Source of the DNA: Thermoleophilaceae bacterium
Lineage (GTDB): Bacteria > Actinomycetota > Thermoleophilia > Solirubrobacterales > Thermoleophilaceae
DNA: 64,000 bases
Reading direction: 5' to 3'
NCBI GenBank assembly: GCA_030447905.1
Contig: JAUJNZ010000007.1
Span: 2,263 to 66,262, forward strand
Every line of letters starts with the position of its first letter. Within the stretch, counting starts at the first letter, position 1. Shown here piece by piece: positions 1 to 64,000 of the stretch. The notes under the pieces are model-generated. The model was not told where the DNA came from, searched no databases, and worked only from the letters and a program-made list of their open reading frames with translations. Made by a program: the position numbers and the translations under genes.

Positions 1-1136
1 CCGTCCACGCCGTCTGAGACCTTCTCGGCCATTCCCCCGATGTCGCTACAGATCACCGGCCGGCGGTTCGCGAACGCCTCCTGGATGACGAGCGGGGAAT
101 TCTCCCACCAGATGGACGGGACCACGACCCAGTCGACGGCTGCCATGAGCTCGCCGACGCGTTCGGGCGCGTAGGCGCCCACCTGGGTCACGTCGTCGCC
201 CGCCCGGTCGATCAGCGCCCGCACGCGGTCGCGGAATCCGTGCTCCTGGAGGTCGAGGTTGGCGCCGTGCAGCCGCAGGTGGGGGCGGACGGCCGGCCCG
301 GTCGTCTCGTCTCCGGGCCCGCCCCCTTGCTCACGCAGCCGCTCGAGCGCGGCCAGGAGCACGTCGATCCCCTTGTAGGGATTGAGCTGGCCGAAGAAGC
401 CGAGCGTGGCGTGCGGCGGCTCACGCTCGACCTCGGGCGGCGGCCCGGCGCGCCGCCCGTAGTCCTCGAGCAGGATCCGCTCGCGCGGGATGCCCCACTC
501 GACGAACCGCTCGAGCAGCACGGCGCTGGGGGCGATGAACAGGTCGACGAGCCCGAGCTGCGCCTGGATGAAGCGCCTGCGCAGGAAGAAGCTCTGCGGG
601 GACGTGTCGGGAAAGCACTCGTGGCATCGCCGCGGCGACTCGTGATCGCAGAGGGAATGGTCCATGGTCCTGACCATCTGGCCCTTGTGGTGGCAGATCG
701 GGAGGAACTCGTGCAGCGTGTAGACGATCGGCACGCCGGGCAGCGTCCGCCGGACCTCGCGGATGGTGTCATAGCCCAGGAAGAGCGTGTGCTGGAAGTG
801 GACGACGTCGGGGCGGACGGCGAGCAGGAACTCGCGGAGGTCCTCGGTGTAGAAGCGCTTGTCGAGGCGCATCGTTCCGTTGAGCCAGTCGAAGTCGTAG
901 CCATCGGGATAGACGAAGTACTCGTCGTCCGCGCCGTCGACGGTGGCGAACCGGGTCTCGGCATGCGGCCGGGCGCTCCGCGACTGGGGCGGTCCGCTGC
1001 GGGCGAGGAAGATCGAGTCCCACTCGCGCGAGTCTCGGAGGGCGAGATGCAGTTCGTAGGCGTAGGCCTCGGCTCCTCCGGGCCGGACCTTCGGGTGGTT
1101 GTGGGAGATGAGGAGGACCCGTCGCGCGTCCCTCAC
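1..1136 (-). CDS. Glycosyltransferase family 4/1, 3' end beyond window
   Basis: A GT-B fold glycosyltransferase likely to transfer a sugar from a nucleotide donor onto a surface-glycan intermediate at the cytoplasmic membrane. It opens with VLLISHNHPKVRPGGAEAY, the acceptor-side glycine-rich loop of GT4 enzymes, followed by DVVHFQHTLFLG and YTLHEF. The C-terminal half has FFGQLNPYKGIDVLL and an E-x7-E-like donor site in PLVIQEAFANRRPVICSDIGG. The reading frame is open to the left edge, so at least 378 residues are present and the C-terminus is missing. The start is the GTG that overlaps the upstream gene's stop as GTGA. It is the last visible gene of the glycan operon. Family assignment is firm; the sugar and acceptor cannot be read from sequence. 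Confidence 0.88.
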   Translation of the reverse strand, partial: MRDARRVLLISHNHPKVRPGGAEAYAYELHLALRDSREWDSIFLARSGPPQSRSARPHAETRFATVDGADDEYFVYPDGYDFDWLNGTMRLDKRFYTEDLREFLLAVRPDVVHFQHTLFLGYDTIREVRRTLPGVPIVYTLHEFLPICHHKGQMVRTMDHSLCDHESPRRCHECFPDTSPQSFFLRRRFIQAQLGLVDLFIAPSAVLLERFVEWGIPRERILLEDYGRRAGPPPEVEREPPHATLGFFGQLNPYKGIDVLLAALERLREQGGGPGDETTGPAVRPHLRLHGANLDLQEHGFRDRVRALIDRAGDDVTQVGAYAPERVGELMAAVDWVVVPSIWWENSPLVIQEAFANRRPVICSDIGGMAEKVSDGVD

Positions 1137-1918
1137 GGGGTCGTCTCCCTGAGCTCGTAGATCTCCGCGAGGCGCTGCTGGCAGACGACCGTGAGGCCCT
1201 TTGTAGCCGACCGGCGCACGCGCTCGTCCACGTGCTCGCTCGGGCGATCGCTCTTCAAGAGGACGAGGTAGCGCGCTCCCCCGTCGTGCGCCTCTGCGAT
1301 CCTCCTCAACACGTCGTCGGCGGAGGGAGTGACTTCGCCGTCGGGGGGCTCGAGCGCCCAGCGCGGACGGTCGCCCGCGTCCACGGCCTCCGCGGCCCTC
1401 CCGACGAGCAGCACTCCGTCCGAGTCGGGCAGAAGGAAGTCGATGAGCGCGCTCACCTGTGGAAGGGTCCGCGCCGCATCGAGTTCCTGGCTGCCGAGTT
1501 CCAGCGACGCCGCGATGGCGGGCTCGAGCGCGTAGACGCCGCAGGCGTCGGGATCGTCCACCACCTGCTCGCAGCGCTCGGCGAGGTACTCGCGCAACTC
1601 GGGGTAGTGGTCGAGCCACCAGCTCGCGGTAGCCGGTAGGACGAAGTACTCGGCACCCTTCAGGCGCAGGTCCTCCAGCTGCTCGACGGCTTCGTTTCCA
1701 TCGGCGGGGTGGTAGCCGGCGTAGAGGCCGGTCCTCGTCTGGGGGAAGTGCTGGAGGTCCCGCCCCTGGACCTCCAACAGGCGGCTGTCGCCCCGGGTGA
1801 CGACGAGCGCATGAGCGCCCGGCCTGAGGTGGCGGCGAAGATGGCCGTGGACTCGCTCGACCAGGCGGCGATAGCCCCCGTGGGAATCCCCGGTGGTGCC
1901 TTCGCCTGACCTCGTCAC
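1133..1918 (-). CDS. Unknown protein made of two copies of a WWLDHY domain
   Basis: A protein of about 261 residues with no recognised enzyme motif. Residues about 16-131 contain ALVVTRGDSRLLEV, LQHFPQ, YAGYHPADGNEAVEQL, LKGAEYFVLPAT and WWLDHYPELREYL. The same order of motifs forms the C-terminal domain of the neighbouring fused glycosyltransferase. Residues about 155-256 look like a second, degenerate copy (VLLVGRAAEAVD, GGARYLVLLKSD) that lacks WWLDHY. There is no signal peptide or membrane segment. The start chosen is a GTG 47 bp after the upstream stop; no ATG exists in this frame nearby, so the N-terminus is uncertain. Its place between two glycosyltransferase genes suggests a glycan-related binding or accessory role, which is only an inference. 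Confidence 0.7.
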   Translation of the reverse strand: MTRSGEGTTGDSHGGYRRLVERVHGHLRRHLRPGAHALVVTRGDSRLLEVQGRDLQHFPQTRTGLYAGYHPADGNEAVEQLEDLRLKGAEYFVLPATASWWLDHYPELREYLAERCEQVVDDPDACGVYALEPAIAASLELGSQELDAARTLPQVSALIDFLLPDSDGVLLVGRAAEAVDAGDRPRWALEPPDGEVTPSADDVLRRIAEAHDGGARYLVLLKSDRPSEHVDERVRRSATKGLTVVCQQRLAEIYELRETTP

Positions 1919-1964
1919 CTCGGGCGCCGGCGTCGACGGGGAGCGTTCACCGCGACCTCCGGCC

Positions 1965-4505
1965 TCATGCCGTACGCTCGGCCGCCGGTCCCGCCGACGC
2001 GGCTTCGGGTGCCTGTGGTGCGAGGAGCGGGAAGACCACGCAGGCGTCGTGGCGCGCAACCGCCGCGTCCGGGGCTCCGAGGTGCAGCGCGAGACCCTGG
2101 TAGTGGTCGAGCCACCAGTACGACGACCGAGGAAAGGCCAGGTACTCAGCGCCCGCCTCGCGGAGCGCGAGCAGTTGACCGATCGCATCCTCGCTGTCGG
2201 CCGGGTGATGCCCGGCCCACACGCCTTCCGGCGTGCGTGGGAAGTGCCACCCCTCGACCCCGTCCAGGTTGACGAGCCGGTCGTCTCCCTTGGACACGAC
2301 GAGTACCGTCGAGCCGGCCGGGACGACCTCAGGGACGCGGCGGCGGAAACTATCCACGAGAGCCTCGTAAGCAGGGTCCTCGCGCCGTCCGTAGGGCTGC
2401 CACGGCTCGCCCCACTTCTCCTGGAAGCGCTCGCGGTTGCGGGCGATGACCCGGCTGTACTCGCCGTCAGCGAAGAGCTTGCCGAACGATGCCTCGCCAA
2501 AGTGATGCACGAGCACATCCTCGGCGCACAGGAGCCGCAGCCCCGCGCGCCGCGCCCGCTGCGAGTAATCGTCGTCTTCGAGCGTGCCGAGACCGAACCG
2601 GTCGTCCAGGGGACCCAACGTCTCGTAGGACTCCCGCGACATGGCCAGGCAGAACATCGTCAGGGTGGGGATCTCGAAGGCCCGGCCGCGGAAGTGATCG
2701 CCACGGCGACGCGCCTCTCGCAGGAAACCTCCCCACGTCTCGTACTCGACGGGTACCTCGGCCTCGTTGCCGATCCGGTTGGTGACCGGGCCGACAAGCG
2801 CGCCGGGGTCGCCGCCGAGGTGGGCGAGGAGGCGGGCGAGCCACCCGGGCGCCACCATCGTGTCGCTGTTGAGCAGGACGAGCGAGTCGCCGCGGGCGAC
2901 GGCGAGGCCCTGGTTGCACGCGGTGGGAAAGCCGAGGTTGCGCCGGTTCGCGATCGCCTTCACGCGCGGGTCGCGCTCTGCCAGTTCGAGCAGATGCTCG
3001 ACGCTTCCGTCGCTCGATCCATTGTCGACGACGATGACCTCGAGCAGCTCGGCGTCGCCGGCGGCGAGCACCGTCTCGAGGCAGAGCCGTGTGAACACGT
3101 TGCTGTCGAAGGAGACAACCACGACGCTTGCGGAGCCTTCCGGGGCGGTCGATTGATTCGGTGCCGGCCGGCTTACGTGACGGACGCTCCCATTCGACTC
3201 GAGGACCGCCGCCACCGTCGCCGGGGGCAGCACCGTCGGCCGCCGCGACACCGGCGTCAGACTCATGTTGTAGGGGAAGGGAAGCCCCGGACGGAGCTCT
3301 CCGGGGCCGCTCGCCGAGCTGGGATGCACGGGGAGTCCCAGGTGCTCGAGGATCTGTCCGAGTACGACCTCGGGGGCGAAGAACTCGCGCGCGGTGTCGC
3401 GGGCCGCGCGGCGGTGTCGTTCGGGCTCGCGGTCGATCCGCTCGACGGCGTCGATCACACCCTCGGCCGACGAGAACGCGAACAGGCCCTCCCCGGTGGG
3501 AAGCACCCGGCCGAAGCCGGTGTCCTGTACGACGATCGGCCGCCCGCTGGCCAGATAGGTCGCGCTGCGATCGCTGAACCAGCCGGTCCGCATGCGGACG
3601 TTCTGATCCTTGGCCGCGCTGAACTCCCCGTAGGAGCTGCCGATGTACTCGCGGTAAGCGTCGAGGTCGGTCGAGAAGTCGAGCGCGTGGAGCACCCTCC
3701 ACCCGCGATCCTCGAGCATTTGCCGGTTCTCGTCCTCATAAGAGCTCAGCGCAAGCTCGAAGCGCGGTCCGAGCTCGGTCGGCAGGTCGAGGAACTTCTC
3801 GAACTCGTGGTGCTTGCTCCAGGTGTAGACGTCTCCGCCGACCTCGACGTTGCGCCACTGCTGGCGCCAGTTCCCGATCGTGGTGAACCTCTCGTGAGCC
3901 GGTGGCCCGCTCGTCTGCCAGAGGTCCACCGCGACGGGTTGGCGGGTCGGGAGAAAAGGGAACCGCTGCGATACGGGGAGGCCGCAGTCGTCGGCGCCGA
4001 GGTTCTCGGCGAACGTGAAAAACGCGCAGTGCGGCTCGAGGAACTCGTACGTCGGCTGATACCCGCCGGCGAGCTCGTGCTGTAGCTGGACGGGATCCGT
4101 CTCGAGGTAGACGAGGCGGTCGGTAGCCCACAGCTCGGGCCGCGGCTCGGTACCCCCGTGCAGGTCCAGGATCATGGCCGCCGAGCCATAGAGGCGCTCG
4201 AGCTCCCGTTCGCTCAGGCCGAGCACGCGCCCGTCGTCGTGCAGGGCGTGAAAGGCCCACCGGTCGCCGAGGTCGAAGCGCCGCAGCACGTTCCCAATGA
4301 AGTTCGCCGCCAGGGCCGCGCCGTCGTCCTCCTCGCGCGCCATGAGCATTGACGGCGTCCGCCCGTGGGTTTCGACGTAGTAGGTCTCGTAGCCGAGTCG
4401 CTCGAACCCGAGCAGGTAGTGCAGCGTCTGCCACACGACGCCGGCCACCGGCATCTTCGTCATCATCCCGAGGACGACGATCCGAGGGCGGGGGCCTCTG
4501 TTCAT
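1965..4505 (-). CDS. Fused GT4-like and GT2 glycosyltransferase with C-terminal WWLDHY domain
   Basis: A three-part protein of 846 residues. Residues 1-400 form a GT-B-like domain, with GWFSDRSATYLASGRP and IVVQDTGFGRVLPTGEGLFA near 308-343 as the nucleotide-sugar side. Residues about 457-700 are a GT2 (GT-A) domain with VVVVSFDSN, VIVVDNGSSDGSVEHL, the metal-binding region LLNSDTM near 544-550, and GLGTLEDDDYSQRARRAG as the catalytic-base region. Residues about 715-828 carry the WWLDHY domain also found in the next gene. No membrane segment is seen, so it should act in the cytoplasm. Its ATG overlaps the stop of the ABC exporter gene (ATGA), so the two are probably translated together. Two transferase modules in one chain could add two successive sugars. 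Substrates are unknown. Confidence 0.88.
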   Translation of the reverse strand: MNRGPRPRIVVLGMMTKMPVAGVVWQTLHYLLGFERLGYETYYVETHGRTPSMLMAREEDDGAALAANFIGNVLRRFDLGDRWAFHALHDDGRVLGLSERELERLYGSAAMILDLHGGTEPRPELWATDRLVYLETDPVQLQHELAGGYQPTYEFLEPHCAFFTFAENLGADDCGLPVSQRFPFLPTRQPVAVDLWQTSGPPAHERFTTIGNWRQQWRNVEVGGDVYTWSKHHEFEKFLDLPTELGPRFELALSSYEDENRQMLEDRGWRVLHALDFSTDLDAYREYIGSSYGEFSAAKDQNVRMRTGWFSDRSATYLASGRPIVVQDTGFGRVLPTGEGLFAFSSAEGVIDAVERIDREPERHRRAARDTAREFFAPEVVLGQILEHLGLPVHPSSASGPGELRPGLPFPYNMSLTPVSRRPTVLPPATVAAVLESNGSVRHVSRPAPNQSTAPEGSASVVVVSFDSNVFTRLCLETVLAAGDAELLEVIVVDNGSSDGSVEHLLELAERDPRVKAIANRRNLGFPTACNQGLAVARGDSLVLLNSDTMVAPGWLARLLAHLGGDPGALVGPVTNRIGNEAEVPVEYETWGGFLREARRRGDHFRGRAFEIPTLTMFCLAMSRESYETLGPLDDRFGLGTLEDDDYSQRARRAGLRLLCAEDVLVHHFGEASFGKLFADGEYSRVIARNRERFQEKWGEPWQPYGRREDPAYEALVDSFRRRVPEVVPAGSTVLVVSKGDDRLVNLDGVEGWHFPRTPEGVWAGHHPADSEDAIGQLLALREAGAEYLAFPRSSYWWLDHYQGLALHLGAPDAAVARHDACVVFPLLAPQAPEAASAGPAAERTA

Positions 4506-6919
4506 CGGGTTGGCTCGGCGGGAGCCTCGGCCTGATCGCTTAGCTCGGCGTCCTCCTGGCCCGGTGCCCGATGGCCGGGCGGCGCCGAGAACGGGTCGGG
4601 GGGGACACCGCCGTTTGACCCCTTCAGTCGGGCCGCCCGATCGGGGTCGAGGCGGGCGCGGACCGTGCGGCCGGCGGTGCGCCGGACCGACCCTAGGAAG
4701 ACGCGTGCCCGCAGGGCCCCGGCAAACAGCGCTTCGGTGGGAGTCGCGCGCACGTCCTGAAGAGCCCGGATATCTCCGGTTGAGGCCATGGAGGGGCCAG
4801 GCGACCTCTGCGGAACTGGTCCCGCTTCGGGCGCGGCGCTCACCGCCGGGTCGCCGTCCGGAGCCGCCTCCGGCTCCGCGGCGCCGAGCGCGTCGAAGTC
4901 GCCAGCCGCCAGGGCTTCTTCCCGGGTCTCCGCGGGTTCCTCGCCATCGTCTGACCCCGGGGGCGCTGTGGCCGGATGGACGTCGAAGTCACCGGCGGTA
5001 TCGACGTCGGCCGGCGGGACCGATCTCCCACCATCGGCCGAAGCTCCGGCCGCGGCCGCGTCGCTGCCCGGTGCCGCCGCACCGTCCGAGGCCGCCAGGG
5101 CCTCCTCTCCGGCCTGAGCCGCCCGCCGCCGGCGCCGCTGTCGCGTCTGGGCGTCGTAGAGCTGGCGGTAGATCCCGCCAATCTCGACGAGCTCATCATG
5201 GGTCCCCTGCTCGACGATCTGCCCGTCGCTCATGACGAGGATCAGGTCGGCGTCACGGATCGTGGAGAGCCGGTGGGCGACCATGAAGGAGGTCCGGCCC
5301 TCCATCAGCTCGTCGAGCACGTCGAGGATGACGCTCTCGGTCTTTGAGTCGATCGACGATGTCGGCTCATCGAGGATCAGGATCGGGGCGTCGCGGACGA
5401 AGGCGCGCGCCACCGAGACCCGCTGGCGCTCTCCGCCGGATAGCTGCGCTCCGCGCTCGCCCAGCTCTGTCTCGTAGCCCTCGGGAAGCGATTCGATGAA
5501 GTCGTGGACGTTGGCCGCCTTGGCCGCGGCGACGACCTCATCGTCGGTCGCCTCGAGTCGCCCGTAGCGGATGTTGGCGGCGATCGTCCCGCTGAACAGC
5601 AGCGGCTCCTGGAGCACGACGCTGATCTGGTCTCGCAGCGCGGCGAGCTTGATCTTGCGTATGTCGACATCGTCGACGAGGACGCGGCCCGACTGGGGGT
5701 CATAGAAGCGGATCAGGAGGTTGGTCAGCGTCGTCTTGCCCGCACCCGTCGCGCCCACGAGGGCTACCCGCTGGCCGGGCTCGGCGGTGAAGGAGACGCC
5801 CTTGAGGGTGTCGGCCCTCCCCTTGTAGGAGAAGTGGACGTCGTCGAAGGCGATCTTGCCCCTGGCTCGGTCGATGTCGATCGCGTCGGGTGCATCCTTG
5901 ATCTCCTGCTCGGTGTCGAGGAGGTCGAGCGACGAGTTGAACTGGACGAACTGCTCGTTGAGCTCTCCGATCGTGTTGCTGATCTCTTCGAGCGGCTGGT
6001 AGACAGCGGCGACGTAGGCGATGAGCACGAGCAGCTCCCCCACGGTGATCTTGCCTTGGAGCACATGAAGGGCGCCGAAGCCGAGGACTATGCCGGTGCC
6101 GAGGGCCGTGGCGGTGGAAACCCCCAGGGAGAACATCGTCTGGCGCACCGTGAGCTTGACGCGCTCGTCCACCGCAACCTCGCCCTGCTCCCTGAACCGG
6201 CGGAACTCGTGATTTTCCCGCCCGAACGAGACGATCACCCGCAGCATCCCCATCGCCTCGTGCACGATCGACAGCGACTGCCATTCGAGTGACTGCACGC
6301 GCTGCAGCCGCGGCACGATCTTGGTCCCGTAGATACCGAGCGAGTACCAGATCAGCGGGACCGCGACCAAGGAGGCCAGGGTTACCTGCCAGTCGATGAA
6401 GGCGGCGACGACGAGCATCCCGATCAGCGTTAGGCAGGCCTGGAGGATCGGGGGAAAAGCGACGACGATCCCGCCGATCGCTGCCGCCTGCATGTTTATC
6501 TGCTGCATGAGCTGACCGGTCAGGCGGCTGTCGTGGAAGGTCAGCGACAGCCCTTGGGCATGCCGGAATAGGTCGCTGCGCAGATCGAGGGCCATGTTCT
6601 GCTCGGTCTTGGAATTGACCCAGTCGGCGACGACGTTCATGGCCTGGGTGAGCACTGTGAGCGAGAAGCCGAGGAGCACGGCGACCATCAGGAGCTTGTA
6701 GGTGTCCGTGTCCTCGCCGAAGATCGCGCGGATGAGCCCAGGCGCCTTCTTGTCGCCCACCACGCCGTCGACCACGAGGGCGAGCGGCCATGGCTCGGCC
6801 AGAGCCAGGGCGGCTGCGGCGAACGTCGAGAGGATCGAAACGAAGATCAGCTTCCGGTGCGGCCGCAGGTACGGGAAGGTTCGCGGTAGCGTCGTCCAGA
6901 TTCCGAACGCGTTCTTCAC
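4502..6919 (-). CDS. ABC exporter, fused permease and ATPase, with long C-terminal tail
   Basis: An MsbA/lipid-exporter type half-transporter that works as a homodimer and couples ATP hydrolysis to export of a lipid-linked or glycan substrate. Residues 20-310 are the six-helix membrane domain. The ATPase follows with Walker A GATGAGKTT near 389-397, signature LSGGERQR at 493-500, Walker B LILDEPTSSID near 514 and the H-loop MVAHRLST. About 210 residues after the ATPase (595-805) are low-complexity and rich in Ala, Asp, Glu, Pro and Gly; most family members end soon after the ATPase. The gene overlaps both neighbours by 4 bp, tying it to the glycosyltransferases. The substrate is inferred from context only. 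Confidence 0.92.
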   Translation of the reverse strand: MKNAFGIWTTLPRTFPYLRPHRKLIFVSILSTFAAAALALAEPWPLALVVDGVVGDKKAPGLIRAIFGEDTDTYKLLMVAVLLGFSLTVLTQAMNVVADWVNSKTEQNMALDLRSDLFRHAQGLSLTFHDSRLTGQLMQQINMQAAAIGGIVVAFPPILQACLTLIGMLVVAAFIDWQVTLASLVAVPLIWYSLGIYGTKIVPRLQRVQSLEWQSLSIVHEAMGMLRVIVSFGRENHEFRRFREQGEVAVDERVKLTVRQTMFSLGVSTATALGTGIVLGFGALHVLQGKITVGELLVLIAYVAAVYQPLEEISNTIGELNEQFVQFNSSLDLLDTEQEIKDAPDAIDIDRARGKIAFDDVHFSYKGRADTLKGVSFTAEPGQRVALVGATGAGKTTLTNLLIRFYDPQSGRVLVDDVDIRKIKLAALRDQISVVLQEPLLFSGTIAANIRYGRLEATDDEVVAAAKAANVHDFIESLPEGYETELGERGAQLSGGERQRVSVARAFVRDAPILILDEPTSSIDSKTESVILDVLDELMEGRTSFMVAHRLSTIRDADLILVMSDGQIVEQGTHDELVEIGGIYRQLYDAQTRQRRRRRAAQAGEEALAASDGAAAPGSDAAAAGASADGGRSVPPADVDTAGDFDVHPATAPPGSDDGEEPAETREEALAAGDFDALGAAEPEAAPDGDPAVSAAPEAGPVPQRSPGPSMASTGDIRALQDVRATPTEALFAGALRARVFLGSVRRTAGRTVRARLDPDRAARLKGSNGGVPPDPFSAPPGHRAPGQEDAELSDQAEAPAEPTR

Positions 6920-9558
6920 GACGCCACCTTCCGCTCCTCAGGCGTGGACTCCACGGCCTCCTGCGTGCGCGGCCCGGCGGCGTGCGCCGCCTCAGACGCC
7001 GCCGCGCTCACCGCACCTCCGTCCCGGCCGACCACGGGCACCTCGCGCCACATCGCCCGGGGCTTTCCCGCCACGGCGTCCGTTCCCTCCTCGAGCGCGC
7101 GCAGCACGGTCCCGACGGCGATGGAGCAATCGTAGAGGGCCAAGCCGGCCACGATGCCGGCGATCGCTCCGAGCAGGAGCGCCGCGGCCAGAGCGCCATC
7201 AAGCGCCGTGGCTACGCAGAGCGCTCCGAATACGGACGTGAGTGCCAACGCCCCGCGAGAGAGGCGCGGCCGGACGCGAAAGAGGAGAAGCTGGCGGCCG
7301 CCGCCATGCTCCTCCACCGCGGCGAGGATCCGCGCGACGCCGAAGAGCCCGCCGCGCAGCTCAAGGTCCCAGCGGTCGAACTCGGTGCCCCGCACCACGG
7401 CTCGCGACTGAGCCTGCAGCCGCTGCTCCAACTTCATCAGGCGCTGCTCGAGCGGCTGCCAGCCCTCGCTCCAGATGCTCATGGTCCGTCCCAACGGCGA
7501 ACCGATCGCCCTCTCGCCACGACGGCGCCATGGGGACAGGCCCTGCCGAAGGCGTCCGGCCAGGCGCGCGAGCGGCTGGAGGGCGTGAAGGGCGATCGTA
7601 AGCGCTCGCCGGGTGGTGCGATGGCTCGTGTCCCCGCGGTATCTCTTCGCGTGCAGCGAGGTCGCTACCGCGGCTCGAAGAGCCACGCCGCCCAGGGCGA
7701 GGGCAAGCGGAATCAGCGCGGCGAGGAGGGGCGCCCAGAGCAGGCCGAGCGCCGATAAGCCGGCGAGCGCCGCGATCAGGAGGTAGAACTCGGGCATGCC
7801 CGGGAAAGCGCTCCACTTCCCGTGAGCCGGCTCGTAGAGCGACTGGAACAGGCGGGCGCCCCACGTCCCGTAGCCGACCTTGGCGCGCCTGGAGGCGCGC
7901 TCATGAGAGGCCCCGCGACCGTACACCTGGCCCGCCCAGCTGAGGTGGCCGGCGCGGTTGTAGCGCTCGGGCCACTTGCGCTCGAGGAGGCCTTCGGCCT
8001 TTCCATACTGGTACTGCTGCTTGAGATAGGCGCGCAGCGAGTTGCGGCGGTGATGCCACACGGTCGCCGCCGGACTGAACCCCAGGGTGTGACCCTCGGC
8101 CTGTAGGCGCCAGCAGACGTCCACGTCGTCGCCGGCGATTCGGAACCGGGGATCGAAGCCGCCGATGGCCTCGAGGGCCCCGCGGCGAACAGCCATGTTG
8201 CAGCCGGGGATATGCTCGGCGAGCTCGTCATCGACCAGGACATGGATCGGACCCCCCGGTGAGTCGGCGACGCAGTCCGCCACCAGGCCATCGCCCTCGG
8301 GCGCGATGTTCGGACCGCCGACGCCTCCGTGCGGGCGTCTCGAGAACGTTCGTGCGAGGTGGCGGAGCCAGACGGGCTCGGGTCGGGCGTCGTCGTCGAG
8401 GTAGGCCACGATCTCGCCCGTGGCCGCATACAGGCCGAGGTTCCGCGCCGCCGACAGGCCTCGGTTCTCCTCCGAGCTCACGAGGAGGACGTCGTAACGG
8501 CTGGCAATGGCCGCGGTCCCGTCGGTCGACCCGTCGTCGACGACGATGACCTCGAAGTGCGGGTAGTCGACGTGGGAAAGGGCCTCGAGGCAACCCGGCA
8601 GCCAACGCTCGCCGTTGAACGTGCAGACGACGACCGAGATCAGGGGGAGGTCGACATCCTCCTGCCCGACTCGCTCAAAGGCGCCGCAAACGGCTCCGAG
8701 CGCTTGCTTCGGTCGCCGCTCGCGGTCGACCAATCCGAAGTCCCAATCCTCGATCTCGAACCCCCCGCGGTACCACTCGTCAGTCCAGGCGAACAAGAAT
8801 GCACCCGCGCACCCGGAGTCAAAGATCGTCTCTATCTGCCACTCCAGGACTCGCGCCTGCTCGGCTTCGCCATTGCGCCGGCTGTCCAAGCCGACCTCCG
8901 CCATGACGAGCGGCCGATCGCCCGCGATGTTGTGCAGGCGGGCGAGGTACGACTCGAGCGCTCGCTGGGCCTCCAGGTAGACGTTGAAGCACACGAAGTC
9001 CAGGAAGGGAAGCTGAAGGTACTCGGTAGTCGGGTAGTTGACATAGGTGACGAGCGCCTGCGGATCCTCGTCTTTGGCGGCGCGGTACAGCCGCTCGATG
9101 AAGCGTTCGATCCGACGGCGTCCGTACCAGCGGGCGAGGGGAGCCGAGATCTCGTTTCCGACCGCGTAGCCCAGAACGGCCGAGTGTCCAGCGCAGGCGC
9201 GAACGGCCTCGCGGACGGTCTTCTCGATCGAGCGCTTCATCGAGCGGCTCTCCAGGAAGGCGACATGGTCGGTCCAGGGGACGCCGATCAGAACCAGAAG
9301 GCCGTGATCGGCGGCAAGGTCGAGCAGCCAGCCTGGCGGGACGGTGTAGGTCCTGACGGCATTGATGCCGCTCATCGCCATGGTCGCGAAGTCTTCGGCG
9401 ACCGTGGCCCGTGCTGGAAACTGGACTCCGGTCTCGTCGGGGGGGAAGGTCCCGTAGGTTACGCCGCGGATCTCGATCTTCTCGCCCGCCCGGTAGAGGA
9501 ACTTGCCCCTCACCGTGACCCGGCTTTGACTTGGTCCTGTGTCTACGCCGACTTCCAT
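6916..9558 (-). CDS. Glycoside hydrolase (GH2/GH5-like) fused to membrane GT2 glycosyltransferase
   Basis: An 880-residue fusion. Residues about 15-290 resemble a clan-A TIM-barrel glycosidase: GYAVGNEISAPLARWYG gives a likely acid/base Glu at 136, and PLVMAEVGLDSRRNG a nucleophile Glu at 221. Residues 306-560 are a GT2 domain: ISVVVCTFNGERW, VIVVDDGSTDGT, YLDDDARPE with the metal-binding aspartates near 388, and FRIAGDDVDVCWRLQAEG. After residue 580 come hydrophobic stretches likely to be membrane helices, then a soluble region and two more helices. It is the first gene of the cluster and overlaps the ABC gene by ATGA. It may synthesise and trim one glycan. No good ribosome site precedes the ATG, so the exact start is uncertain. 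Confidence 0.85.
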   Translation of the reverse strand: MEVGVDTGPSQSRVTVRGKFLYRAGEKIEIRGVTYGTFPPDETGVQFPARATVAEDFATMAMSGINAVRTYTVPPGWLLDLAADHGLLVLIGVPWTDHVAFLESRSMKRSIEKTVREAVRACAGHSAVLGYAVGNEISAPLARWYGRRRIERFIERLYRAAKDEDPQALVTYVNYPTTEYLQLPFLDFVCFNVYLEAQRALESYLARLHNIAGDRPLVMAEVGLDSRRNGEAEQARVLEWQIETIFDSGCAGAFLFAWTDEWYRGGFEIEDWDFGLVDRERRPKQALGAVCGAFERVGQEDVDLPLISVVVCTFNGERWLPGCLEALSHVDYPHFEVIVVDDGSTDGTAAIASRYDVLLVSSEENRGLSAARNLGLYAATGEIVAYLDDDARPEPVWLRHLARTFSRRPHGGVGGPNIAPEGDGLVADCVADSPGGPIHVLVDDELAEHIPGCNMAVRRGALEAIGGFDPRFRIAGDDVDVCWRLQAEGHTLGFSPAATVWHHRRNSLRAYLKQQYQYGKAEGLLERKWPERYNRAGHLSWAGQVYGRGASHERASRRAKVGYGTWGARLFQSLYEPAHGKWSAFPGMPEFYLLIAALAGLSALGLLWAPLLAALIPLALALGGVALRAAVATSLHAKRYRGDTSHRTTRRALTIALHALQPLARLAGRLRQGLSPWRRRGERAIGSPLGRTMSIWSEGWQPLEQRLMKLEQRLQAQSRAVVRGTEFDRWDLELRGGLFGVARILAAVEEHGGGRQLLLFRVRPRLSRGALALTSVFGALCVATALDGALAAALLLGAIAGIVAGLALYDCSIAVGTVLRALEEGTDAVAGKPRAMWREVPVVGRDGGAVSAAASEAAHAAGPRTQEAVESTPEERKVAS

Positions 9559-9852
9559 ATCACCGCTACGTGCGTGCGGCGAGGCAGCTGGGACCGCGTG
9601 TGGGACTCAAAGTAAAGGGTCGCTTCTGCATTTGTAGCCCGCCTCCCTCATGAGGTCCACGCGCAACCCGCCCCGAGGTTGGACGCAAGGCGAGCAGGGG
9701 CTCTGCTCCTGGCCCTACAGATGGAGGGAAAGGGTCACTCCGAGTACACCGCTCCAAGTTCCGCGATTCGTGCTAAGCGCCTAGGAAGCTCCAAGTCGAT
9801 CCGGAGCAAGAGCCCTGACAGCGGACCCTACCCGCCCGAGCCTGCTCGGACC

Positions 9853-9866
9853 TCGGGTAAAACCGC
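9853..9866. repeat. 14-bp direct repeat, copy 1
   Basis: TCGGGTAAAACCGC, identical to the copy at 9958-9971. It lies about 295 bp upstream of the glycan operon start. A binding site for a regulator of that operon is possible but is not shown by the sequence alone. Confidence 0.5.
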
Positions 9867-9957
9867 CGCGATCTTGGAAGAGGCGGCGCGGAGCCGTAAG
9901 GAGGGGCTGCAAAGCACCCCCGCGCCCGCGCCCGAGATCGTCCGGCTCCGCCGCCGG

Positions 9958-9971
9958 TCGGGTAAAACCGC
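9958..9971. repeat. 14-bp direct repeat, copy 2
   Basis: Second exact copy of TCGGGTAAAACCGC, 105 bp from the first, close to ten helical turns of DNA. That spacing would place both copies on the same face of the helix. Confidence 0.5.
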
Positions 9972-10101
9972 TTGATTCGTGGGGTAAGTGCCCGGCGGCC
10001 CTCCTTCCCTGCACGCGGTTCCGACCCACTCCTCTCTCCCCGCCGCCCTCGTCCTCGGGCGGCCCAATCGACGGTGTTACGGGGCCAAAGCCGCCGAGAA
10101 C

Positions 10102-10680
10102 CTACAACGGCACGTCCCAAAGCGGAAACCAGCGCTCGAGCTCCGGCTCTATCGGCAGCTCGCCCGCCACCTGGGCCTTGAGGCGAAGCTCGCTCTCGGT
10201 GTCGCGCTGCTGGGCGCCCGACGCCGGCACGAATGGGTAGAAGGAGCCCCGCTTGAAGTTGTAGATGAAGTAGACCGACCGCGCGCTGGCCTCTTCGGTG
10301 AACGCGAAGACGCAGGCGAGCAGGCGGTCCCCGTAGCCGCCCGACTGGAGCTGGCCCGAGACCAGGTTGAGCGAGACGACGAGGTCCTCGAAGTCGGGGT
10401 CGTGGACCTTGATCCAGCGGTAGCCGTGGGCGTCGTCGGCCGACTCGACCTCCGAGCCCGTGTCCTCGGCGGCGCCTCGCAACAGCTCCTCGGCCTCGCG
10501 CACGATGCCTGTGAAGTCCGCGGTCGAGAGCGGCTGGAAGACGATCCCGGCGACCTCTCGGTGGCGCAGCCCGAGCTCCGACTCGAGCGTCACGTGCGCC
10601 GTCGTCATGGCGAACAGGCGATCGGAGGCGGGCGCCTTGAGCCTGCGGCCACCGCCGAACAGCGAGTCGAGGAAGCCCAC
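10102..10680 (-). CDS. pspAB: PspA-associated protein PspAB
   Basis: A 192-residue soluble protein beginning MGFLDSLFGGGRRLKAP, with SADDAHGYRWIKVHDPDFEDLV and RSVYFIYNFKRGSFYPFVP. This matches the PspAB family of actinobacteria, which is typically encoded beside htpX and is linked to phage-shock or membrane-stress responses; its biochemical role is not settled. The start is a GTG, 16 bp after the htpX stop, so the two genes form one transcription unit. No membrane segment or catalytic motif is visible. Assignment rests on family resemblance and on the conserved htpX neighbour. Confidence 0.82.
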   Translation of the reverse strand: MGFLDSLFGGGRRLKAPASDRLFAMTTAHVTLESELGLRHREVAGIVFQPLSTADFTGIVREAEELLRGAAEDTGSEVESADDAHGYRWIKVHDPDFEDLVVSLNLVSGQLQSGGYGDRLLACVFAFTEEASARSVYFIYNFKRGSFYPFVPASGAQQRDTESELRLKAQVAGELPIEPELERWFPLWDVPL

Positions 10681-10696
10681 GGCGTGCCCGGGAACG

Positions 10697-11608
10697 CTAG
10701 GCGCGGGCTCCGAGCTGGAGCTGGCGCTCGAGCTCCCCGAGCCGCTCGATGCGCTTCTCCATCGGCGGGTGGGTCGCGAAGATCGTCTGCAGGGCGCCCT
10801 TGACGCCCGTCGGGACGATGAAGAAGGCGTTCATCTCTCCGGCGGCGCGCAGGTCCTGCTGGGGCACGCGGTTCATCTGATCCGAGATCTTCATGAGCGC
10901 GGAGGAGAGCGCGCTCGGGCGGCCGGTTACGAGCGCGGCGCCGCGGTCGGCCGAGAACTCGCGGTAGCGAGAGAGAGCGAGCATGAGGAAGAACGAGATC
11001 ACATAGACCGCGAGCGAGACGAGCAGGACCACGAGGAAGCCCGGTCCCTCCTCGTCGTCGCCGCCCATGCCGCCGCCGAAGAGGAACCCGAACTGGGTGA
11101 TCATCGCGGCCACCGAGGCGAAGAAGCTCGCGATGGTCATGATCAGGACGTCGCGGTTCTTGACGTGCGCGAGCTCGTGGGCCATGACGCCCTCGAGCTC
11201 GGCGGGGGAGAGGAGGTTCATGATCCCCGTGGTCGCGCACACGGTGGCCTTCTTCTGCGAGCGCCCGAGGGCAAAGGCGTTGGGGACCTGGATGTCGGCG
11301 ACGGCGACCTTGGGCTTGGGCAGGTCGGCCTGGATGCAGAGGCGCTCGATCAGGGCGTGGAGGCCGGGCGCCTGCTCGGGCGAGACCTCCTTGGCACCCA
11401 TCGCGGCGAGCGCGATCTTGTCGGACAAAAAGAGCTGGGCGAGCACCATCCCGCCGATGATCACGAGCATCAGCGTGGCGCCGGCGCCGGCGGCCAGGAA
11501 GATGGCCACGAAGCCGACGTAGACCGCGCCGAGCAGGAGCAGCGTGAGGACCATCCGAGCCTGGAGGCCGGCGTCGCGGGCAAAGGCGGTGCGGGGACTT
11601 GTGGCCAT
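10697..11608 (-). CDS. htpX: Membrane zinc metalloprotease HtpX (M48B)
   Basis: HtpX cleaves misfolded or damaged inner-membrane proteins, with its active site facing the cytoplasm. Two hydrophobic helices lie near residues 20-65, the zinc motif HELAHVKNRD near 140 gives the two His ligands and catalytic Glu, and two more helices follow. SRYREFSADRGAAL supplies the third zinc ligand (Glu). The length, 303 residues, is normal. The ATG at 11608 is preferred over the GTG at 11614 because a TAGAAT box ends 6 nt before the ATG, which would make the message leaderless. It is divergent from lgt and co-transcribed with pspAB. Confidence 0.94.
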   Translation of the reverse strand: MATSPRTAFARDAGLQARMVLTLLLLGAVYVGFVAIFLAAGAGATLMLVIIGGMVLAQLFLSDKIALAAMGAKEVSPEQAPGLHALIERLCIQADLPKPKVAVADIQVPNAFALGRSQKKATVCATTGIMNLLSPAELEGVMAHELAHVKNRDVLIMTIASFFASVAAMITQFGFLFGGGMGGDDEEGPGFLVVLLVSLAVYVISFFLMLALSRYREFSADRGAALVTGRPSALSSALMKISDQMNRVPQQDLRAAGEMNAFFIVPTGVKGALQTIFATHPPMEKRIERLGELERQLQLGARA

Positions 11609-11614
11609 GCCCAC

Positions 11615-11620
11615 ATTCTA
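11615..11620 (-). promoter_or_regulatory. -10 box of htpX (TAGAAT)
   Basis: TAGAAT on the minus strand ends 6 nt before the htpX ATG, so transcription would begin at or next to the start codon. It adjoins the divergent lgt promoter. Confidence 0.6.
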
Positions 11621-11651
11621 CTCACCCGAGAGGCCCGACTCCGGCGCCGGA

Positions 11652-11657
11652 TACGCT
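11652..11657 (+). promoter_or_regulatory. -10 box of lgt (TACGCT)
   Basis: TACGCT followed by exactly 6 nt and the GTG of lgt. The same hexamer and spacing recur before the PAP2 gene, which supports both starts and leaderless messages. Confidence 0.55.
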
Positions 11658-11663
11658 CAGCTG

Positions 11664-12416
11664 GTGATCCCGCAGCTCGATCTCGGACCGGTCGAGATCC
11701 AGACCTTCGGGCTGATGCTCGCGCTCGCGTTGATCGCCGACGGGCTGATCGTCGCCAAACGGTTGCGGGAGCTCGGAAAGCCCGTCGACTGGGCCTACGA
11801 GGCCCTGGTCGCGGCGGGGGTCGGAGGCATCGTCGGCTCGAAGATCGACTGGATGCTGCAGAACCCCGACCAGGCGTTCGGCGGCAGTCTCGCCGACGCG
11901 GTCTTCGGCCCCGGGCTCGTGTTCTTCGGCGGGTTGCTGGGCGGCGCGCTTGCGGTGTCGGCCTGGGCCTACCGGCGCGGATTCCTCGGTCTGGCGCTGC
12001 TCGACCTCGGCGCCCCGGCGATCGCCCTCGGCTACGCCATCGGTCGCATCGGCTGTCAGCTCGCCGGCGACGGCGACTACGGCGTGGCGAGCGACCTGCC
12101 GTGGGCGATGGCCTACCCGGAGGGGACGGTGCCGACCACGGTCGAGGTCCACCCGACGCCGATCTACGAGACGCTCGCCATGGGAATGGCGACGATCGTG
12201 CTGTGGCACCTGCGCGGGCGGCTCGTGCGCGGCGTGCTGTTCGGTCTCTATCTCGTGATCGCCGGCGTCGAGCGCTTCCTGATCGAGTTCATCCGGCGCA
12301 ACGAGACGGTGGTGGCCGGACTGACGCTGCCCCAGCTGATCAGCGTGGCGATGGTGGTGGCCGGCTCGGGGTTCATCGCCTGGCGAATGCGCGCGGCGCG
12401 GGTGGCGACGGCCTGA
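11664..12416 (+). CDS. lgt: Prolipoprotein diacylglyceryl transferase
   Basis: Lgt moves a diacylglyceryl group from phosphatidylglycerol to the lipobox cysteine of prelipoproteins, the first step of lipoprotein maturation in the membrane. The protein has 250 residues and about seven hydrophobic helices. The Lgt signature region reads GRIGCQLAGDGDYG, and VHPTPIYETLAMG matches the conserved HP-x-x-x-YE loop. The start is the GTG 6 nt after a TACGCT box; upstream in-frame codons overlap the divergent htpX start and are rejected. Substrates encoded here include the lipoprotein at 25148 and the iron-binding protein at 52796. Confidence 0.93.
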   Translation: MIPQLDLGPVEIQTFGLMLALALIADGLIVAKRLRELGKPVDWAYEALVAAGVGGIVGSKIDWMLQNPDQAFGGSLADAVFGPGLVFFGGLLGGALAVSAWAYRRGFLGLALLDLGAPAIALGYAIGRIGCQLAGDGDYGVASDLPWAMAYPEGTVPTTVEVHPTPIYETLAMGMATIVLWHLRGRLVRGVLFGLYLVIAGVERFLIEFIRRNETVVAGLTLPQLISVAMVVAGSGFIAWRMRAARVATA

Positions 12417-12444
12417 GCTTCGGGCCCGCGCCCTCGTACCGGCC

Positions 12445-12450
12445 TACGCT
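12445..12450 (+). promoter_or_regulatory. -10 box of the PAP2 gene (TACGCT)
   Basis: TACGCT, then 6 nt, then GTG at 12457. It lies in the 40-bp gap after lgt, so the PAP2 gene may have its own leaderless transcript in addition to read-through. Confidence 0.5.
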
Positions 12451-12456
12451 GGTGTG

Positions 12457-13002
12457 GTGATCGCACTACCTCTGTTCGCGGGCCCCGCCCTCGTGCTCGC
12501 CCACCAGATGGGCTCCGCGGAGTTCTACTGGGCGATCGCCGCGGAGCTTTTCCTCCCCCTCTGGACCGTCCTGCTGCTGGCGGCCCCGCGCTGGAGGCGG
12601 TCTGACATGCGCGGATGGCGGTTTCGGTTGGTCGGATTCAGTGCCGCGGTGCTGGCCTCCCTGCTCACGCTCGCCGGCAAGACGCTCGAGGTCTGGCCCG
12701 ACCATCCCCTGTTTCCGAGCGGTCACACGGCGTACGCGGTGACGATCGCCGTCTTCCTGGTCGGCTGGGACCGACGCTGGCTGCGGTGGGTGATTCCCCT
12801 GCTCGGCCTGCTCGGACTTGCTCTGGTGCTGTCCTTCTTCCATATTCCCGCCGACATCGCCGGCGGGACGGTGGTTGGGCTGATCGTGGGCGTCGGGCTC
12901 TTTCGCTGGCTCGAGCGCTCGGAGCGCCGGCGGCTGGGCACGCGGCCCGGGAGCTCTGGAGCCGCCTCGGTGGGACCGAGTCGAGAAGCCTCCTCCGCTT
13001 GA
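12457..13002 (+). CDS. PAP2-superfamily membrane phosphatase
   Basis: A membrane protein of about 181 residues with five or six hydrophobic segments. LFPSGHTAYAVTIAVFL matches the PAP2 motif PSGH, and FFHIPADIAGG the third motif (H-x-x-x-D), which together form the phosphohistidine active site. The first motif (K-x6-RP) is weak: KTLEVWPDHP sits just before PSGH. Family members remove phosphate from phosphatidic acid, undecaprenyl diphosphate or similar lipids; the substrate here is unknown. An alternative GTG lies one codon upstream at 12454. The last 25 residues are polar and low in complexity. Confidence 0.8.
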   Translation: MIALPLFAGPALVLAHQMGSAEFYWAIAAELFLPLWTVLLLAAPRWRRSDMRGWRFRLVGFSAAVLASLLTLAGKTLEVWPDHPLFPSGHTAYAVTIAVFLVGWDRRWLRWVIPLLGLLGLALVLSFFHIPADIAGGTVVGLIVGVGLFRWLERSERRRLGTRPGSSGAASVGPSREASSA

Positions 13003-13045
13003 GGCGGCGCCGAGGCGGGTCAGCGCCACGCGCGCCCGAGCAAGT

Positions 13046-13765
13046 TCACCGCCGCCGCTGCGCCGCCCGCTCCACGAACCGCAGCGACTGGTCCTGCAGG
13101 TCGCCGTCGTGCTGCACCGAGCGGTGGTCGCCCCCCGGCACGATCAGCAGGCGCTTGAGCTCGACCCGCGCGCGGGCGTGGAGCTCCTCGGACACGGTCC
13201 AGGGCACCTGGGCGTCGCCCTGGGCGTGCATGAGCAGGAGCGCGGTATCGCGGCCGAGCCGCGTCACGGCCTCGTAGAGGCTGATCGATCCAAGCCACCG
13301 CTCGAGCGTCGCGCGATCGGCGCGAAAGGCAAGCTCGTCCTCGGAACGCAGGCTCCGCACCAGCACGTCCTCGGGGGCCGGGCAGATCGCCACCACGGCC
13401 GCGATCGTCGGCTCGAGCGCGGCGACGTGGAGCGCGGTGAACCCACCCATGGACGAGCCGCGCAGGGCGACCGCGGGAGCGTGCTCGCACAGTACGTCGA
13501 CCATCGCGAGCGCGTCGCCGAAGGCGGTGGGGCCGAGCTCGCCGGTCGAGCGACCGTGGCCGCGCGCGTCGAAGGCCAGGGCCGCCAGGCCGCGCTCGCG
13601 CGCCGCCCGTGCGAAGCCGTAGTGGCTCTCCTTCGCCGAGCCCGCGCCGTGGAGGATGAGCACGCCGGCGGGCGCGGGCTCGCTCGGCAGGAAGAGGGCG
13701 TAGGCCAGGCCGTCGCGAGTGCCGAGCTTCGGCGGCTCGGGCACCGGATCGACCTCGACTTCCAT
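13046..13765 (-). CDS. Alpha/beta hydrolase
   Basis: A hydrolase of about 239 residues. VLILHGAGSAKESHYG holds the oxyanion-hole HG, LAFDARGHGRSTG is the strand-4 region, LRGSSMGGFTAL is the nucleophile elbow with Ser, LLMHAQGDAQVP gives the acidic residue, and GGDHRSVQH the catalytic His. This is a complete catalytic triad of the dienelactone-hydrolase/peptidase S9-like group. Substrate is unknown. The ATG at 13765 is chosen; a second ATG at 13780 would overlap the lysA start on the other strand. It converges with the PAP2 gene. Confidence 0.82.
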   Translation of the reverse strand: MEVEVDPVPEPPKLGTRDGLAYALFLPSEPAPAGVLILHGAGSAKESHYGFARAARERGLAALAFDARGHGRSTGELGPTAFGDALAMVDVLCEHAPAVALRGSSMGGFTALHVAALEPTIAAVVAICPAPEDVLVRSLRSEDELAFRADRATLERWLGSISLYEAVTRLGRDTALLLMHAQGDAQVPWTVSEELHARARVELKRLLIVPGGDHRSVQHDGDLQDQSLRFVERAAQRRR

Positions 13766-13768
13766 AAT
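13763..13768 (+). promoter_or_regulatory. -10 box of lysA (CATAAT)
   Basis: CATAAT ends 10 nt before the lysA ATG. It overlaps the start region of the divergent hydrolase gene, so the two promoters share this short space. Confidence 0.4.
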
Positions 13769-13778
13769 CTTGGCGATC

Positions 13779-15098
13779 ATGGCACGCCCGCCGACCCCCG
13801 AGGCCGTCCCGCCGGCCGAGCCGACCGCCCACGCGGGAGAGGACCCGGCTTCCTCGCCGAAGCCACCGGAGGCCGCCCCCTCCCACGTATATCCGATCGG
13901 CTCCCGCCTGAGCGCCGCGGGCAGGCTCGAGGTCGGCGGCTGCGACGTCGTCGAGCTCGCGCGCGAGTTCGGCACGCCCGCCTACGTCTACGCCGAGGAC
14001 CACATCCGCGCCCGGGCGCGGGCCTACCGCGACGCCTTCGCCGCGCGCACCGAGCGGTTCGAGGTGGTGTACGCCAGCAAGGCCTTCCCCCACCCCGCGG
14101 CGAACCGCGTGCTCAGCGCCGAGGGGCTCTCCTGCGACGTCGCCTCGGGCGGCGAGCTCTACATGGCCCTGCGCGGCGGCTTCGCCCCCGAGCGGATCTA
14201 CCTCCACGGCAACAACAAGTCAGAGGGCGAGCTGGCCTACGCGCTCGCGCAGGGCGTGGGCCACGTCGTCGTGGACTCCTTCGACGAGCTCGAGCGCCTC
14301 GAGCCGACGGCGCCCGGCCAGTCGATCCTGCTGCGCGTCACGCCGGGGATCGAGCCCGCCACGCACGCCTTCATCTCGACCGGCCAGGAGGACTCGAAGT
14401 TCGGGTTCGGGCTCGACGAGCTCCCGCGGGCGATCGAGCGCTGCGGGCGCCTCGAGCTGTGCGGCCTGCACGCCCACATCGGCTCGCAGGTGTTCGACCT
14501 GGAGCCCTACGCCAAGCTCGCCGAGGTGCTCACCGCGATGGGCGACTTCCCGCTGCTCAACCTCGGCGGGGGCCTCGCCATCGCCTACACTTCTGACCAG
14601 GAGCCCCCCTCGGTCGACGACTACGTCGAGACCCTGCTGGCGGGCGCTCCCGAAGGGGTGACCGTGCTGTGTGAGCCGGGGCGATCGCTCGTCGGCAACG
14701 CGGGGGTGACGCTCTACACCGTCGGCACCGTCAAGGAGATCCCCGGCGTGCGGACCTACGTCGCGGTGGACGGGGGCATGTCCGACAACCCGCGCCCGAT
14801 GCTCTACGGCGCGCGCTATGACGCCGAGGTCGCCGACCGCTTCGGGGGCGAGCGGCTGTGCACGGTCGCGGGCAAGCACTGCGAGGCGGGGGACATCCTC
14901 GTCAGCGACGTCCTGCTCGCCGATCCCCGCCCCGACGACGTCCTCGTGATGCCGGCCACGGGCGCCTACGGCCACGCGATGGCGAGTAACTACAACGCGC
15001 TCACGCGCCCGCCGATCATCTTCTGCCGCGACGGCGACGCGCGCCTCGTGACCCGCCGCGAGACCTACGAGGACCTCGCGCTCCGTGAGCTCGTTTAG
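13779..15098 (+). CDS. lysA: Diaminopimelate decarboxylase
   Basis: PLP enzyme that makes L-lysine and CO2 from meso-diaminopimelate. VVYASKAFPHPA carries the PLP lysine (K101), LHGNNKSEGEL and LCGLHAHIGSQ are barrel motifs, LNLGGGLAI binds the phosphate, LCEPGRSLVGNAG and VAGKHCEAGDIL hold the substrate and cross-subunit Cys, and MPATGAYGHAMASNYN closes the active site. Length is 439 residues, of which the first 35 are Pro/Ala-rich and unusual, so a later start is possible. hom starts inside its end (14-bp overlap), placing lysine and threonine synthesis in one operon. Confidence 0.95.
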   Translation: MARPPTPEAVPPAEPTAHAGEDPASSPKPPEAAPSHVYPIGSRLSAAGRLEVGGCDVVELAREFGTPAYVYAEDHIRARARAYRDAFAARTERFEVVYASKAFPHPAANRVLSAEGLSCDVASGGELYMALRGGFAPERIYLHGNNKSEGELAYALAQGVGHVVVDSFDELERLEPTAPGQSILLRVTPGIEPATHAFISTGQEDSKFGFGLDELPRAIERCGRLELCGLHAHIGSQVFDLEPYAKLAEVLTAMGDFPLLNLGGGLAIAYTSDQEPPSVDDYVETLLAGAPEGVTVLCEPGRSLVGNAGVTLYTVGTVKEIPGVRTYVAVDGGMSDNPRPMLYGARYDAEVADRFGGERLCTVAGKHCEAGDILVSDVLLADPRPDDVLVMPATGAYGHAMASNYNALTRPPIIFCRDGDARLVTRRETYEDLALRELV

Positions 15099-16305
15099 GG
15101 TCGGCCTGCTCGGCCACGGGACGGTCGGGGCGGCCTTCGACGCCCTCCTGCGCGAGCGCGCCGACGCGGTGGCCGCGTCGACCGGGCGGCGGCCCGAGTT
15201 GAGCGGCGTCCTGACCAGCTCGCGCGGGGACTTCGACGAGATCCTGGACGCAAGCGACCTCGTAGTGGAGCTGATCGGCGGCCTCGAGCCGGCGCGCGAG
15301 TATGCGCTCCGGGCGCTGCGGAGCCGTCGTCACGTGGTCAGCGCCAACAAGCAGCTCCTCGCCCAGCACGGGGAGGAGCTCTTCGACGCCGCCCGCGAGG
15401 CCGGCGTCGACCTGCGCTTCGAGGCCGCGGTGGGCGGCGTCGTGCCGGTGGTCAGGGTCGTCCAGGAGACCCTCGCCGCGGCCCATGTCGAGCGCGTCCA
15501 CGGGATCGTCAACGGGACGACCAACTTCATCCTCACCGAGATGGCGCGCACCGGGGCCTCCTACTCCGAGGCGCTCGCCGACGCCCAGCGGCTCGGCTTC
15601 GCCGAGGCGGACCCCAGCGACGACGTCGACGGCACAGACGCCGCGGCCAAGATGGCCATCCTGGCTCGACTCGCCTTCGGTGGGGCGGTGAGCCTCGACC
15701 AGGTGACCTACGAGGGAATCGAGCACGTCACCGCCGACGACATCGCCTACGCGCGCGAGCTCGGACTGTCGCTCAAGCTGGTCGGCACGGCGGAGCGGGT
15801 CGACGGCGGCCTGTCGGTGCGCGTTCATCCGGCGTTTCTCTACGCCGGGCACCCGCTCGCCTCGGTGGACGGCTCGTTCAACGCGGTGACCATCGAGTCG
15901 CCGACGATCACGGAGATCACCCTGTCGGGGCCGGGCGCCGGTGGCTCGCAGACCGCCTCGGCGGTGCTCGGCGACGTGGTGTCGGCGATGCTGCCGCCCG
16001 CGACCCCGCCCGCGCCGGCCACGCCTGTGGTCATCGTCGGCGACGTCGAGTCGGCCTTCTACCTCCACCTCGAGGTCGCCGACCGCCCGGGCGTCCTGGC
16101 TCAGGTGGCCGAGCTCCTCGGTCTCCAGGGCATCTCGGTGAAGTCGGTGGTCCAGCGGGGGCTCGGGGGCGACGCTCGCCTGACCATCGTCGTCCACCCG
16201 GTGCGCGAGTCGCGCTTTCTGGCCGCGGTCGGCCTGATCGGGCGGCTCGACTTCCTGCGGGTGCCCCCGCGCTGGATCCGCGTGATCGAGGAGGTCTTCG
16301 AATGA
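15085..16305 (+). CDS. hom: Homoserine dehydrogenase with ACT domain
   Basis: Reduces aspartate semialdehyde to homoserine, the branch-point step toward threonine and methionine. Residues 5-20 ([13 protein letters not shown]) form the NAD(P) Rossmann motif, [15 protein letters not shown] near 86-100 and [10 protein letters not shown] near 141-150 line the active site, and [13 protein letters not shown] contains the catalytic Lys near 189. Residues about 325-400 ([20 protein letters not shown]) are an ACT domain that normally senses threonine. Start is the GTG inside the 3' end of lysA. Confidence 0.95.
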
Positions 16306-17297
16306 GCCTCTGGCGCTACCGGGACCGCCTGCCCGTCGAGCCGCTCGTGACCCTGAACGAAGGCGACACGCCGCTGATCCCGGCGCCGCGCCTCTCAGAG
16401 CGCACCGGCGCCGAGGTCTGGCTCAAGTTCGAGGGCGCGAACCCGACCGGCTCGTTCAAGGACCGGGGGATGACCGTCGCCGTCTCGGCGGCGGTGCGCG
16501 AGGGCGCGCAGGCCGTCATCTGCGCCTCGACGGGCAACACGGCCGCGAGCGCCGCCGCCTACGCCGCCCGCGCCGGCCTGCGCGGGGCGGTCATCGTCCC
16601 CGAGGGCAACATCGCCACCGGCAAGCTCGCCCAGGCGCTCATGCACGACGCGCGCGTGGTCGCCCTGCGCGGCAACTTCGACGAGGCATTGCGGCTCGTG
16701 CGCGAGCTCGTCGAGCGCCATCCCATCTCGCTCGTGAACTCGGTCAACGAGTTTCGGATCGACGGCCAGAAGACCGCGGCCTTCGAGGTCTGCGACGGGC
16801 TCGGCGAAGCGCCCGACGCGCTCTTCATCCCGGTCGGAAACGCCGGCAACATCACATCATGGCATCGGGGCTTCGAGGAGTACGAGGATGCGATCCCGCG
16901 TCTGCTCGGGTTCCAGGCCGAGGGGGCAGCCCCGCTCGTGCACGGTCGCGCGGTGGCGCGGCCGGAGACCGTCGCGTCGGCGATCCGGATCGGCAACCCC
17001 GCCCGCGGGGAGGAGGCCATGGAGGCGATCGCCTCCTCGCGCGGATCGATCCGCGCGGTCTCCGATCAGGAGATACTGGCCGCCTACCGGCTCCTGGCGG
17101 CCAAGGAGGGCGTCTTCTGCGAGCCGGCGTCAGCCGCCTCGGTCGCGGGGCTGCTCAAGTACGGCGCCGAGGGTCGGGTGGTGTGCGTGCTGACCGGCCA
17201 CGGCCTCAAGGACCCGACCGCCGCGCTCGACCAGGCACGGTCGGTGATTCCCTGTGAGCCGAGCCTCGCGGCCGTCGAGGAGGTGGTGATGGGTTAG
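16302..17297 (+). CDS. thrC: Threonine synthase
   Basis: PLP enzyme converting O-phosphohomoserine to threonine and phosphate. [11 protein letters not shown] contains the PLP lysine (K53), [19 protein letters not shown] binds the phosphate side of the substrate, [10 protein letters not shown] binds the cofactor phosphate, and [13 protein letters not shown] lies near the C-terminus. At 331 residues it belongs to the short actinobacterial/Bacillus type. Its ATG overlaps the hom stop (ATGA), implying coupled translation. Confidence 0.95.
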
Positions 17298-17416
17298 CGC
17301 AGCGCCTTCCTGGTAGCGGCGCGGCCGGCGCCGGCTGCCTACCGCGTCGGCCGGGGACGCGGGTCGGGCGTGCTCCGGCGGTGCGCCGTATCCCGCCAGC
17401 GCCGATACTGCTTCGG

Positions 17417-18271
17417 GTGCACCCTCGCCGTACCATTCGAGCTCCGGCCTCGACGGCCAACCTCGGCCCGGGCTTCGACTCGATGGCCGCCGCCGTCGGT
17501 CTCCACCTCGAGGTCGAGGTCGAGGAGACCGGCACCTTCGGCGTCCAGACCGACGTCCCGGGCGTCCCGCACGACCGCACGAACCTGGTCGTTCGCGCCT
17601 TCGAGTCGCTCGCGCCGGCCGACGGATTCAACTTCCGCATTCGCTCCCAGATCCCGCCGGTGGCGGGCCTCGGATCGAGCGCGGCGGCGGCCGTCGCCGG
17701 GCTCGTCGCGGCGGACCACCTCTTCGAGCTCGACGCCGACCTGCTCGCCGCGGCCACCGCGCTCGAGGGTCATCCCGACAACGCGGCGGCGGCCCTGCGC
17801 GGCGGCTTCGTCATCTGCCACGAAGGCGGCGCCGAGCGCTTCGACCCCGCGCCGGGGCTCGCGGCCGTCGCGGCGATCCCGCCTTACGAGGTCTCGACCG
17901 CGCGGGCGCGCGCGGCGCTTCCGCCCGAGGTGCCCTTCGCCGACGCGGTCCACAACGCCGCTCACGCCGCCATGCTCGTCCTCGGGCTCGCCCGCCGCGA
18001 CCTCGACCTCGTGGCCCGGGGCCTGTCCGACCGGCTGCACCAGCCGCGCCGGGCGCACCTCTATCCGCACTCGATGGAGCTGCTCGAACGGGCGCGCGAG
18101 CTCGGAGCGGTCGGGGCCTCGATCTCCGGGGCTGGTCCGACCGTGCTCTTCTGGTCACCCGAGGACGCGACGGGACGGCTCGCCTCGCGCCTGGGCCGGG
18201 AGGTGCCCGACTGGCGAATCCAGCGAATGGCTTTCGAGCCCGAGGGGGCGACGGTCAGGGCGCTCGCGTAG
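17417..18271 (+). CDS. thrB: Homoserine kinase (GHMP family)
   Basis: Phosphorylates homoserine for threonine synthase. IRAPASTANLGPGFDSMA is GHMP motif 1, PPVAGLGSSAAAAVAGL the ATP-binding motif 2, and ASISGAGPTVLF motif 3. The GTG at 17417 is chosen because homology-like sequence starts there and a GATACT element lies just upstream; an in-frame earlier start at 17381 would add 12 unlike residues. A 119-bp gap separates it from thrC, so it may have its own promoter while still following the hom-thrC-thrB order common in actinobacteria. Confidence 0.93.
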   Translation: MHPRRTIRAPASTANLGPGFDSMAAAVGLHLEVEVEETGTFGVQTDVPGVPHDRTNLVVRAFESLAPADGFNFRIRSQIPPVAGLGSSAAAAVAGLVAADHLFELDADLLAAATALEGHPDNAAAALRGGFVICHEGGAERFDPAPGLAAVAAIPPYEVSTARARAALPPEVPFADAVHNAAHAAMLVLGLARRDLDLVARGLSDRLHQPRRAHLYPHSMELLERARELGAVGASISGAGPTVLFWSPEDATGRLASRLGREVPDWRIQRMAFEPEGATVRALA

Positions 18272-18295
18272 AGCAGGGCCGCCCGTCGCGGCTCG

Positions 18296-19060
18296 CTAGA
18301 TCGGGAGCCGGCGGAAGATCGGGCGCGGCACGTGGCGCAGGACCGACATCACGTAGCGCAGCGCCGGCGGCGCCCAGACGGTGTGCGCTCCGCGGGCCAG
18401 GCCGTCGAGGATCGCCCCGGCTACAACCTCGGGCGTCGTGGCGAGCGGCGCGGCCTCGAGCCCGGCCGTCATCCGCGTATGGACGAAGCCGGGGCGGACG
18501 ACGAGCACGTTGACGCCCGTCCCGGCGAGCGAGTCGCCGAGACCCTGGACGAAGGCGTCGAGGCCCGCCTTCGACGCGCCGTAGACGAAGTTCGAGCGGC
18601 GCGGGCGCTCGGCGGCGACCGTGGAGAGGACGCACAGCGCCCCGTGACCCTGCGCGCGCATCCGCTCGGTGCAGGCGACGATCGCCGACACGAGGCCACC
18701 AAAGTTCGTCTCCACGACCGCCCGCGCGTTCGCGCCGTCGCGCTCGGCGGCGGCCTGGTCGCCGAGGACCCCGGCGGTCACGAGCACGAGGTCGAGGTCG
18801 CCGTGGCGATCGAATACGTCGTCGGCGAGCCGCAGGTGCTCGGATGCGTCGTCGTCGGCGTCGAACCGAACGGCCTCCACGACGGCGGCCCCGGCCCCAC
18901 GCAGCTCCTGCGCGGTCGCCTCGAGCTCCTCCGGTCGTCTCGCCGCGAGCACCACGGTTCGCGCCCGTCGCGCGACGAGCGCGCGGACGGTGGCGAGCGC
19001 TATCTCGGAGCCCCCGCCGAGGACCAGCACCGACTGGACGTCGCCCAGGGCGTCCCTCAT
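18296..19060 (-). CDS. SDR reductase, DprE2-like
   Basis: A classical short-chain dehydrogenase of 254 residues. VLVLGGGSEIALATVRALV is the NAD(P) loop, FVYGASKAGLDAFVQ holds the catalytic Tyr and Lys, and VVRPGFVHTRMT follows. The overall pattern and its position directly after a DprE1-like oxidase match DprE2, which reduces decaprenyl-phospho-2-keto-erythro-pentofuranose to decaprenyl-phospho-arabinose. The gene overlaps the oxidase gene by ATGA. SDR membership is certain; the exact substrate is inferred from the cluster. Confidence 0.82.
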   Translation of the reverse strand: MRDALGDVQSVLVLGGGSEIALATVRALVARRARTVVLAARRPEELEATAQELRGAGAAVVEAVRFDADDDASEHLRLADDVFDRHGDLDLVLVTAGVLGDQAAAERDGANARAVVETNFGGLVSAIVACTERMRAQGHGALCVLSTVAAERPRRSNFVYGASKAGLDAFVQGLGDSLAGTGVNVLVVRPGFVHTRMTAGLEAAPLATTPEVVAGAILDGLARGAHTVWAPPALRYVMSVLRHVPRPIFRRLPI

Positions 19061-20529
19061 CGCGTGTGGACGAGATCGAGCCGCCGCGCGAGGTCAGAGC
19101 GCAGCGACCCGTGCGGATCGAGCTCTGCGCGCAGCTCCAGCCAGCGCTCGAGGTCGGGGTACATCCGCCCGAGCAGCTCCGGCGCCAGCCGCGAGTCCTT
19201 CGCCAGGTAGAGCCGTCCTCCGGCCTCGACCACCAACGTGTCGAGCTCGTCGAAGAACGGCGAGAGCTCGGCGTCACCGGCGGGCAGGTCCATCGTCAGC
19301 GTCCAGCCGGGGATCGGGAAGGAAAGGAGGCCTCGCCCGCCCCCGAAGCGCTTGAGCACGGCCAGGAACGCGGGACGGCGCTCGCCGGACAGTCGCTCGA
19401 GTATCGCGCGCAGCGTGTCCTCGGCTCCGAAGGGCACGACGAGCTGGTACTGGAGCAGCCCACGCGGGCCGTAGAGGCGGTTCCAGGCCTGGACGCCGTC
19501 GAGCGGGTGGAAGTAGGAGTGAAGCGGCTCGAGCCGGCCGCGCTCGCAGCGCGGGGCGTGGCGGAAGTAGGCCTCGTTGAAGGCCCGGACCGCCGGGACC
19601 GAGAGCAGGCCCGAGGGGACGCCGGCCGGCGCGGAGAGCACTCGCGCGGGGGCGAACTCGGAGACGGCTCCGTCGGCGCCCGCGCCGAGCTCATCCCGGC
19701 CGGCGTGGTCGCCGCGCATGAGCACCGACCGCCCGAGCGCCCGCCCGCGCGCCAGGCAGTCGATCCACGCCACCGAGTAGCGATAGCCCTCGTCGCCACG
19801 CTCCATCCGGTCGAGCACGTCGTCGAGGTCGCGCGCGCGCTCGGTGTCGACCCGCACGCGATCGGTCTCGACCGCGATCAGCTGGACGGTGGCCTCGACG
19901 ACGGCGCCCGTGAGCCCCATGCCCCCGGCGGTCGCCGCGAAGACGCCGTCGCCGGGCGCGCCGGTCCGGCGCTCTCCGCCGGGGACCACGAGCTCGAGCG
20001 AGCGCACGTGATCGCAGAAGCTGCCCTCGCGGTGGTGGTTCTTGCCGTGCACGTCGGCGGCGATCGCCCCGCCGACGGTCACGTGGCTCGTCCCCGGCAT
20101 CACCGGGGGAAACCACCCGAAGGGAAGCACCATCCGCGCCAAGTCGCCGAGCGACAGGCCCGCGCCCACGGAGATCACGCCGGTCTCCACGTCGAAGGAG
20201 CGCACCGCCCGCAGGGCGGTGAGCGAGAGCACCCGACCGCCGGCGTTCTGGGCCGCGTCGCCGTAGGAGCGCCCGAGGCCGCGGGCGATCACGCCGCGTG
20301 CCGCGGGTCGCGCGAGCAGCTCGGTGACCGCCTCGGCGTCGACCGGGCGGTGCAGGTCGGCGAGCGTCGGGGCCGTGCGTCCCCAACCGGTCAAGAGCGT
20401 CGGCTCGCCGGAGGCAGAGCCGGGGGGCCGGAGGTCGAAGCGGGTGCTCGGAGACGCGCGGCCGTTGCCCTCCGCCGCTCGGCCGCGGCGGCGTCCGAGG
20501 AGTGGCGTGCTAGATCCCGACGTAGACAC
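19057..20529 (-). CDS. FAD-dependent oxidase, DprE1-like
   Basis: A 490-residue FAD-binding (PCMH/VAO-type) oxidoreductase. ARGLGRSYGDAAQNAGG near 75-92 and FPPVMPGTSHVTVGGAIAAD form the FAD site, and GGMGLTGAVVEATVQL follows. These are the hallmarks of DprE1, which oxidises the 2'-hydroxyl of polyprenyl-phospho-ribose. Whether the inhibitor-target cysteine of mycobacterial DprE1 is present was not resolved by eye. The first 50 residues are low in complexity, so the true start may be downstream. It overlaps the prenyl-transferase gene by 20 bp and the SDR gene by 4 bp. Confidence 0.83.
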   Translation of the reverse strand: MSTSGSSTPLLGRRRGRAAEGNGRASPSTRFDLRPPGSASGEPTLLTGWGRTAPTLADLHRPVDAEAVTELLARPAARGVIARGLGRSYGDAAQNAGGRVLSLTALRAVRSFDVETGVISVGAGLSLGDLARMVLPFGWFPPVMPGTSHVTVGGAIAADVHGKNHHREGSFCDHVRSLELVVPGGERRTGAPGDGVFAATAGGMGLTGAVVEATVQLIAVETDRVRVDTERARDLDDVLDRMERGDEGYRYSVAWIDCLARGRALGRSVLMRGDHAGRDELGAGADGAVSEFAPARVLSAPAGVPSGLLSVPAVRAFNEAYFRHAPRCERGRLEPLHSYFHPLDGVQAWNRLYGPRGLLQYQLVVPFGAEDTLRAILERLSGERRPAFLAVLKRFGGGRGLLSFPIPGWTLTMDLPAGDAELSPFFDELDTLVVEAGGRLYLAKDSRLAPELLGRMYPDLERWLELRAELDPHGSLRSDLARRLDLVHTR

Positions 20530-21499
20530 CGAGACCGAAGATCGCCGCCCACGCGACGGCGGCCGCCTGCAGGCCGCGATCGCCGAGCACGAGGTCCTCC
20601 GGCGCCTGCTCGCGCTCGGCCTCGAGCAGCAGCGCCCAGCGCAGGATGAACAGCACGAAGGGGACGATCGACAGCTCGAAGAACGGTAGGGCCGCCTCGG
20701 ACGGCGCCTGCTCGAAGGCCCACAGGCAGTAGGCGAGCAGGGTCACCGCCGCGGCGATCACCCTGATCTCGCGCAGGTAGGTGAGCGAGTACACACCGAG
20801 CGTCAGGCGCGTCGCCGTGCGCTCCTCGCCCAGCTCGGCGTGCTCGCCGGCGCGTTTACCGGCGACCATGAACAGCGACCCGAACGACGCGACGATCAAA
20901 AACCAGCGCGAGAGCGGCACGTCGACTGCGACCCCACCCGCGACCGCACGGACGATGAAGAACGAGGCCACGGTGACGATGTCGAGCACCGCGACGTGGC
21001 GCAGGCTGAGGGTGTAGGCGGTGGTCAGGATCAGGTACCCGGCGACCACGGCGAGCAGCTCGAGGCGGACCGCGGCGGCGACGGCGAGGCCGCCGACGAG
21101 CAGCGCGACGCCGACCACGACCGCCGTCCGCGGAGCGATCACCCCGGCGGCGATGGGTCGGTGTCGCTTGGTCGGATGGCGGCGGTCGGCGTCGATGTCG
21201 CGGGCGTCGTTCAGGAGGTAGGTTCCGCTGGCGACGAGGCAGAAGGCGACAAAGGCGAGCGCCACCGACAGCGCGGCGTCGGGCTCGGTGAGGACGCCGG
21301 CGGCTCCGGGGGCGGCGAGCACGAGGACGTTCTTCGCCCACTGCCGGGGCCGTGCCGCGCGCACGAGGCCGCGCAGGGACGAGCCGGAGGCCCGCGCGGG
21401 CGTATCCGCGCCGGCCGCGGGCTCGGGCGCCCGCGGGCCCAATCCGTGCTGCGGGATGCTCGCCTCGCCCGAGGGCGTGGCGTCCAGCGAGTTCGACAA
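20510..21499 (-). CDS. UbiA-family decaprenyl-phosphate phosphoribosyltransferase-like protein
   Basis: A membrane prenyl-phosphate transferase with about eight or nine helices. ARPRQWAKNVLVLAAP and YLLNDARDIDADRRHPTKR (the Asp-rich Mg site) are typical of DPPR synthases, which transfer 5-phosphoribose from PRPP to decaprenyl phosphate. With DprE1- and DprE2-like genes directly downstream, this would supply the substrate they epimerise. The start chosen is a TTG preceded by a strong AGGAGG at 9 nt spacing, giving 329 residues. A GTG at the LVRAARPRQW position is an alternative. Residues 1-45 are polar and probably cytoplasmic. Confidence 0.85.
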   Translation of the reverse strand: MSNSLDATPSGEASIPQHGLGPRAPEPAAGADTPARASGSSLRGLVRAARPRQWAKNVLVLAAPGAAGVLTEPDAALSVALAFVAFCLVASGTYLLNDARDIDADRRHPTKRHRPIAAGVIAPRTAVVVGVALLVGGLAVAAAVRLELLAVVAGYLILTTAYTLSLRHVAVLDIVTVASFFIVRAVAGGVAVDVPLSRWFLIVASFGSLFMVAGKRAGEHAELGEERTATRLTLGVYSLTYLREIRVIAAAVTLLAYCLWAFEQAPSEAALPFFELSIVPFVLFILRWALLLEAEREQAPEDLVLGDRGLQAAAVAWAAIFGLGVYVGI

Positions 21500-21508
21500 G
21501 AGGAACGG

Positions 21509-21514
21509 CCTCCT
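21509..21514 (-). promoter_or_regulatory. Ribosome binding site AGGAGG that sets a TTG start
   Basis: A perfect AGGAGG on the minus strand, 9 nt before a TTG at 21499. No ATG or GTG in the frame has a comparable site, so it decides the start of the UbiA-family gene. Confidence 0.6.
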
Positions 21515-21561
21515 GGGCTCGGGGAGCGACCCGAGAACCTTAGCTTCGCGGTCGAGTGGGC

Positions 21562-22905
21562 TCAGAAGGCGGGAAGCGACGCCCGGATCACGACGATGAA
21601 GGCGCACAGTGCGAGCGTCGCGCCGCGCAGTGCCCGCCCGGGCGTGGCCAGCGCGGCCAGGGGAAGCACCCAGACCACGTACCACGGCATCAGCCACGCG
21701 GTGGTGGCGAGCGCGACGATCACCGCCCACCCCGCCGCCGCGATCGGGTCGCCTCCGCGCCAGACACGGACGGACAACATCACGAGAGCCGCGGCGGTGG
21801 TCAGCGTCCCCGTCAGGCGCACGCCCGCGGTCGCGCCTCCGAGCCCGAGCGCCTCGCCCGCGAGCTGGGCCGGGCCGTAGACCGAGACGAGGTCGGCCTG
21901 ACGGGCCAGCTCGGTCGGGAGCTCGGCCACCGCCGGGCCCACGACCGCCAGCGCCAGAAGGAGCGCGGCCGTCCCGCCGGCCACCACGCCCGCGAGCACC
22001 CGGCCCCTGCGGTGGGCGCCGAGGACCAGGAGCGGCAGCAGAAGCCCCGCCGAGGCCTTGATCGCCGTGGCGGCGGCCATCGTCGCGCCGCCCAGCGCGT
22101 CGCGCCGGGCGACCAGCAGCGCGACCGCGCCCGCGACCAGGAGCATCATCGGGAGGTCGTTGTGGCCGCCGCCCACCCCCCACACGAGGAGCAGCGGGTT
22201 CGCCCCGACGAAGAGCGCCGCCGGCACGGGATCGCGCCCGAGCCCGCGCGCCGCCCGCCACACGAGAGCCACCGTCCCGAGGCTCGCGGCCGCGGTCAGC
22301 GCCTTGATCGTCCAGAGTCCGGCGGCCACGCTGAGCGACGCGAGCGGGTAGGTCGCGGCGGTGAACAGCGGCCCGTAGGGGTTCGGCCTCGACCGCCAGA
22401 CCAGGTAAGGAGCCACCGGATCGCCGTCGAGGGCTCCCGCGCTGGCCGAGTAGGGGCTCAATCCCTCGAGAGCACCGACGCGGGCGGCGGCGAGGTATCC
22501 GAACAGGTCGGTACTGAGCAGAGGAGGCGCGAGTGCGAAGAGCAGATGGAGCGCCGCGATCGACGCTACGGTCGCGCGCACGGTGATGCTGCCGGCGAGC
22601 GCCAGGATCGCGAGGTAGCAGGCTCCCATGGCCGCGAGGAGCAGCCAGGCCGCCGCCCTCGACAGCCCCACCCCGGGGAGGGCGGCCAGCGGGCCGGCGA
22701 ACCAGGGCGGAAAGCCGCCAAGGCTCGAGGGCGTGAGCGCCGCGGAGGGAGCAGCTGCCGCGCCCGCCGCGATCGCCAGCCCTCCGACCAGCAGGCCGGC
22801 CAGGCAGGCGGCGGCGAGCGCCCGCCGCCGACGGGAGTCGCGCGCCCGAGGTGCGGTCGAGAGCCTCGCCGGGCGAGCGTGCCGTGGCGTGGCGGGCGAT
22901 CTCAG
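21562..22905 (-). CDS. GT-C family polyprenyl-dependent (mannosyl-type) transferase
   Basis: An integral membrane protein with ten or more helices. LLSTDLFGYLAAARVGALEG holds an early-loop acidic residue typical of GT-C enzymes, and PNPYGPLF and VWGVGGGHNDLPMMLL match the alpha-(1,6)-mannosyltransferase/GT87-like group. Such enzymes use polyprenyl-phosphate sugars on the outer face of the membrane. The C-terminus is secure. The start is not: no ATG, GTG or TTG occurs in frame near the parA stop, and the coordinate given uses a CTG overlapping that stop (CTGA). An internal GTG near the PGVGLSRAA position would remove the first helix. Confidence 0.75.
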   Translation of the reverse strand: MRSPATPRHARPARLSTAPRARDSRRRRALAAACLAGLLVGGLAIAAGAAAAPSAALTPSSLGGFPPWFAGPLAALPGVGLSRAAAWLLLAAMGACYLAILALAGSITVRATVASIAALHLLFALAPPLLSTDLFGYLAAARVGALEGLSPYSASAGALDGDPVAPYLVWRSRPNPYGPLFTAATYPLASLSVAAGLWTIKALTAAASLGTVALVWRAARGLGRDPVPAALFVGANPLLLVWGVGGGHNDLPMMLLVAGAVALLVARRDALGGATMAAATAIKASAGLLLPLLVLGAHRRGRVLAGVVAGGTAALLLALAVVGPAVAELPTELARQADLVSVYGPAQLAGEALGLGGATAGVRLTGTLTTAAALVMLSVRVWRGGDPIAAAGWAVIVALATTAWLMPWYVVWVLPLAALATPGRALRGATLALCAFIVVIRASLPAF

Positions 22906-23693
22906 GCCGGAACGAGCTCCGCCCGCAGCGCCCCCAGCCGCTCCCGCTCGGCCTCGAGCCCGAGGCGACCGAGCAGCTCGTCGGCGAGCGCGAGATAGTC
23001 GGCGCCGAGCTCGGGCTTGTAGTCGAGGATCGACAGGCCCCGCTCGGCCGATTCGGCGTAGCGGATCGAGGCGCGAATGACCGAGTCGAAGACCTTCTCG
23101 CCGAAGCGCTCGCGAAGCTGCTTGAGCGCCTCGCGCGAGTGCACGAGGCGCATGTCGGCGATGTTCATCACGACACCGAGCCACTCGAGGTCGGGGTGGA
23201 GGTTCTCCTTGGCGAGCTCGATCACCTCGAGCGCCTGCTCCACACCCTGGAGCGAGAAGTACTGGGCCTCGGTGGTCACGAGCGCGTAGTCGGCGGCGAC
23301 CACGGCGTTGACGGTAAGCAGGCCGAGCGAGGGCGGGCAGTCGATGAACACGAAGTCGTAGCGGCGCTTGACCTCGCGCAGCGCTCGGCGCATCGTCATC
23401 TCCCGGCCCATCTTGCCGCTCAGGACGAGCTCGGACTCCGCGAGGCCGAGGTTGGCGGGGACGATGCCGCCCTGGATGGCGTCGACGGCCTTGGCCTGCC
23501 CGGCGAGCACGTCGGAGATCGTCGGGTCGGCGTCGGCGGGGATGTCGAAGTAGTCGGAGAGGTTGCCCTGGGGATCGAGGTCCACCGCGAGCGTCTCGAG
23601 CCCGACGCGCGAGAGCGCGTCGCTCAGGGTACGGACCGTCGTGGTCTTGCCGGTCCCGCCCTTCTGGCTGAGCACGGCGATCGTCGTGGCCAT
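22902..23693 (-). CDS. parA: ParA/Soj-type ATPase, orphan
   Basis: A Walker-type ATPase of 263 residues that positions DNA or protein cargo. AVLSQKGGTGKTTTVRTLSDAL is the deviant Walker A with signature Lys, VDLDPQGNLSDYF the A' motif, and FVFIDCPPSLGLLT the Walker B. The usual N-terminal DNA-binding extension of plasmid ParA is absent, as in chromosomal Soj. No parB gene or parS-like site is seen nearby, so the cargo is unknown; a second chromosomal ParA or a polar-protein positioner is possible. A TATAGT box 8 nt before the ATG suggests a leaderless message. Confidence 0.9.
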   Translation of the reverse strand: MATTIAVLSQKGGTGKTTTVRTLSDALSRVGLETLAVDLDPQGNLSDYFDIPADADPTISDVLAGQAKAVDAIQGGIVPANLGLAESELVLSGKMGREMTMRRALREVKRRYDFVFIDCPPSLGLLTVNAVVAADYALVTTEAQYFSLQGVEQALEVIELAKENLHPDLEWLGVVMNIADMRLVHSREALKQLRERFGEKVFDSVIRASIRYAESAERGLSILDYKPELGADYLALADELLGRLGLEAERERLGALRAELVPA

Positions 23694-23701
23694 CGCGAGC
23701 G

Positions 23702-23707
23702 ACTATA
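23702..23707 (-). promoter_or_regulatory. -10 box of parA (TATAGT)
   Basis: TATAGT on the minus strand ends 8 nt before the parA ATG. No convincing -35 lies 17 nt upstream. Confidence 0.5.
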
Positions 23708-23770
23708 GATCGCTGTGGCGATTCTTCACCGGCTCTCACCCGGCGCCCGGCCGAACCCGGCCGAACCCGA

Positions 23771-23794
23771 CCCGGGGCCCCGCGGGGCCCCGGG
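23771..23794. repeat. 24-bp perfect palindrome between the FHA gene and parA
   Basis: Perfect two-fold symmetry with no loop, centred between 23782 and 23783; each half is alternating C4/G4 runs. It lies about 64 bp upstream of the parA -10 box and 59 bp downstream of the FHA gene stop. It could be the terminator of the FHA transcript or a binding site. Confidence 0.6.
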
Positions 23795-23827
23795 GCCGGA
23801 CTCCTCCCTCGACCGGCTCATCGGACG

Positions 23828-23845
23828 GCCGGGCTCACGCCCGGC
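23828..23845 (-). terminator. Hairpin after the FHA gene
   Basis: GCCGGGC TCAC GCCCGGC forms a 7-bp all-GC stem (one A-free arm each side) with a 4-nt loop, starting 8 nt after the FHA stop codon. There is no T tract, which is common for actinobacterial terminators, so the call is tentative. Confidence 0.4.
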
Positions 23846-23852
23846 GCGCCCG

Positions 23853-24425
23853 CTAGGGGGCCGCAGTCCAGACCCCCTCGTGCGCACCGCGGCTCCGAAC
23901 TCCGACCAGGCTCATGAAGTAGAGGTGGAAGCGACCGATGACGATCTCATCGCCGTCGGAGAGCTCGTGCCGCTCCGTGCGCTCACCGTTGACGAACACG
24001 CCGTTCAGGCTCCGGTCGTCGAGCACGCGGGCGTCGTCGCCCTCGCGGTGGACGACCGCGTGGCGGCGGGAGACGGTCGGATCGTCGAAGCGCACGTGGG
24101 CGGCGAGGCTGCGGCCGATCCGGGTGAAGCCCTCCTGCAGGGCGACCACGCGGATCTGGTCATCGGTCTCGAAGGCCAGGTAGTCGCCGTGCTCGGTGAG
24201 CGCCGCGCGCGTCTCCTCGAGCCACCGAGGGCGATCGCTGTCGGGCGTTCCCTGGAAGTCGACCGTCGTGCTCTCACCGAAGATCGACGCCCGCTTGAAC
24301 TCACTCGAGCCGCAACTCGGGCAGGGAGGCACCTCGTCGCGCTCGAGCAGCGCGACGGGATACGAGCACTCCTGGCACCGAAAGGTCCCGGCGCCCGCGA
24401 GAGTTCCTGAAACAACCGTCTTCAT
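23853..24425 (-). CDS. Zinc-ribbon and FHA domain protein
   Basis: A 190-residue protein that probably reads phosphothreonine marks. Residues about 16-46 form a zinc ribbon with two CxxC knuckles (FRCQECSYP and PPCPSCGSSEF). Residues about 95-175 are an FHA domain: RIGRSLAAHVRFDDPTVSRR, HAVVHREGDDA and DRSLNGVFVNGERTERHEL carry the conserved Gly-Arg, Ser-x-x-His and Asn residues. FHA domains usually bind substrates of Ser/Thr kinases, none of which is encoded here. Start is the ATG with GGGAGGAG just upstream and a -35/-10 pair, so this message has a normal leader. Confidence 0.88.
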   Translation of the reverse strand: MKTVVSGTLAGAGTFRCQECSYPVALLERDEVPPCPSCGSSEFKRASIFGESTTVDFQGTPDSDRPRWLEETRAALTEHGDYLAFETDDQIRVVALQEGFTRIGRSLAAHVRFDDPTVSRRHAVVHREGDDARVLDDRSLNGVFVNGERTERHELSDGDEIVIGRFHLYFMSLVGVRSRGAHEGVWTAAP

Positions 24426-24449
24426 GGCTCCTCCCAGAAGGGAGCGGGG

Positions 24450-24478
24450 AGTGTACCCGCTCTCGAAACCCGGCGCAA
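24450..24478 (-). promoter_or_regulatory. Sigma70-type promoter of the FHA gene
   Basis: On the minus strand TTGCGC (24478-24473), a 17-nt spacer and TACACT (24455-24450), then a 24-nt leader with GGGAGGAG. Inverted 7-bp arms, GAGCGGG at 24442-24448 and CCCGCTC at 24456-24462, flank the -10 and could be an operator. Confidence 0.55.
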
Positions 24479-24515
24479 GCGCGCGCCCCGGCCCGGGCCG
24501 ACCCCCTCTTCGCCG

Positions 24516-24521
24516 TAGAAT
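24516..24521 (+). promoter_or_regulatory. -10 box of the SRPBCC gene (TAGAAT)
   Basis: TAGAAT ends 8 nt before the ATG at 24530, with no ribosome site in between, consistent with a leaderless transcript. Confidence 0.5.
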
Positions 24522-24529
24522 CGCTGGCG

Positions 24530-25135
24530 ATGGTCCCGGTGACAGTGCATGCTCACATCTCCGCTCCGCGCAGCGACGTCTACGCGTTGATCGCCGACGT
24601 GGCGGCTCGACCTGCCTGGTTCGACGACTTCGCCACGGATTATCGCCTCCTGTCACCGCGGTCGGTCGGGCCCGGCGCGGGCGGTCGCTTCCGCCTCGAC
24701 GCACCCGGCGGGACCCGCTACGTAGAGTTCACGATCGTCGACGCGTCCCCCCCGGAACGCGTCGTCGACGAGGGCCGCACCGGTCGCCTCGGGCGCACGC
24801 GGTGGGCGGCGGAGTACGAGCTGACCGAGCCGGCGCAAGGGGTGACGCGCGTCGACCTGACGATCTCGACCGAACCCGAGAACCCGATCGAGCGCCTGCG
24901 CGAGGCGCTCGGCTTCCGCCGGTTCGTGCGGCGCCGGTCGAGCCAGGCGCTCGAGCGCCTGCGCCGGGTACTCGAGGAGGGTGGGGACGAACCGCCCGCT
25001 CGGGCGACGATCGCCGGGTACGAGCCGCGCAAGGCATCCCGCTTCGGCACCCCATCCGCCCGGCGGTTCGGGGGCGAGCCGGAAGGGGGCGCTCTGCCCG
25101 CCGAGCGGCCCGGGCCCGGACGGATCGGCGAGTAG
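24530..25135 (+). CDS. SRPBCC (START/polyketide cyclase-like) protein
   Basis: A 201-residue protein of the helix-grip fold, which binds hydrophobic ligands. VTVHAHISAPRSDVYALIADVAARPAWFDDF is the usual N-terminal strand and first helices, GPGAGGRFRLD and YVEFTIVDASPPERVV the middle strands, and the long helix ERLREALGFRRFVRRRSSQALERL the C-terminal grip. Residues after about 150 are a polar, Arg/Gly/Pro-rich tail. No catalytic residues are expected and the ligand is unknown. A lipoprotein gene follows after 12 bp. Confidence 0.78.
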   Translation: MVPVTVHAHISAPRSDVYALIADVAARPAWFDDFATDYRLLSPRSVGPGAGGRFRLDAPGGTRYVEFTIVDASPPERVVDEGRTGRLGRTRWAAEYELTEPAQGVTRVDLTISTEPENPIERLREALGFRRFVRRRSSQALERLRRVLEEGGDEPPARATIAGYEPRKASRFGTPSARRFGGEPEGGALPAERPGPGRIGE

Positions 25136-25147
25136 GCTGCCCGCCCC

Positions 25148-25741
25148 ATGTCCGGCCGTCACTGCAGGGTCCGGCGCACCCTCACGGCCTCCCTCGTCGC
25201 GCTCCTGCTGGGGACGGCCGCCTGCGGCGGGGTGGCCGGCGAGGATCGCGCCTTCATCCCCGGCGACGCGGCGCGTGAGGGCATCGCCGCCGAGCTCGAG
25301 GGGATCGACTACGAGGTCTTCGTCACGCGCCAGCTCAACACCTTCGATCCCGAGGACGAGCAGTACTACCGGGGACCCCCGGCCCCGCCCGGGAGCGCCT
25401 ACTTCGGCGTCTTTCTGCGGGCCTGCGCGCTCGAGGACCTGGAGCGCACGGCCACCACGTCGACGGCGATCAAGATCGTCGACACCCGGGGGCAGGAGTA
25501 CCGGCCGCTTCCGCTCGATCCCGACAACCCGTTCGCCTACCGTCGCGAATCGCTCGGAAGGGGCGAGTGCCTCCCGAACTCCGCGTCGGCGTCCTCGTTC
25601 GGGCCCACGGGCGGGGCGATGGTCCTGTTCCGCATTCCCGTGATCGCGACCGAGAACCGTCCCTTCGAGCTCGAGATCGAGGGCGGTCCGCCCGCGCCTC
25701 GCCGCCCGCCGCGGGTGGCCCGCTTCGAGCTCGATCTGTAG
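25148..25741 (+). CDS. Putative lipoprotein of unknown function
   Basis: A 197-residue exported lipoprotein. The N-terminus has basic residues, a hydrophobic stretch LTASLVALLLGTA and the lipobox ending AAC at about residue 27, the site Lgt and Lsp would use. The mature part has YFGVFLRACALED and KIVDTRGQEYRPL, an immunoglobulin-like beta pattern seen in conserved extracellular proteins of actinobacteria. No enzyme motif is visible. A TAGGCT box overlapping the upstream stop ends 9 nt before the ATG. Confidence 0.72.
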   Translation: MSGRHCRVRRTLTASLVALLLGTAACGGVAGEDRAFIPGDAAREGIAAELEGIDYEVFVTRQLNTFDPEDEQYYRGPPAPPGSAYFGVFLRACALEDLERTATTSTAIKIVDTRGQEYRPLPLDPDNPFAYRRESLGRGECLPNSASASSFGPTGGAMVLFRIPVIATENRPFELEIEGGPPAPRRPPRVARFELDL

Positions 25742-25768
25742 GGCGTTCGAGCCGGGATACGACGGCCC

Positions 25769-26919
25769 GTGACCTGGCTCGACATCGCGATCGTCGGCTT
25801 CGCGCTGCTCATGGCCGGCTGGGGCTTCGCGCAGGGTCTCGTCGTCGGGGCGATGTCGCTGGCGGGCTTCGTGGGCGGTGCGCTGCTCGGCTCGCGCGTT
25901 GCCCCGCTGATGCTGGAGGAGGGGGCCCGGTCGCCGTATGCCCCCTGTTCGCGCTCGTCGGAGCGCTGCTGCTCGGCGGGGTGCTCGCCATGATCCTCGA
26001 GCTCGCCGGCTATCACCTGCGCCAGCGGCTCGGTGAGCGGCTCGGCGTCCTCGACGGCGTCGGCGGGGCGGGACTGATCGCCTGCTTGGCGCTTCTGCTC
26101 GTGTGGATCGCCGGCGCGGTCGCCCTCCAGACGGCGGGCATCCGCGAGGTGCGCCGGACCGTGCAGCGCTCGCAGATCCTCCAGGCCCTGAACGCGACGC
26201 TTCCGCCCTCGGGTCCGATCCTGAACGCTCTCGCGCGCTTCGACCCGCTGCCCGAGATCCAGGGCCCCGAGCCCGACGTGCGACCGCCGGACCGCAGGAT
26301 CGCTCGCGACCCACAGGTGCGTAGGGCGGGGCGCAGCGTGGTGCGCATCATCGGGACGGCGTGCGGTCTGGGCGTGCAGGGATCGGGCTGGGTCGCCGAC
26401 AGCGGCGTCGTCGTCACCAACGCGCACGTGGTCGCCGGACAGGACGACACGCGACTCGAGCTGCGCGATGGCAGCATCCACGACGCCGAGGCGATCTGGT
26501 TCGACCCGCGCAACGACCTCGCCATCCTTCGCTCGAGCGGCGTCGCCTCCGCGGGCCTCCAACCCCTCGATCTGGACGTGGGCGCCGAAGCGGGCACCTC
26601 GGCGGCGATCCTCGGCTTTCCCCAGAACGGCCCCTTCACCATCCGCGCGGGCCGGCTCGGCGAGACCCAGGCCATGCAGAGCCAGGACTCCTACGGCCGC
26701 GGACCCGTGCGGCGGCGGATCACCGCCCTGCGCGGGCGGGTGCGCTCGGGCAACTCGGGAGGTCCGATGGTCGACGGCTCGGGAGATGTGGTGACGACGA
26801 TCTTTGCCGCTTCGAGGAGCCGAAGGAGCACCGGCTTCGGGGTCCCCGCCTCGATCGCGCGCGACGCTTTGAGGCGCGCGGACGAGCGGGTCGGGACCGG
26901 GCCGTGCGCTTCGGGTTGA
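25769..26919 (+). pseudogene. MarP-like membrane serine protease with a frameshift
   Basis: Resembles MarP, a periplasmic trypsin-like protease anchored by a CvpA-type membrane domain that protects actinobacteria from acid and oxidative stress. The first 55 codons from the GTG encode two membrane helices (WLDIAIVGFALLMAGWGFAQGLVVGAM). At the C5 run at 25941-25945 the frame breaks; reading shifts by -1 continue as LFALVGALLLGGVLAMILELAG, two more helices, a linker and a complete protease domain with TNAHVVAG (His), NDLAIL (Asp) and RSGNSGGPMVDG (Ser). Only one base is missing, so this may be a sequencing error rather than decay. Alternatively an internal ATG at 25990 could make a shorter protein. 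Confidence 0.75.
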
Positions 26920-26955
26920 GCTCCGGGACAGACCCGGCTCGCGACACGGCCCTAC

Positions 26956-26961
26956 TAACCT
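26956..26961 (+). promoter_or_regulatory. -10 box of topB (TAACCT)
   Basis: TAACCT ends 9 nt before the ATG of the topoisomerase gene, following the leaderless spacing seen elsewhere in the window. Confidence 0.4.
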
Positions 26962-26970
26962 GATCCGGGC

Positions 26971-29376
<2,406 letters not shown>

Positions 29377-29463
29377 GCCGTGTGGTCCGGGGCAGCGACT
29401 CCGCGCCCCATTCCCGCCTCCTCTCCGCCCCGCTCGACTCCGGTCGGGCGAACGAAGAACTCG

Positions 29464-30672
29464 TCAGCTCGTCGGCGCGAGCTCCTCGTGGCCCGCGTCG
29501 GCGAGGGGATGGATGAGCCTCGGCGCGCTGCCGTCCTCGACCACGACGCACCGTCCGGGCCAGTAGGGGCTGTCGCTCGGGTGCGTGGCCAGGAAGAGGG
29601 GCTGGTAGACCCAGCTTCCGCTGTTCAGGAGCCGGGTGGGAGGCCGGCCACCGCGGGCGGGAAGCGTCCACTCGTCCCCGTCGGTGGGCAGCGGACCCGG
29701 ACGATGAGTGTGGCCGAAGATGATGTGCTCGGCTTCGATGTCGAGGCGGCGGACGACCTCGGCCATCGCCCGCAGGCCCGCGCGGCGCAGTGCCCGGCCC
29801 GAGAGGTCGGGGTCGAACGGGCCGAGGCCGAGCCGGTTGAGGGCGGCGACCGCGCCGGGTATGGCCCTCCTCAGCAGGCGGTCGCCGAGGTCGGCCGGGG
29901 TGGGTGTCGATCGAGGGCCCTCCGGGGTCGGCGAGGAGCCGCTTCCGTCGGCGCCCGGGCGGCGGGCGCGGCCGACCGCGTCGCCGGGCTCGACGTCGGT
30001 GGCGCGGCGGGTGAGTCGCGCGTAGACGCCCATCGAGATGCCTCCCGCCCGCCCCTGGCCGATCGACTGGCCCCGCCCGATCGTGGTCGAGGCCCGGTAG
30101 ACCGGTGAGACGATGCGCTCGTAGTCGATCGGAGCGCTCCCGAGCCCGGGGAGACCTCCTCTGAGCCGGGCGGAGAGCGCGATGGCCAGGCACTCGACCA
30201 TCGGGACGGGGGAGTGGACGTCCAGATAGTGACCGTGGGTCGCGTAGACGCCGTCGGCGACCCACAATCCGGGGTAGGCGAACTCGAGCCGGGCGGGAGC
30301 GAGGTCGCTCGCCAGGCGAGCGAGGGGGTGGGCGGGCGCCGGCCGTAGGCGGTGCTCGAGCGACCGCAGTCCGCGCTCGCTTCCGATCGACGGACGCAGC
30401 CCCCCGACCAGGGCGTGATCGTGGTTGCCGGGCACGAGGACGATCTCTCGCTCACCGGCGAGGGCATCCCCGAGCTCTTCGAGCAGCGGGCGAGCCAGGG
30501 CAAGCGCACCGGCCAGCGAGCGCTCGCGGAGCTCGAGGATGTCGCCGAGGAGCACGAGGCGATCGGCCCCCCGGACGGCCTCGACGAGGCGCGGGCGCAC
30601 CTCGGGACGCCGCGCTACGTCGGTGCCGGCGCGAACGCCGAGGTGAAGGTCCGAGACGACGACGGTCCGCAC
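29464..30672 (-). CDS. Calcineurin-like metallophosphoesterase
   Basis: A 402-residue phosphoesterase with the full two-metal site: VVSDLHLGVRAG (Asp, His), LLGDILEL (Asp), VLVPGNHDHALVGG (Asn, His, Asp), YATHGHYLDVH (His) and IIFGHTHRPG (His). Residues about 215-290 contain a variable insertion between metal motifs. Such enzymes act on nucleotides, phosphoproteins or UDP-sugar lipids; the substrate cannot be told. No membrane segment is obvious. The start is a GTG facing the divergent gene at 30735. Confidence 0.85.
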   Translation of the reverse strand: MRTVVVSDLHLGVRAGTDVARRPEVRPRLVEAVRGADRLVLLGDILELRERSLAGALALARPLLEELGDALAGEREIVLVPGNHDHALVGGLRPSIGSERGLRSLEHRLRPAPAHPLARLASDLAPARLEFAYPGLWVADGVYATHGHYLDVHSPVPMVECLAIALSARLRGGLPGLGSAPIDYERIVSPVYRASTTIGRGQSIGQGRAGGISMGVYARLTRRATDVEPGDAVGRARRPGADGSGSSPTPEGPRSTPTPADLGDRLLRRAIPGAVAALNRLGLGPFDPDLSGRALRRAGLRAMAEVVRRLDIEAEHIIFGHTHRPGPLPTDGDEWTLPARGGRPPTRLLNSGSWVYQPLFLATHPSDSPYWPGRCVVVEDGSAPRLIHPLADAGHEELAPTS

Positions 30673-30718
30673 GACGCGGTGATCTTCGCAGTCGGTGAGC
30701 CTCGCTCGGCGCGGGGGG

Positions 30719-30724
30719 TAGCCT
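30719..30724 (+). promoter_or_regulatory. -10 box (TAGCCT) of the gene at 30735
   Basis: TAGCCT ends 10 nt before the GTG at 30735 in the 62-bp divergent gap with the phosphoesterase gene. Confidence 0.4.
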
Positions 30725-30734
30725 CTCAGAGCAC

Positions 30735-31379
30735 GTGGTCTCCCTCTTCTGCCGTCACAACCGGTTCACGGCCGACTGCCCGATCTGCTCCCGGGGGACG
30801 TTGCTCGACTCGGGCGCAGACCAGTCGGCGGGGGCACCGGCGCGGCGCGCCGAACGGCCCCGGCCCGCCCGGGGCGCAAACCGGGGCAAGGTGACGGCGC
30901 CGCACGGAGCGACGACCTACCGGGGCGCAGCCGTCGGCCCCTACGAGCGCGAGGGCGCGAGCTACGAGGTCCGCCTCGAGCGGGTCCCCGGCGCTCTGCG
31001 GCTCGCGGAGTGGTCGGGTGGTCGGCTCGAGCGGCGCGCGCCCGTGCTCGCCGCGGGCGACGTCGCGGCGCTCGTCGAGGCGGCCGCCGCGGCGGGGGTC
31101 CTCGAGGCCGAAGAGCACGAGGCGCTCGCCGAGGCCGTCAGTGCGCCGGTCGACGGAGGTCCGGCGGCGATCGACGCCCGCGGGGCCAGTCCGGGTCGTT
31201 CGGGGGAGCTCCGGGAGGAGCTGCGCGTGGAGCGAGTCGACGGCGACCGCGTGCGGGTGGCTCGCTGGGTGCTCCGCCCCGGCACGGGATGGGACCTGCT
31301 CGACGCGCCGACCATGCTCCCGGCGCGCCGCTACGCCGAGGCGCTCGCCGACGCCGCGCGCCACGGTCTGCTCGCCTGA
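30735..31379 (+). CDS. Unknown protein with N-terminal Cys/His knuckle
   Basis: A 214-residue protein not recognised as a known family. The first 20 residues carry C6, H8, C15 and C18 (FCRHNRFTADCPICSRG), which looks like a small zinc knuckle. A low-complexity linker follows, and residues about 70-214 alternate strands and helices (YEVRLERVPGALRLAEWSGG, LVEAAAAAGVLEAEEHEALAEA, LREELRVERVDGDRVRVARWVL). The C-terminal part looks like a repeated beta-alpha unit. It lies 62 bp upstream of addB on the same strand, so a DNA-related role is possible but unproven. Codon use is that of a real gene. Confidence 0.6.
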   Translation: MVSLFCRHNRFTADCPICSRGTLLDSGADQSAGAPARRAERPRPARGANRGKVTAPHGATTYRGAAVGPYEREGASYEVRLERVPGALRLAEWSGGRLERRAPVLAAGDVAALVEAAAAAGVLEAEEHEALAEAVSAPVDGGPAAIDARGASPGRSGELREELRVERVDGDRVRVARWVLRPGTGWDLLDAPTMLPARRYAEALADAARHGLLA

Positions 31380-31441
31380 CGAAGGACGCGGCGCGGGCCC
31401 GGCCGGCCGTACCGTCGGATGGGGACTTTATACCTCGATGG

Positions 31442-34414
31442 GTGCCTCTCGCACTCGTCACCGGACCGGCCAACTCGGGCAAGGCCGGGGAGCTTCTGCG
31501 TGCCTACCGCGCGCGCCTCGACGACGACCCGATCCTCGTCGTCCCTCGGATCGAGGACGTCGAGCACACCCGCCGCGAGCTCGCCGAGGGAGGCGCGATC
31601 CTCGGCGTCCGCGTGCTGCGCTTCGCCGGCCTGTTCGAGCTCGTAGCCGAGCGCGTCGAGCCCGGGCTGGCCGCCACCCCGCGGGCCGGTGCCCTGACGC
31701 GCGAGCTGCTCGTGGCCGAGGCGGTGCGCCGGGCCGGGCTGAGGACGATCGGCGAGTCGGCCCGGCGGCCCGGATTCGCACGGGCGGCGGCTCGCTTCCT
31801 GGCCGAGCTAGGGCGAGCGATGGTCGAGCCGCCGCGCCTGCGCCGAGCGCTCCTGGCCTGGGCCGGCGACGGTCCGCGAAGAGCCTACGCCGAGGACCTC
31901 GCGGCGATCTACGACGCCTACCGGGTCGTCCTCGCCGAGGTCGGCCTGGTTGACGAAGAGCAGTTCGCGCGGCGAGCGCTCGACGCGCTTCGGCGCGAGC
32001 CGCGTCGCTTCGGCGCGACCCCGGTCTTCGCCTACGGCTTCGACGACTTCACGCGGCTCGAGCTCGACGCGCTCGAGACCCTGGCCCGCCAGGCCGAGGC
32101 CGACGTGACCGTATCGCTGCCCTTCGAGCGAGGGCGCGTAGCCTTCCGCGCCAACGCCGCGGCGTTCGCCGCCCTCTCCGAGCTAGCCGACGAGCACGTC
32201 GAGCTCGAGCCGAGCACGGCGCACTACGTGCCGGGTGCGCGGGCGGCGCTGTCGCGGATCGAGCGGAGCCTGTTCGAGCCGGGACCCGTGGCGTTCGGCG
32301 GCGGCTCGACCGGGGCCGTCCCGCCGGGAGAGGCCGTCGGCCTCCACCTCGCGGGCGGACGGCGCGCCGAGGTCGAGCTCGCCGGCGCGGAGGTGTTGCG
32401 AGCGCTGCGGGGCGGTGTCCTTCCCGGCGACATCGTCGTCGTGCTACGCGACCCGGAGGCCTGCGGGGCCCTCGTCGAGGAGGTCTTCGAGGCCTACGGG
32501 ATCCCGGTCGCGCTCGAGCGGTCGCTGCCCCTCGGGCACACGGCGCTCGGGCGGGGCCTCGTCGCCCTGCTGCGCTGCGCCGCCGGAACGGGCTCGGCCG
32601 ACGACCTCGTCGCCTATCTGCGCATGCCGGGCCGGGTGCGCCTCGCCTCGCTCGCCGACCGGCTCGAGGCCCGGGCGCGCCGTGAGGGAGTAGACGATGC
32701 AGCCGGAGCGCGGCGTCGGTGGGAAGGCAGTCACTGGCCGCTCGAGGAGATCGACCGCCTGACCCGCGCAGCGGGATCGTCCAAGCTGCTCGACGAGCTC
32801 GATGACCGACTGGAGCGCCTCTTCGCCGCGCCCTATGAGCGCGAAGCCCACCTCCTATCCGCCTCGGAGCGCGAGGACGCGGGGGCGCTGCGGGCGGCAC
32901 GCGGCGCGCTCGCCGAGGTCGACGCCCTCGCTGCGGCCGGCCTCGACCCCGAGCTCGACCCCGCCGCCCTCGCCGATCTGCTGGCCGACGTACCGGTCCG
33001 AGTGGGCGAGCGCCCGGTTCCCGACCGGGTGCGCGTGGCCGCGCCCGAGGCCGTGCGCGCCCGCCGGTACGTGACCGTGCTGCTGCTCGGCCTCCAGGAG
33101 CGCGAGTTCCCGCGCCGGACGGTCGCCGAGCCGTTCCTCTCCGACGAGCTGAGGCGCGAGGTCAGCGAGGCCGCGGGGCTCGCCCTCCCGATCCGCGAGG
33201 ACGAGCTCGACCGCGAGCGCCACCTCTTCTACGTGTGCGCCTCGCGCGCCGAGCGGCGGCTCGTCCTGAGCTCCCGGCTGACCGATGAAGAGGGTGCGCC
33301 GGACGCGCCGTCGTTCTTCGTGGACGACCTGCGCGAGCTGTTCCCGCCGGAAGCGCTCGACGCCGCGACGGTCCGCCGCTCGCTCGGCGAGGTGACATGG
33401 GAGCTCGCCCAGGCGCCGACCGAGCACGAGCACGGACGCGCGCTGGCCGCTCGCGGTCCGCGACGATCGCCTCCCGCGCCCAGCGGGCTGCACGCGCCAC
33501 CGCTGCTGGCCGAGCTCGCGAGCCGCCGCGACTTCTCGGCCGGGGAGCTCGAGGCCTTCGCCGGCTGTGGCATCAGGTGGCTGGTCGAGAAGGTGCTGCG
33601 GCCCGAGGGCCTCGAGCCCGAACCCGAGGCGCTCGTGCGCGGCCGCCTCGCCCACGCCGCCCTCAAGCGAGCGCTCGAGCGCCTGCGCGAGCGGACGGGT
33701 TCGGCACGCCTGACCCCCGCGAACCTCCCTGACGCCGAGACGATCCTCGTCGAGGTGCTCGAGGACCTGGGGGAAGAGCACCGCATCTCGGCTCGCGAGG
33801 GCCGCCGGCGCGCGGCCCGGGCTCGTCTCGAGCGCGAGCTCCGGCGCCACCTCCGGCGCGAGGCTGGGGCGGACAGCGCCTTTGAGCCGCGGGAGCTCGA
33901 GCTGGCGTTCGGGCTCGACCGGAACGGCGAGGAGGGCGGCGAGGCGCTCCCTGCGCTCGCGCTCGAACCCGAGGGCGTGAGGGTGCGTGGGCGCATCGAT
34001 CGCGTCGACGTCTGCGGGGATCGGGCGCTGGTGCGCGACTACAAGGCGGGTTCGCGCGCCGAGGGCGTGGACACTTGGGAAGGCGCAGCCCGCCTTCAGG
34101 TACCGCTCTACATGCTCGCGGCGAGCGACCTGCTCGGCCTCGAGCCCGCCGGCGGCCTCTACGTGCCGCTCTCCGGGGGAGGCCGACCGCGCGGCGTCGT
34201 GTGCGCCGCCGACGCCGAGGCGATCGGGGGGGACCTGCGCGGGTCGGACGTCCGTAACGAGGCCGCCGTCGAGGCGACGCTCGCCTCGGCCCGGCGCCGG
34301 GTCGGCGAGGTGGTCGAGCGGATCCGCACCGGTGACGTGCGCCCATGTCCCGAGCGCTGCGGGCCTAACGGTGGCTGTCGGTACCCGACGATATGCCGCG
34401 CGGAGGGAGCGTGA
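31442..34414 (+). CDS. addB: AddB-type helicase-nuclease subunit
   Basis: Subunit of the AddAB complex that resects double-strand breaks for recombination. It begins MPLALVTGPANSGKAGELL, a Walker A-like loop at the very N-terminus as in AddB, then a long UvrD-like body with weak helicase motifs. HLFYVCASRAERRLVLSSRL is motif VI-like. The C-terminus is a PD-(D/E)XK nuclease: VRGRIDRVDVCGDRALVRDYKAGSRAE, bracketed by one Cys (FAGCGIRWLVEKVL) and a final CPERCGPNGGCRYPTIC cluster, the four-Cys Fe-S staple of AddB. The GTG start gives 990 residues. addA follows with a GTGA overlap. Confidence 0.88.
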   Translation: MPLALVTGPANSGKAGELLRAYRARLDDDPILVVPRIEDVEHTRRELAEGGAILGVRVLRFAGLFELVAERVEPGLAATPRAGALTRELLVAEAVRRAGLRTIGESARRPGFARAAARFLAELGRAMVEPPRLRRALLAWAGDGPRRAYAEDLAAIYDAYRVVLAEVGLVDEEQFARRALDALRREPRRFGATPVFAYGFDDFTRLELDALETLARQAEADVTVSLPFERGRVAFRANAAAFAALSELADEHVELEPSTAHYVPGARAALSRIERSLFEPGPVAFGGGSTGAVPPGEAVGLHLAGGRRAEVELAGAEVLRALRGGVLPGDIVVVLRDPEACGALVEEVFEAYGIPVALERSLPLGHTALGRGLVALLRCAAGTGSADDLVAYLRMPGRVRLASLADRLEARARREGVDDAAGARRRWEGSHWPLEEIDRLTRAAGSSKLLDELDDRLERLFAAPYEREAHLLSASEREDAGALRAARGALAEVDALAAAGLDPELDPAALADLLADVPVRVGERPVPDRVRVAAPEAVRARRYVTVLLLGLQEREFPRRTVAEPFLSDELRREVSEAAGLALPIREDELDRERHLFYVCASRAERRLVLSSRLTDEEGAPDAPSFFVDDLRELFPPEALDAATVRRSLGEVTWELAQAPTEHEHGRALAARGPRRSPPAPSGLHAPPLLAELASRRDFSAGELEAFAGCGIRWLVEKVLRPEGLEPEPEALVRGRLAHAALKRALERLRERTGSARLTPANLPDAETILVEVLEDLGEEHRISAREGRRRAARARLERELRRHLRREAGADSAFEPRELELAFGLDRNGEEGGEALPALALEPEGVRVRGRIDRVDVCGDRALVRDYKAGSRAEGVDTWEGAARLQVPLYMLAASDLLGLEPAGGLYVPLSGGGRPRGVVCAADAEAIGGDLRGSDVRNEAAVEATLASARRRVGEVVERIRTGDVRPCPERCGPNGGCRYPTICRAEGA

Positions 34415-37400
34415 CGGCCCTCCCGCTCCAGCTACCGCTCGTCGAAGAGTCCGCAGGCGGGGCGACCCGCCGCGGCCTCACGCCCGAGCAGCGGGAGGCG
34501 GTCGAGCGGCGCGGACCGCTGTTCGTCCACGCGGGGGCGGGGAGCGGCAAGACGAGCGTGCTCGTCGAGCGATTCGCGCGCGGGGTGCTCGAGGACGGCG
34601 TGGCGGTGGAGCAGATACTCGCAATCACCTTCACCCAGAAGGCGGCGGCGGAGCTGCGCGCCCGTATTAGCGAGCGGTTCCTGGCGGCGGGCGAGCGCGA
34701 GCACGCACGCGCTGTCGAGTCGGCCTGGGTCTCCACCATCCACGGCTTCTGCTCCCGGCTGCTGCGAACGCACGCGCTCAGCGTCGGGCTCGACCCCGAT
34801 TACCGCGTCCTCGACGAGCACGAGGCCGAGCGCCTCGCGTCCGAGGCCTTCGAGGCGGCGCTCGAGGATCTCCTCCGCCGACCGGGCGACCGACGGCGGG
34901 TGGACCTCGCCGCGGCCTACGGGCCGGATCGCCTCGAGCGAGCGCTGCGGAGCGTGCACGCCCGCGCCCGCGGGCGCGGCGAGCCCGAGCCCCGGCTGCC
35001 GGAGCTCACTCGCCCCGGCGCTGCCGAGCTGGTGGCCGCCCATCAACGGCTCGGGCGAGCGGTGCGCGCGGCCCGAGAGAGGCTCGGCGCCGAGCGTGAG
35101 CCGGGGCCCCAGCTTCGGTCGGCGCTCGATCGACTCGGGCGCTGCGCCGGCGCGCTCGGCCGCCTCGAGCCCGGCGGGACCCTCGAGCCGCTCGAGCTTC
35201 AGGGCGTCGCGATCAAGCGCGGGAACCTCAAGGCGTTGCGCGGGGACGTCTTCGACGAGCTCGAGCGGGCGCACTCAGCCTGTCTCGACCTGTGCGGCCG
35301 CGACCGGGCCATGGCCGACCTGGACCTGATCGGCGAGCTCCTCGAGGGCTACGGGCGACGCTACGCGGAGCTCAAGGCCGAGCGGTCGGCGCTCGACTAC
35401 GACGACCTCGAGCTCTGCGCCCGCGACCTGCTCGTCCGCCGCCCCGCCCTGGGCGAGCGGGTTCGCGGGCGCTTTGCGCACGTGCTCGTGGACGAGCTTC
35501 AGGACACCAACCGGCTCCAGAACGAGATCGTCGACCTCCTCACCGACGAGAACCTCTTCACGGTCGGCGACGAGCTCCAGTCGATCTACGGCTTCCGGGG
35601 CGCGGAGGTCGGCGTCTTCGCCGCGCGTCGCGATGCCGCGGCACGAGCGGGACGGGAGGTGCGACTGACCGCCAGCTTCCGCAGTCGCCCCGAGATCCTC
35701 GACGCGCTCGATGTCGCGTTTGCGCCCGTGTTCGGGAAGGGGTTCACGCCGCTGCGGGCTCCGGATGATGACGCGTGCGGCACGGTGGCCGGCCCGCCGC
35801 GCGTCGAGCTGCTCGCCGTCGATCGGGACACTGGCCGCTGGAACGAGGTGTCGGCGCCCGGGGGCAAGGCGTTCGGGGGGGCTATGGACGGCATTCCGGC
35901 CTGGCGCGCCGCGGAGGCCCGCGCCTTGGCCCACCGGATCCACGAGCTGGTCGCCGACGGAGAGTTCGCCCCCGGGGAGGTGGCCGTCCTGCTGCGGTCC
36001 TGGAGCGACGTCGAGCGCTACGAGCGGGCCATCGCCGAGCGCGGCCTGGCGACCTACGTGGCGGGGGGCGGTGGCCTCTGGAGCAGCCAGCAGGTCGCCG
36101 ACCTGCGCGCCTATCTCGCCGCCCTGGCCAACCCGGAGGACGAGGAGGCCCTCGTCTCGACGCTGGCCTCGCCGCTCGCCGGCGTCTCGCTCGACGCGCT
36201 CGCCCTGCTCCAGCTGTGCGCCGGGCGAGGGCGCGGGCTGTGGTCGGCACTCGTCGCGGCCTTCGTTGGAGAGGATGCCCCGGGCGCCGAGACGATCGGT
36301 ACCGAAGGGCTTGCGGGCGCGCTTCCCCCCGCCGACCGCGACCGGCTCGCCGCCTTCGTCCCCTGGCTGCTCCACGAGCGGCGCGAGGCTCCGCGTCGCT
36401 CGCTCGCCGTGCTCGTCGAGCGGGCCCTCGCGGCGTCCGGCTACGACCGGGCGGCGCTCGCCATGCCGGGGGGCGAGCGGCGCATGGCCAACGTGCGCAA
36501 GCTCAACCGCCTGGCGCGCGAGTTCGAGGCCGCCGAGGGACGGAACCTGCGCGGGTTCCTCGACGCGCTCGCCCGGCGCGAGGGCGCGGCGGCCCGGGAG
36601 GCCGAGGCGCCGCTCGAGGGCGAGGGGCTCGACGCCGTCCGGCTCATGACCATCCACGCCGCCAAGGGGCTCGAGTTCCCGCTCGTGTGCGTCGCCGACC
36701 TCGGTCGCGCCGAGCCGCGCGACTCGGTGGCGGTGGACATGTCCGCCGACGGCCGCGTCGGACTGCGGCTACCCGACCCGGAGGGGGGCCCGGGACTCGC
36801 CGTGCTCGACGCGCCGACGCTCGCCGAGGAAGCCGCCCGGGCCGAGCGAGAGGAGGAGCGACGGCTGCTGTGGGTCGCGGCCACCCGCGCCAAGCGGCGA
36901 CTCGTCGTGAGCGGTGCACTCGACCTCGACGAGCCCGGATCGGGGCGCCGCTGCGGACCGATGGACTGGCTGGCCCCGGCGCTCGTGCCCGACCTTCGCG
37001 AGGCGGCGGGGAACGGGCGACGAGCGGGGGTCTGCCGGCGTCCCTGGGAGGGGCGCCAGGCGCGGGTCGCCTGGCGGCTGCTCGTGCCCGAGGCCGCGGG
37101 CGAGGAGCTTGGGGCCAGAGACGGCGCTCCTACTGGCGAGGAGCCCCATACCGACCGGTCCGCGACGCAGCCGGCGGTCGTGGCGACGTCGGTCGTCGCG
37201 AGCCCGGAACCGGCCCTCTCGAGCATCAGTTACTCGGCGCTCGACAGCCACCGCCGCTGCGGGTATCGCTACTACCTGGAGCGAGTCCTCCGCTTGCCGG
37301 CGACCCGAGACCTCCCCCCCGAGCGCGGGGCGCGCGGCTCGCTCGACGCGCTCACGCGCGGGACGATCGTCCACGAGCTGCTCGAGGGGGCAGACCTCCG

Positions 37401-38025
37401 CCGTCCCGCGCCGCCCACCGACGCACAGATCTCCGCTCGTCTCGCCGCCCATGCAGCTCCCGCGACGCCCGAGAACCTCGACGACCTGCGCGGCCTCCTC
37501 ACCGGCTTTTTCGGGTCGGGGTTGCGGGAGCGCATGGCGGGCGCTCACCGGGTGCGCCGCGAGCTCCCCTTCGCCTTCGCCCTTCCGACCGGCCATGAGG
37601 ACGAGGGAGCGCGTCCACCGCTGGTCGAGGGTGTGATCGACGCGTACTGTCGCGAGGTCGACGGGACGCTCGTGGTCGACTACAAGAGCGATCGGCTTGC
37701 GGCCGGTCAGGACTTGGCGGCGCTCTGCGACGAGGCATATTCGACCCAGCGGCTGGTCTATGCGCTTGCCGCCCTGCGCGCCGGGGCCCTCCGGGCCGAC
37801 GTCGCCCACGTCTTCCTGGAGCGCCCGGACGAGCCGGTGCTCGTCCGCTACGAGGACCACGAGCGAGGCCACCTCGAACGCCGCCTTAGCAATGTCGTGG
37901 CCGACCTGCGGCGGCGTCGCTTCCCCCCGAGCCCGGAGCCGCACGCCGGGCTCTGCACCGGCTGCCCCGGCCGCGCGGCCCTGTGCTCCTGGCCGCCCGA
38001 GCGCACCGCAGCGCCGCACGCATAG
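34411..38025 (+). CDS. addA: AddA-type UvrD helicase-nuclease subunit
   Basis: The ATP-driven 3'-5' helicase and nuclease of AddAB. FVHAGAGSGKTSVLVERFA is Walker A, ILAITFTQKAAAELRARI motif Ia, VDELQDTNRLQ motif II (DELQ instead of the common DEFQ/DEAQ), FTVGDELQSIYGFRGAEVGVF motif III, LMTIHAAKGLEFPLVCVADL motif V, and LLWVAATRAKRRLVVSGAL motif VI. The C-terminus is a nuclease with EGVIDAYC and LVVDYKSDRLAAGQD. It also carries a Cys before the nuclease (RRCGYRYYLERVL) and LCTGCPGRAALC at the end. The GTG overlapping the addB stop follows GGAGGGAG; an ATG at 34393 would add six residues. Confidence 0.9.
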   Translation: MTALPLQLPLVEESAGGATRRGLTPEQREAVERRGPLFVHAGAGSGKTSVLVERFARGVLEDGVAVEQILAITFTQKAAAELRARISERFLAAGEREHARAVESAWVSTIHGFCSRLLRTHALSVGLDPDYRVLDEHEAERLASEAFEAALEDLLRRPGDRRRVDLAAAYGPDRLERALRSVHARARGRGEPEPRLPELTRPGAAELVAAHQRLGRAVRAARERLGAEREPGPQLRSALDRLGRCAGALGRLEPGGTLEPLELQGVAIKRGNLKALRGDVFDELERAHSACLDLCGRDRAMADLDLIGELLEGYGRRYAELKAERSALDYDDLELCARDLLVRRPALGERVRGRFAHVLVDELQDTNRLQNEIVDLLTDENLFTVGDELQSIYGFRGAEVGVFAARRDAAARAGREVRLTASFRSRPEILDALDVAFAPVFGKGFTPLRAPDDDACGTVAGPPRVELLAVDRDTGRWNEVSAPGGKAFGGAMDGIPAWRAAEARALAHRIHELVADGEFAPGEVAVLLRSWSDVERYERAIAERGLATYVAGGGGLWSSQQVADLRAYLAALANPEDEEALVSTLASPLAGVSLDALALLQLCAGRGRGLWSALVAAFVGEDAPGAETIGTEGLAGALPPADRDRLAAFVPWLLHERREAPRRSLAVLVERALAASGYDRAALAMPGGERRMANVRKLNRLAREFEAAEGRNLRGFLDALARREGAAAREAEAPLEGEGLDAVRLMTIHAAKGLEFPLVCVADLGRAEPRDSVAVDMSADGRVGLRLPDPEGGPGLAVLDAPTLAEEAARAEREEERRLLWVAATRAKRRLVVSGALDLDEPGSGRRCGPMDWLAPALVPDLREAAGNGRRAGVCRRPWEGRQARVAWRLLVPEAAGEELGARDGAPTGEEPHTDRSATQPAVVATSVVASPEPALSSISYSALDSHRRCGYRYYLERVLRLPATRDLPPERGARGSLDALTRGTIVHELLEGADLRRPAPPTDAQISARLAAHAAPATPENLDDLRGLLTGFFGSGLRERMAGAHRVRRELPFAFALPTGHEDEGARPPLVEGVIDAYCREVDGTLVVDYKSDRLAAGQDLAALCDEAYSTQRLVYALAALRAGALRADVAHVFLERPDEPVLVRYEDHERGHLERRLSNVVADLRRRRFPPSPEPHAGLCTGCPGRAALCSWPPERTAAPHA

Positions 38026-38155
38026 GGAGATCGGGAGCGTTCGGCGAGCCTCGTGGAGGCACCGTGGGGGCGATCGAGCACGAGTTTCCGTCCGCCTTGC
38101 GACGTACGCTGACTTCGTCACCACTCCCCGGGCCTACGGAGATCAGAGTCCTCAC

Positions 38156-38611
38156 ATGCCTCTCTGTTTCATCGAGCCAGAGCAAGCGATTCGCCTCGTC
38201 GTCGAGTCGGTAGGTCGGGAGGCGCGCCGGCAGCTCCTCGGCGGCGTGGTCCACGCTTGGGTCGACGAGATCCCCGAGGACGAGCTGGGAAACCACTACG
38301 CCCAGGCGGTCGAGGACCTCGACGACGATGACCTGTCCATGCTCGCCGCATGGCATGCGTCGCTCGACGTCGGCCGTCCGGTGGCGAGCAAGGAGTTCCT
38401 GCTGGGCGCGTTCCCCAGCCTCGGAGAGCATCGCCGCGACGCCCTCAAGATCGCCGCCGGCTTTCGCGGGGACGAGGCATTCGACGCGGGCATGGGGGAG
38501 GAGCAGGCGCTCGACACCGTGCTCCCGTGGCTGTCGGCGGAGCGGACGATCGCGCTGGCCGCCGAGGCGGTCGACGTCTACTGCTGGGACCGCCTCGGCT
38601 CCCAGAACTGA
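38156..38611 (+). CDS. Small conserved protein of unknown function
   Basis: A 151-residue acidic, mostly helical protein (FIEPEQAIRLVVESVGREARRQLL, AVDVYCWDRLG) without signal peptide, membrane segment or known motif. The ATG is chosen because codon use becomes gene-like there; a 130-bp gap separates it from addA. It converges with the HAD gene at 38629. Function unknown. Its third-position G/C bias supports a real gene. Confidence 0.55.
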   Translation: MPLCFIEPEQAIRLVVESVGREARRQLLGGVVHAWVDEIPEDELGNHYAQAVEDLDDDDLSMLAAWHASLDVGRPVASKEFLLGAFPSLGEHRRDALKIAAGFRGDEAFDAGMGEEQALDTVLPWLSAERTIALAAEAVDVYCWDRLGSQN

Positions 38612-38628
38612 GGGCCTGCAAACGGCGC

Positions 38629-39270
38629 TCAGCCCGCGCCGACCGCCGCCTCGACCTCGGCGATCGCCGGCTCGGTCTCGACGAACTGGACGGCATACAT
38701 CCCCAGCTCGCGCGCGGCGGCGCAGTTGGCGTCGCTGTCGTCGATGAATACGCACTCCTCGGCGGTGACGCCCCCGCCGAGGCGCTCGACGGTCAGCTCG
38801 TAGATCTCGGGTTCGGGCTTGCGCATGCCGACGTATGCGGAGTCGACCACGACCTCGAAGGTTCGGTCGAGCTGGGGTAGCTTGGCCCGCCACAGCGGCT
38901 CCCACTCACGCACGTTGTTGGTGAGCAGCGCCGTCCGCAGGCCGCGGGAGCGCAGCCCGGCCATGTAGTCGATCATTTCCGGATTCGGGTGGAGCGCCGA
39001 GAAGTAGGTCTCGCGGAAGCCACGCAGGGTCACCTCGCCGTCGAGCTGCGCTTCGAGCATGGACAGGAAGTCCGACTCGGTGATCAGCCCCTTCTCGAGC
39101 TCGGACAGCGGATGGCGGCCGGTGGCCTCGGCGATCCCCGCCATCGCGCCCGACAGCGCCTCGACGCTCGCCCCCGACTGCTCCTGGACGGCGACAAAGG
39201 CGCCGATCAGCGGCGAGGTGAGCACGCCGCCGAAGTCGCAGATGACCGCCCGCCGCGAGATCGCGCTCAT
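38629..39270 (-). CDS. HAD-family hydrolase (subclass IA)
   Basis: A 213-residue haloacid-dehalogenase-like enzyme, probably a small-molecule phosphatase. VICDFGGVLTSPL is motif I, with the nucleophile Asp; the usual second Asp is replaced by Gly, as in FGGV-type members. LLTNNVREWEP is motif II (Thr/Asn), GMRKPEPEIYEL motif III (Lys), and CVFIDDSDANCAAARELGM motif IV (two Asp). A helical cap lies between motifs I and II. Its ATG overlaps the stop of the preceding gene, so it is the last gene of a three-gene unit with fxsA. Confidence 0.87.
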   Translation of the reverse strand: MSAISRRAVICDFGGVLTSPLIGAFVAVQEQSGASVEALSGAMAGIAEATGRHPLSELEKGLITESDFLSMLEAQLDGEVTLRGFRETYFSALHPNPEMIDYMAGLRSRGLRTALLTNNVREWEPLWRAKLPQLDRTFEVVVDSAYVGMRKPEPEIYELTVERLGGGVTAEECVFIDDSDANCAAARELGMYAVQFVETEPAIAEVEAAVGAG

Positions 39271-39974
39271 GCTGCGACCCCCGGCCCCTCGCGAACGGTC
39301 AGCTCGTAGGCGCCGGCGCCCTCGCGTCCCTCCATGCGCCAGCCGAACACGGAAGCGTGCACGTGCAGGCCTTCGAGCGCGAGCGACACCCCGGCGCGCG
39401 CCTCCCCGATGAGCCGGCGCGGGAGGTCCTCTCCCGGCAGCCACAACTCGAGGCGGGCGCTGCGCTGGCGCCCCTCGCCGTCGTAGACCGTCGAGAGACG
39501 AGCCTCCTCCACCGAGAGCAGGTTCTCGTCTTCGAGCACCCAACCTACGGTCCGCTCCTCTCCGTGCCCGGCCGCGCCCCGAGGGCGCCGTGAGCAGGCG
39601 AGCAGGGCGTGGGCGGAGTCGAACAGCGCGGAGATCCAGCGGGTCGCGTCGAGCTCCCGCCACGCGGGCGGCCGGCGCGTCTCGGTCACCGTTCCCAGGC
39701 AGTCGATCCTCCGCTCGCCGGCCCGGCCCCGGACGCGGCACAGTCGCGCCCGCGCCCCGCTGAGCTTCGCCTCCGGGGACACCGGCTCGAAGACGATCTC
39801 CGCGCGCCCCGCGAGGTCGACCCGCCACCCGGCGCCCTCCCGAGCGAGGGCCGGTGGCCCGGCGAGCACCTCCGGCTCGCCGCCCTCGAAGAGGATCGCG
39901 ACCCCCGAGCGAGCACTGCCGTGAAGTCCGTGGGCGGGGTCGAAGAAGGCGACGGAGATCGCCGGCTCGCTCAC
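39267..39974 (-). CDS. Unknown beta-rich protein between fxsA and a HAD gene
   Basis: A 235-residue protein not recognised. FFDPAHGLHGSARSGVAILFEGG near the start and WISALFDSAHALLACSRRP in the middle are two similar segments (F-D-x-A-H-x-L), and the rest is predominantly beta strand, as in two-domain lipocalin-like proteins. There is no signal peptide. The GTG start overlaps the fxsA stop (GTGA) and its own stop overlaps the HAD gene start (ATGA). Tight coupling to a HAD phosphatase suggests a shared pathway, not identified. Confidence 0.6.
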   Translation of the reverse strand: MSEPAISVAFFDPAHGLHGSARSGVAILFEGGEPEVLAGPPALAREGAGWRVDLAGRAEIVFEPVSPEAKLSGARARLCRVRGRAGERRIDCLGTVTETRRPPAWRELDATRWISALFDSAHALLACSRRPRGAAGHGEERTVGWVLEDENLLSVEEARLSTVYDGEGRQRSARLELWLPGEDLPRRLIGEARAGVSLALEGLHVHASVFGWRMEGREGAGAYELTVREGPGVAA

Positions 39975-40489
39975 CGCTCGAGGCGGGGCCGCTCCGGCCC
40001 CGTGCTCTCCTGCTCGACGGCCTGGCCGTCGATGTCGAACGCCTTCCCGGCGGCCGGCGCGCGCCCGCCCCGGGGACCGGACGTACGCCACGCCGTCCCG
40101 CCCGCGGCGCCCGAGAGCCCGGCCTCCATGCGCCGCGCGACCAGCCGCTCGAGGCCCCGCCGCACGATCGCCCGCGAGGGCGGCACGAGCAGCAGCAGCC
40201 CGACTGCGTCGGTCAGGAAACCCGGGGTCAGCAGGAGCGCCCCGCCGACGACGATCAGCAGGCCGTCGGCGAGCTCGCGGCTCGGGACCCGAGCGAAGCG
40301 AAGCGCCTCGACGAAGCGTCGCCACGCTCCGCGCCCCTGCGCCCGCAGGAGCAGGGCCCCGAGCACCGAGTCGGCCAGCAGGATGAGAACCGTGGGCAAG
40401 GTCCCGATCGCGTCGCCCACCGAGAGGATGGCCCACAGCTCGGCGAGCGGCACGACCACGAACGCCATGACGATGAGCAGCCAGCGCAT
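39971..40489 (-). CDS. fxsA: FxsA family membrane protein
   Basis: A 172-residue membrane protein with the FxsA pattern: LLIVMAFVVVPLAELWAILSVGDAIG, then LLADSVLGALLLRAQGRGAW and DGLLIVVGGALLLTPGFLTDAVGLLLLVP. FxsA was named for reducing phage T7 exclusion when overproduced in E. coli; its normal role is unknown. The last 50 residues are hydrophilic. The start ATG lies 6 nt after a TAGCCT box. It heads a three-gene overlapping unit. Confidence 0.88.
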   Translation of the reverse strand: MRWLLIVMAFVVVPLAELWAILSVGDAIGTLPTVLILLADSVLGALLLRAQGRGAWRRFVEALRFARVPSRELADGLLIVVGGALLLTPGFLTDAVGLLLLVPPSRAIVRRGLERLVARRMEAGLSGAAGGTAWRTSGPRGGRAPAAGKAFDIDGQAVEQESTGPERPRLER

Positions 40490-40495
40490 GGCCTG

Positions 40496-40501
40496 AGGCT
40501 A
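40496..40501 (-). promoter_or_regulatory. -10 box of fxsA (TAGCCT)
   Basis: TAGCCT on the minus strand ends exactly 6 nt before the fxsA ATG, the same spacing as for htpX, lgt and the monooxygenase gene. Confidence 0.55.
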
Positions 40502-40553
40502 CATGCGGTATGGATCGCTGATCACGCGGCGCTTCGCCGCCCACCCGACCCAC

Positions 40554-40559
40554 TACCCT
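40554..40559 (+). promoter_or_regulatory. -10 box of the MIP18-like gene (TACCCT)
   Basis: TACCCT ends 7 nt before the ATG at 40567. A small hairpin, GCGGCG CTT CGCCGC, lies just upstream at 40526-40540. Confidence 0.5.
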
Positions 40560-40566
40560 TGGGGCC

Positions 40567-40863
40567 ATGCCCACCGTCGAAGATGTCCACGAAGCCCTCA
40601 CCAACGTCATCGATCCCGAGCTCGGGCTCGACTTCATGGAGCTCGGCCTCGTCTACGAGGTCACCGTCGAGGAATCCGAGGTCTACGTCACGTTCACGCT
40701 GACCACGCCCGGGTGCCCGATCGGACCGCAGGTGACCGAGCAGATGGAGGAGTACGTCGGCGAGCTGGAGGGCGTCGAGCGCGTGTATCCGAAGATGGTC
40801 TTCACCCCGCCCTGGACGCCCGACATGATGAGCGAAGAGGCTAAGTTCGCACTCGGTTACTGA
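40567..40863 (+). CDS. MIP18/SufT-like Fe-S cluster assembly factor
   Basis: A 98-residue single-domain protein of the MIP18 (DUF59) family. VIDPELGLDFMELGLVYEV is the family opening, and FTLTTPGCPIGPQVTEQM holds the conserved Cys in T-x-x-GCP. Bacterial members (SufT, PaaD-like) help load Fe-S clusters on target proteins. In many actinobacteria such a gene sits inside the suf operon; here it is about 7 kb from sufB. It stands alone between divergent fxsA and the small gene at 40956. Confidence 0.87.
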   Translation: MPTVEDVHEALTNVIDPELGLDFMELGLVYEVTVEESEVYVTFTLTTPGCPIGPQVTEQMEEYVGELEGVERVYPKMVFTPPWTPDMMSEEAKFALGY

Positions 40864-40955
40864 CCCGGGACACGCCGCCCCGCAGCCACCGGTTTCGGGC
40901 CAGCGGCCCGCGGGAAGCAGCCATGCCGAGCATCCCCGAGCGAGGAAGGACAGCG

Positions 40956-41228
40956 ATGGAGGCGAGCGCCGAGCATGAGATCACCCCGGGCGAGATCAAG
41001 GTCCGCGAGGTAACCGACTACCAACCGACGTGGACCGAGAACGCGCCCGGCGCCGCCGGCGTCTGGACGGTCCAGCTCGTGCTCGACCACGGCTGCGAGG
41101 AGCACGTCTTACGGCCCACCGCCGACGACCTCGATGTGCTCAAGAGCCTCCTCCGCGACAGCGACAACGTCTACTTCGATCTCGAGCGCAGAGTGCTCAT
41201 GTTCGGGAACCGGAAGGTCGGGAGCTAG
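40956..41228 (+). CDS. Small conserved protein of unknown function
   Basis: A 90-residue soluble protein: GEIKVREVTDYQPTWTENAP, WTVQLVLDHGCEEHVLRP and DNVYFDLERRVLMFGNRKVG suggest a compact beta fold. No motif is recognised. The ATG at 40956 is preferred over 40923 because AGGAAGGA lies 5 nt upstream, one of the clearer ribosome sites of the window. Whether it works with the upstream MIP18-like gene, 92 bp away, is unknown. Confidence 0.62.
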   Translation: MEASAEHEITPGEIKVREVTDYQPTWTENAPGAAGVWTVQLVLDHGCEEHVLRPTADDLDVLKSLLRDSDNVYFDLERRVLMFGNRKVGS

Positions 41229-41304
41229 CCTCAGCCCGGCTGGCCGCCCGCTCTCGGGGCGAGCGGCGTCAGCGGCTCCACGTCGGTGACCCTCGGCAGG
41301 GCGT

Positions 41305-41310
41305 CACAAT
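41305..41310 (+). promoter_or_regulatory. -10 box of the M28 peptidase gene (CACAAT)
   Basis: CACAAT ends 6 nt before the GTG at 41317. The first base deviates from the TANNNT pattern; spacing is as for the other leaderless candidates. Confidence 0.4.
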
Positions 41311-41316
41311 GGCCCC

Positions 41317-42270
41317 GTGCGTGCTCTGGCCATCGTCCTGATCGGCCTCGGCGGGGCCGGGCTGCTTGTGGCCGTCGCCCTCGTCGCCGGATCGGAGCCG
41401 CCCCCTCCCGGCTTGCGCGGGGCCTCGCGCGCGCCGGTGCCCGACGAGTCGCCCTGTCCGGGGGGTCGCCCGCCCGCGGCGCGGGCCGATCGTCTCGACG
41501 AGAACCGGACCTTCGCCCTGCTCAGGGAGCAGGTCGAGCTCGGTCCCCGTCCGGCTGGGTCGGAGGTCTCGCGGCGGCTCGCCGATGGGCTCCGCCGCCT
41601 GCTTCCCAACGGCGAGCTCGAGGAGATCGATGCTCGCGGTCCCGACGGTCGGCCCCTGCGCAACGTGATCGGCGCCGTGCGCGGCCGCGACCCGATCCGG
41701 CTCGTCGTCGTCGGCGCCCACTACGACACCAAGGATCTGCCCGGCTTCGTGGGGGCTAACGACGGTGCCGGCGGCACGGCGGCGGTGGTCTCGCTTGCGC
41801 GCTCGATCCGGCCCGGGCGGCTCTCGCCCACGGTCGTCTTCGTCCTCTTCGACGGCGAGGAGGCTCCGGCGGACCCGCTACGGGACGACGTCGAGCGCTA
41901 CGGCCTGCGCGGCAGCCGTGCGGCCGCGCGCGACTACGCCGCCCGGGGCGCGGCGGCGATGATCCTGCTCGACTTCGTGGCCGACCGCAACCTCTCGATC
42001 CCGCGCGAGGCGAACTCCACGCCCGCGCTGTGGGAGGAGCTGCGGGCCGCCGCCGCGCGCGTCGGCGTGGGATGCGCCTTCCCGGCGGCGACCCAGCCCG
42101 CGGTCACCGACGACCACGTGCCCTTCCTGCGGGCCGGCGTCCCCGCGATCGACTTGATCGACTTCAGCTACCCGTGCTGGCACCGGCGCTGCGATGACCT
42201 GTCGGCGGTCTCCAAGCGCAGCCTCGACGCCTCCTCCGAAGCGGTCTACGAGCTCCTCGCTAGGCTCTGA
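41317..42270 (+). CDS. M28-family zinc peptidase, membrane-anchored or secreted
   Basis: A 317-residue exported peptidase of the aminopeptidase/glutaminyl-cyclase-like group. The N-terminal hydrophobic helix ([22 protein letters not shown]) is a signal peptide or anchor. [24 protein letters not shown] carries the first His and the bridging Asp, [10 protein letters not shown] the catalytic Glu pair, [10 protein letters not shown] another Asp, and [17 protein letters not shown] the last His. The two Cys around the last His could form a disulfide outside the cell. Substrate unknown. ispH follows after 4 bp. Confidence 0.85.
42261..42266 (+). promoter_or_regulatory. -10 box of ispH (TAGGCT)
   Basis: TAGGCT inside the last codons of the M28 gene, ending 8 nt before the ispH ATG. 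It may allow ispH its own transcript. Confidence 0.4.
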
Positions 42271-42274
42271 GGCG

Positions 42275-43267
42275 ATGCCGAGCGCGACCGCCGACCTCTC
42301 CGCCAGAACGGCCCCCGAGCGCCTGCTCCTGGCCGCTCCGCGCGGCTACTGCGCGGGCGTCGATCGTGCCGTCCAGACCGTGGAGCACGCCCTCGCTCTC
42401 TACGGCGCGCCGATCTACGTGCGCAAGGAGATCGTTCACAACAAGCACGTCGTCGAGCAGCTGCGCGAGCGCGGGGCGATCTTCGTCGAGGAGGAGGACG
42501 AGGTCCCCGAGGGCCAGACGGTCGTCTTCTCCGCTCACGGCGTCGCCCCGAGCGTGCACGCCGGCGCGGCCGTCCGGCGCCTGACGACGATCGACGCGAC
42601 CTGTCCCCTCGTCACCAAGGTGCACGTCGAGGCCAGGAGGTTCGCTCAGCAGGGCTACACCATCGTGCTCGTCGGCCACGCCGGCCACGAGGAGGTCGAG
42701 GGCACGATGGGCGAGGCACCGGGCGAGATTCTGCTCGTCGAGTCCGAGGAGGACGTCGACCGGCTCGAGGTCGAGGATCCCCAGCGCATCGCCTACCTCA
42801 CCCAGACCACCCTCTCGGTCGACGAGACGAGCCGGATCATCGGCCGCCTGCGCGAGCGCTTCCCCGGCATCGTCGGTCCCCGCACCGACGACATCTGCTA
42901 CGCGACCACCAACCGCCAGGCCGCTGTGCGCCAGCTCGCCCGCGAGTGCGACCTCGTGCTCGTGATCGGCTCGCGCAACTCCTCGAACTCGGTGCGACTG
43001 GTGGAGGTCGCCCGCGACTACGGTGCGGACGCGCATCTGATCGACAACTCGGGTCAGGTGGAGGAGGAGTGGCTCGAGGGGGCGCGGGTCGTCGGCATCA
43101 CCTCCGGGGCAAGTGCGCCGGAGGAGCTCGTGTCGGGGCTCGTCGCGTACTTTCGCGCCCGGGGAACCGAGGACGTATCGGAGCTCGACGTGGTGCGGGA
43201 GGACGTGCGGTTCATGTTGCCCAAGGAGATCCGCCAGGAACTGGGGACGCGGGACGCCGGCGCCTGA
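42275..43267 (+). CDS. ispH: 4-hydroxy-3-methylbut-2-enyl diphosphate reductase
   Basis: Last step of the MEP isoprenoid pathway, making IPP and DMAPP with an Fe-S cluster. The three cluster cysteines lie in [29 protein letters not shown] and [26 protein letters not shown] and [10 protein letters not shown] give the substrate His residues, and [16 protein letters not shown] binds the diphosphate. Length is 330 residues. It depends on Fe-S assembly, whose genes crowd the following 20 kb, and feeds the polyprenyl carriers used by the glycan enzymes. Confidence 0.96.
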
Positions 43268-43271
43268 CGCT

Positions 43272-44072
43272 TCACGCGGCGTCACTCGGGCCCCACGGCA
43301 GGAACTGGAAGCCGTGCAGGCGGACGCCGGGGGTCTCGGCCACGACCCGTCCGTCCGACTCGTAGGCCCCAGGGTGCAGGTCGCCGCCCGACAGCACGGC
43401 ATAGGCCGCTCCAGCCGAGAAGGAGGCCTCGGCTGCCGCGCCGGCGTCCCGCGCCTCGATGAAGTCCTCGCCGTCGGTCCAGTCGCGCACGAGCTCGAGC
43501 CGCTTGCGGTCGCGCGGCAGGACGATGTCGGCGGTCTGAGGCTCGAGTAGAGCCCCCGGAGCGTCCTCGGGGCGGAGCGGGTCGAGCGGGGCAGGCAGCT
43601 CGAGCTGGAGGTCGATCTCGAGCAGGAGCTCCTGGATTGCGAGCTCGGTCTCGAGATACTCACCCTCGCCGAAGTGGACGTGGCGCAGGCGGGCGCGCCG
43701 ATCGAACAGGAAGCGGCCCGGCCAGCCCTTGTTCCCGTAGCGGCGCCAGACCCCGGCCGCGGGGTCGAGGACCACGGCATAGGGGATATCGAGGCCCTCG
43801 ACCGCCCGGGCGACGGTCTCGGGGTCGCGGCCGAACGAGTACCCAGGGGTGTGAACGCCGATTACCCGCAGCCCCAGGGGCGAATACCGGTCGTGCCACG
43901 CCTTCAGGTAGGGAAGGGTGCGCAGCGAGTTGACGCGCGCGAAATCCCAGAACTCGACGAGGATCGCGTTGCGGCCGATCAGCTTGTCCACCCGCAGGAA
44001 GGCGACGTTCAGCCATTCGAGCTCGGAAGCGAACTCCGGCGCGATTATCTCGCTGTCCCCGGGAACCCGCAC
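43272..44072 (-). CDS. Thioredoxin-fold protein lacking the CxxC motif
   Basis: A protein of about 266 residues with a TlpA/DipZ-like thioredoxin domain: AILVEFWDFARVNSLRTLPYLKAW, LRVIGVHTPGYSFGRDPETVARAV, IPYAVVLDPAAGVWRRYGNKGWPGRFLFD. In close relatives the loop after the first strand reads C-x-N-C; here it is R46-V-N-S49, so both redox cysteines are gone. Residues about 150-266 form a separate beta-rich domain (LSGGDLHPGAYESDGRVVAETPGVRLHGFQF), as in the C-terminal half of NHL/DipZ-type proteins. It may bind rather than reduce. Start is a GTG where family-like sequence begins. It converges with ispH. Confidence 0.75.
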   Translation of the reverse strand: MRVPGDSEIIAPEFASELEWLNVAFLRVDKLIGRNAILVEFWDFARVNSLRTLPYLKAWHDRYSPLGLRVIGVHTPGYSFGRDPETVARAVEGLDIPYAVVLDPAAGVWRRYGNKGWPGRFLFDRRARLRHVHFGEGEYLETELAIQELLLEIDLQLELPAPLDPLRPEDAPGALLEPQTADIVLPRDRKRLELVRDWTDGEDFIEARDAGAAAEASFSAGAAYAVLSGGDLHPGAYESDGRVVAETPGVRLHGFQFLPWGPSDAA

Positions 44073-44265
44073 CGGAGCACAGGATGCCGCAGTGGCGCCC
44101 GCTGGCTCGCGCGCACCCGTCCCATGGTCGCTCGACGCGCCTACCTGCTGGAGGAGACGCCCATGTCCATCAGTCCTCCGACGCGCTTGCCTGGGCGCAC
44201 GTCCGCCCGCCGTGGCCCCACCGCAGGTGACCAAGGACATTTGCGGGCGGATCCGGCGCCGGGCG

Positions 44266-44655
44266 CTAGGGGAGAGGGTTCGTTTGCTCTGCCAGCCGTC
44301 CGCGCAGCCACCCTTCCCCGGCGAGCATCACTCCACGGTCCGCGAGCTCAAGGAGCATGCGATTGCGTCTGGCCAGCCCCGCCTCGAGCTCGCGAGGCGT
44401 GAACCCGACCGGTTGAACGCTTGCGGGCGCCCCGGACAGCAGCAAACCTGTGCGCTCGGCAGGGTCGTCGGGAAGCTCGTCGGCGACGACTACGACGTCC
44501 ACGTCGCTCCAGACGTTGAAGTCTCCACGGGCAACGGACCCCACCACAGCGGCGGCTCGGAGCGGGAGCCGCCGCGAGAGCTCGCGAACGTACTGCCTGG
44601 CGAGCTCGAGCAGCCGCTGCTGCTCCTCGCGCCGCTCGTCGACCGCCCTAGGCAT
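44266..44655 (-). CDS. MNT-type nucleotidyltransferase (partner of HEPN protein)
   Basis: A 129-residue minimal nucleotidyltransferase. AAVVGSVARGDFNVWSDVDVVVVAD gives the G-S motif (G39, S40) and the metal aspartates D51 and D53. In MNT/HEPN pairs the MNT protein is the antitoxin and in studied cases adds AMP to the HEPN toxin. It starts inside the end of the HEPN gene (8-bp overlap), so both are on one message, with HEPN first. A 193-bp gap with nothing recognisable follows it. Confidence 0.85.
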   Translation of the reverse strand: MPRAVDERREEQQRLLELARQYVRELSRRLPLRAAAVVGSVARGDFNVWSDVDVVVVADELPDDPAERTGLLLSGAPASVQPVGFTPRELEAGLARRNRMLLELADRGVMLAGEGWLRGRLAEQTNPLP

Positions 44656-45073
44656 GCAGCTGTTCCCAGGTCTCGTCGGCGAACGCGAGCACGAGCTCCC
44701 CATCGAAGAGGGCCTCCTTGGAGGCCCGGTGCCCGTAGCGGGTGGCGGGGCTCCCAGCGGCGTGCGCGTCCGGATAGCGTGCTGGTATGTAGTGGCGGGC
44801 GAGGCGCTCGAGCGCGTCGGCCACCGGATCGGAAAGCACGAGGCCGGCTTCCTCAGCCATGGCGCCCAGGCGGAGGAGGTCGTGTCCCCACGGCCCGCGT
44901 CCGAGGCCGTGCAGGAGCGCTTTCATGGCGAGCTGGGCGGCCTGCTCGGCGCCGAAGCACGCCCAGTTGTGGATACCGACCTCGGCCTGCGCTCGCGCGC
45001 CCGCCAGGGCTTGGTCGGCCTCATCGCGCCAACGGCGATATTCAGGCTCGTCCAGCGGCGGGGTCGGTGTCAC
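44648..45073 (-). CDS. HEPN-domain protein (putative RNase toxin)
   Basis: A 141-residue all-helical HEPN protein. NWACFGAEQAAQLAMKALLHGLG is the conserved first helix pair, and LERLARHYIPARYPDA the characteristic C-terminal motif with R90, R93 and H94, the residues usually responsible for RNase activity. The spacing R-x3-H is shorter than the common R-x4-6-H, so activity is not certain. The GTG start follows a TACTGT box at 5 nt. Together with the MNT gene it forms a two-gene toxin-antitoxin-like unit. Confidence 0.82.
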   Translation of the reverse strand: MTPTPPLDEPEYRRWRDEADQALAGARAQAEVGIHNWACFGAEQAAQLAMKALLHGLGRGPWGHDLLRLGAMAEEAGLVLSDPVADALERLARHYIPARYPDAHAAGSPATRYGHRASKEALFDGELVLAFADETWEQLHA

Positions 45074-45078
45074 ACCCG

Positions 45079-45084
45079 ACAGTA
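45079..45084 (-). promoter_or_regulatory. -10 box of the HEPN-MNT pair (TACTGT)
   Basis: TACTGT on the minus strand ends 5 nt before the HEPN GTG, in the 91-bp divergent space shared with the glutaredoxin-like gene. Confidence 0.45.
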
Positions 45085-45150
45085 TCGCCCTCCAGGCTGC
45101 TAGGGCGGGGGAGTCGCCTCGCCGAAGGCCACGGCCAATGGTGAGGGCGT

Positions 45151-45156
45151 TAGGAT
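45151..45156 (+). promoter_or_regulatory. -10 box of the glutaredoxin-like gene (TAGGAT)
   Basis: TAGGAT ends 8 nt before the GTG at 45165. No ribosome site of its own is seen. Confidence 0.45.
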
Positions 45157-45164
45157 CACCTCCC

Positions 45165-45464
45165 GTGTCGATCCGGCTCCATCGCTGCCCGATTCCGATC
45201 AAAGCCGACAGGCACCCGTGCTGGCGAGTCGAGAAGGCACTCGAGGAGGCCGGCGTCCCCTACGAGGTCGTCAAGGGACCGGTCCGACCCGGTAAGCGTG
45301 ACGAGCTCGAGCGGCTCAGCGGCCAGCGCAAGTACCCGGTCATCGAGCTCGCTGACGGCTCGGCTTACCGCCGCGAGTCCAAGGAGATGGCTTCGGCGAT
45401 CAGGGCGGGCGGGCTCGAGGACACGCTTTCGAGCAGCTCGCGCTCCGGCTTCCACGCGTCTTGA
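45165..45464 (+). CDS. Glutaredoxin/GST N-terminal-like small protein
   Basis: A 99-residue thioredoxin-fold protein. HPCWRVEKALEEAGVPYEVVKGP is the active-site helix with a single Cys, and RKYPVIELADGSAYRRESKEMASAI matches the conserved cis-Pro and the glutathione S-transferase Glu-Ser pair. This looks like the N-terminal half of a GST or a one-Cys glutaredoxin. Actinobacteria generally lack glutathione, so mycothiol or another thiol may be the partner. Start is the GTG after a TAGGAT box; it stands alone. Confidence 0.78.
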   Translation: MSIRLHRCPIPIKADRHPCWRVEKALEEAGVPYEVVKGPVRPGKRDELERLSGQRKYPVIELADGSAYRRESKEMASAIRAGGLEDTLSSSSRSGFHAS

Positions 45465-45542
45465 CAAGCTGACCGAAGTGGCGGTGAAGTTGGACGGTAG
45501 GGCCCCCGGCTTGGGCTACGAGCGCGCGCGAAACTCCCGCTC

Positions 45543-46406
45543 GTGAGCCCCCTCGTCATCGGCTTCGGCCTCGCGGCGCTCGCCGCGATCCTCTACGCCG
45601 TGGCCGTCGCGCTCCAGGCCCTCGAGGCCCGCGAGGCGCCGGCGCGCGAGCGCCTGCATCCCAAGCTCGTCCAGCGCCTCGTCTCCCAGCCGCGCTGGCT
45701 GGTCGGCACGGTCTGCGCGGTTCTCGCGTGGGGAGCGCAGACCGCGGCACTCGCGTTCGTCCCCCTAACCCTCGCCCAACCGACGCTCGCGCTCGCTCTG
45801 GTCGTGCTGCTCGTGATCGGCGCCTACCTGTTGGACGAGCGTGTCGGCGTCCGCGAGATCGCCGGCGTCTCGGCGATCGTGATCGGCATCGCCGGGCTGG
45901 CGTGGTCGAGCCCGGCGGGAGGCGCGGCTCCTCCGCCGAGCGGGATCCTGCTCGTGGCGATCGCATGCTTCGCCGCGGCGGCGGCGACGCCCTACCTCTT
46001 CCGCCGGCACCTGCGAGGGCGCAACTGGCTGATTACGGTCGCTGCGGGCCTCGGCTTCGCGTGGGCTGCGCAGGCGAGCAAGTTCGTCGCCGACGCCGCG
46101 AGCTCGGGAGCCTGGCTCCTGCTCGTCGCGGCGCTCGGGGTGAGCGCGACCGGGGCGGCGGTCGGCCTGCTCAACGAGATGACCGCTCTCCAGTCCTCGG
46201 ATGCCGTGCGCGTCTACCCGACCGTGCTCGTCATCCAGATCCTCGTCGCGGTCCTGCTGGCGCCCGTCCTCCTCGGTGAGAGCTGGGCGGGCACGCCCTT
46301 CGGCGGGCTGGCCATCGTCGGCTCCCTGGCCGTAGTGATCGTCGGGGCGGTCGGCCTGTCGACGGCGCAGGCGATCGGGCGGGCGAGCGCACCCTCGCGG
46401 GCATAG
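45543..46406 (+). CDS. DMT-superfamily (EamA-like) membrane transporter
   Basis: A 287-residue membrane protein with nine or ten helices in two similar halves. The second helix pair ends VPLTLAQPTLALALVVLLVIGAYLLDERV, and the other half ends VYPTVLVIQILVAVLLAPVLLGESW; both carry the acidic residue of DMT repeats (DER, GES). The same pattern is found in NIPA-like and DMT permeases. The substrate is unknown. A GTG start lies 78 bp after the glutaredoxin-like gene. It converges with the monooxygenase gene. Confidence 0.8.
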   Translation: MSPLVIGFGLAALAAILYAVAVALQALEAREAPARERLHPKLVQRLVSQPRWLVGTVCAVLAWGAQTAALAFVPLTLAQPTLALALVVLLVIGAYLLDERVGVREIAGVSAIVIGIAGLAWSSPAGGAAPPPSGILLVAIACFAAAAATPYLFRRHLRGRNWLITVAAGLGFAWAAQASKFVADAASSGAWLLLVAALGVSATGAAVGLLNEMTALQSSDAVRVYPTVLVIQILVAVLLAPVLLGESWAGTPFGGLAIVGSLAVVIVGAVGLSTAQAIGRASAPSRA

Positions 46407-46436
46407 TCAGTCGGTCGAGCGTTCGGGCCGCTCGCC

Positions 46437-47612
46437 TCAGGTGGCCACGGCCGCGGCGATCGCGCGGGCGTCGCGCGCGATCTCGTAGAGGTGAGGAAGC
46501 TTGTAGCCGATGAAGTGGAGCCCGGGCGCGTTCGGGCTGGTCTCGGGTCCACGCGACGCCGGCGCGCCGTCGGCGTCGAGCACGCCGAGGTGCCCAACGA
46601 GGTCCTCGAGCCCGTGGCGGTAGCCGGTGGCCGCGATCACGGCGTCGGGCCGGGCGCGCCCGCCGTCGCCGAAGACGACGTCGGCTCCGTCGAAACGGAC
46701 GAGCTCGGGCCGGACCTCGATCCGTCCGTCTCGCAGTGCGTCGATCACCCCGTCGACGATCACCGGGGTGCGCGCGCGGGTGCGGCGGGTGGTGGCGATG
46801 CCGTAGGGAGCGGGGTCTAGCCCGTACGAGCTTCGCGGCCCGTTGATGAGCCGCTGGAGGAAGCGCCCGGAGGCGTCGCCCACCTCGGCCGGGACGCGCC
46901 CCCGCCTCCGTTCGCCGGTCTCGAGCAGGGCGGCCGCAGAGATCGGAAACCCGAGCCACTGGCGCGGGAAGATGTTGGGTGCGGTGCGACAAGCCACCGA
47001 CACACCGCGCGCACCGCCCTCGAGCAGATCGACCGCGATTTCCGCGCCGGAGCTGCCGAGCCCGACGACGAGCACCTCACGCCCGCGGAACGGTCCGGGG
47101 CGGCGATAAGCAGAGGCGTGCAGCAGCTCGCCCGGGAAGTCGTGCGCGCCAGGCCATGACGGCACGTTCGGAACGTTGTCCCATCCCGTCGCGACTACGA
47201 CGATCTGGGCACGAAGCTCTCCGGCCGAGGTATGCAGCCACCATCCCTCCCGGTCACCGTCACGATCGATCCGGTCGACGCTCGTATCGCCGCGAACATC
47301 GATCTCGAACCGTTCGGCGTAGCGCTCGAGGTAGGCGACGTAGTCGTCGCGGCCGACCCACCGCCCGAGCCTGCGCTCGATCGGGTAACCCGGTAAGGCT
47401 GACATCCAGCGCACCGAGTTGAGCCGCAGGTGGTCGCGGCGCTCACGCCAGCGTTGGCCGACCCGACCCGAGCGCTCGAGCACGACGGCGCGCAGCCCGG
47501 CGCGGCCGAGCATGGCCGCGGCCGCGAGCCCGGCCGGCCCCGCGCCGACGATGCAGGCGTCGGCCACGCCGACCACCCCCAGGACCGCGGGCAGGACAGA
47601 CGCGAGTTCCAC
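46437..47612 (-). CDS. Flavin-containing monooxygenase-like FAD/NAD(P) oxidoreductase
   Basis: A 391-residue flavoprotein of the CzcO/YUCCA-like group. ACIVGAGPAGLAAAAMLGRAG binds FAD, VLERSGRVGQRWRERRDHL follows, VVVATGWDNVP is the first ATG motif, EVLVVGLGSSGAEIAVDLL binds NADPH, and AVIAATGYRHGLEDL the second ATGY motif. It probably hydroxylates or oxidises a small organic substrate, unidentified. The GTG at 47612 is supported by a CATAAT box 6 nt upstream. It is separated from the sufB end by 51 bp and has no clear link to Fe-S assembly. Confidence 0.88.
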   Translation of the reverse strand: MELASVLPAVLGVVGVADACIVGAGPAGLAAAAMLGRAGLRAVVLERSGRVGQRWRERRDHLRLNSVRWMSALPGYPIERRLGRWVGRDDYVAYLERYAERFEIDVRGDTSVDRIDRDGDREGWWLHTSAGELRAQIVVVATGWDNVPNVPSWPGAHDFPGELLHASAYRRPGPFRGREVLVVGLGSSGAEIAVDLLEGGARGVSVACRTAPNIFPRQWLGFPISAAALLETGERRRGRVPAEVGDASGRFLQRLINGPRSSYGLDPAPYGIATTRRTRARTPVIVDGVIDALRDGRIEVRPELVRFDGADVVFGDGGRARPDAVIAATGYRHGLEDLVGHLGVLDADGAPASRGPETSPNAPGLHFIGYKLPHLYEIARDARAIAAAVAT

Positions 47613-47618
47613 GCCCGG

Positions 47619-47624
47619 ATTATG
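47619..47624 (-). promoter_or_regulatory. -10 box of the monooxygenase gene (CATAAT)
   Basis: CATAAT on the minus strand ends 6 nt before the GTG at 47612, so the message would start at or near that codon. Confidence 0.5.
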
Positions 47625-47663
47625 ACGTCTGGACGCTCCCGGCGCGGCGCACCGCGCGAGGGG

Positions 47664-49064
47664 CTAACCGATCGAGCCCTCCATCTCGAGCTGGATCAAC
47701 CGGTTCAGCTCGACCGCGTACTCCATCGGCAGCTCCTTGGTCACGGGCTCGATGAACCCGTTCACGATCATCGAGGCCGCCTCCTCCTCGGTGAGCCCGC
47801 GGCTCTGGAGGTAGAAGAGCTGCTCGTCGGAGATCTTGCCGACCACGGCCTCGTGGGCCACCGTCACGTGCGGGTTCTGGATCTGGATGTCGGGCCAGGT
47901 GTCAGAGCGCGATTCCGGATCCATCATCAGCCCGTCGCACTGCACGCGCGCCTTCGAGCCCTGGGAGTTCGGGCCCATGCGCACGAGGCCGCGGTAGCCC
48001 ATCACGCCGCCGTCCATGGAGATCGACTTGGCGAGGATGTTCGAGGTCGTGTTCGGCGCGAGGTGCATGACCTTGGCGCCCGTGTCCTTCCAGACCTCGC
48101 CCGAGGCGACGCCGACGTTCAGGTGGTCGGCGCGTGCGCCCTCGCCCATGAGGAACGACCCCGGGTAGAGCATCACGAACTTGGCGCCCATGGAGCCGCC
48201 GACCCACTCGACGGTGCCCTCGGCGTCGACGCGCGCCCGCTTGGTGTTGAGGTTGTAGACGTCCTTCGACCAGTTCTGAACGGTCGTGTAGCGCGCCTTG
48301 GCGCCCTCCTTGACGAAGATCTCGACGACGGCGGAGTGCATCGAGTTGACCGAGTAGGTCTGCGCGGTGCAGCCCTCGATGTAGTTCACCTCCGAGCCCT
48401 CGTCGGCGATGATCAGCGTGTGCTCGAAGGTGCCCTCGCCGGCGCCCTCCATGCGGAAGTAGGCCTGGAGCGGCAGGTCGACCTTGACGCCCTTGGGCAC
48501 GTACAGGAAAGAGCCGCCCGACCACACCGCGCCGTGCAGGGCCGAGAACTTGTTGTCCTGGGGCGGCACGCATTGATTCATGAAGTAGGGCTCGACGAGC
48601 TCCGGGTAGTCCGTGACCGCCGTGTCCATCGAGCAGAAGATGATCCCCAGGTCCGCGTACTCCTTCTTGAGCCCCTCGTAGACGGGCTCCTGGCGCCAAA
48701 CGCCGACGACCCCGGCGAGGTGCTCGCGCTCGGCCTGGGGGATGCCGAGCGCCTCGTAGGTCTCCTTCATCTCGGTCGGGACGTCGTCCCAGGAGTCGTA
48801 GCGACCCGCGGTGGGCGGGGAGTAGAGGACGAGCTCGTCGAGGTCGAGGCCCGAGAGGTCCACGCCCCACGTGGGGACCGGCTTGCGCTCGTAGATCTCG
48901 GCCGACTTGCGGCGCTTCTCGCGCATCCAGTCTGGCTCGCCCTTGACCTTCGAAAGCTCCTCAACCACCTCGCGCGAGATGCCCTTGCGCGCGACGAGCT
49001 GACCCTGGTCGTCCTCCTCGATCGGACTCGGCTTGGCGATGCGGGGGTTCTCGGTGATGGCCAT
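47664..49064 (-). CDS. sufB: Fe-S cluster assembly scaffold SufB
   Basis: Core scaffold of the SUF machine, which with SufC and SufD builds Fe-S clusters in the cytoplasm. The protein has 466 residues and typical blocks: YERKPVPTWGVDLSGLDLDE, ALHGAVWSGGSFLYVPKGV, VNYIEGCTAQTYSVNSMHSAVVEI (the conserved Cys), QNWSKDVYNLNTKRA, HLAPNTTSNILAKSIS, VQCDGLMMD and DEQLFYLQSRGL with the C-terminal helix region. Normally it is adjacent to sufD and sufC; here they are about 10 kb away. It has its own promoter and a GAGGAT ribosome site. Confidence 0.97.
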   Translation of the reverse strand: MAITENPRIAKPSPIEEDDQGQLVARKGISREVVEELSKVKGEPDWMREKRRKSAEIYERKPVPTWGVDLSGLDLDELVLYSPPTAGRYDSWDDVPTEMKETYEALGIPQAEREHLAGVVGVWRQEPVYEGLKKEYADLGIIFCSMDTAVTDYPELVEPYFMNQCVPPQDNKFSALHGAVWSGGSFLYVPKGVKVDLPLQAYFRMEGAGEGTFEHTLIIADEGSEVNYIEGCTAQTYSVNSMHSAVVEIFVKEGAKARYTTVQNWSKDVYNLNTKRARVDAEGTVEWVGGSMGAKFVMLYPGSFLMGEGARADHLNVGVASGEVWKDTGAKVMHLAPNTTSNILAKSISMDGGVMGYRGLVRMGPNSQGSKARVQCDGLMMDPESRSDTWPDIQIQNPHVTVAHEAVVGKISDEQLFYLQSRGLTEEEAASMIVNGFIEPVTKELPMEYAVELNRLIQLEMEGSIG

Positions 49065-49099
49065 GGTGTCAAATCCTCGCTACGGGGTCGGAAATGGGT

Positions 49100-49105
49100 A
49101 TTCTA
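49100..49105 (-). promoter_or_regulatory. -10 box of sufB (TAGAAT)
   Basis: TAGAAT on the minus strand, followed by a 35-nt leader with GAGGAT before the ATG. No -35 is clear. The sequence AATACCC next to it resembles half of the Rrf2 gene's operator region. Confidence 0.45.
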
Positions 49106-49287
49106 GCGGGGATGGGGGTCGCTGCAGTCGCGGACCACGGTCGGCGCGTCCTCCCCTTGGGCGACCGGGCGCAGGGCCCTTTTACTCAAGCCGGTGAGCG
49201 CGAAGCTTCGTGCAACGTTTCTGAAAGGTCGAGCCCCCACAGTGGCCTCCTTCGCCCGTCTGGCGTACTTCAACCGAGGGAGTTCTC

Positions 49288-49887
49288 ATGGTCCGCACGT
49301 TTACCGGCACTTGCGCGGCAACGCGGTCGCTTACGTTGCCCTGTTCTTCGCGCTCGGGGGGACCGCTTACGCTGCCGCCACCGTGGGCAGCGCGCAGGTC
49401 GTGGACAACTCGCTGCTGAGCAGGGAGTTGAGGGATAACGCCGCGGTCCTCGGTCGAGATGTGGTGAACGACAACGTGCCCGGCGGCGGGCTGACGGGGT
49501 CCGACAACCATGAGACAACGCTCGGGCCGGTCCCCTGCGGCCGGGAGCGCAGGCTTCGCCGGTTGTGCCGACTTTTCGAATTACGCCGGTGCCGCCGGCG
49601 TTATAGGCGGTGGCCAGGAGATCGGCGACGTCACCCCGATCGGGGGGTTTGACAATGGAGAGTCGTCCGCCAGCTGTCCATCGGGCTACCTCGCAACCGG
49701 GGGAGGGTACGCGCGAGACGTCGATCAGGCGCTCAAGCTCGCCTATGCGGTGGTGGGCTGCGAGCTCCTGGCGATCGCCTGGCTGCGCAGGCGATACCTG
49801 CGCGTATCGCTCGCGGGGTCGCTGACCCAGGTGACCCTCGCCGGAGGGCTCGTGGCGGCCGTCGGCGTGGCCGTCGGGCATGGCTGA
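49288..49887 (+). pseudogene. Frameshifted chimera: surface-protein N-terminus and VIT-like membrane C-terminus
   Basis: The ATG at 49288 follows a good GAGGGAG and reads MVRTFT, but homology-like sequence (HLRGNAVAYVALFFALGGTAYAAA, SAQVVDNSLLSRELRDNA, GGLTGSD) continues in another frame and after about 49530 returns to the first (AAGSAGFAGCADFSNYAG, CPSGYLATGGGYARD). These pieces match a common family of exported actinobacterial proteins with a signal helix. The last 50 codons (LAYAVVGCELLAIAWLRRRY, LAGGLVAAVGVAVGHG) instead look like the final helices of a VIT1/CCC1-type metal transporter. Two compensating frameshifts and a foreign tail indicate a decayed, rearranged locus. A GTG at 49194 is an alternative start in the middle frame. 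Confidence 0.6.
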
Positions 49888-50055
49888 CCGCGAACGGGCG
49901 CTCGCGGCGCGCTCGGAGCGGCGTCGTGGTGGCGAAGAAAGCCCTCGCTCTGCCCAGACGCGCCCAGGCCTGTGTCGCCCTCGCCGAGATCTCGGACGTG
50001 GGGGCGCTTCGAACTGGTCAACCGTGGCTCGCTAGCGCCCCGGGTCGGCCCCGCG

Positions 50056-50061
50056 TACGGT
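50056..50061 (+). promoter_or_regulatory. -10 box of the membrane glycosyltransferase gene (TACGGT)
   Basis: TACGGT ends 7 nt before the GTG at 50069, supporting that start. Confidence 0.4.
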
Positions 50062-50068
50062 GTCGTAG

Positions 50069-51565
50069 GTGGGCGCAGCGAAGGTCCCCCGGCCGAGCGA
50101 GCGGTCGCCGGGCTCGGTATGCGGTCGCCGGCCGGCGGAGGTCTGTCCCTCGAGGCCGAGCCTCCTCTTCACGCGCTCTGACCTCGGCGTCGCCGTCGGC
50201 CTCTCCGCAGCGCTGGCCCTGGCCTCGCTCGCCCTGCCCTCCGCACCGGGCTACGACCCGTGGTCGTGGCTCATCTGGGGCCGGGAGCTGGCGAGCCTTG
50301 ACCTGAGCACGAGCGAGGGACCGGCGTGGAAGCCGCTGCCGGCGATGGTGACCGCAGCGATCGCGCTCTTGGGTGAAGAGATCGCGCCGCCGGTCTGGCT
50401 CGTGATCGCCCGAGCCGGCGCGATCCTCGCCGTCCTCGTCGCGTTCGTGCTGGCCCGGCGGCTCGCCGGAGGTTCGATCGCCGCGGGGGTCGCGGCCGTC
50501 GCCGGGGTCCTCCTGATCCCGGGCTGGATCGAGCACGCGGCGACCGGCAACGCCGAGGGGCCGCTGACCGCCCTCCTCCTGCTCGGGCTGGCCGGACTGC
50601 TCGAGGGGAGGCTTCGCGCGGCGCTCGCCCTGCTCGCGGTCGCAGCGCTGATCCGGGTCGAGGTCTGGCCGTTCCTGGCCCTTCTCGTGGCGGCGGTGTG
50701 GCGACGAGACGGGAAGGCCCGGCCCTGGCTGGTCGCCGGGAGCGTCGGCGTGATGGCGCTCTGGTTCGTCCCCGAATGGCTCGCCTCGGGCGACCCTCTT
50801 CGTTCCGCCGACCGTGCCCGGATGCCGAACCCGGGGGCTCCCGCGCTCGCGTCGCGTCCCGCGCTGGCCACGCTGGCCGAAGCGGCCCGCGGCCCCCACC
50901 CGGTGGCCCTCGTCGGCCTGGTTCTGCTCGCGCTCCCCGGATCGGGACGCCGGGGGGCCCGCGAGGCGCTTCTGGCTGGCGTCGCCGGAGTCGCCTGGGC
51001 CCTCCTCGTCGCCGCCATGAGCGAGCTCGGCTTCTCGGGCGAGGCGCGCTACCTGGTGCCCGGGAGCGCCCTCGTCGTCGTCGCGGGGACGGCCGGCCTC
51101 TTCCTCGTCGCGTCGGCGGCTCGGGAGGGTAACGCGGGAGAACCGAGCCTGGCGCTCGCGGGAGTGGTGGCGACCGCGGTTGCTCTGACGGCGCTCGACC
51201 GGACCGACATCATCGGCGAGCAGAGCGCCCGCGCAGCGCACGGGGCGCTCCTTGCCGCCGATCTCGACCGGGCTATCGACCGCGCGGGCGGGGCGGGGCG
51301 GCTTCTAAGGTGCGGGCGTCCGTACACCGGCCGCTACCGCGGTCCGCTGCTCGCCTGGGCGCTCGGCGTCCCCAAGGCGGCCGTCGACTTCTCACCGTCC
51401 CGGCCGGGGGTCGCGTTTCGCTCGCGCCTGACCCCGGCGAGCCGCGTCGAGCCCCCGATGCCCCCGCCGCAGTGGCGTATCCGAACCGCCCGCTGGGAGA
51501 TCGCCGGGTCCTGCCGGCGCACGGCGGCGCAGCGTGGCAGTGGGTTAGGGTACCCTAATCCCTAG
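50069..51565 (+). CDS. Multi-spanning membrane protein, GT-C glycosyltransferase-like
   Basis: A 498-residue integral membrane protein with about ten helices. PGYDPWSWLIWGRELASLDLS in the first outer loop has the acidic residue arrangement of GT-C enzymes, and EGPAWKPLPAMVTAAIALLG and LIRVEVWPFLALLVAA follow as in ArnT/PMT-like proteins; ELGFSGEARYLVPGSALV is a later loop. The C-terminal 100 residues form a soluble extracellular domain with two Cys (RLLRCGRPYTG and AGSCRRT), which may form a disulfide. Donor and acceptor are unknown. Residues 1-35 are atypical, so translation might begin later. Its last codons contain the palindrome at 51545. Confidence 0.7.
   Translation: MGAAKVPRPSERSPGSVCGRRPAEVCPSRPSLLFTRSDLGVAVGLSAALALASLALPSAPGYDPWSWLIWGRELASLDLSTSEGPAWKPLPAMVTAAIALLGEEIAPPVWLVIARAGAILAVLVAFVLARRLAGGSIAAGVAAVAGVLLIPGWIEHAATGNAEGPLTALLLLGLAGLLEGRLRAALALLAVAALIRVEVWPFLALLVAAVWRRDGKARPWLVAGSVGVMALWFVPEWLASGDPLRSADRARMPNPGAPALASRPALATLAEAARGPHPVALVGLVLLALPGSGRRGAREALLAGVAGVAWALLVAAMSELGFSGEARYLVPGSALVVVAGTAGLFLVASAAREGNAGEPSLALAGVVATAVALTALDRTDIIGEQSARAAHGALLAADLDRAIDRAGGAGRLLRCGRPYTGRYRGPLLAWALGVPKAAVDFSPSRPGVAFRSRLTPASRVEPPMPPPQWRIRTARWEIAGSCRRTAAQRGSGLGYPNP
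51545..51558. promoter_or_regulatory. 14-bp perfect palindrome, candidate iron-regulator operator
   Basis: TTAGGGTACCCTAA is a perfect palindrome located in the last codons of the upstream gene and about 78 bp before the sugar-dehydrogenase/iron-importer operon. A TATGCT box lies at 51574-51579. The outer TTAGG/CCTAA halves are the ends of the DtxR/IdeR iron box, although the known box has a 19-bp span. Control of the following iron transport genes by a DtxR-family regulator is therefore a reasonable inference. Confidence 0.6.
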
Positions 51566-51573
51566 TGCGCCAG

Positions 51574-51579
51574 TATGCT
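51574..51579 (+). promoter_or_regulatory. -10 box of the dehydrogenase/iron-transport operon (TATGCT)
   Basis: TATGCT, 15 bp downstream of the palindrome, so the palindrome would cover the -35 region. The leader to the GTG at 51636 is about 50 nt. Confidence 0.4.
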
Positions 51580-51635
51580 TTGCCTACGTCTTCGCCCCTC
51601 GCCCGCCCGCCGGGGGCCTCGACCGGTCGTCCTCG

Positions 51636-52799
51636 GTGAGCGGTGCCTCGAGTCACGCCCACCGAGTCGGACGGTCACGCTCTCTGCGAATCGGTGCGGC
51701 GGTTCTGCTGGCGCCGATCGCCGCGGGCGTGGCCTACGCCCTCGACCGGGAGGGAGACGTGAGCCGGCCGGGCCCGCACCGAGACGAGCTGCGCCTGGTG
51801 ACGCTCGCTCAAGGGCTCGAGGGGCCGACCGGCCTCGCGTTTCGCCCCGGCGATCCCGACGGCCTCTACGTCACCGAGCAGACCGGGCGCATCCGGGTCG
51901 TCGAGGAGGGCCATGTTCTTCCTCGACCCTTCCTCGACCTGCGCTCGAGGGTGCTCTCGGGTGGGGAGCGCGGGCTGCTCGGCTTGGCGTTTGCGCCCGA
52001 TCACCGGCGCTCCGGGCTGCTCTATGTCCACTACACGAACCGCCGCGGCGACACCCGGGTTGTTCGCTACCGCGCTCGCGGCGATCGCGTCGAGGCCGGC
52101 TCGGCACGGACCCTGCTCTCGCTCCGCCAGCCGTACGAGAACCACAAGGGCGGTCAGCTTGCTTTCGACCGCCGCGGCAGGCTCTACGTCGGCCTGGGCG
52201 ACGGCGGCTCGGCCTTCGACCCCGAACGCCGCGGGCAGGACCTCGGCACGCCCCTGGGCAAGGTCCTGCGTCGCGAGGTCGGGCGTCCCGGAGCGAAGTG
52301 GGAGACGGTGGCCTACGGGCTGCGCAACCCGTGGCGCTTCTCCTTCGACCGCGCCACCGGCGACCTCTGGATCGCCGACGTCGGCCAGGATCGCCAGGAG
52401 GAGATCGACCTGCGGCCGGCCGGCGAGCGCGGCCTCGTGAACTTCGGGTGGAGCGCGTACGAGGGCACCTATCGCTGGCGTACGCGGGCGGTCAACCCGC
52501 GCGGGAGGCTCGCCGCCCCGGTCACCGCCTACGGGCGCCGCGACGGCTGCTCGGTGACCGGCGGCTATGTCTATCGCGGCCGGGCGTTGCCCCGCCTGCG
52601 TGGGCGCTACGTCTACGGCGACCTGTGCACGGGCACGATCTGGAGCCTGCGCCGGCGACCGGGCTCTCGACCCCTGGTCCGCCGCGAGCGGGTGAAGCTG
52701 CCGCTGCTCACATCCTTCGCCGAGGACGGAAGCGGCGAGCTCCACGCCGTGAGCCTGGACGGCCGGGTCGTCGCCCTGCGGGCCCCCCGGACACGATGA
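51636..52799 (+). CDS. PQQ-dependent sugar dehydrogenase family (GSDH) protein
   Basis: A 387-residue exported six-bladed beta-propeller of the soluble glucose/sorbosone dehydrogenase family. Residues 18-36 are a signal anchor (LRIGAAVLLAPIAAGVAYAL). EGPTGLAFRPGDPDGLYVTEQ opens the first blade, GGERGLLGLAFAPDHR includes the family GLLG-x-AF motif, NHKGGQLAFDRRGRLYVGLGDGG the His and GDGG region, VAYGLRNPWRFSFD the Arg-Asn substrate loop, and WIADVGQDRQEEID a calcium loop. Members oxidise aldoses with PQQ, but many homologs have unknown activity. Its stop overlaps the iron-binding protein gene (ATGA), which is an unusual pairing. Confidence 0.87.
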   Translation: MSGASSHAHRVGRSRSLRIGAAVLLAPIAAGVAYALDREGDVSRPGPHRDELRLVTLAQGLEGPTGLAFRPGDPDGLYVTEQTGRIRVVEEGHVLPRPFLDLRSRVLSGGERGLLGLAFAPDHRRSGLLYVHYTNRRGDTRVVRYRARGDRVEAGSARTLLSLRQPYENHKGGQLAFDRRGRLYVGLGDGGSAFDPERRGQDLGTPLGKVLRREVGRPGAKWETVAYGLRNPWRFSFDRATGDLWIADVGQDRQEEIDLRPAGERGLVNFGWSAYEGTYRWRTRAVNPRGRLAAPVTAYGRRDGCSVTGGYVYRGRALPRLRGRYVYGDLCTGTIWSLRRRPGSRPLVRRERVKLPLLTSFAEDGSGELHAVSLDGRVVALRAPRTR

Positions 52800-53806
52800 C
52801 TCGGTCGGCGCCACTCGCCCTGCTCGCCCTGGTGCTCGCTGGCGCCGGCTGCGGCGGCGCCGGCGGCGGTGGAGAGGACGACGCCCGGCGCCTGACCCTC
52901 TACTCCGGTCGCTCCGAGGAGCTCGTCGGGCCGCTCTACGATCGCTTCGAGCGCGCCACCGGCATCCAGGTCGAGGCCCGCTACGGCGACAGCGGCGAGC
53001 TCGCGGCCACGATCGGCGAGGAGGGCACTGGCAGCCCGGCCGAGGCCTTCTTCTCCCAGGACGCCGGTGCGCTCGGGGCGGTGGCGGCCGGGGGGCGCCT
53101 CGAGCCCTTGCCGCCAGAGCTCCTGCGCCGCGTCGACGCGCGCTTCCGCGACCCCGAGGGGCGCTGGATGGGGGTCTCCGGGCGGGCGCGCGTGGTCGCC
53201 TACGACACCCGCAAGCTGCGACCCGCCGAGCTCCCGGACACGATCTTCGCCTTTACCGACCCCCGCTGGCGCGGGCGCATGGGCCTGGCGCCGACCAACG
53301 CCTCCTTCCAGGCCTTCGTGAGCGCCATGCGGCTTGCGGTCGGCGACGAGCGCACGCGCGCGTGGCTCGAGGGCATCGCGCGAAACCGCCCGGTGCTGCT
53401 CGAGAACAACATTCAGACGCTCGAGGCGATCGCCCGCGGGGAGATCGAGGTGGGGTTTGTCAACCACTACTACATGTACGAGCTGCGCCAGGAACGGCCC
53501 GACCTGCCGGTCGATAACCACTTCACGCGCCCGGGGGATCCCGGGTCGCTCGTGAACGTCTCGGGGATCGGCCTGCTCGAGGACAGCCCCGAGGCGCGCC
53601 GGTTCGCCGAGTTCCTGCTCGACGTCGAGGGCCAGCGCTACTTCGCCACCGACACCGACGAGTACCCCCTGATCCCCGGCGTCCGCCCCGACGAGGCGCT
53701 GCGCCCGCTCGCGGAGATCCAGGGCCCCGACGTCCGCCTCGGCCAGCTCGGGGCGAAGCTGCCCTCGACCGTCGAGCTCATCCGTGAGGCCGGCCTCACC
53801 CCGTGA
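52796..53806 (+). CDS. Iron(III) ABC transporter substrate-binding lipoprotein
   Basis: The 336-residue binding protein of an FbpABC/Sfu-type ferric iron importer. The signal ends in the lipobox LAGAGC at residue 19, so it is lipid-anchored outside the membrane. LTLYSGRSEELVGPLYDRFE is the usual FbpA/FutA opening, EAFFSQDAGALGAV and VVAYDTRKL follow, and NHYYMYELRQ near residues 222-230 has the tyrosine pair that binds iron. The gene starts within the dehydrogenase stop and its own stop overlaps the permease start, so three genes are translationally linked. Confidence 0.92.
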   Translation: MTRSAPLALLALVLAGAGCGGAGGGGEDDARRLTLYSGRSEELVGPLYDRFERATGIQVEARYGDSGELAATIGEEGTGSPAEAFFSQDAGALGAVAAGGRLEPLPPELLRRVDARFRDPEGRWMGVSGRARVVAYDTRKLRPAELPDTIFAFTDPRWRGRMGLAPTNASFQAFVSAMRLAVGDERTRAWLEGIARNRPVLLENNIQTLEAIARGEIEVGFVNHYYMYELRQERPDLPVDNHFTRPGDPGSLVNVSGIGLLEDSPEARRFAEFLLDVEGQRYFATDTDEYPLIPGVRPDEALRPLAEIQGPDVRLGQLGAKLPSTVELIREAGLTP

Positions 53807-55416
53807 CCGCCCTGCGGCGTGCCGGGCGGTCGCCGCGACTGCCCTCGCCGCTGCTGACCGCCGCGGCGGCGCTCGTGGCTGCCGCCTGCGCGCTGCCGCT
53901 CGCCTACCTCCTGGTGCGGGCCGCCTCGGGCGGCTCGGCGGCGTGGTCGGTGCTCGCCCGGCCGCAGACCGCGGAGACAGTGGCGCGCACGGTCGCGCTC
54001 GTGACGGCCGTCACCCTCGGGGCGACCACGGTCGGCGGAACGCTCGCCTGGCTCGTCGAGCGCACCGATCTGCCGCTGCGGCGGATGTGGGCGGTCGCCG
54101 CGGCGTTGCCGCTCGCCATCCCGAGCTACGTCGCGGCCCTGGCGCTGCTTGCGACGCTCGGGCCGGGCGGGGCGCTCAGCCGGGCGGTTCCCGGCGCGGG
54201 CGCCGTCGACATCACCGGCTTCCCGGGCGCCGGACTGGCCTTGATCCTCTCCACCTACCCCTACGTCTACCTGTTGACCGCCGCGGCGCTGCGCCGCGCC
54301 GATCCCGCGCTCGAGGAGGCGGCCCGCGGCCTCGGGCGCTCGGTTCGCGCCGTGCTCTTCCGGGTGACCCTTCCCCTCGCCCGTCCCGCGCTCGGAGCGG
54401 GAGCCCTGCTCGCCGCGCTCTACGCCCTCTCCGACTTCGGCGTCGTCTCGCTGATGCGCTTCGACGCCCTCACCCGCGTGATCTTCCAGCAGTACCGGAC
54501 GCTGTTCGATCGTACCCCGGCGGCGGTGCTCGGGTTGGTGCTGGTCGTTCTGACGGTGATCGTCCTGGTCCTCGAAGCGCGGGCCCGCGGACGGGCGGCA
54601 TCAAGAGCCGCGTCGACCGCCTCGCGGCCGGCGCCGCCCCAGGCGCTCGGGCGCTGGCGACCGGTGGCGGTCGCTTTCTGCGCCGTGGTCGTTGGCCTGG
54701 CGCTTGTGCTGCCACTCGGCGTGCTCGGCTTCTGGACCCTGCGCGGGGCGGCGGGCGCCGGCCTCTCGGCCGAGGTCGTTACACCGGCGGTCAACTCGCT
54801 TGCGGTCTCGCTCGGCGCGGGAGCGGTTGCGACCGTCGCCGCCCTGCCGGTGGCGTTGCTCGTCGTGCGCGATCCGCGCGCGCTCACGCGCGGCCTCGAG
54901 CGCCTGGCCTACGCGGCCAACGCCCTGCCCGGAGTGGTGATCGCGCTCGCGCTCGTCTTCTTCGCCGCCCGCTACGCCGGGGCGGTGTACGGAACGCTGG
55001 CAGTGCTCATGTTCGCCTACCTCGTCCGTTTCCTGCCCCAGGCCCTGTCGGGAGCCCGCACGGCGTTGCTGGCCGTCAGCCCCCAGCTCGAGGAGGTCGC
55101 CCGGGCGCTCGGCCGTGGGCCGCGGAGCGCGTTTGCCGCGGTGACCCTGCCGCTCGCCGCACCCGGCCTGCTCGCCGGCGCGGCGATCGTCTTCCTGAGC
55201 ACGATGAAGGAGCTCCCGGCGACCCTGTTGCTGCGCCCGATCGGCTTCGACACGCTCGCCACCGAGGTCTGGACGGCCACTTCCGTCTCGGCGTACTCGC
55301 GGGCGGCCCCGGCCGCGCTGTTGCTCGTGGCCGTCGCGGCCCCGATCGTGCTGCACTTGACCGCGCGCCCGGACCGGCACTCCCGGAGGGGGGCCGAGGG
55401 GTTGGGCGCCGGATGA
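53803..55416 (+). CDS. Iron(III) ABC transporter permease, two fused domains
   Basis: Membrane channel of the importer, 537 residues with about 12 helices in two tandem BPD domains. Each domain has an EAA loop that docks on the ATPase: LEEAARGLGRSVRAVLFRVTLP near residues 168-190 and LEEVARALGRGPRSAFAAVTLP near 428-450. This tandem architecture is that of FbpB/SfuB. The start is a GTG overlapping the binding-protein stop (GTGA). Export of iron is excluded by the family; substrate could also be another ferric complex. Confidence 0.92.
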   Translation: MTALRRAGRSPRLPSPLLTAAAALVAAACALPLAYLLVRAASGGSAAWSVLARPQTAETVARTVALVTAVTLGATTVGGTLAWLVERTDLPLRRMWAVAAALPLAIPSYVAALALLATLGPGGALSRAVPGAGAVDITGFPGAGLALILSTYPYVYLLTAAALRRADPALEEAARGLGRSVRAVLFRVTLPLARPALGAGALLAALYALSDFGVVSLMRFDALTRVIFQQYRTLFDRTPAAVLGLVLVVLTVIVLVLEARARGRAASRAASTASRPAPPQALGRWRPVAVAFCAVVVGLALVLPLGVLGFWTLRGAAGAGLSAEVVTPAVNSLAVSLGAGAVATVAALPVALLVVRDPRALTRGLERLAYAANALPGVVIALALVFFAARYAGAVYGTLAVLMFAYLVRFLPQALSGARTALLAVSPQLEEVARALGRGPRSAFAAVTLPLAAPGLLAGAAIVFLSTMKELPATLLLRPIGFDTLATEVWTATSVSAYSRAAPAALLLVAVAAPIVLHLTARPDRHSRRGAEGLGAG

Positions 55417-55477
55417 TCGGCGCCGCATCGGCTATACGTGCGGACATGACCGGGTTGCGGCGATCGCCGAGACGCCC

Positions 55478-56545
55478 ATGAGCGTCTGCCTGCGAGGGGT
55501 GGCGAAGGCCTTCGGCACGACCGAGGCCGTCCGGGAGGTCGACCTCGACATCGGCCGCGGCGAGCTCTTCACGGTGCTCGGACCGAGCGGCTGTGGCAAG
55601 ACGACCCTGCTGCGCCTCGTCGCCGGGTTCGAGCGACCGAGTGCGGGCGAGGTCCGGGTCGGCGACCGGCTGGTCGCCGCCGACGGCGCCTGGATACCGC
55701 CCGAGCGGCGGCGGATCGGGATGGTCTTCCAGGACTACGCGCTCTTCCCGCACCTGAGCGTCGAGCGCAACGTCGCCTTCGGGCTGTCGCGGCGCGAGCG
55801 CCGGCGCGAGGGTCGGGGCGGCGCGGCTCCGAAGGCTCGCGCCGCACTCGAGCTCGTCGGCCTCCAGCACAAGGCCGAGCGGCTCCCGCACGAGCTGTCC
55901 GGAGGGGAGCGCCAGCGGGTGGCGCTCGCCCGCGCGCTCGCGCCGGAGCCCGAGCTCGTCCTGCTCGACGAGCCGTTCTCGAGCCTCGACGCGACCCTGC
56001 GCGCCGACCTGCGCCGCGAGGTCGAGCTCATTCTGCGTGAGGCCGAGGCGACGGCCGTCCTCGTCACCCACGACCAGGAGGAGGCCCTGTCGCTGGCCGA
56101 CCGGCTGGCGGTCATGCGGGCGGGGCGGGTCGTCCAGACCGGGGCGCCCGAGGAGGTCTACGCGCGACCGGCCGATCGCTGGGCCGCGGGGTTCCTGGGG
56201 GAGGTCAACGTCGTGTCGGGGGTCAGGCGCGGGGACCGGGCGGTCGAGACTTGGCTGGGGAGCTTCGACGCGCGTGGCGTCGCGGCGGGCGTGGGCGGCG
56301 CGTCGGCGGCCGCGGGTAGCGTCCATGTGGCCGTTCGCCCCGAGCACCTCGCCCTCCGGGTCGACCGCCTCGGCAACGCCGAGATCGTCGACCGCGAGTT
56401 CCGTGGACACGACGTGCTCTACCGCCTGCGCCACGAGGTGGGGGGGACGGTGTTGGTGCAGCTTTCCTCGCTCGAGCTGTTCGAGGTGGGCGAGCGGGTG
56501 CACGTGCGACCGGCGCGGGCGGCGGTGGCTTCGGTGGTGGATTGA
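55478..56545 (+). CDS. Iron(III) ABC transporter ATP-binding protein
   Basis: ATPase of the importer, 355 residues. VLGPSGCGKTTLLRLVAGFE is Walker A, GMVFQDYALFPHLSVERNV the Q-loop, HELSGGERQRVALARALAP the signature, LVLLDEPFSSLDATLR Walker B, and VLVTHDQEEALSLADRLAV the H-loop. Residues about 240-355 are the C-terminal TOBE-like regulatory domain (VHVAVRPEHLAL, VLVQLSSLELFEVGERVHVRP). The start ATG is 61 bp after the permease gene, the only loose junction in the operon. Confidence 0.93.
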   Translation: MSVCLRGVAKAFGTTEAVREVDLDIGRGELFTVLGPSGCGKTTLLRLVAGFERPSAGEVRVGDRLVAADGAWIPPERRRIGMVFQDYALFPHLSVERNVAFGLSRRERRREGRGGAAPKARAALELVGLQHKAERLPHELSGGERQRVALARALAPEPELVLLDEPFSSLDATLRADLRREVELILREAEATAVLVTHDQEEALSLADRLAVMRAGRVVQTGAPEEVYARPADRWAAGFLGEVNVVSGVRRGDRAVETWLGSFDARGVAAGVGGASAAAGSVHVAVRPEHLALRVDRLGNAEIVDREFRGHDVLYRLRHEVGGTVLVQLSSLELFEVGERVHVRPARAAVASVVD

Positions 56546-56794
56546 GAACCGCTTCAGGGCGACGGCCGGCTGCCGCCACCTCGAGGGGAGCGCGGGGGGA
56601 GCACGTGGAGCCGGCGCCGGTGCGGGCTCCGCCTCGCCCGGGGTGGCGGACCTGAACGGTGCACCCCCGGGCGCGGGCGGTCCTCGTCCTCGGTCGGCGA
56701 CGGAGATGGCGCGCGGCCGAGCCCAGGAGTCGTAGGCGCCTGCGGCGTGCGACCGGCCGCACGTTGAGGATTTCGCGGCGGCTCAGACCGCCGA

Positions 56795-57187
56795 CTAGGA
56801 GGCGCTCTCGGGCCACGTGGCCTCGCCGCCGGCCGCCCCGCGCATCACCTTCAGGCTCAGCAGCGCGCACTTGCGGCGGGTGGGGGAGATGTCGATCCCG
56901 AGCTGCTCGAGCACCCAATCGGCGCTCAGCGCCGGGATCTCGGCGACCGGCTTTCCGATCAACTCCTCCGAGGTGATCGAGGCCGCGGCCTGGGAGATCG
57001 CACAGCCCTGGCCGTGGAAGCGCAGGTCGGCGATTCGGCCCTCGCCGTCGACGGTCAGGTGGACACCCAGCTCGTCGCCGCAGAGGGGATTGTGGTCGTG
57101 GAAGTCGAGATCGTGGGGGTCAAGCTCGCCGAAGTTGCGCGGGTTCTTGTAGTGGTCGAGGATGTAGTCGCGGTAGAGCTCGTCCAT
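56795..57187 (-). CDS. sufU: Fe-S assembly sulfurtransferase/scaffold SufU
   Basis: SufU accepts sulfur from SufS through a zinc-held cysteine and passes it to SufBCD. The 130-residue protein has all landmarks: YILDHYKNPRNFGEL, NPLCGDELGVHL with the first Cys and Asp, FHGQGCAISQAAASI with the active Cys, and RRKCALLSLKVM with the third. The insertion ADWVLEQLGIDISPTRRKC marks SufU rather than IscU. It is divergent from the ROK kinase gene, which separates it from sufS. Confidence 0.95.
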   Translation of the reverse strand: MDELYRDYILDHYKNPRNFGELDPHDLDFHDHNPLCGDELGVHLTVDGEGRIADLRFHGQGCAISQAAASITSEELIGKPVAEIPALSADWVLEQLGIDISPTRRKCALLSLKVMRGAAGGEATWPESAS

Positions 57188-57197
57188 GGCTACGTCA

Positions 57198-57203
57198 AGG
57201 CTA
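57198..57203 (-). promoter_or_regulatory. -10 box of sufU (TAGCCT)
   Basis: TAGCCT on the minus strand ends 10 nt before the sufU ATG in the 36-bp gap with the divergent kinase gene, which shows sufU need not rely on the sufCDS promoter. Confidence 0.4.
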
Positions 57204-57223
57204 GCCGCAGGACCCGCGAGAAT

Positions 57224-58213
57224 GTGCCCGTGGGCGCCACGACCTCCGAAGGGCGCCTGGTCGTCGGCGTAGACGTCGGCGGAACCAAGATCGTCGCCGG
57301 CGCGGTGCGGGGGACCGAGATCGTCGAGACCGTCGAGCGCCCGACCGACGTCTCGAGCGGCGAGTCGGTCCTCAGCGGGATCGAAGACGCGGTGCGCGAG
57401 ATCGCGGCGCGTGACGAGCCGCCCGCCGCAGTCGGGATCGGGGCACCGTCGCAGATCGACTACCCCGCCGGCCGCGTCCTCTCGAGCGTCAACATCCCGG
57501 TCTCCGGGGTCCGCCTGCGCGACGACATCTCGGCTCGCCTGAGCCTACCGGTCTACCTCGACAACGACGCCAACTGCGCCGCCCTGGCCGAAGCCGAGCT
57601 CGCCGAGGGAGGATCGATCGGCCATCTCGTCATGCTGACGCTCGGAACCGGCGTGGGCGGAGGCGTCGTCGTGGACGGCCGGGTCTTTCGCGGCGCGAGC
57701 GGTCTCGGGGCCGAGCTCGGCCACCTCGTAATCGAGACCGAGGGCCCTGAGTGCCCCGGGAACTGCCCCAACCGCGGCTGCCTCGAGGCCCTGTGCAGCG
57801 GTCAGGCGCTCGCGCGCGACGCCGGCGCACTGGGTGCGACTCAGCCGGATTCGCGCCTCGCCGAGCTCGCGCGGGAGCGCGGCGGTCCGCCGACGGGGAC
57901 CGACGCGGTTACCGCGGCCCGCGAGGGCGATCCCGACGCGGTCGGCCTGTTCGAGCGCTTCGGGACCTCGCTCGGCGTCGGCATGGCGGGCCTGATGAAC
58001 GCCTTCGAGCCCGAGCGCCTCGTGATCGGAGGAGGCCTCTCGGCCGTCGCCGAGCTCTACCTCCCGCGGGCGGAAGAGGAGGCCCGCCGGCGCGTCCTGC
58101 CGGAGATCGGCGCGCGCGTGGAGATCTCGGTGGCACGTAGCGGAGCGCTCGCCGGGCTAATCGGGGCGGCCAGGCTCGCCGTCACCGAACGAGCGAGGGC
58201 CCTCAGCGGCTGA
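57224..58213 (+). CDS. ROK-family glucokinase
   Basis: ATP-dependent sugar kinase of 329 residues. LVVGVDVGGTKIVAGAVRG is the phosphate-1 loop, VGIGAPSQIDYPAGRVLSS and YLDNDANCAALAEAEL hold the catalytic Asp (DNDA), LTLGTGVGGGVVVDG is phosphate-2, and GHLVIETEGPECPGNCPNRGCLEAL has the ROK zinc ligands, here with CPGNCPNRGC in place of the common CxCGxxGC. GTG at 57224 or 57230 could start it. It sits alone on the plus strand inside the suf region, dividing sufU from sufS. Confidence 0.9.
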   Translation: MPVGATTSEGRLVVGVDVGGTKIVAGAVRGTEIVETVERPTDVSSGESVLSGIEDAVREIAARDEPPAAVGIGAPSQIDYPAGRVLSSVNIPVSGVRLRDDISARLSLPVYLDNDANCAALAEAELAEGGSIGHLVMLTLGTGVGGGVVVDGRVFRGASGLGAELGHLVIETEGPECPGNCPNRGCLEALCSGQALARDAGALGATQPDSRLAELARERGGPPTGTDAVTAAREGDPDAVGLFERFGTSLGVGMAGLMNAFEPERLVIGGGLSAVAELYLPRAEEEARRRVLPEIGARVEISVARSGALAGLIGAARLAVTERARALSG

Positions 58214-58339
58214 TCCGCAACCGTCCTACAAGAGGCGATCCGCTCAGGCGCCAGGGAGGCGTCGCAGGCCAGTCGCCGCCCCCGGACCGAAGGGCCGCGT
58301 CGCCCGCCGGAGGCGTCGCTCGCCACGTCCACCGCGCCG

Positions 58340-59593
58340 CTACGGGCCGAAGATCTCCCTCGCCCGCTCGAGCGCCCCCACCAACCGGTCCACGTCCTCG
58401 CGCGTGTTGTAGACGTGGAAGGACGCCCGAGCGGTCGCCGGCACTCCCAGCCGCCGCATGAGCGGCTGCGCGCAGTGGTGGCCCGCCCGTACGCAGACTC
58501 CCTCGCGGTCGCAGATCTCGGCGATGTCGTGGGGGTGGATCCCGTCGAGGGAGAAGGAGATCGCGCCGCCGCGGCGCTCGAGCTCGAGCGGGCCGAGGAC
58601 GCGCAGGCCCGCCAGCCCTCCCAGGCGCTCGAGCGCGTAACCCGTCAGCGAGCGCTCGTGCTCGCGGACCCGCTCCATGCCGAGCTCGGCGAGGTAGTCG
58701 ATCGCCGCGCCGAGCCCGACGCCCTCGGCGATCGGTGAGGTACCGGCCTCGAACTTCCAGGGCAGGTCGTTCCAGGTCGAAACCTCGTAGCCGACATACG
58801 AGATCATGTCGCCCCCGCCGAGGAAGGGCGGCATCTCCTCGAGCAGCTCGCGCCGCCCGTGCAGCACGCCGATCCCCGTGGGCCCGAGCGCCTTGTGTCC
58901 CGTCCAGATGTAGAAGTCGCAGCCGATCTCGCCCACGTCGACCGGTATCTGCGGGACCGCCTGTGAGCCGTCGACGAGGGTCACCGCGCCCGCCGCACGC
59001 GCCCGCGCGCAGATCTTCGCCACCGGGTTGATCGTCCCGAGCACGTTCGAGACGTGGACGCAGCCGAGCAGCCGCACGCGCCCCGAGCCGAGCGCGGCGT
59101 CGAGATCGGAGAGCGACAACTCTCCCTCCTCCGACACCGGCAGCCATCGCAGGGAGGCGCCCGTCGCCTGGCAGGCGAGCTGCCAAGGGACGATATTGGA
59201 GTGATGCTCCATCTCGGTGATCAGCACCTCGTCGCCGGGGCCGAGGCTCGAGCGGCCCCACGCGCTCGCGACCAGGTTGATCAACTCGGTGGCGTTCTTG
59301 GCGAAGACCGTGGCCTGCGACTCGGAGCCGCAGAAGCGCGCCACCCGCTCGCGGGCGCCCTCGTAGAGGTCGGTCGCCTCCTGTGCGAGACCGTAGACCC
59401 CGCGGTGGATGTTCGCGTTCGAGCGCTCGTAGTAGGCGCTCATGGCATCGATCACCGCGCGCGGCTTCTGCGACGTCGCCGCCGAGTCGAGGTAGGCGAT
59501 CGGGTTGCCGTTGTGCTCGCGGCGCAGGACGGGAAAGTCGCCGCGTAGCTCGAGCGGCGGAGCGGTGGGCGTCCCGGTCGCCGGCGCGGCCAT
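58340..59593 (-). CDS. sufS: Cysteine desulfurase SufS
   Basis: PLP enzyme that takes sulfur from cysteine and hands it to SufU. The 417-residue protein contains YLDSAATSQKPRAVIDAM, NANIHRGVYGLAQEATDLYEGAR, TEMEHHSNIVPWQL (His stacking on PLP), LVDGSQAVPQIPVDV (Asp), FYIWTGHKALGPTGIGVL with the PLP Lys, and CVRAGHHCAQPLM with the catalytic Cys in its short loop, the group II (SufS) arrangement. It starts 5 bp after the sufD stop and is last in the Rrf2-SufC-SufD-SufS unit. Confidence 0.96.
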   Translation of the reverse strand: MAAPATGTPTAPPLELRGDFPVLRREHNGNPIAYLDSAATSQKPRAVIDAMSAYYERSNANIHRGVYGLAQEATDLYEGARERVARFCGSESQATVFAKNATELINLVASAWGRSSLGPGDEVLITEMEHHSNIVPWQLACQATGASLRWLPVSEEGELSLSDLDAALGSGRVRLLGCVHVSNVLGTINPVAKICARARAAGAVTLVDGSQAVPQIPVDVGEIGCDFYIWTGHKALGPTGIGVLHGRRELLEEMPPFLGGGDMISYVGYEVSTWNDLPWKFEAGTSPIAEGVGLGAAIDYLAELGMERVREHERSLTGYALERLGGLAGLRVLGPLELERRGGAISFSLDGIHPHDIAEICDREGVCVRAGHHCAQPLMRRLGVPATARASFHVYNTREDVDRLVGALERAREIFGP

Positions 59594-59598
59594 CGCCC

Positions 59599-60912
59599 TC
59601 AGCCCCGCTCGGCGATGAACTCGACGACCTGTTCCTCGGCGGCCTCGAGCTTCGCCGCGATCCTTCGCCGCACGAGCGCCTCGAGCGACGGATCCTCGAG
59701 TGCTTGCACGACCTCCTCGAAGTAGCCCTCGACGAGGATCCGCACCGCCTCCGAGCGGGGAATCCCGCGGGTCATCATGTAGAAGACCAGCTCGTCGTCG
59801 AGCTCGCCGACGGTGCCGCCGTGCGAGGCCGAGACGTTGTCGGTCTCGACGATCAGCGACGGGATGGCGTCGGTCCTCGCCCTGGGGGAGAGCAGCATCG
59901 AATGGGTCTGCAGGTAGGTGTGCGACTCCTGCGCGCCGCGGACTATCTGGATCAGCCCCTCGTAGGAGGCCCGGGACTCGCCGGTAAGCGCTCCCTTCCA
60001 CACGGTGTCGCCGTTGGTGTGGGGCTGCTCCTTGAGGTCTGTGGTGAACAGGTCGAGGTGCTCGGCGCCCTCGGTGAAGTAGATCCCCTTGTGGCGCATG
60101 TCGGAGCCGGACTCGGCGGTGACGATGTCGAGCGTCTGCCTGGTCAGGTGGCCGCCCAGGTGGATCGGGGTCCACGCGCAGTGGGCGTCGCGGGCGATCT
60201 CGACGCGCTTGGTCGAGATGTCGTGTACCTCGCCGGCGCCCCAGTCCTGGAAGTGGGCGAGTCGGACCTGCGAGCCGGCGCGGCAGTAGAGCTCGAAGGC
60301 GCCCGAGTGGAGGGCCTGGCCGTCGAGGTCGGGGGCCAGGTCGTACTCTCGAATGCGGCACTGAGAGAGCTCGCCGACCACCCCGAGCGTGTGAGCGTAC
60401 TGGGCCACTCCCGGCTCGTCGAGCAGGTAGACGACCTGGAGCGGCTTCTCGACTGCGACCTCGGGCGGCACCCATACGAAGGCGCCGCCCGTCCAGAACG
60501 CCGCGGTCGCCGCGGGGAACTTGCCCTCCCCCTCGGACAGGCGGCGCATGTACCACCGCTCGACGGCCTCGGGCCGCTTCTCGAACGCCCGCTCGAGGGA
60601 GGAGAGGACCACGCCCTGCTCGGCGACCTCGGGGTCGAGCCAGCAGAGCACCGTGCTCGCCCCGCGCTGGACGATCAGGCCGCCGAGCTCGTCGGGCTCG
60701 CCGATCGCCTCGGCCACGACTGGGTCCAGATCCTGCACGGAGTCGAGGGGCTCGTACCGGCGTGGCTCGAGCTCGTCGAGGCGCAGGCGCTTGAGGGAAG
60801 TCGTCCAGAAGCCCGAGCGTCGCCAGGTCGGCACGGGCTCGCGCTCGTAGACCTCGAGCGCGGCGCGCCGGCGCTCCTCCAGGAAGCGGTTCGTCGATGC
60901 GCTAGCCGGCAC
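59599..60912 (-). CDS. sufD: Fe-S cluster assembly protein SufD
   Basis: SufB-related partner in the SufBC2D complex, needed for iron entry. The 437-residue protein has EPVPTWRRSGFWTTSLKRL near the start, WTGGAFVWVPPEVAVEKPLQVVY in the middle, and the basic core SDMRHKGIYFTEGAEHLDLFTTDL, ending with TVGELDDELVFYMMTRGIPRSEA. In the place of the SufB cysteine block it has no equivalent Cys, which separates it from SufB. It overlaps the sufC end by 11 bp, so the ATPase and SufD are co-translated. Fe-S target genes such as ispH lie elsewhere in the window. Confidence 0.95.
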   Translation of the reverse strand: MPASASTNRFLEERRRAALEVYEREPVPTWRRSGFWTTSLKRLRLDELEPRRYEPLDSVQDLDPVVAEAIGEPDELGGLIVQRGASTVLCWLDPEVAEQGVVLSSLERAFEKRPEAVERWYMRRLSEGEGKFPAATAAFWTGGAFVWVPPEVAVEKPLQVVYLLDEPGVAQYAHTLGVVGELSQCRIREYDLAPDLDGQALHSGAFELYCRAGSQVRLAHFQDWGAGEVHDISTKRVEIARDAHCAWTPIHLGGHLTRQTLDIVTAESGSDMRHKGIYFTEGAEHLDLFTTDLKEQPHTNGDTVWKGALTGESRASYEGLIQIVRGAQESHTYLQTHSMLLSPRARTDAIPSLIVETDNVSASHGGTVGELDDELVFYMMTRGIPRSEAVRILVEGYFEEVVQALEDPSLEALVRRRIAAKLEAAEEQVVEFIAERG

Positions 60913-61657
60913 TCGCCGCCACCTCCGCGCGGATGCCCTCGTAGCCCTCGGCCTCGAGCAGGTCGGCTAGCTCGGGGCCACCCTGGCGCACGATCCGCCC
61001 GTCGAGCATGATGTGCACGAACTCGGGTCGGACGTAGCGCAGGATCCGCGTGTAGTGGGTGATGATGAGCGCGCCGAGCTCGGGGCCGCGAAGCTCGTTC
61101 ACCCCGTCGGAGACGATCCGCAGGGCGTCGATGTCGAGCCCCGAGTCGGTCTCGTCGAGGACGGCGATCTCGGGACGGAGCATGGCGAGCTGGAGGATCT
61201 CGGCGCGCTTCTTCTCGCCGCCCGAGAAGCCCTCGTTGAGGTAGCGCTTGTTGAACTGGGGGTCGATCTTCAGCATCTCCATGTTCTTGCGCAGGAGCTC
61301 GCCGAACTCCTTGACCCTGATCGGCTCCTCGCGTCCAGCGTTCACGGCCAGGCGCAGGAAGTTCGCCACCGAGACGCCCGGGATGGTGGCCGGGTACTGG
61401 AAGGCCATGAAGATCCCGGCCCGGGCCCGCTCGTCGGGATCGGCCTCGGTGAGGTCCTCGCCGTTGAGGAATATGCCGCCCTCGGTGATCTCGTAGCTCG
61501 GGTTGCCCATGATGGTGTTGGCCAGCGTCGACTTGCCGGAGCCGTTGGGTCCCATCAGCGCGTGGGTCTCGCCCTTCTCCACGCGCAGGTCGACGCCGTG
61601 GAGGATCTCGTCGGCGCCCTCGACGCGGACGTGCAGGTTCTGTATCTCGAGGCTCAT
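60902..61657 (-). CDS. sufC: SUF ATPase SufC
   Basis: ATPase that drives conformational change in SufBC2D. The 251 residues include LMGPNGSGKSTLANTIMG (Walker A), GIFMAFQYPATIPGVSVANF (Q-loop, typical SufC), EGFSGGEKKRAEILQLAM (signature), AVLDETDSGLDIDALRIV (Walker B with DETDSGLD) and LIITHYTRILRYVRPEFVHIM (H-loop). AGAGGAAG gives a good ribosome site. An 85-bp gap separates it from the Rrf2 gene, with an inverted-repeat arm at 61700. Confidence 0.97.
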   Translation of the reverse strand: MSLEIQNLHVRVEGADEILHGVDLRVEKGETHALMGPNGSGKSTLANTIMGNPSYEITEGGIFLNGEDLTEADPDERARAGIFMAFQYPATIPGVSVANFLRLAVNAGREEPIRVKEFGELLRKNMEMLKIDPQFNKRYLNEGFSGGEKKRAEILQLAMLRPEIAVLDETDSGLDIDALRIVSDGVNELRGPELGALIITHYTRILRYVRPEFVHIMLDGRIVRQGGPELADLLEAEGYEGIRAEVAASAG

Positions 61658-61742
61658 GCCGCGGTCTTCTTCCTCTCGGGTGTAAGTGGCCGCCGCCTCA
61701 ATACGGTCGGTTTCGGCGGCGCCTGGACGCGCCTGGCGGCGT

Positions 61743-62267
61743 TCACGATGCTCGTCGATGCTCTGGCATCGACTGCGCTCGTGAACTTGCCAGCCGACGC
61801 CCAGTCACTCGCCGACTCCCGACCGTATTCTCGGCGGCGACCACTGGCTGGATCAGATCGGACAGGGTCATCTCCCGCAGGGTGGCGACGATCGAGCCGC
61901 GCACGCGGGTCCACAGGAGCTTCGTGGGGCAGGTTCCGTCGCCGCTCGACTCGCGCGCGCACACGAGGTCGCCGTCGGCGCCCGCCGAGATGCATTCGAT
62001 CGGCGCGATGTCGCCCTCGAGCGCCTCGACGACCTCGGCCATCGAGATCGCCTCGGCCGGGCGGGCGAGTCTGTAGCCCCCGTGGGCGCCGCGGCGGCTC
62101 GCCACGAGGCCGGCGCGGCGCAGGCGCGCCACCAGGTGCTCGAGGTAGGCGAGCGGCAGCCCCTCGGCCGTCGCGATCGCCCCGAGCGCCACCGGCCCGG
62201 CGCCGGCGCGGCCGGCGAGGTGGGCCATTACGCGCACGCCGTACTCGGCTTTGGTGGAGAACATCAT
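61743..62267 (-). CDS. Rrf2-family transcription regulator (IscR/SufR-like)
   Basis: A winged-helix regulator that likely senses Fe-S cluster status and controls the suf genes. FSTKAEYGVRVMAHLAG and GLPLAYLEHLVARLRRAGLVASRRGAHGGYRLARP form the DNA-binding wing-helix, AEVVEALEG follows, and the cluster loop holds three cysteines, C92, C103 and C113. IscR uses three cysteines in this region, with a closer spacing. The 30-residue tail after LREMTLSDLIQ is unusual. A palindromic site lies 12 nt before its ATG, suggesting autoregulation. It heads the sufCDS genes. Confidence 0.92.
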   Translation of the reverse strand: MMFSTKAEYGVRVMAHLAGRAGAGPVALGAIATAEGLPLAYLEHLVARLRRAGLVASRRGAHGGYRLARPAEAISMAEVVEALEGDIAPIECISAGADGDLVCARESSGDGTCPTKLLWTRVRGSIVATLREMTLSDLIQPVVAAENTVGSRRVTGRRLASSRAQSMPEHRRAS

Positions 62268-62278
62268 CGGGTCGAATA

Positions 62279-62295
62279 CCTACCTGCGGGGTAGG
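62279..62295. promoter_or_regulatory. Inverted repeat operator upstream of the Rrf2 gene
   Basis: CCTACC TGCGG GGTAGG, six-base arms around a 5-bp spacer, with outer A/T-rich flanks that continue partly symmetrical. It begins 12 nt upstream of the Rrf2 start codon, over the likely -10 region, as expected for an autorepressor site. Confidence 0.6.
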
Positions 62296-62358
62296 ATACT
62301 CGTCCGGCTAGTCCGACTCAACCAGGCGGCACGGGGTGGTACCCGCGCGCTGTTCGCG

Positions 62359-63414
62359 TCAGCTCGTCGTTACCGCGCGCTCCGCCGCCTCGAGCACGCC
62401 CTTGCGGGCCTTGTGGCGACGCTCGTACTCACGCACCTCGCGCGCCTCGTCGTCGTCGGCGTCGCGCACGCGCGACTCGATCTCCTCGGCGTTCTGCTCG
62501 TCGTAGCCGGCCCAGGGAGCGTCGCCCTGCAGCGAGTCGATCTTCGAGAGGATCGTTTTGCGGTTGCCGTGGCGGCGCTCGTAGGCGTCGACCTGAGCGA
62601 GCTCGACCTGGCTCAGGCGCGGCAGCCGCTCGACGATCTCGCCGGCCTTGAGCGAGTCGTAGTCGGCGAGCGGCAGGTCGTCCTCGCTGGCCACCGTGCC
62701 GCGGGCCTCGCCCTCGACGGCCTCCACGCCGGGGACCCGGCGAGCCTCCTTGGCGGTGCTCGTGACCTTCCGCGCGGCCCCCTCGGCCTGCTGGGCCGCT
62801 CCGCCGGCAAGGCTCGAGGCGGCCCGTGAGGCGGCCTCGGCGGCCTCCTCGGCGGCGTGGACAGCTCCCACCTCGGAGGTGGCGTAGGCCTTGCGTCCGT
62901 AGACCTCGGCCCCGACGGCGTCGCGCGCGAGGTGGGGGATCTCCTCGCGCAGGCCGGCGAGCATCTCCTCCTCCTCCGCGCGGTGATCGGCCGCCAGCTC
63001 GGCCGTGACCTCGTCCGCCAGCTCGAGGGCGACCTGCTCGAGGGCGTCGTAGGTGGCGATCTCGAGCGCCTCGGTCGCGCACTCGTCCTTGGCGTTCTTG
63101 AGCAGCTTCTCCTCGCCACCGCCACCGCGCAACAGGTCGATCGGACCCTTGCCGAGGGCGAGCACCTGGCCGAGCAGGCTCTGGAAGGCGCCCACGCCGG
63201 TCTGAACCAGGCTTTTGCCGACCCCGAGCTCGGCCAGCCGTCGCTCGAGCCGGTCGGCCTGGCGGCGGGTGACGTCCAGATGGTCGTCGAGGAGGCTTCG
63301 GTAGCTGCCCTCCGGCGTCATCGCGATGTGCGCCCGCAGCGTGCTGACGAGCGCGAGCTCGGTCGCGTGGGCCTCGTTGAGGTACTGGATTATCATGTCC
63401 TCGGACCTGCTCAT
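62359..63414 (-). CDS. DUF892 ferritin-like protein with two C-terminal repeats
   Basis: A 351-residue protein. Residues about 1-165 form a four-helix DUF892/YciE-like ferritin fold with acidic metal-site candidates (YLNEAHATELALVSTLRAHI, DDHLDVTRRQADRLERRL, ECATEALEIATYDALEQ, DHRAEEEEMLAGLREEI). Residues 165-245 are an Ala/Glu/Lys-rich linker. Two copies of a 45-residue repeat follow at about 249-294 (LADYDSLKAGEIVERLPRLS, YERRHGNRKTILSKI) and 301-346 (WAGYDEQNAEEIESRV, YERRHKARKGVLEAA). Such repeats occur alone in other actinobacterial proteins of unknown role. Neighbouring the Rrf2 gene, it could store or handle iron, but this is inference. Confidence 0.75.
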   Translation of the reverse strand: MSRSEDMIIQYLNEAHATELALVSTLRAHIAMTPEGSYRSLLDDHLDVTRRQADRLERRLAELGVGKSLVQTGVGAFQSLLGQVLALGKGPIDLLRGGGGEEKLLKNAKDECATEALEIATYDALEQVALELADEVTAELAADHRAEEEEMLAGLREEIPHLARDAVGAEVYGRKAYATSEVGAVHAAEEAAEAASRAASSLAGGAAQQAEGAARKVTSTAKEARRVPGVEAVEGEARGTVASEDDLPLADYDSLKAGEIVERLPRLSQVELAQVDAYERRHGNRKTILSKIDSLQGDAPWAGYDEQNAEEIESRVRDADDDEAREVREYERRHKARKGVLEAAERAVTTS

Positions 63415-63496
63415 CGGAGGCTGCGCGTCTCCTCGATTCGGGTGCGAAGCGGAGCCTTCCCGCTCCCCCCGGCCGCGAAACGGGGCCGACGGAGAG

Positions 63497-64000
63497 CTAC
63501 CCCGCCGCCTCGACCCACTCGCGCGGCACCTCGTCGCGCTTCTCGGCCACCATCGCCACGTAGTGCAGTGGGTCGCCGTGCACGGAGAGCCGATGGCGGT
63601 AGTGGGTCTCGTCGCGGTGCTCGAGGATGCCCTCGTCGAGCATGCACCGGATCAGCTTCGAGAAGCCGCTCTCCTCCTCCTCGAGGAAGCGATCCTTGAT
63701 GTTGAAGGCAACCCAACCGTGATCGGTGATGAGGTTGAACGCCTCGGCGAAGGCCAGGGGCGGGATGTCGCCGAAGCCGAGCGCGGCCACGGTGACCAGG
63801 GTGTTGAGCTCTCGCCGCTGGAGGTCGCGCCGGACGTCCCTTGGCATCGCCGTCAGGTCGACCGTGTGGTAAGCGTCGTAGACGCCCGGACGGTCTCGCT
63901 CGGCGGCCATCTCGGCCTCTTCGATGATGTCGACGCCCACGAGGGTGCGTGCCCCCAGAGCCTGGAGCTCCTCGCCGACCATGCCGTTCCCGGCTCCGAC
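63497..64000 (-). CDS. SAM-dependent methyltransferase, 5' end beyond window
   Basis: The C-terminal part of a class I methyltransferase. At the right edge the open frame reads VGAGNGMVGEELQ, the SAM-binding motif I, then ARTLVGVDIIEEAEMAA (acidic residue after strand 2), YHTVDLTAMP, LNTLVTVAALGFGDIPPLAFAEAF (motif IV region) and WVAFNIKDRFLEEEESGF. The pattern resembles putative TPR-linked or Mg-protoporphyrin-like methyltransferases; the substrate is unknown. The visible ATG within motif I is not the true start; the N-terminus lies outside. Confidence 0.8.
   Translation of the reverse strand, partial: VGAGNGMVGEELQALGARTLVGVDIIEEAEMAAERDRPGVYDAYHTVDLTAMPRDVRRDLQRRELNTLVTVAALGFGDIPPLAFAEAFNLITDHGWVAFNIKDRFLEEEESGFSKLIRCMLDEGILEHRDETHYRHRLSVHGDPLHYVAMVAEKRDEVPREWVEAAG

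What the first reader, a model, noticed from the sequence alone, without database searches (positions are those of the whole stretch)
51545..51579. Perfect palindrome TTAGGGTACCCTAA before an iron importer operon
The 14-bp palindrome has TTAGG/CCTAA ends like the DtxR/IdeR iron box and sits over the -35 region of the transcription unit with the ferric-iron binding protein, permease and ATPase. The known box spans 19 bp, so this could be a compressed or lineage-specific version. A/T-rich symmetric DNA is rare in this window.
Basis: partly seen in the sequence, partly recalled or inferred. Interest (0 to 1): 0.6.

Follow-up and report, generated by a model that had tools for sequence, protein, structure and literature searches.

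The report
Half-length iron box before ferric importer
The palindrome is very probably the switch site of an iron-control system: a whole order of actinobacteria appears to govern its iron genes with a 14-letter site, one half of the textbook diphtheria-type iron box, a situation that specialists have listed as an open question.

Summary
The palindrome TTAGGGTACCCTAA is real (51545-51558) and is the only TTAGGNNNNCCTAA in its genome. In this one genome it proves little: about 0.3 such sites are expected by composition. Comparison settles it. The site lies upstream of fbpA homologues in all 16 family relatives checked (15 exact, one with a mismatch). It occurs 100 times in 31 family genomes against 4 for a reversed control, and 580 against 57 in 176 genomes of the order. 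At least 49 of 84 operator regions adjoin iron, Fe-S or metal genes (FbpA, FTR1/EfeU, ferritin, siderophore-type binding proteins, imelysin, Fea1, Fur, SufB, ZIP). It is exactly the 14-bp half-site that S. erythraea IdeR binds as a single dimer (PMC8464063). None of 95 sites extends to the 19-bp two-dimer box; extra copies stand mostly 14-21 bp apart. The likely reader is an order-wide DtxR-family protein that keeps IdeR's DNA-contact residues S37/P39/T40 but has Glu in place of the iron-selective Met10 and Cys102. Binding, metal and stoichiometry are inferred, not shown. New variant of a known kind.

The parts
51545..51558 (.). Operator: 14-bp perfect palindrome TTAGGGTACCCTAA (IdeR/DtxR half-site TTAGGNNNNCCTAA)
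   Evidence: consensus of 96 family sites is (W)G-TTAGGGTNNCCCTAA-C(W), i.e. TTAGG-GTNC-CCTAA with flanking G/C and A/T
51544..51574 (.). 31-bp block identical in same-genus relative G009 (operator plus TCCCTAGTGCGCCAGT), presumed operator/promoter footprint
   Evidence: alignment; flanks on both sides are diverged
51546..51551 (+). TAGGGT, a -10-like hexamer (TANNNT) inside the operator; inferred only
   Evidence: sequence; in relatives the predicted start codon often follows the box by 0-8 bp; no -35 consensus found
51636..52799 (+). GSDH-type (PQQ-dependent) sugar dehydrogenase, first gene of the transcription unit
   Evidence: PF07995, E 2e-32; the same gene follows the box in six relatives
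52796..53806 (+). fbpA, ferric-iron substrate-binding protein with Tyr-Tyr iron-ligand motif
   Evidence: best match ferric iron-binding protein 7w3w, E 2e-74
53803..55416 (+). fbpB, fused two-domain ABC permease
   Evidence: PF00528, two stretches
55478..56545 (+). fbpC, ABC ATPase with TOBE domain
   Evidence: PF00005, PF08402
50069..51565 (+). Upstream membrane-protein ORF whose last six sense codons and stop overlap the operator; no Pfam match
   Evidence: homologues are divergent from the box in L140 and L028

Best explanation
The palindrome is an iron-responsive operator of the DtxR/IdeR kind, in its 14-bp half-site form. When cell iron is sufficient, a metal-loaded dimer of an order-specific DtxR-family repressor (here the protein at G000:C21:29513-30250, 'group I') binds TTAGG-N4-CCTAA over the promoter/start region and blocks transcription of the sugar dehydrogenase-fbpABC unit. 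When iron falls, the dimer leaves and the ferric importer is made. Shown: the site, its conservation, its association with iron genes, and its half-site architecture. Inferred: which protein binds it, that the bound form is one dimer, that the metal is iron, and that the effect is repression.
For: Box upstream of fbpA homologues in all 16 family relatives checked: L023-L028 and L030-L037 (L032 with one mismatch), L069 for G019 and L103 for G009. 100 vs 4 sites in 31 family genomes (my sum); 580 vs 57 in the order, p = 2e-110. 49 of 84 operator regions at iron, Fe-S or metal genes. Outside the order the exact palindrome precedes an IdeR-like gene with Cys102 (52 bp, L316) and an EfeU/FTR1 gene (L315), and a box precedes feoAB (L326). 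Orthologous fbpA promoters in Streptomyces and Microbacteriaceae carry the longer 19-bp box. Group I is closest to IdeR among solved structures and keeps IdeR contact residues S37 (22/25), P39 and T40 (25/25). Genomes with group I have the box more often (140/149 vs 17/27, Fisher p = 5e-5), and the 'exceptions' of genus g24 retain a diverged copy with the same recognition helix. IdeR binds this half-site as one dimer, KD about 78 nM (PMC8464063).
Against: No expression or binding data. Only one site in this genome, and one same-genus genome (87% complete) has none. Group I lacks Met10 and Cys102 (both Glu) and Gln43 (Glu), so Fe2+ selectivity is not given by its ligands. Family f10 has boxes, including two before fbpABC, but in the two genomes checked only MntR-like DtxR proteins. 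Some group I genomes (genus g29) have no or few boxes. 35 of 84 operator regions carry no gene that I labelled as iron-related.
Confidence: 0.78

Rival explanations
1. The box is read by the second DtxR-family protein of the order, the MntR-like 'group M' (own genome C2:2400-3104), so the operon answers to manganese or to Mn/Fe, as with DR2539 of Deinococcus.
For: Group M is widespread in the family. Family f10 has boxes at fbpABC, and G207 and G148 show only M-like DtxR proteins. ZIP transporters are among the targets.
Against: Its recognition helix lacks P39 in all and T40 in nearly all members. In the own genome it sits beside a heavy-metal P-type ATPase, not the importer. Genus g33 genome G144 shows only group M, and none of the four g33 genomes sampled has a box. 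The target list is iron-dominated.
Confidence: 0.14
2. It is a degenerate classical 19-bp IdeR box that still takes two dimers, one on weak half-sites.
For: The own site has a third CCTA-like element (TCCCTAG) nearby, and its upstream extension GTGGGTTAGGGTACCCTAA is within 4 mismatches of the 19-bp consensus.
Against: 0 of 95 sites have a second half-box at the 5-bp offset with 3 or fewer mismatches, while offsets 14-21 are enriched; no matching information at the offset positions in the logo. The nearby CCTA is 7, not 5, bp on.
Confidence: 0.1
3. A Fur-family protein controls the operon through this site.
For: One Fur homologue in the genome; one relative has a box before a FUR gene.
Against: The motif is not the A/T-rich Fur box known for that family (my knowledge); it matches the IdeR half-site letter for letter.
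Confidence: 0.03
4. Chance palindrome with no function.
For: 14-bp palindromes are common in this window and 0.3 TTAGGNNNNCCTAA are expected per genome.
Against: Conservation at the orthologous position across many genera and the 25-fold family-wide excess over control.
Confidence: 0.01

Closest known systems
IdeR/DtxR iron box, 19-bp TTAGGTTAGSCTAACCTAA (Corynebacterium, Mycobacterium, Streptomyces)
   Same: Same TTAGG/CCTAA repeats; placed before iron uptake genes; DtxR-family regulator present; fbpA orthologues of other actinomycetes carry the long form.
   Different: Only one of the two overlapping half-sites; extra copies are non-overlapping, mostly 14-21 bp apart; preferred spacer GTNC.
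IdeR half-site TTAGGNNNNCCTAA of Saccharopolyspora erythraea (PMC8464063)
   Same: Letter-for-letter the same consensus; there bound by a single IdeR dimer, KD about 78-102 nM.
   Different: There a designed site and a side target (nuo); here, by inference, the standing operator of a whole regulon across an order.
MntR / DR2539 type (carboxylate metal site) DtxR-family repressors
   Same: Group I shares the Glu at position 102, and at position 10 has Glu where MntR has Asp or Asn.
   Different: DNA-contact residues and best structural relatives are IdeR-type; targets are mainly iron genes.

Membership tests
[quoted passage not shown]
   No second half-box at 5-bp offset in 95 sites
IdeR half-site operator | TTAGGNNNNCCTAA, two CCTAA repeats with 4-bp spacer | tested here: met
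   consensus stated in PMC8464063
IdeR half-site operator | One regulator dimer per site | not testable with these tools
   Needs EMSA or SEC-MALS
DtxR/IdeR regulon | Sites in front of iron acquisition and storage genes | tested here: met
   across relatives, not within the own genome, which has a single site
IdeR (regulator, group I) | DtxR-family HTH plus metal-binding/dimerisation domain | tested here: met
   PF01325 and PF02742 matches; IdeR is the best PDB hit
IdeR (regulator, group I) | DNA-contact residues Ser37, Pro39, Thr40, Gln43 | tested here: inconclusive
   S37 22/25, P39 25/25, T40 25/25; Gln43 is Glu in 25/25
IdeR (regulator, group I) | Iron-selective primary-site ligands Met10 and Cys102 | tested here: not met
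   Glu in 24/25 at each position; H79, E83, H98, E105, H106 kept
IdeR (regulator, group I) | Member of the curated actinobacterial DtxR equivalog | tested here: not met
   NF053665 123 bits, cut-off 290
IdeR (regulator, group I) | Fe2+-dependent repression | not testable with these tools
   No expression or binding data
MntR (regulator, group I considered) | Asp/Asn at position 10 and Glu at 102 | tested here: not met
   Group I has Glu10/Glu102; group M, the other paralogue, has Asp10/Glu102
Fur regulon | Fur box at the promoter | not tested
   No Fur-box scan was run

The most novel reading that the evidence does not exclude
An entire bacterial order runs its iron regulon on single-dimer half-site operators read by a DtxR-family repressor that pairs an IdeR-like DNA-reading helix with a carboxylate metal site (Glu10/Glu102), so iron control is achieved without the sulfur ligands thought to give iron selectivity, and non-overlapping copies 14-21 bp apart replace the overlapping two-dimer box.
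Probability: 0.5. Interest if true: 0.7.

Novelty: new variant of a known kind. Interest (0 to 1): 0.55.

Why it matters
The 2023 IdeR review lists as open whether half-sites occur in other species and what IdeR does at them (PMC10317159). This gives a natural answer to test: hundreds of candidate half-site operators, many at textbook iron genes, in one order of bacteria. It also supplies a ready regulon prediction for a poorly studied group of actinobacteria, and a regulator whose metal ligands and targets disagree with the current selectivity rule.

Tried and rejected
Single-genome enrichment: the one-mismatch sites in the own genome are not at recognisable iron genes by my reading of the flanking ORFs, and sites with up to 2 mismatches are fewer than control (78 vs 177), so relaxed matching is useless here. 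A 19-bp box was sought and not found. A -35 element under the palindrome was not found. Papers on DR2539 and on Haloferax iron gave no binding motif to compare; the archaeal DtxR comparative-genomics paper (Leyn and Rodionov 2015) was not read, so an earlier report of the same short motif there cannot be excluded. A search for DtxR together with Thermoleophilia found one paper, not about this.

Full report
Observation. TTAGGGTACCCTAA lies at 51545-51558. It is unique in the window at up to 3 mismatches and is the only exact TTAGGNNNNCCTAA in the 2.58-Mb, 25-contig genome. Being a 14-bp palindrome is unremarkable here (16 found, 13.7 expected), but this one holds 8 A/T of 14 and all others 4 or fewer. 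Composition alone predicts 0.32 TTAGGNNNNCCTAA per genome, so one copy in one genome means little.

Setting. Downstream, on the same strand, lie a GSDH-type dehydrogenase (51636-52799), fbpA (52796-53806), a two-domain permease (53803-55416) and an ATPase (55478-56545). FbpA matches solved ferric-iron binding proteins up to E = 2e-74, and its Tyr-Tyr pair is invariant in ten homologues. The unit is nested in a suf cluster, by my reading of the ORFs: sufB before it; sufU, sufS and sufD after it. The box overlaps the last codons of an upstream membrane-protein ORF. Between this genome and same-genus G009, 31 consecutive bases including the box are identical while both flanks have diverged.

Conservation. 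Full-length fbpA homologues were found in 16 other genomes of the family (L022-L037). The box lies upstream in all of them: 14 (13 exact, L032 with one mismatch), and two that my script had read on the wrong strand were settled from separately fetched regions (L103 for G009 and L069 for G019, both exact). Exact TTAGGNNNNCCTAA occurs 100 times in the 31 family genomes against 4 for the reversed control (my sum). In a 399-genome sample of the class, the order of the window has 580 sites against 57 controls, p = 2e-110; families f10 (21:1) and f6 (8:0) are also enriched, f11 weakly (7:1), f8 is borderline (22:12), and f5, f7 and f9 are not. Contigs of the same lengths as those of some of these genomes are titled Thermoleophilaceae (L203, L208, L209), so the order is of Thermoleophilia, probably Solirubrobacterales.

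What carries the box. I collected 84 distinct operator regions in the family and classified neighbouring genes by clustering and Pfam. 49 regions have an iron, Fe-S or metal label: FbpA 10, ZIP 8, GSDH-fbp 7, SufB 7 (usually divergent), FTR1 6, FbpC 4, siderophore-type binding proteins 5, ferritin 2, Fe2+-transport protein 2, imelysin, Fea1 and Fur 1 each; HtaA appears 3 times in the Pfam tally. Gene calls are from a simple GC3-based script and the target set was not compared with a random gene set. ZIP proteins may carry zinc or manganese.

Architecture. In 96 sites the information is confined to about 18 bp: G-TTAGG-GTNC-CCTAA-C flanked by A/T. The classical DtxR/IdeR box is 19 bp, two overlapping copies of TTAGGNNNNCCTAA offset by 5 bp. 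At that offset none of 95 sites has a second copy at 3 or fewer mismatches (0.14 expected per offset by chance); second copies are instead found mostly at 14, 15, 17-18 and 20-21 bp (each pair can be counted from both members, so these are upper counts). In two Streptomyces, a Micrococcales and a Microbacteriaceae record the fbpA homologue carries the long box (2-3 mismatches to 19 bp), while named Thermoleophilia records carry only the 14-mer. In the family the box is within 30 bp of a predicted start codon in 66 of 94 cases and within 0-8 bp in 32 (taking the longest ORF biases these distances downward). With TAGGGT as a possible -10 inside the box, this fits a repressor site over the promoter/start, as described for IdeR (PMC10317159), but no -35 was found.

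Regulator. The genome has four DtxR-family genes and one Fur. Two DtxR groups recur across the family, and close relatives of group I are found through most of the order but not outside it. Group I is closest to IdeR/DtxR in the PDB; 25 members keep Pro39 and Thr40 in all and Ser37 in 22, with Glu for Gln43, and have Glu for Met10 and Cys102 in 24 each. PMC8464063 reports these residues as IdeR's DNA contacts and that the Gln43 contact is not required; PMC10317159 attributes increased iron selectivity to Met10 and Cys102. Group M has the MntR-like Asp10/Glu102 and lacks Pro39; its best curated match is an MntR model, and in the own genome it neighbours a heavy-metal P-type ATPase. Genomes with group I carry the box in 140 of 149 cases, those without in 17 of 27 (genomes are related and many incomplete, so this is descriptive). 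Genus g24, apparently lacking group I, has a diverged copy with the same SAPTVHEM helix but eroded metal ligands. In family f8 the exact palindrome stands 52 bp upstream of an IdeR-like gene with Cys102 and SAPTVTEM. Against this, family f10 has boxes before fbpABC but the two genomes checked show only M-like DtxR proteins, so group M or another protein may read the site there.

Known and new. The 14-mer equals the half-site that S. erythraea IdeR binds as one dimer (PMC8464063), and that paper proposed it as the consensus in place of the 19-mer. The string TTAGGNNNNCCTAA was found in that paper only (only openly licensed PMC papers are searched). What is added here is evidence that one order uses the half-site as its regular iron operator. 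This is a prediction from sequence; binding, metal and stoichiometry remain to be measured.

Noticed in passing
window 51636-52799; L143, L103, L084, L094, L140, L096: A GSDH-type sugar dehydrogenase is the first gene after the box in front of the fbp genes in seven genomes; its link to iron uptake is unexplained.
   Followed up: partly
window 47664-60912: The ferric importer operon is nested between sufB and sufU/sufS/sufD; in several relatives fbpA and sufB diverge from one shared box.
   Followed up: partly
window 50069-51565; L140 1617-2966; L028 2425-3117: A membrane protein without Pfam match lies upstream of the box here; in two relatives its homologue is divergent from the box and may be a regulon member.
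   Followed up: no
L085, L089, L073, L099, L120, L124, L112: A fused phosphodiesterase-glycosyltransferase protein follows the box in seven loci; iron role unknown.
   Followed up: no
L067, L088, L118, L122, L126: An NAD-dependent epimerase follows the box in five loci; role unknown.
   Followed up: no
L077, L092, L317: A fatty-acid hydroxylase family protein lies next to the box in three genomes (L317 by similarity of its start).
   Followed up: no
L306, L307, L308: Genus g24 group I DtxR copies keep the recognition helix but have lost metal ligands E105/H106, suggesting altered or lost metal sensing.
   Followed up: no
L294, L287, L324: Family f10 has two boxes 32 bp apart before fbpABC but, in the two genomes checked, only MntR-like DtxR proteins.
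   Followed up: partly
L148 860-3104: Two adjacent MntR-like DtxR paralogues in the own genome, one with a diverged HTH.
   Followed up: no
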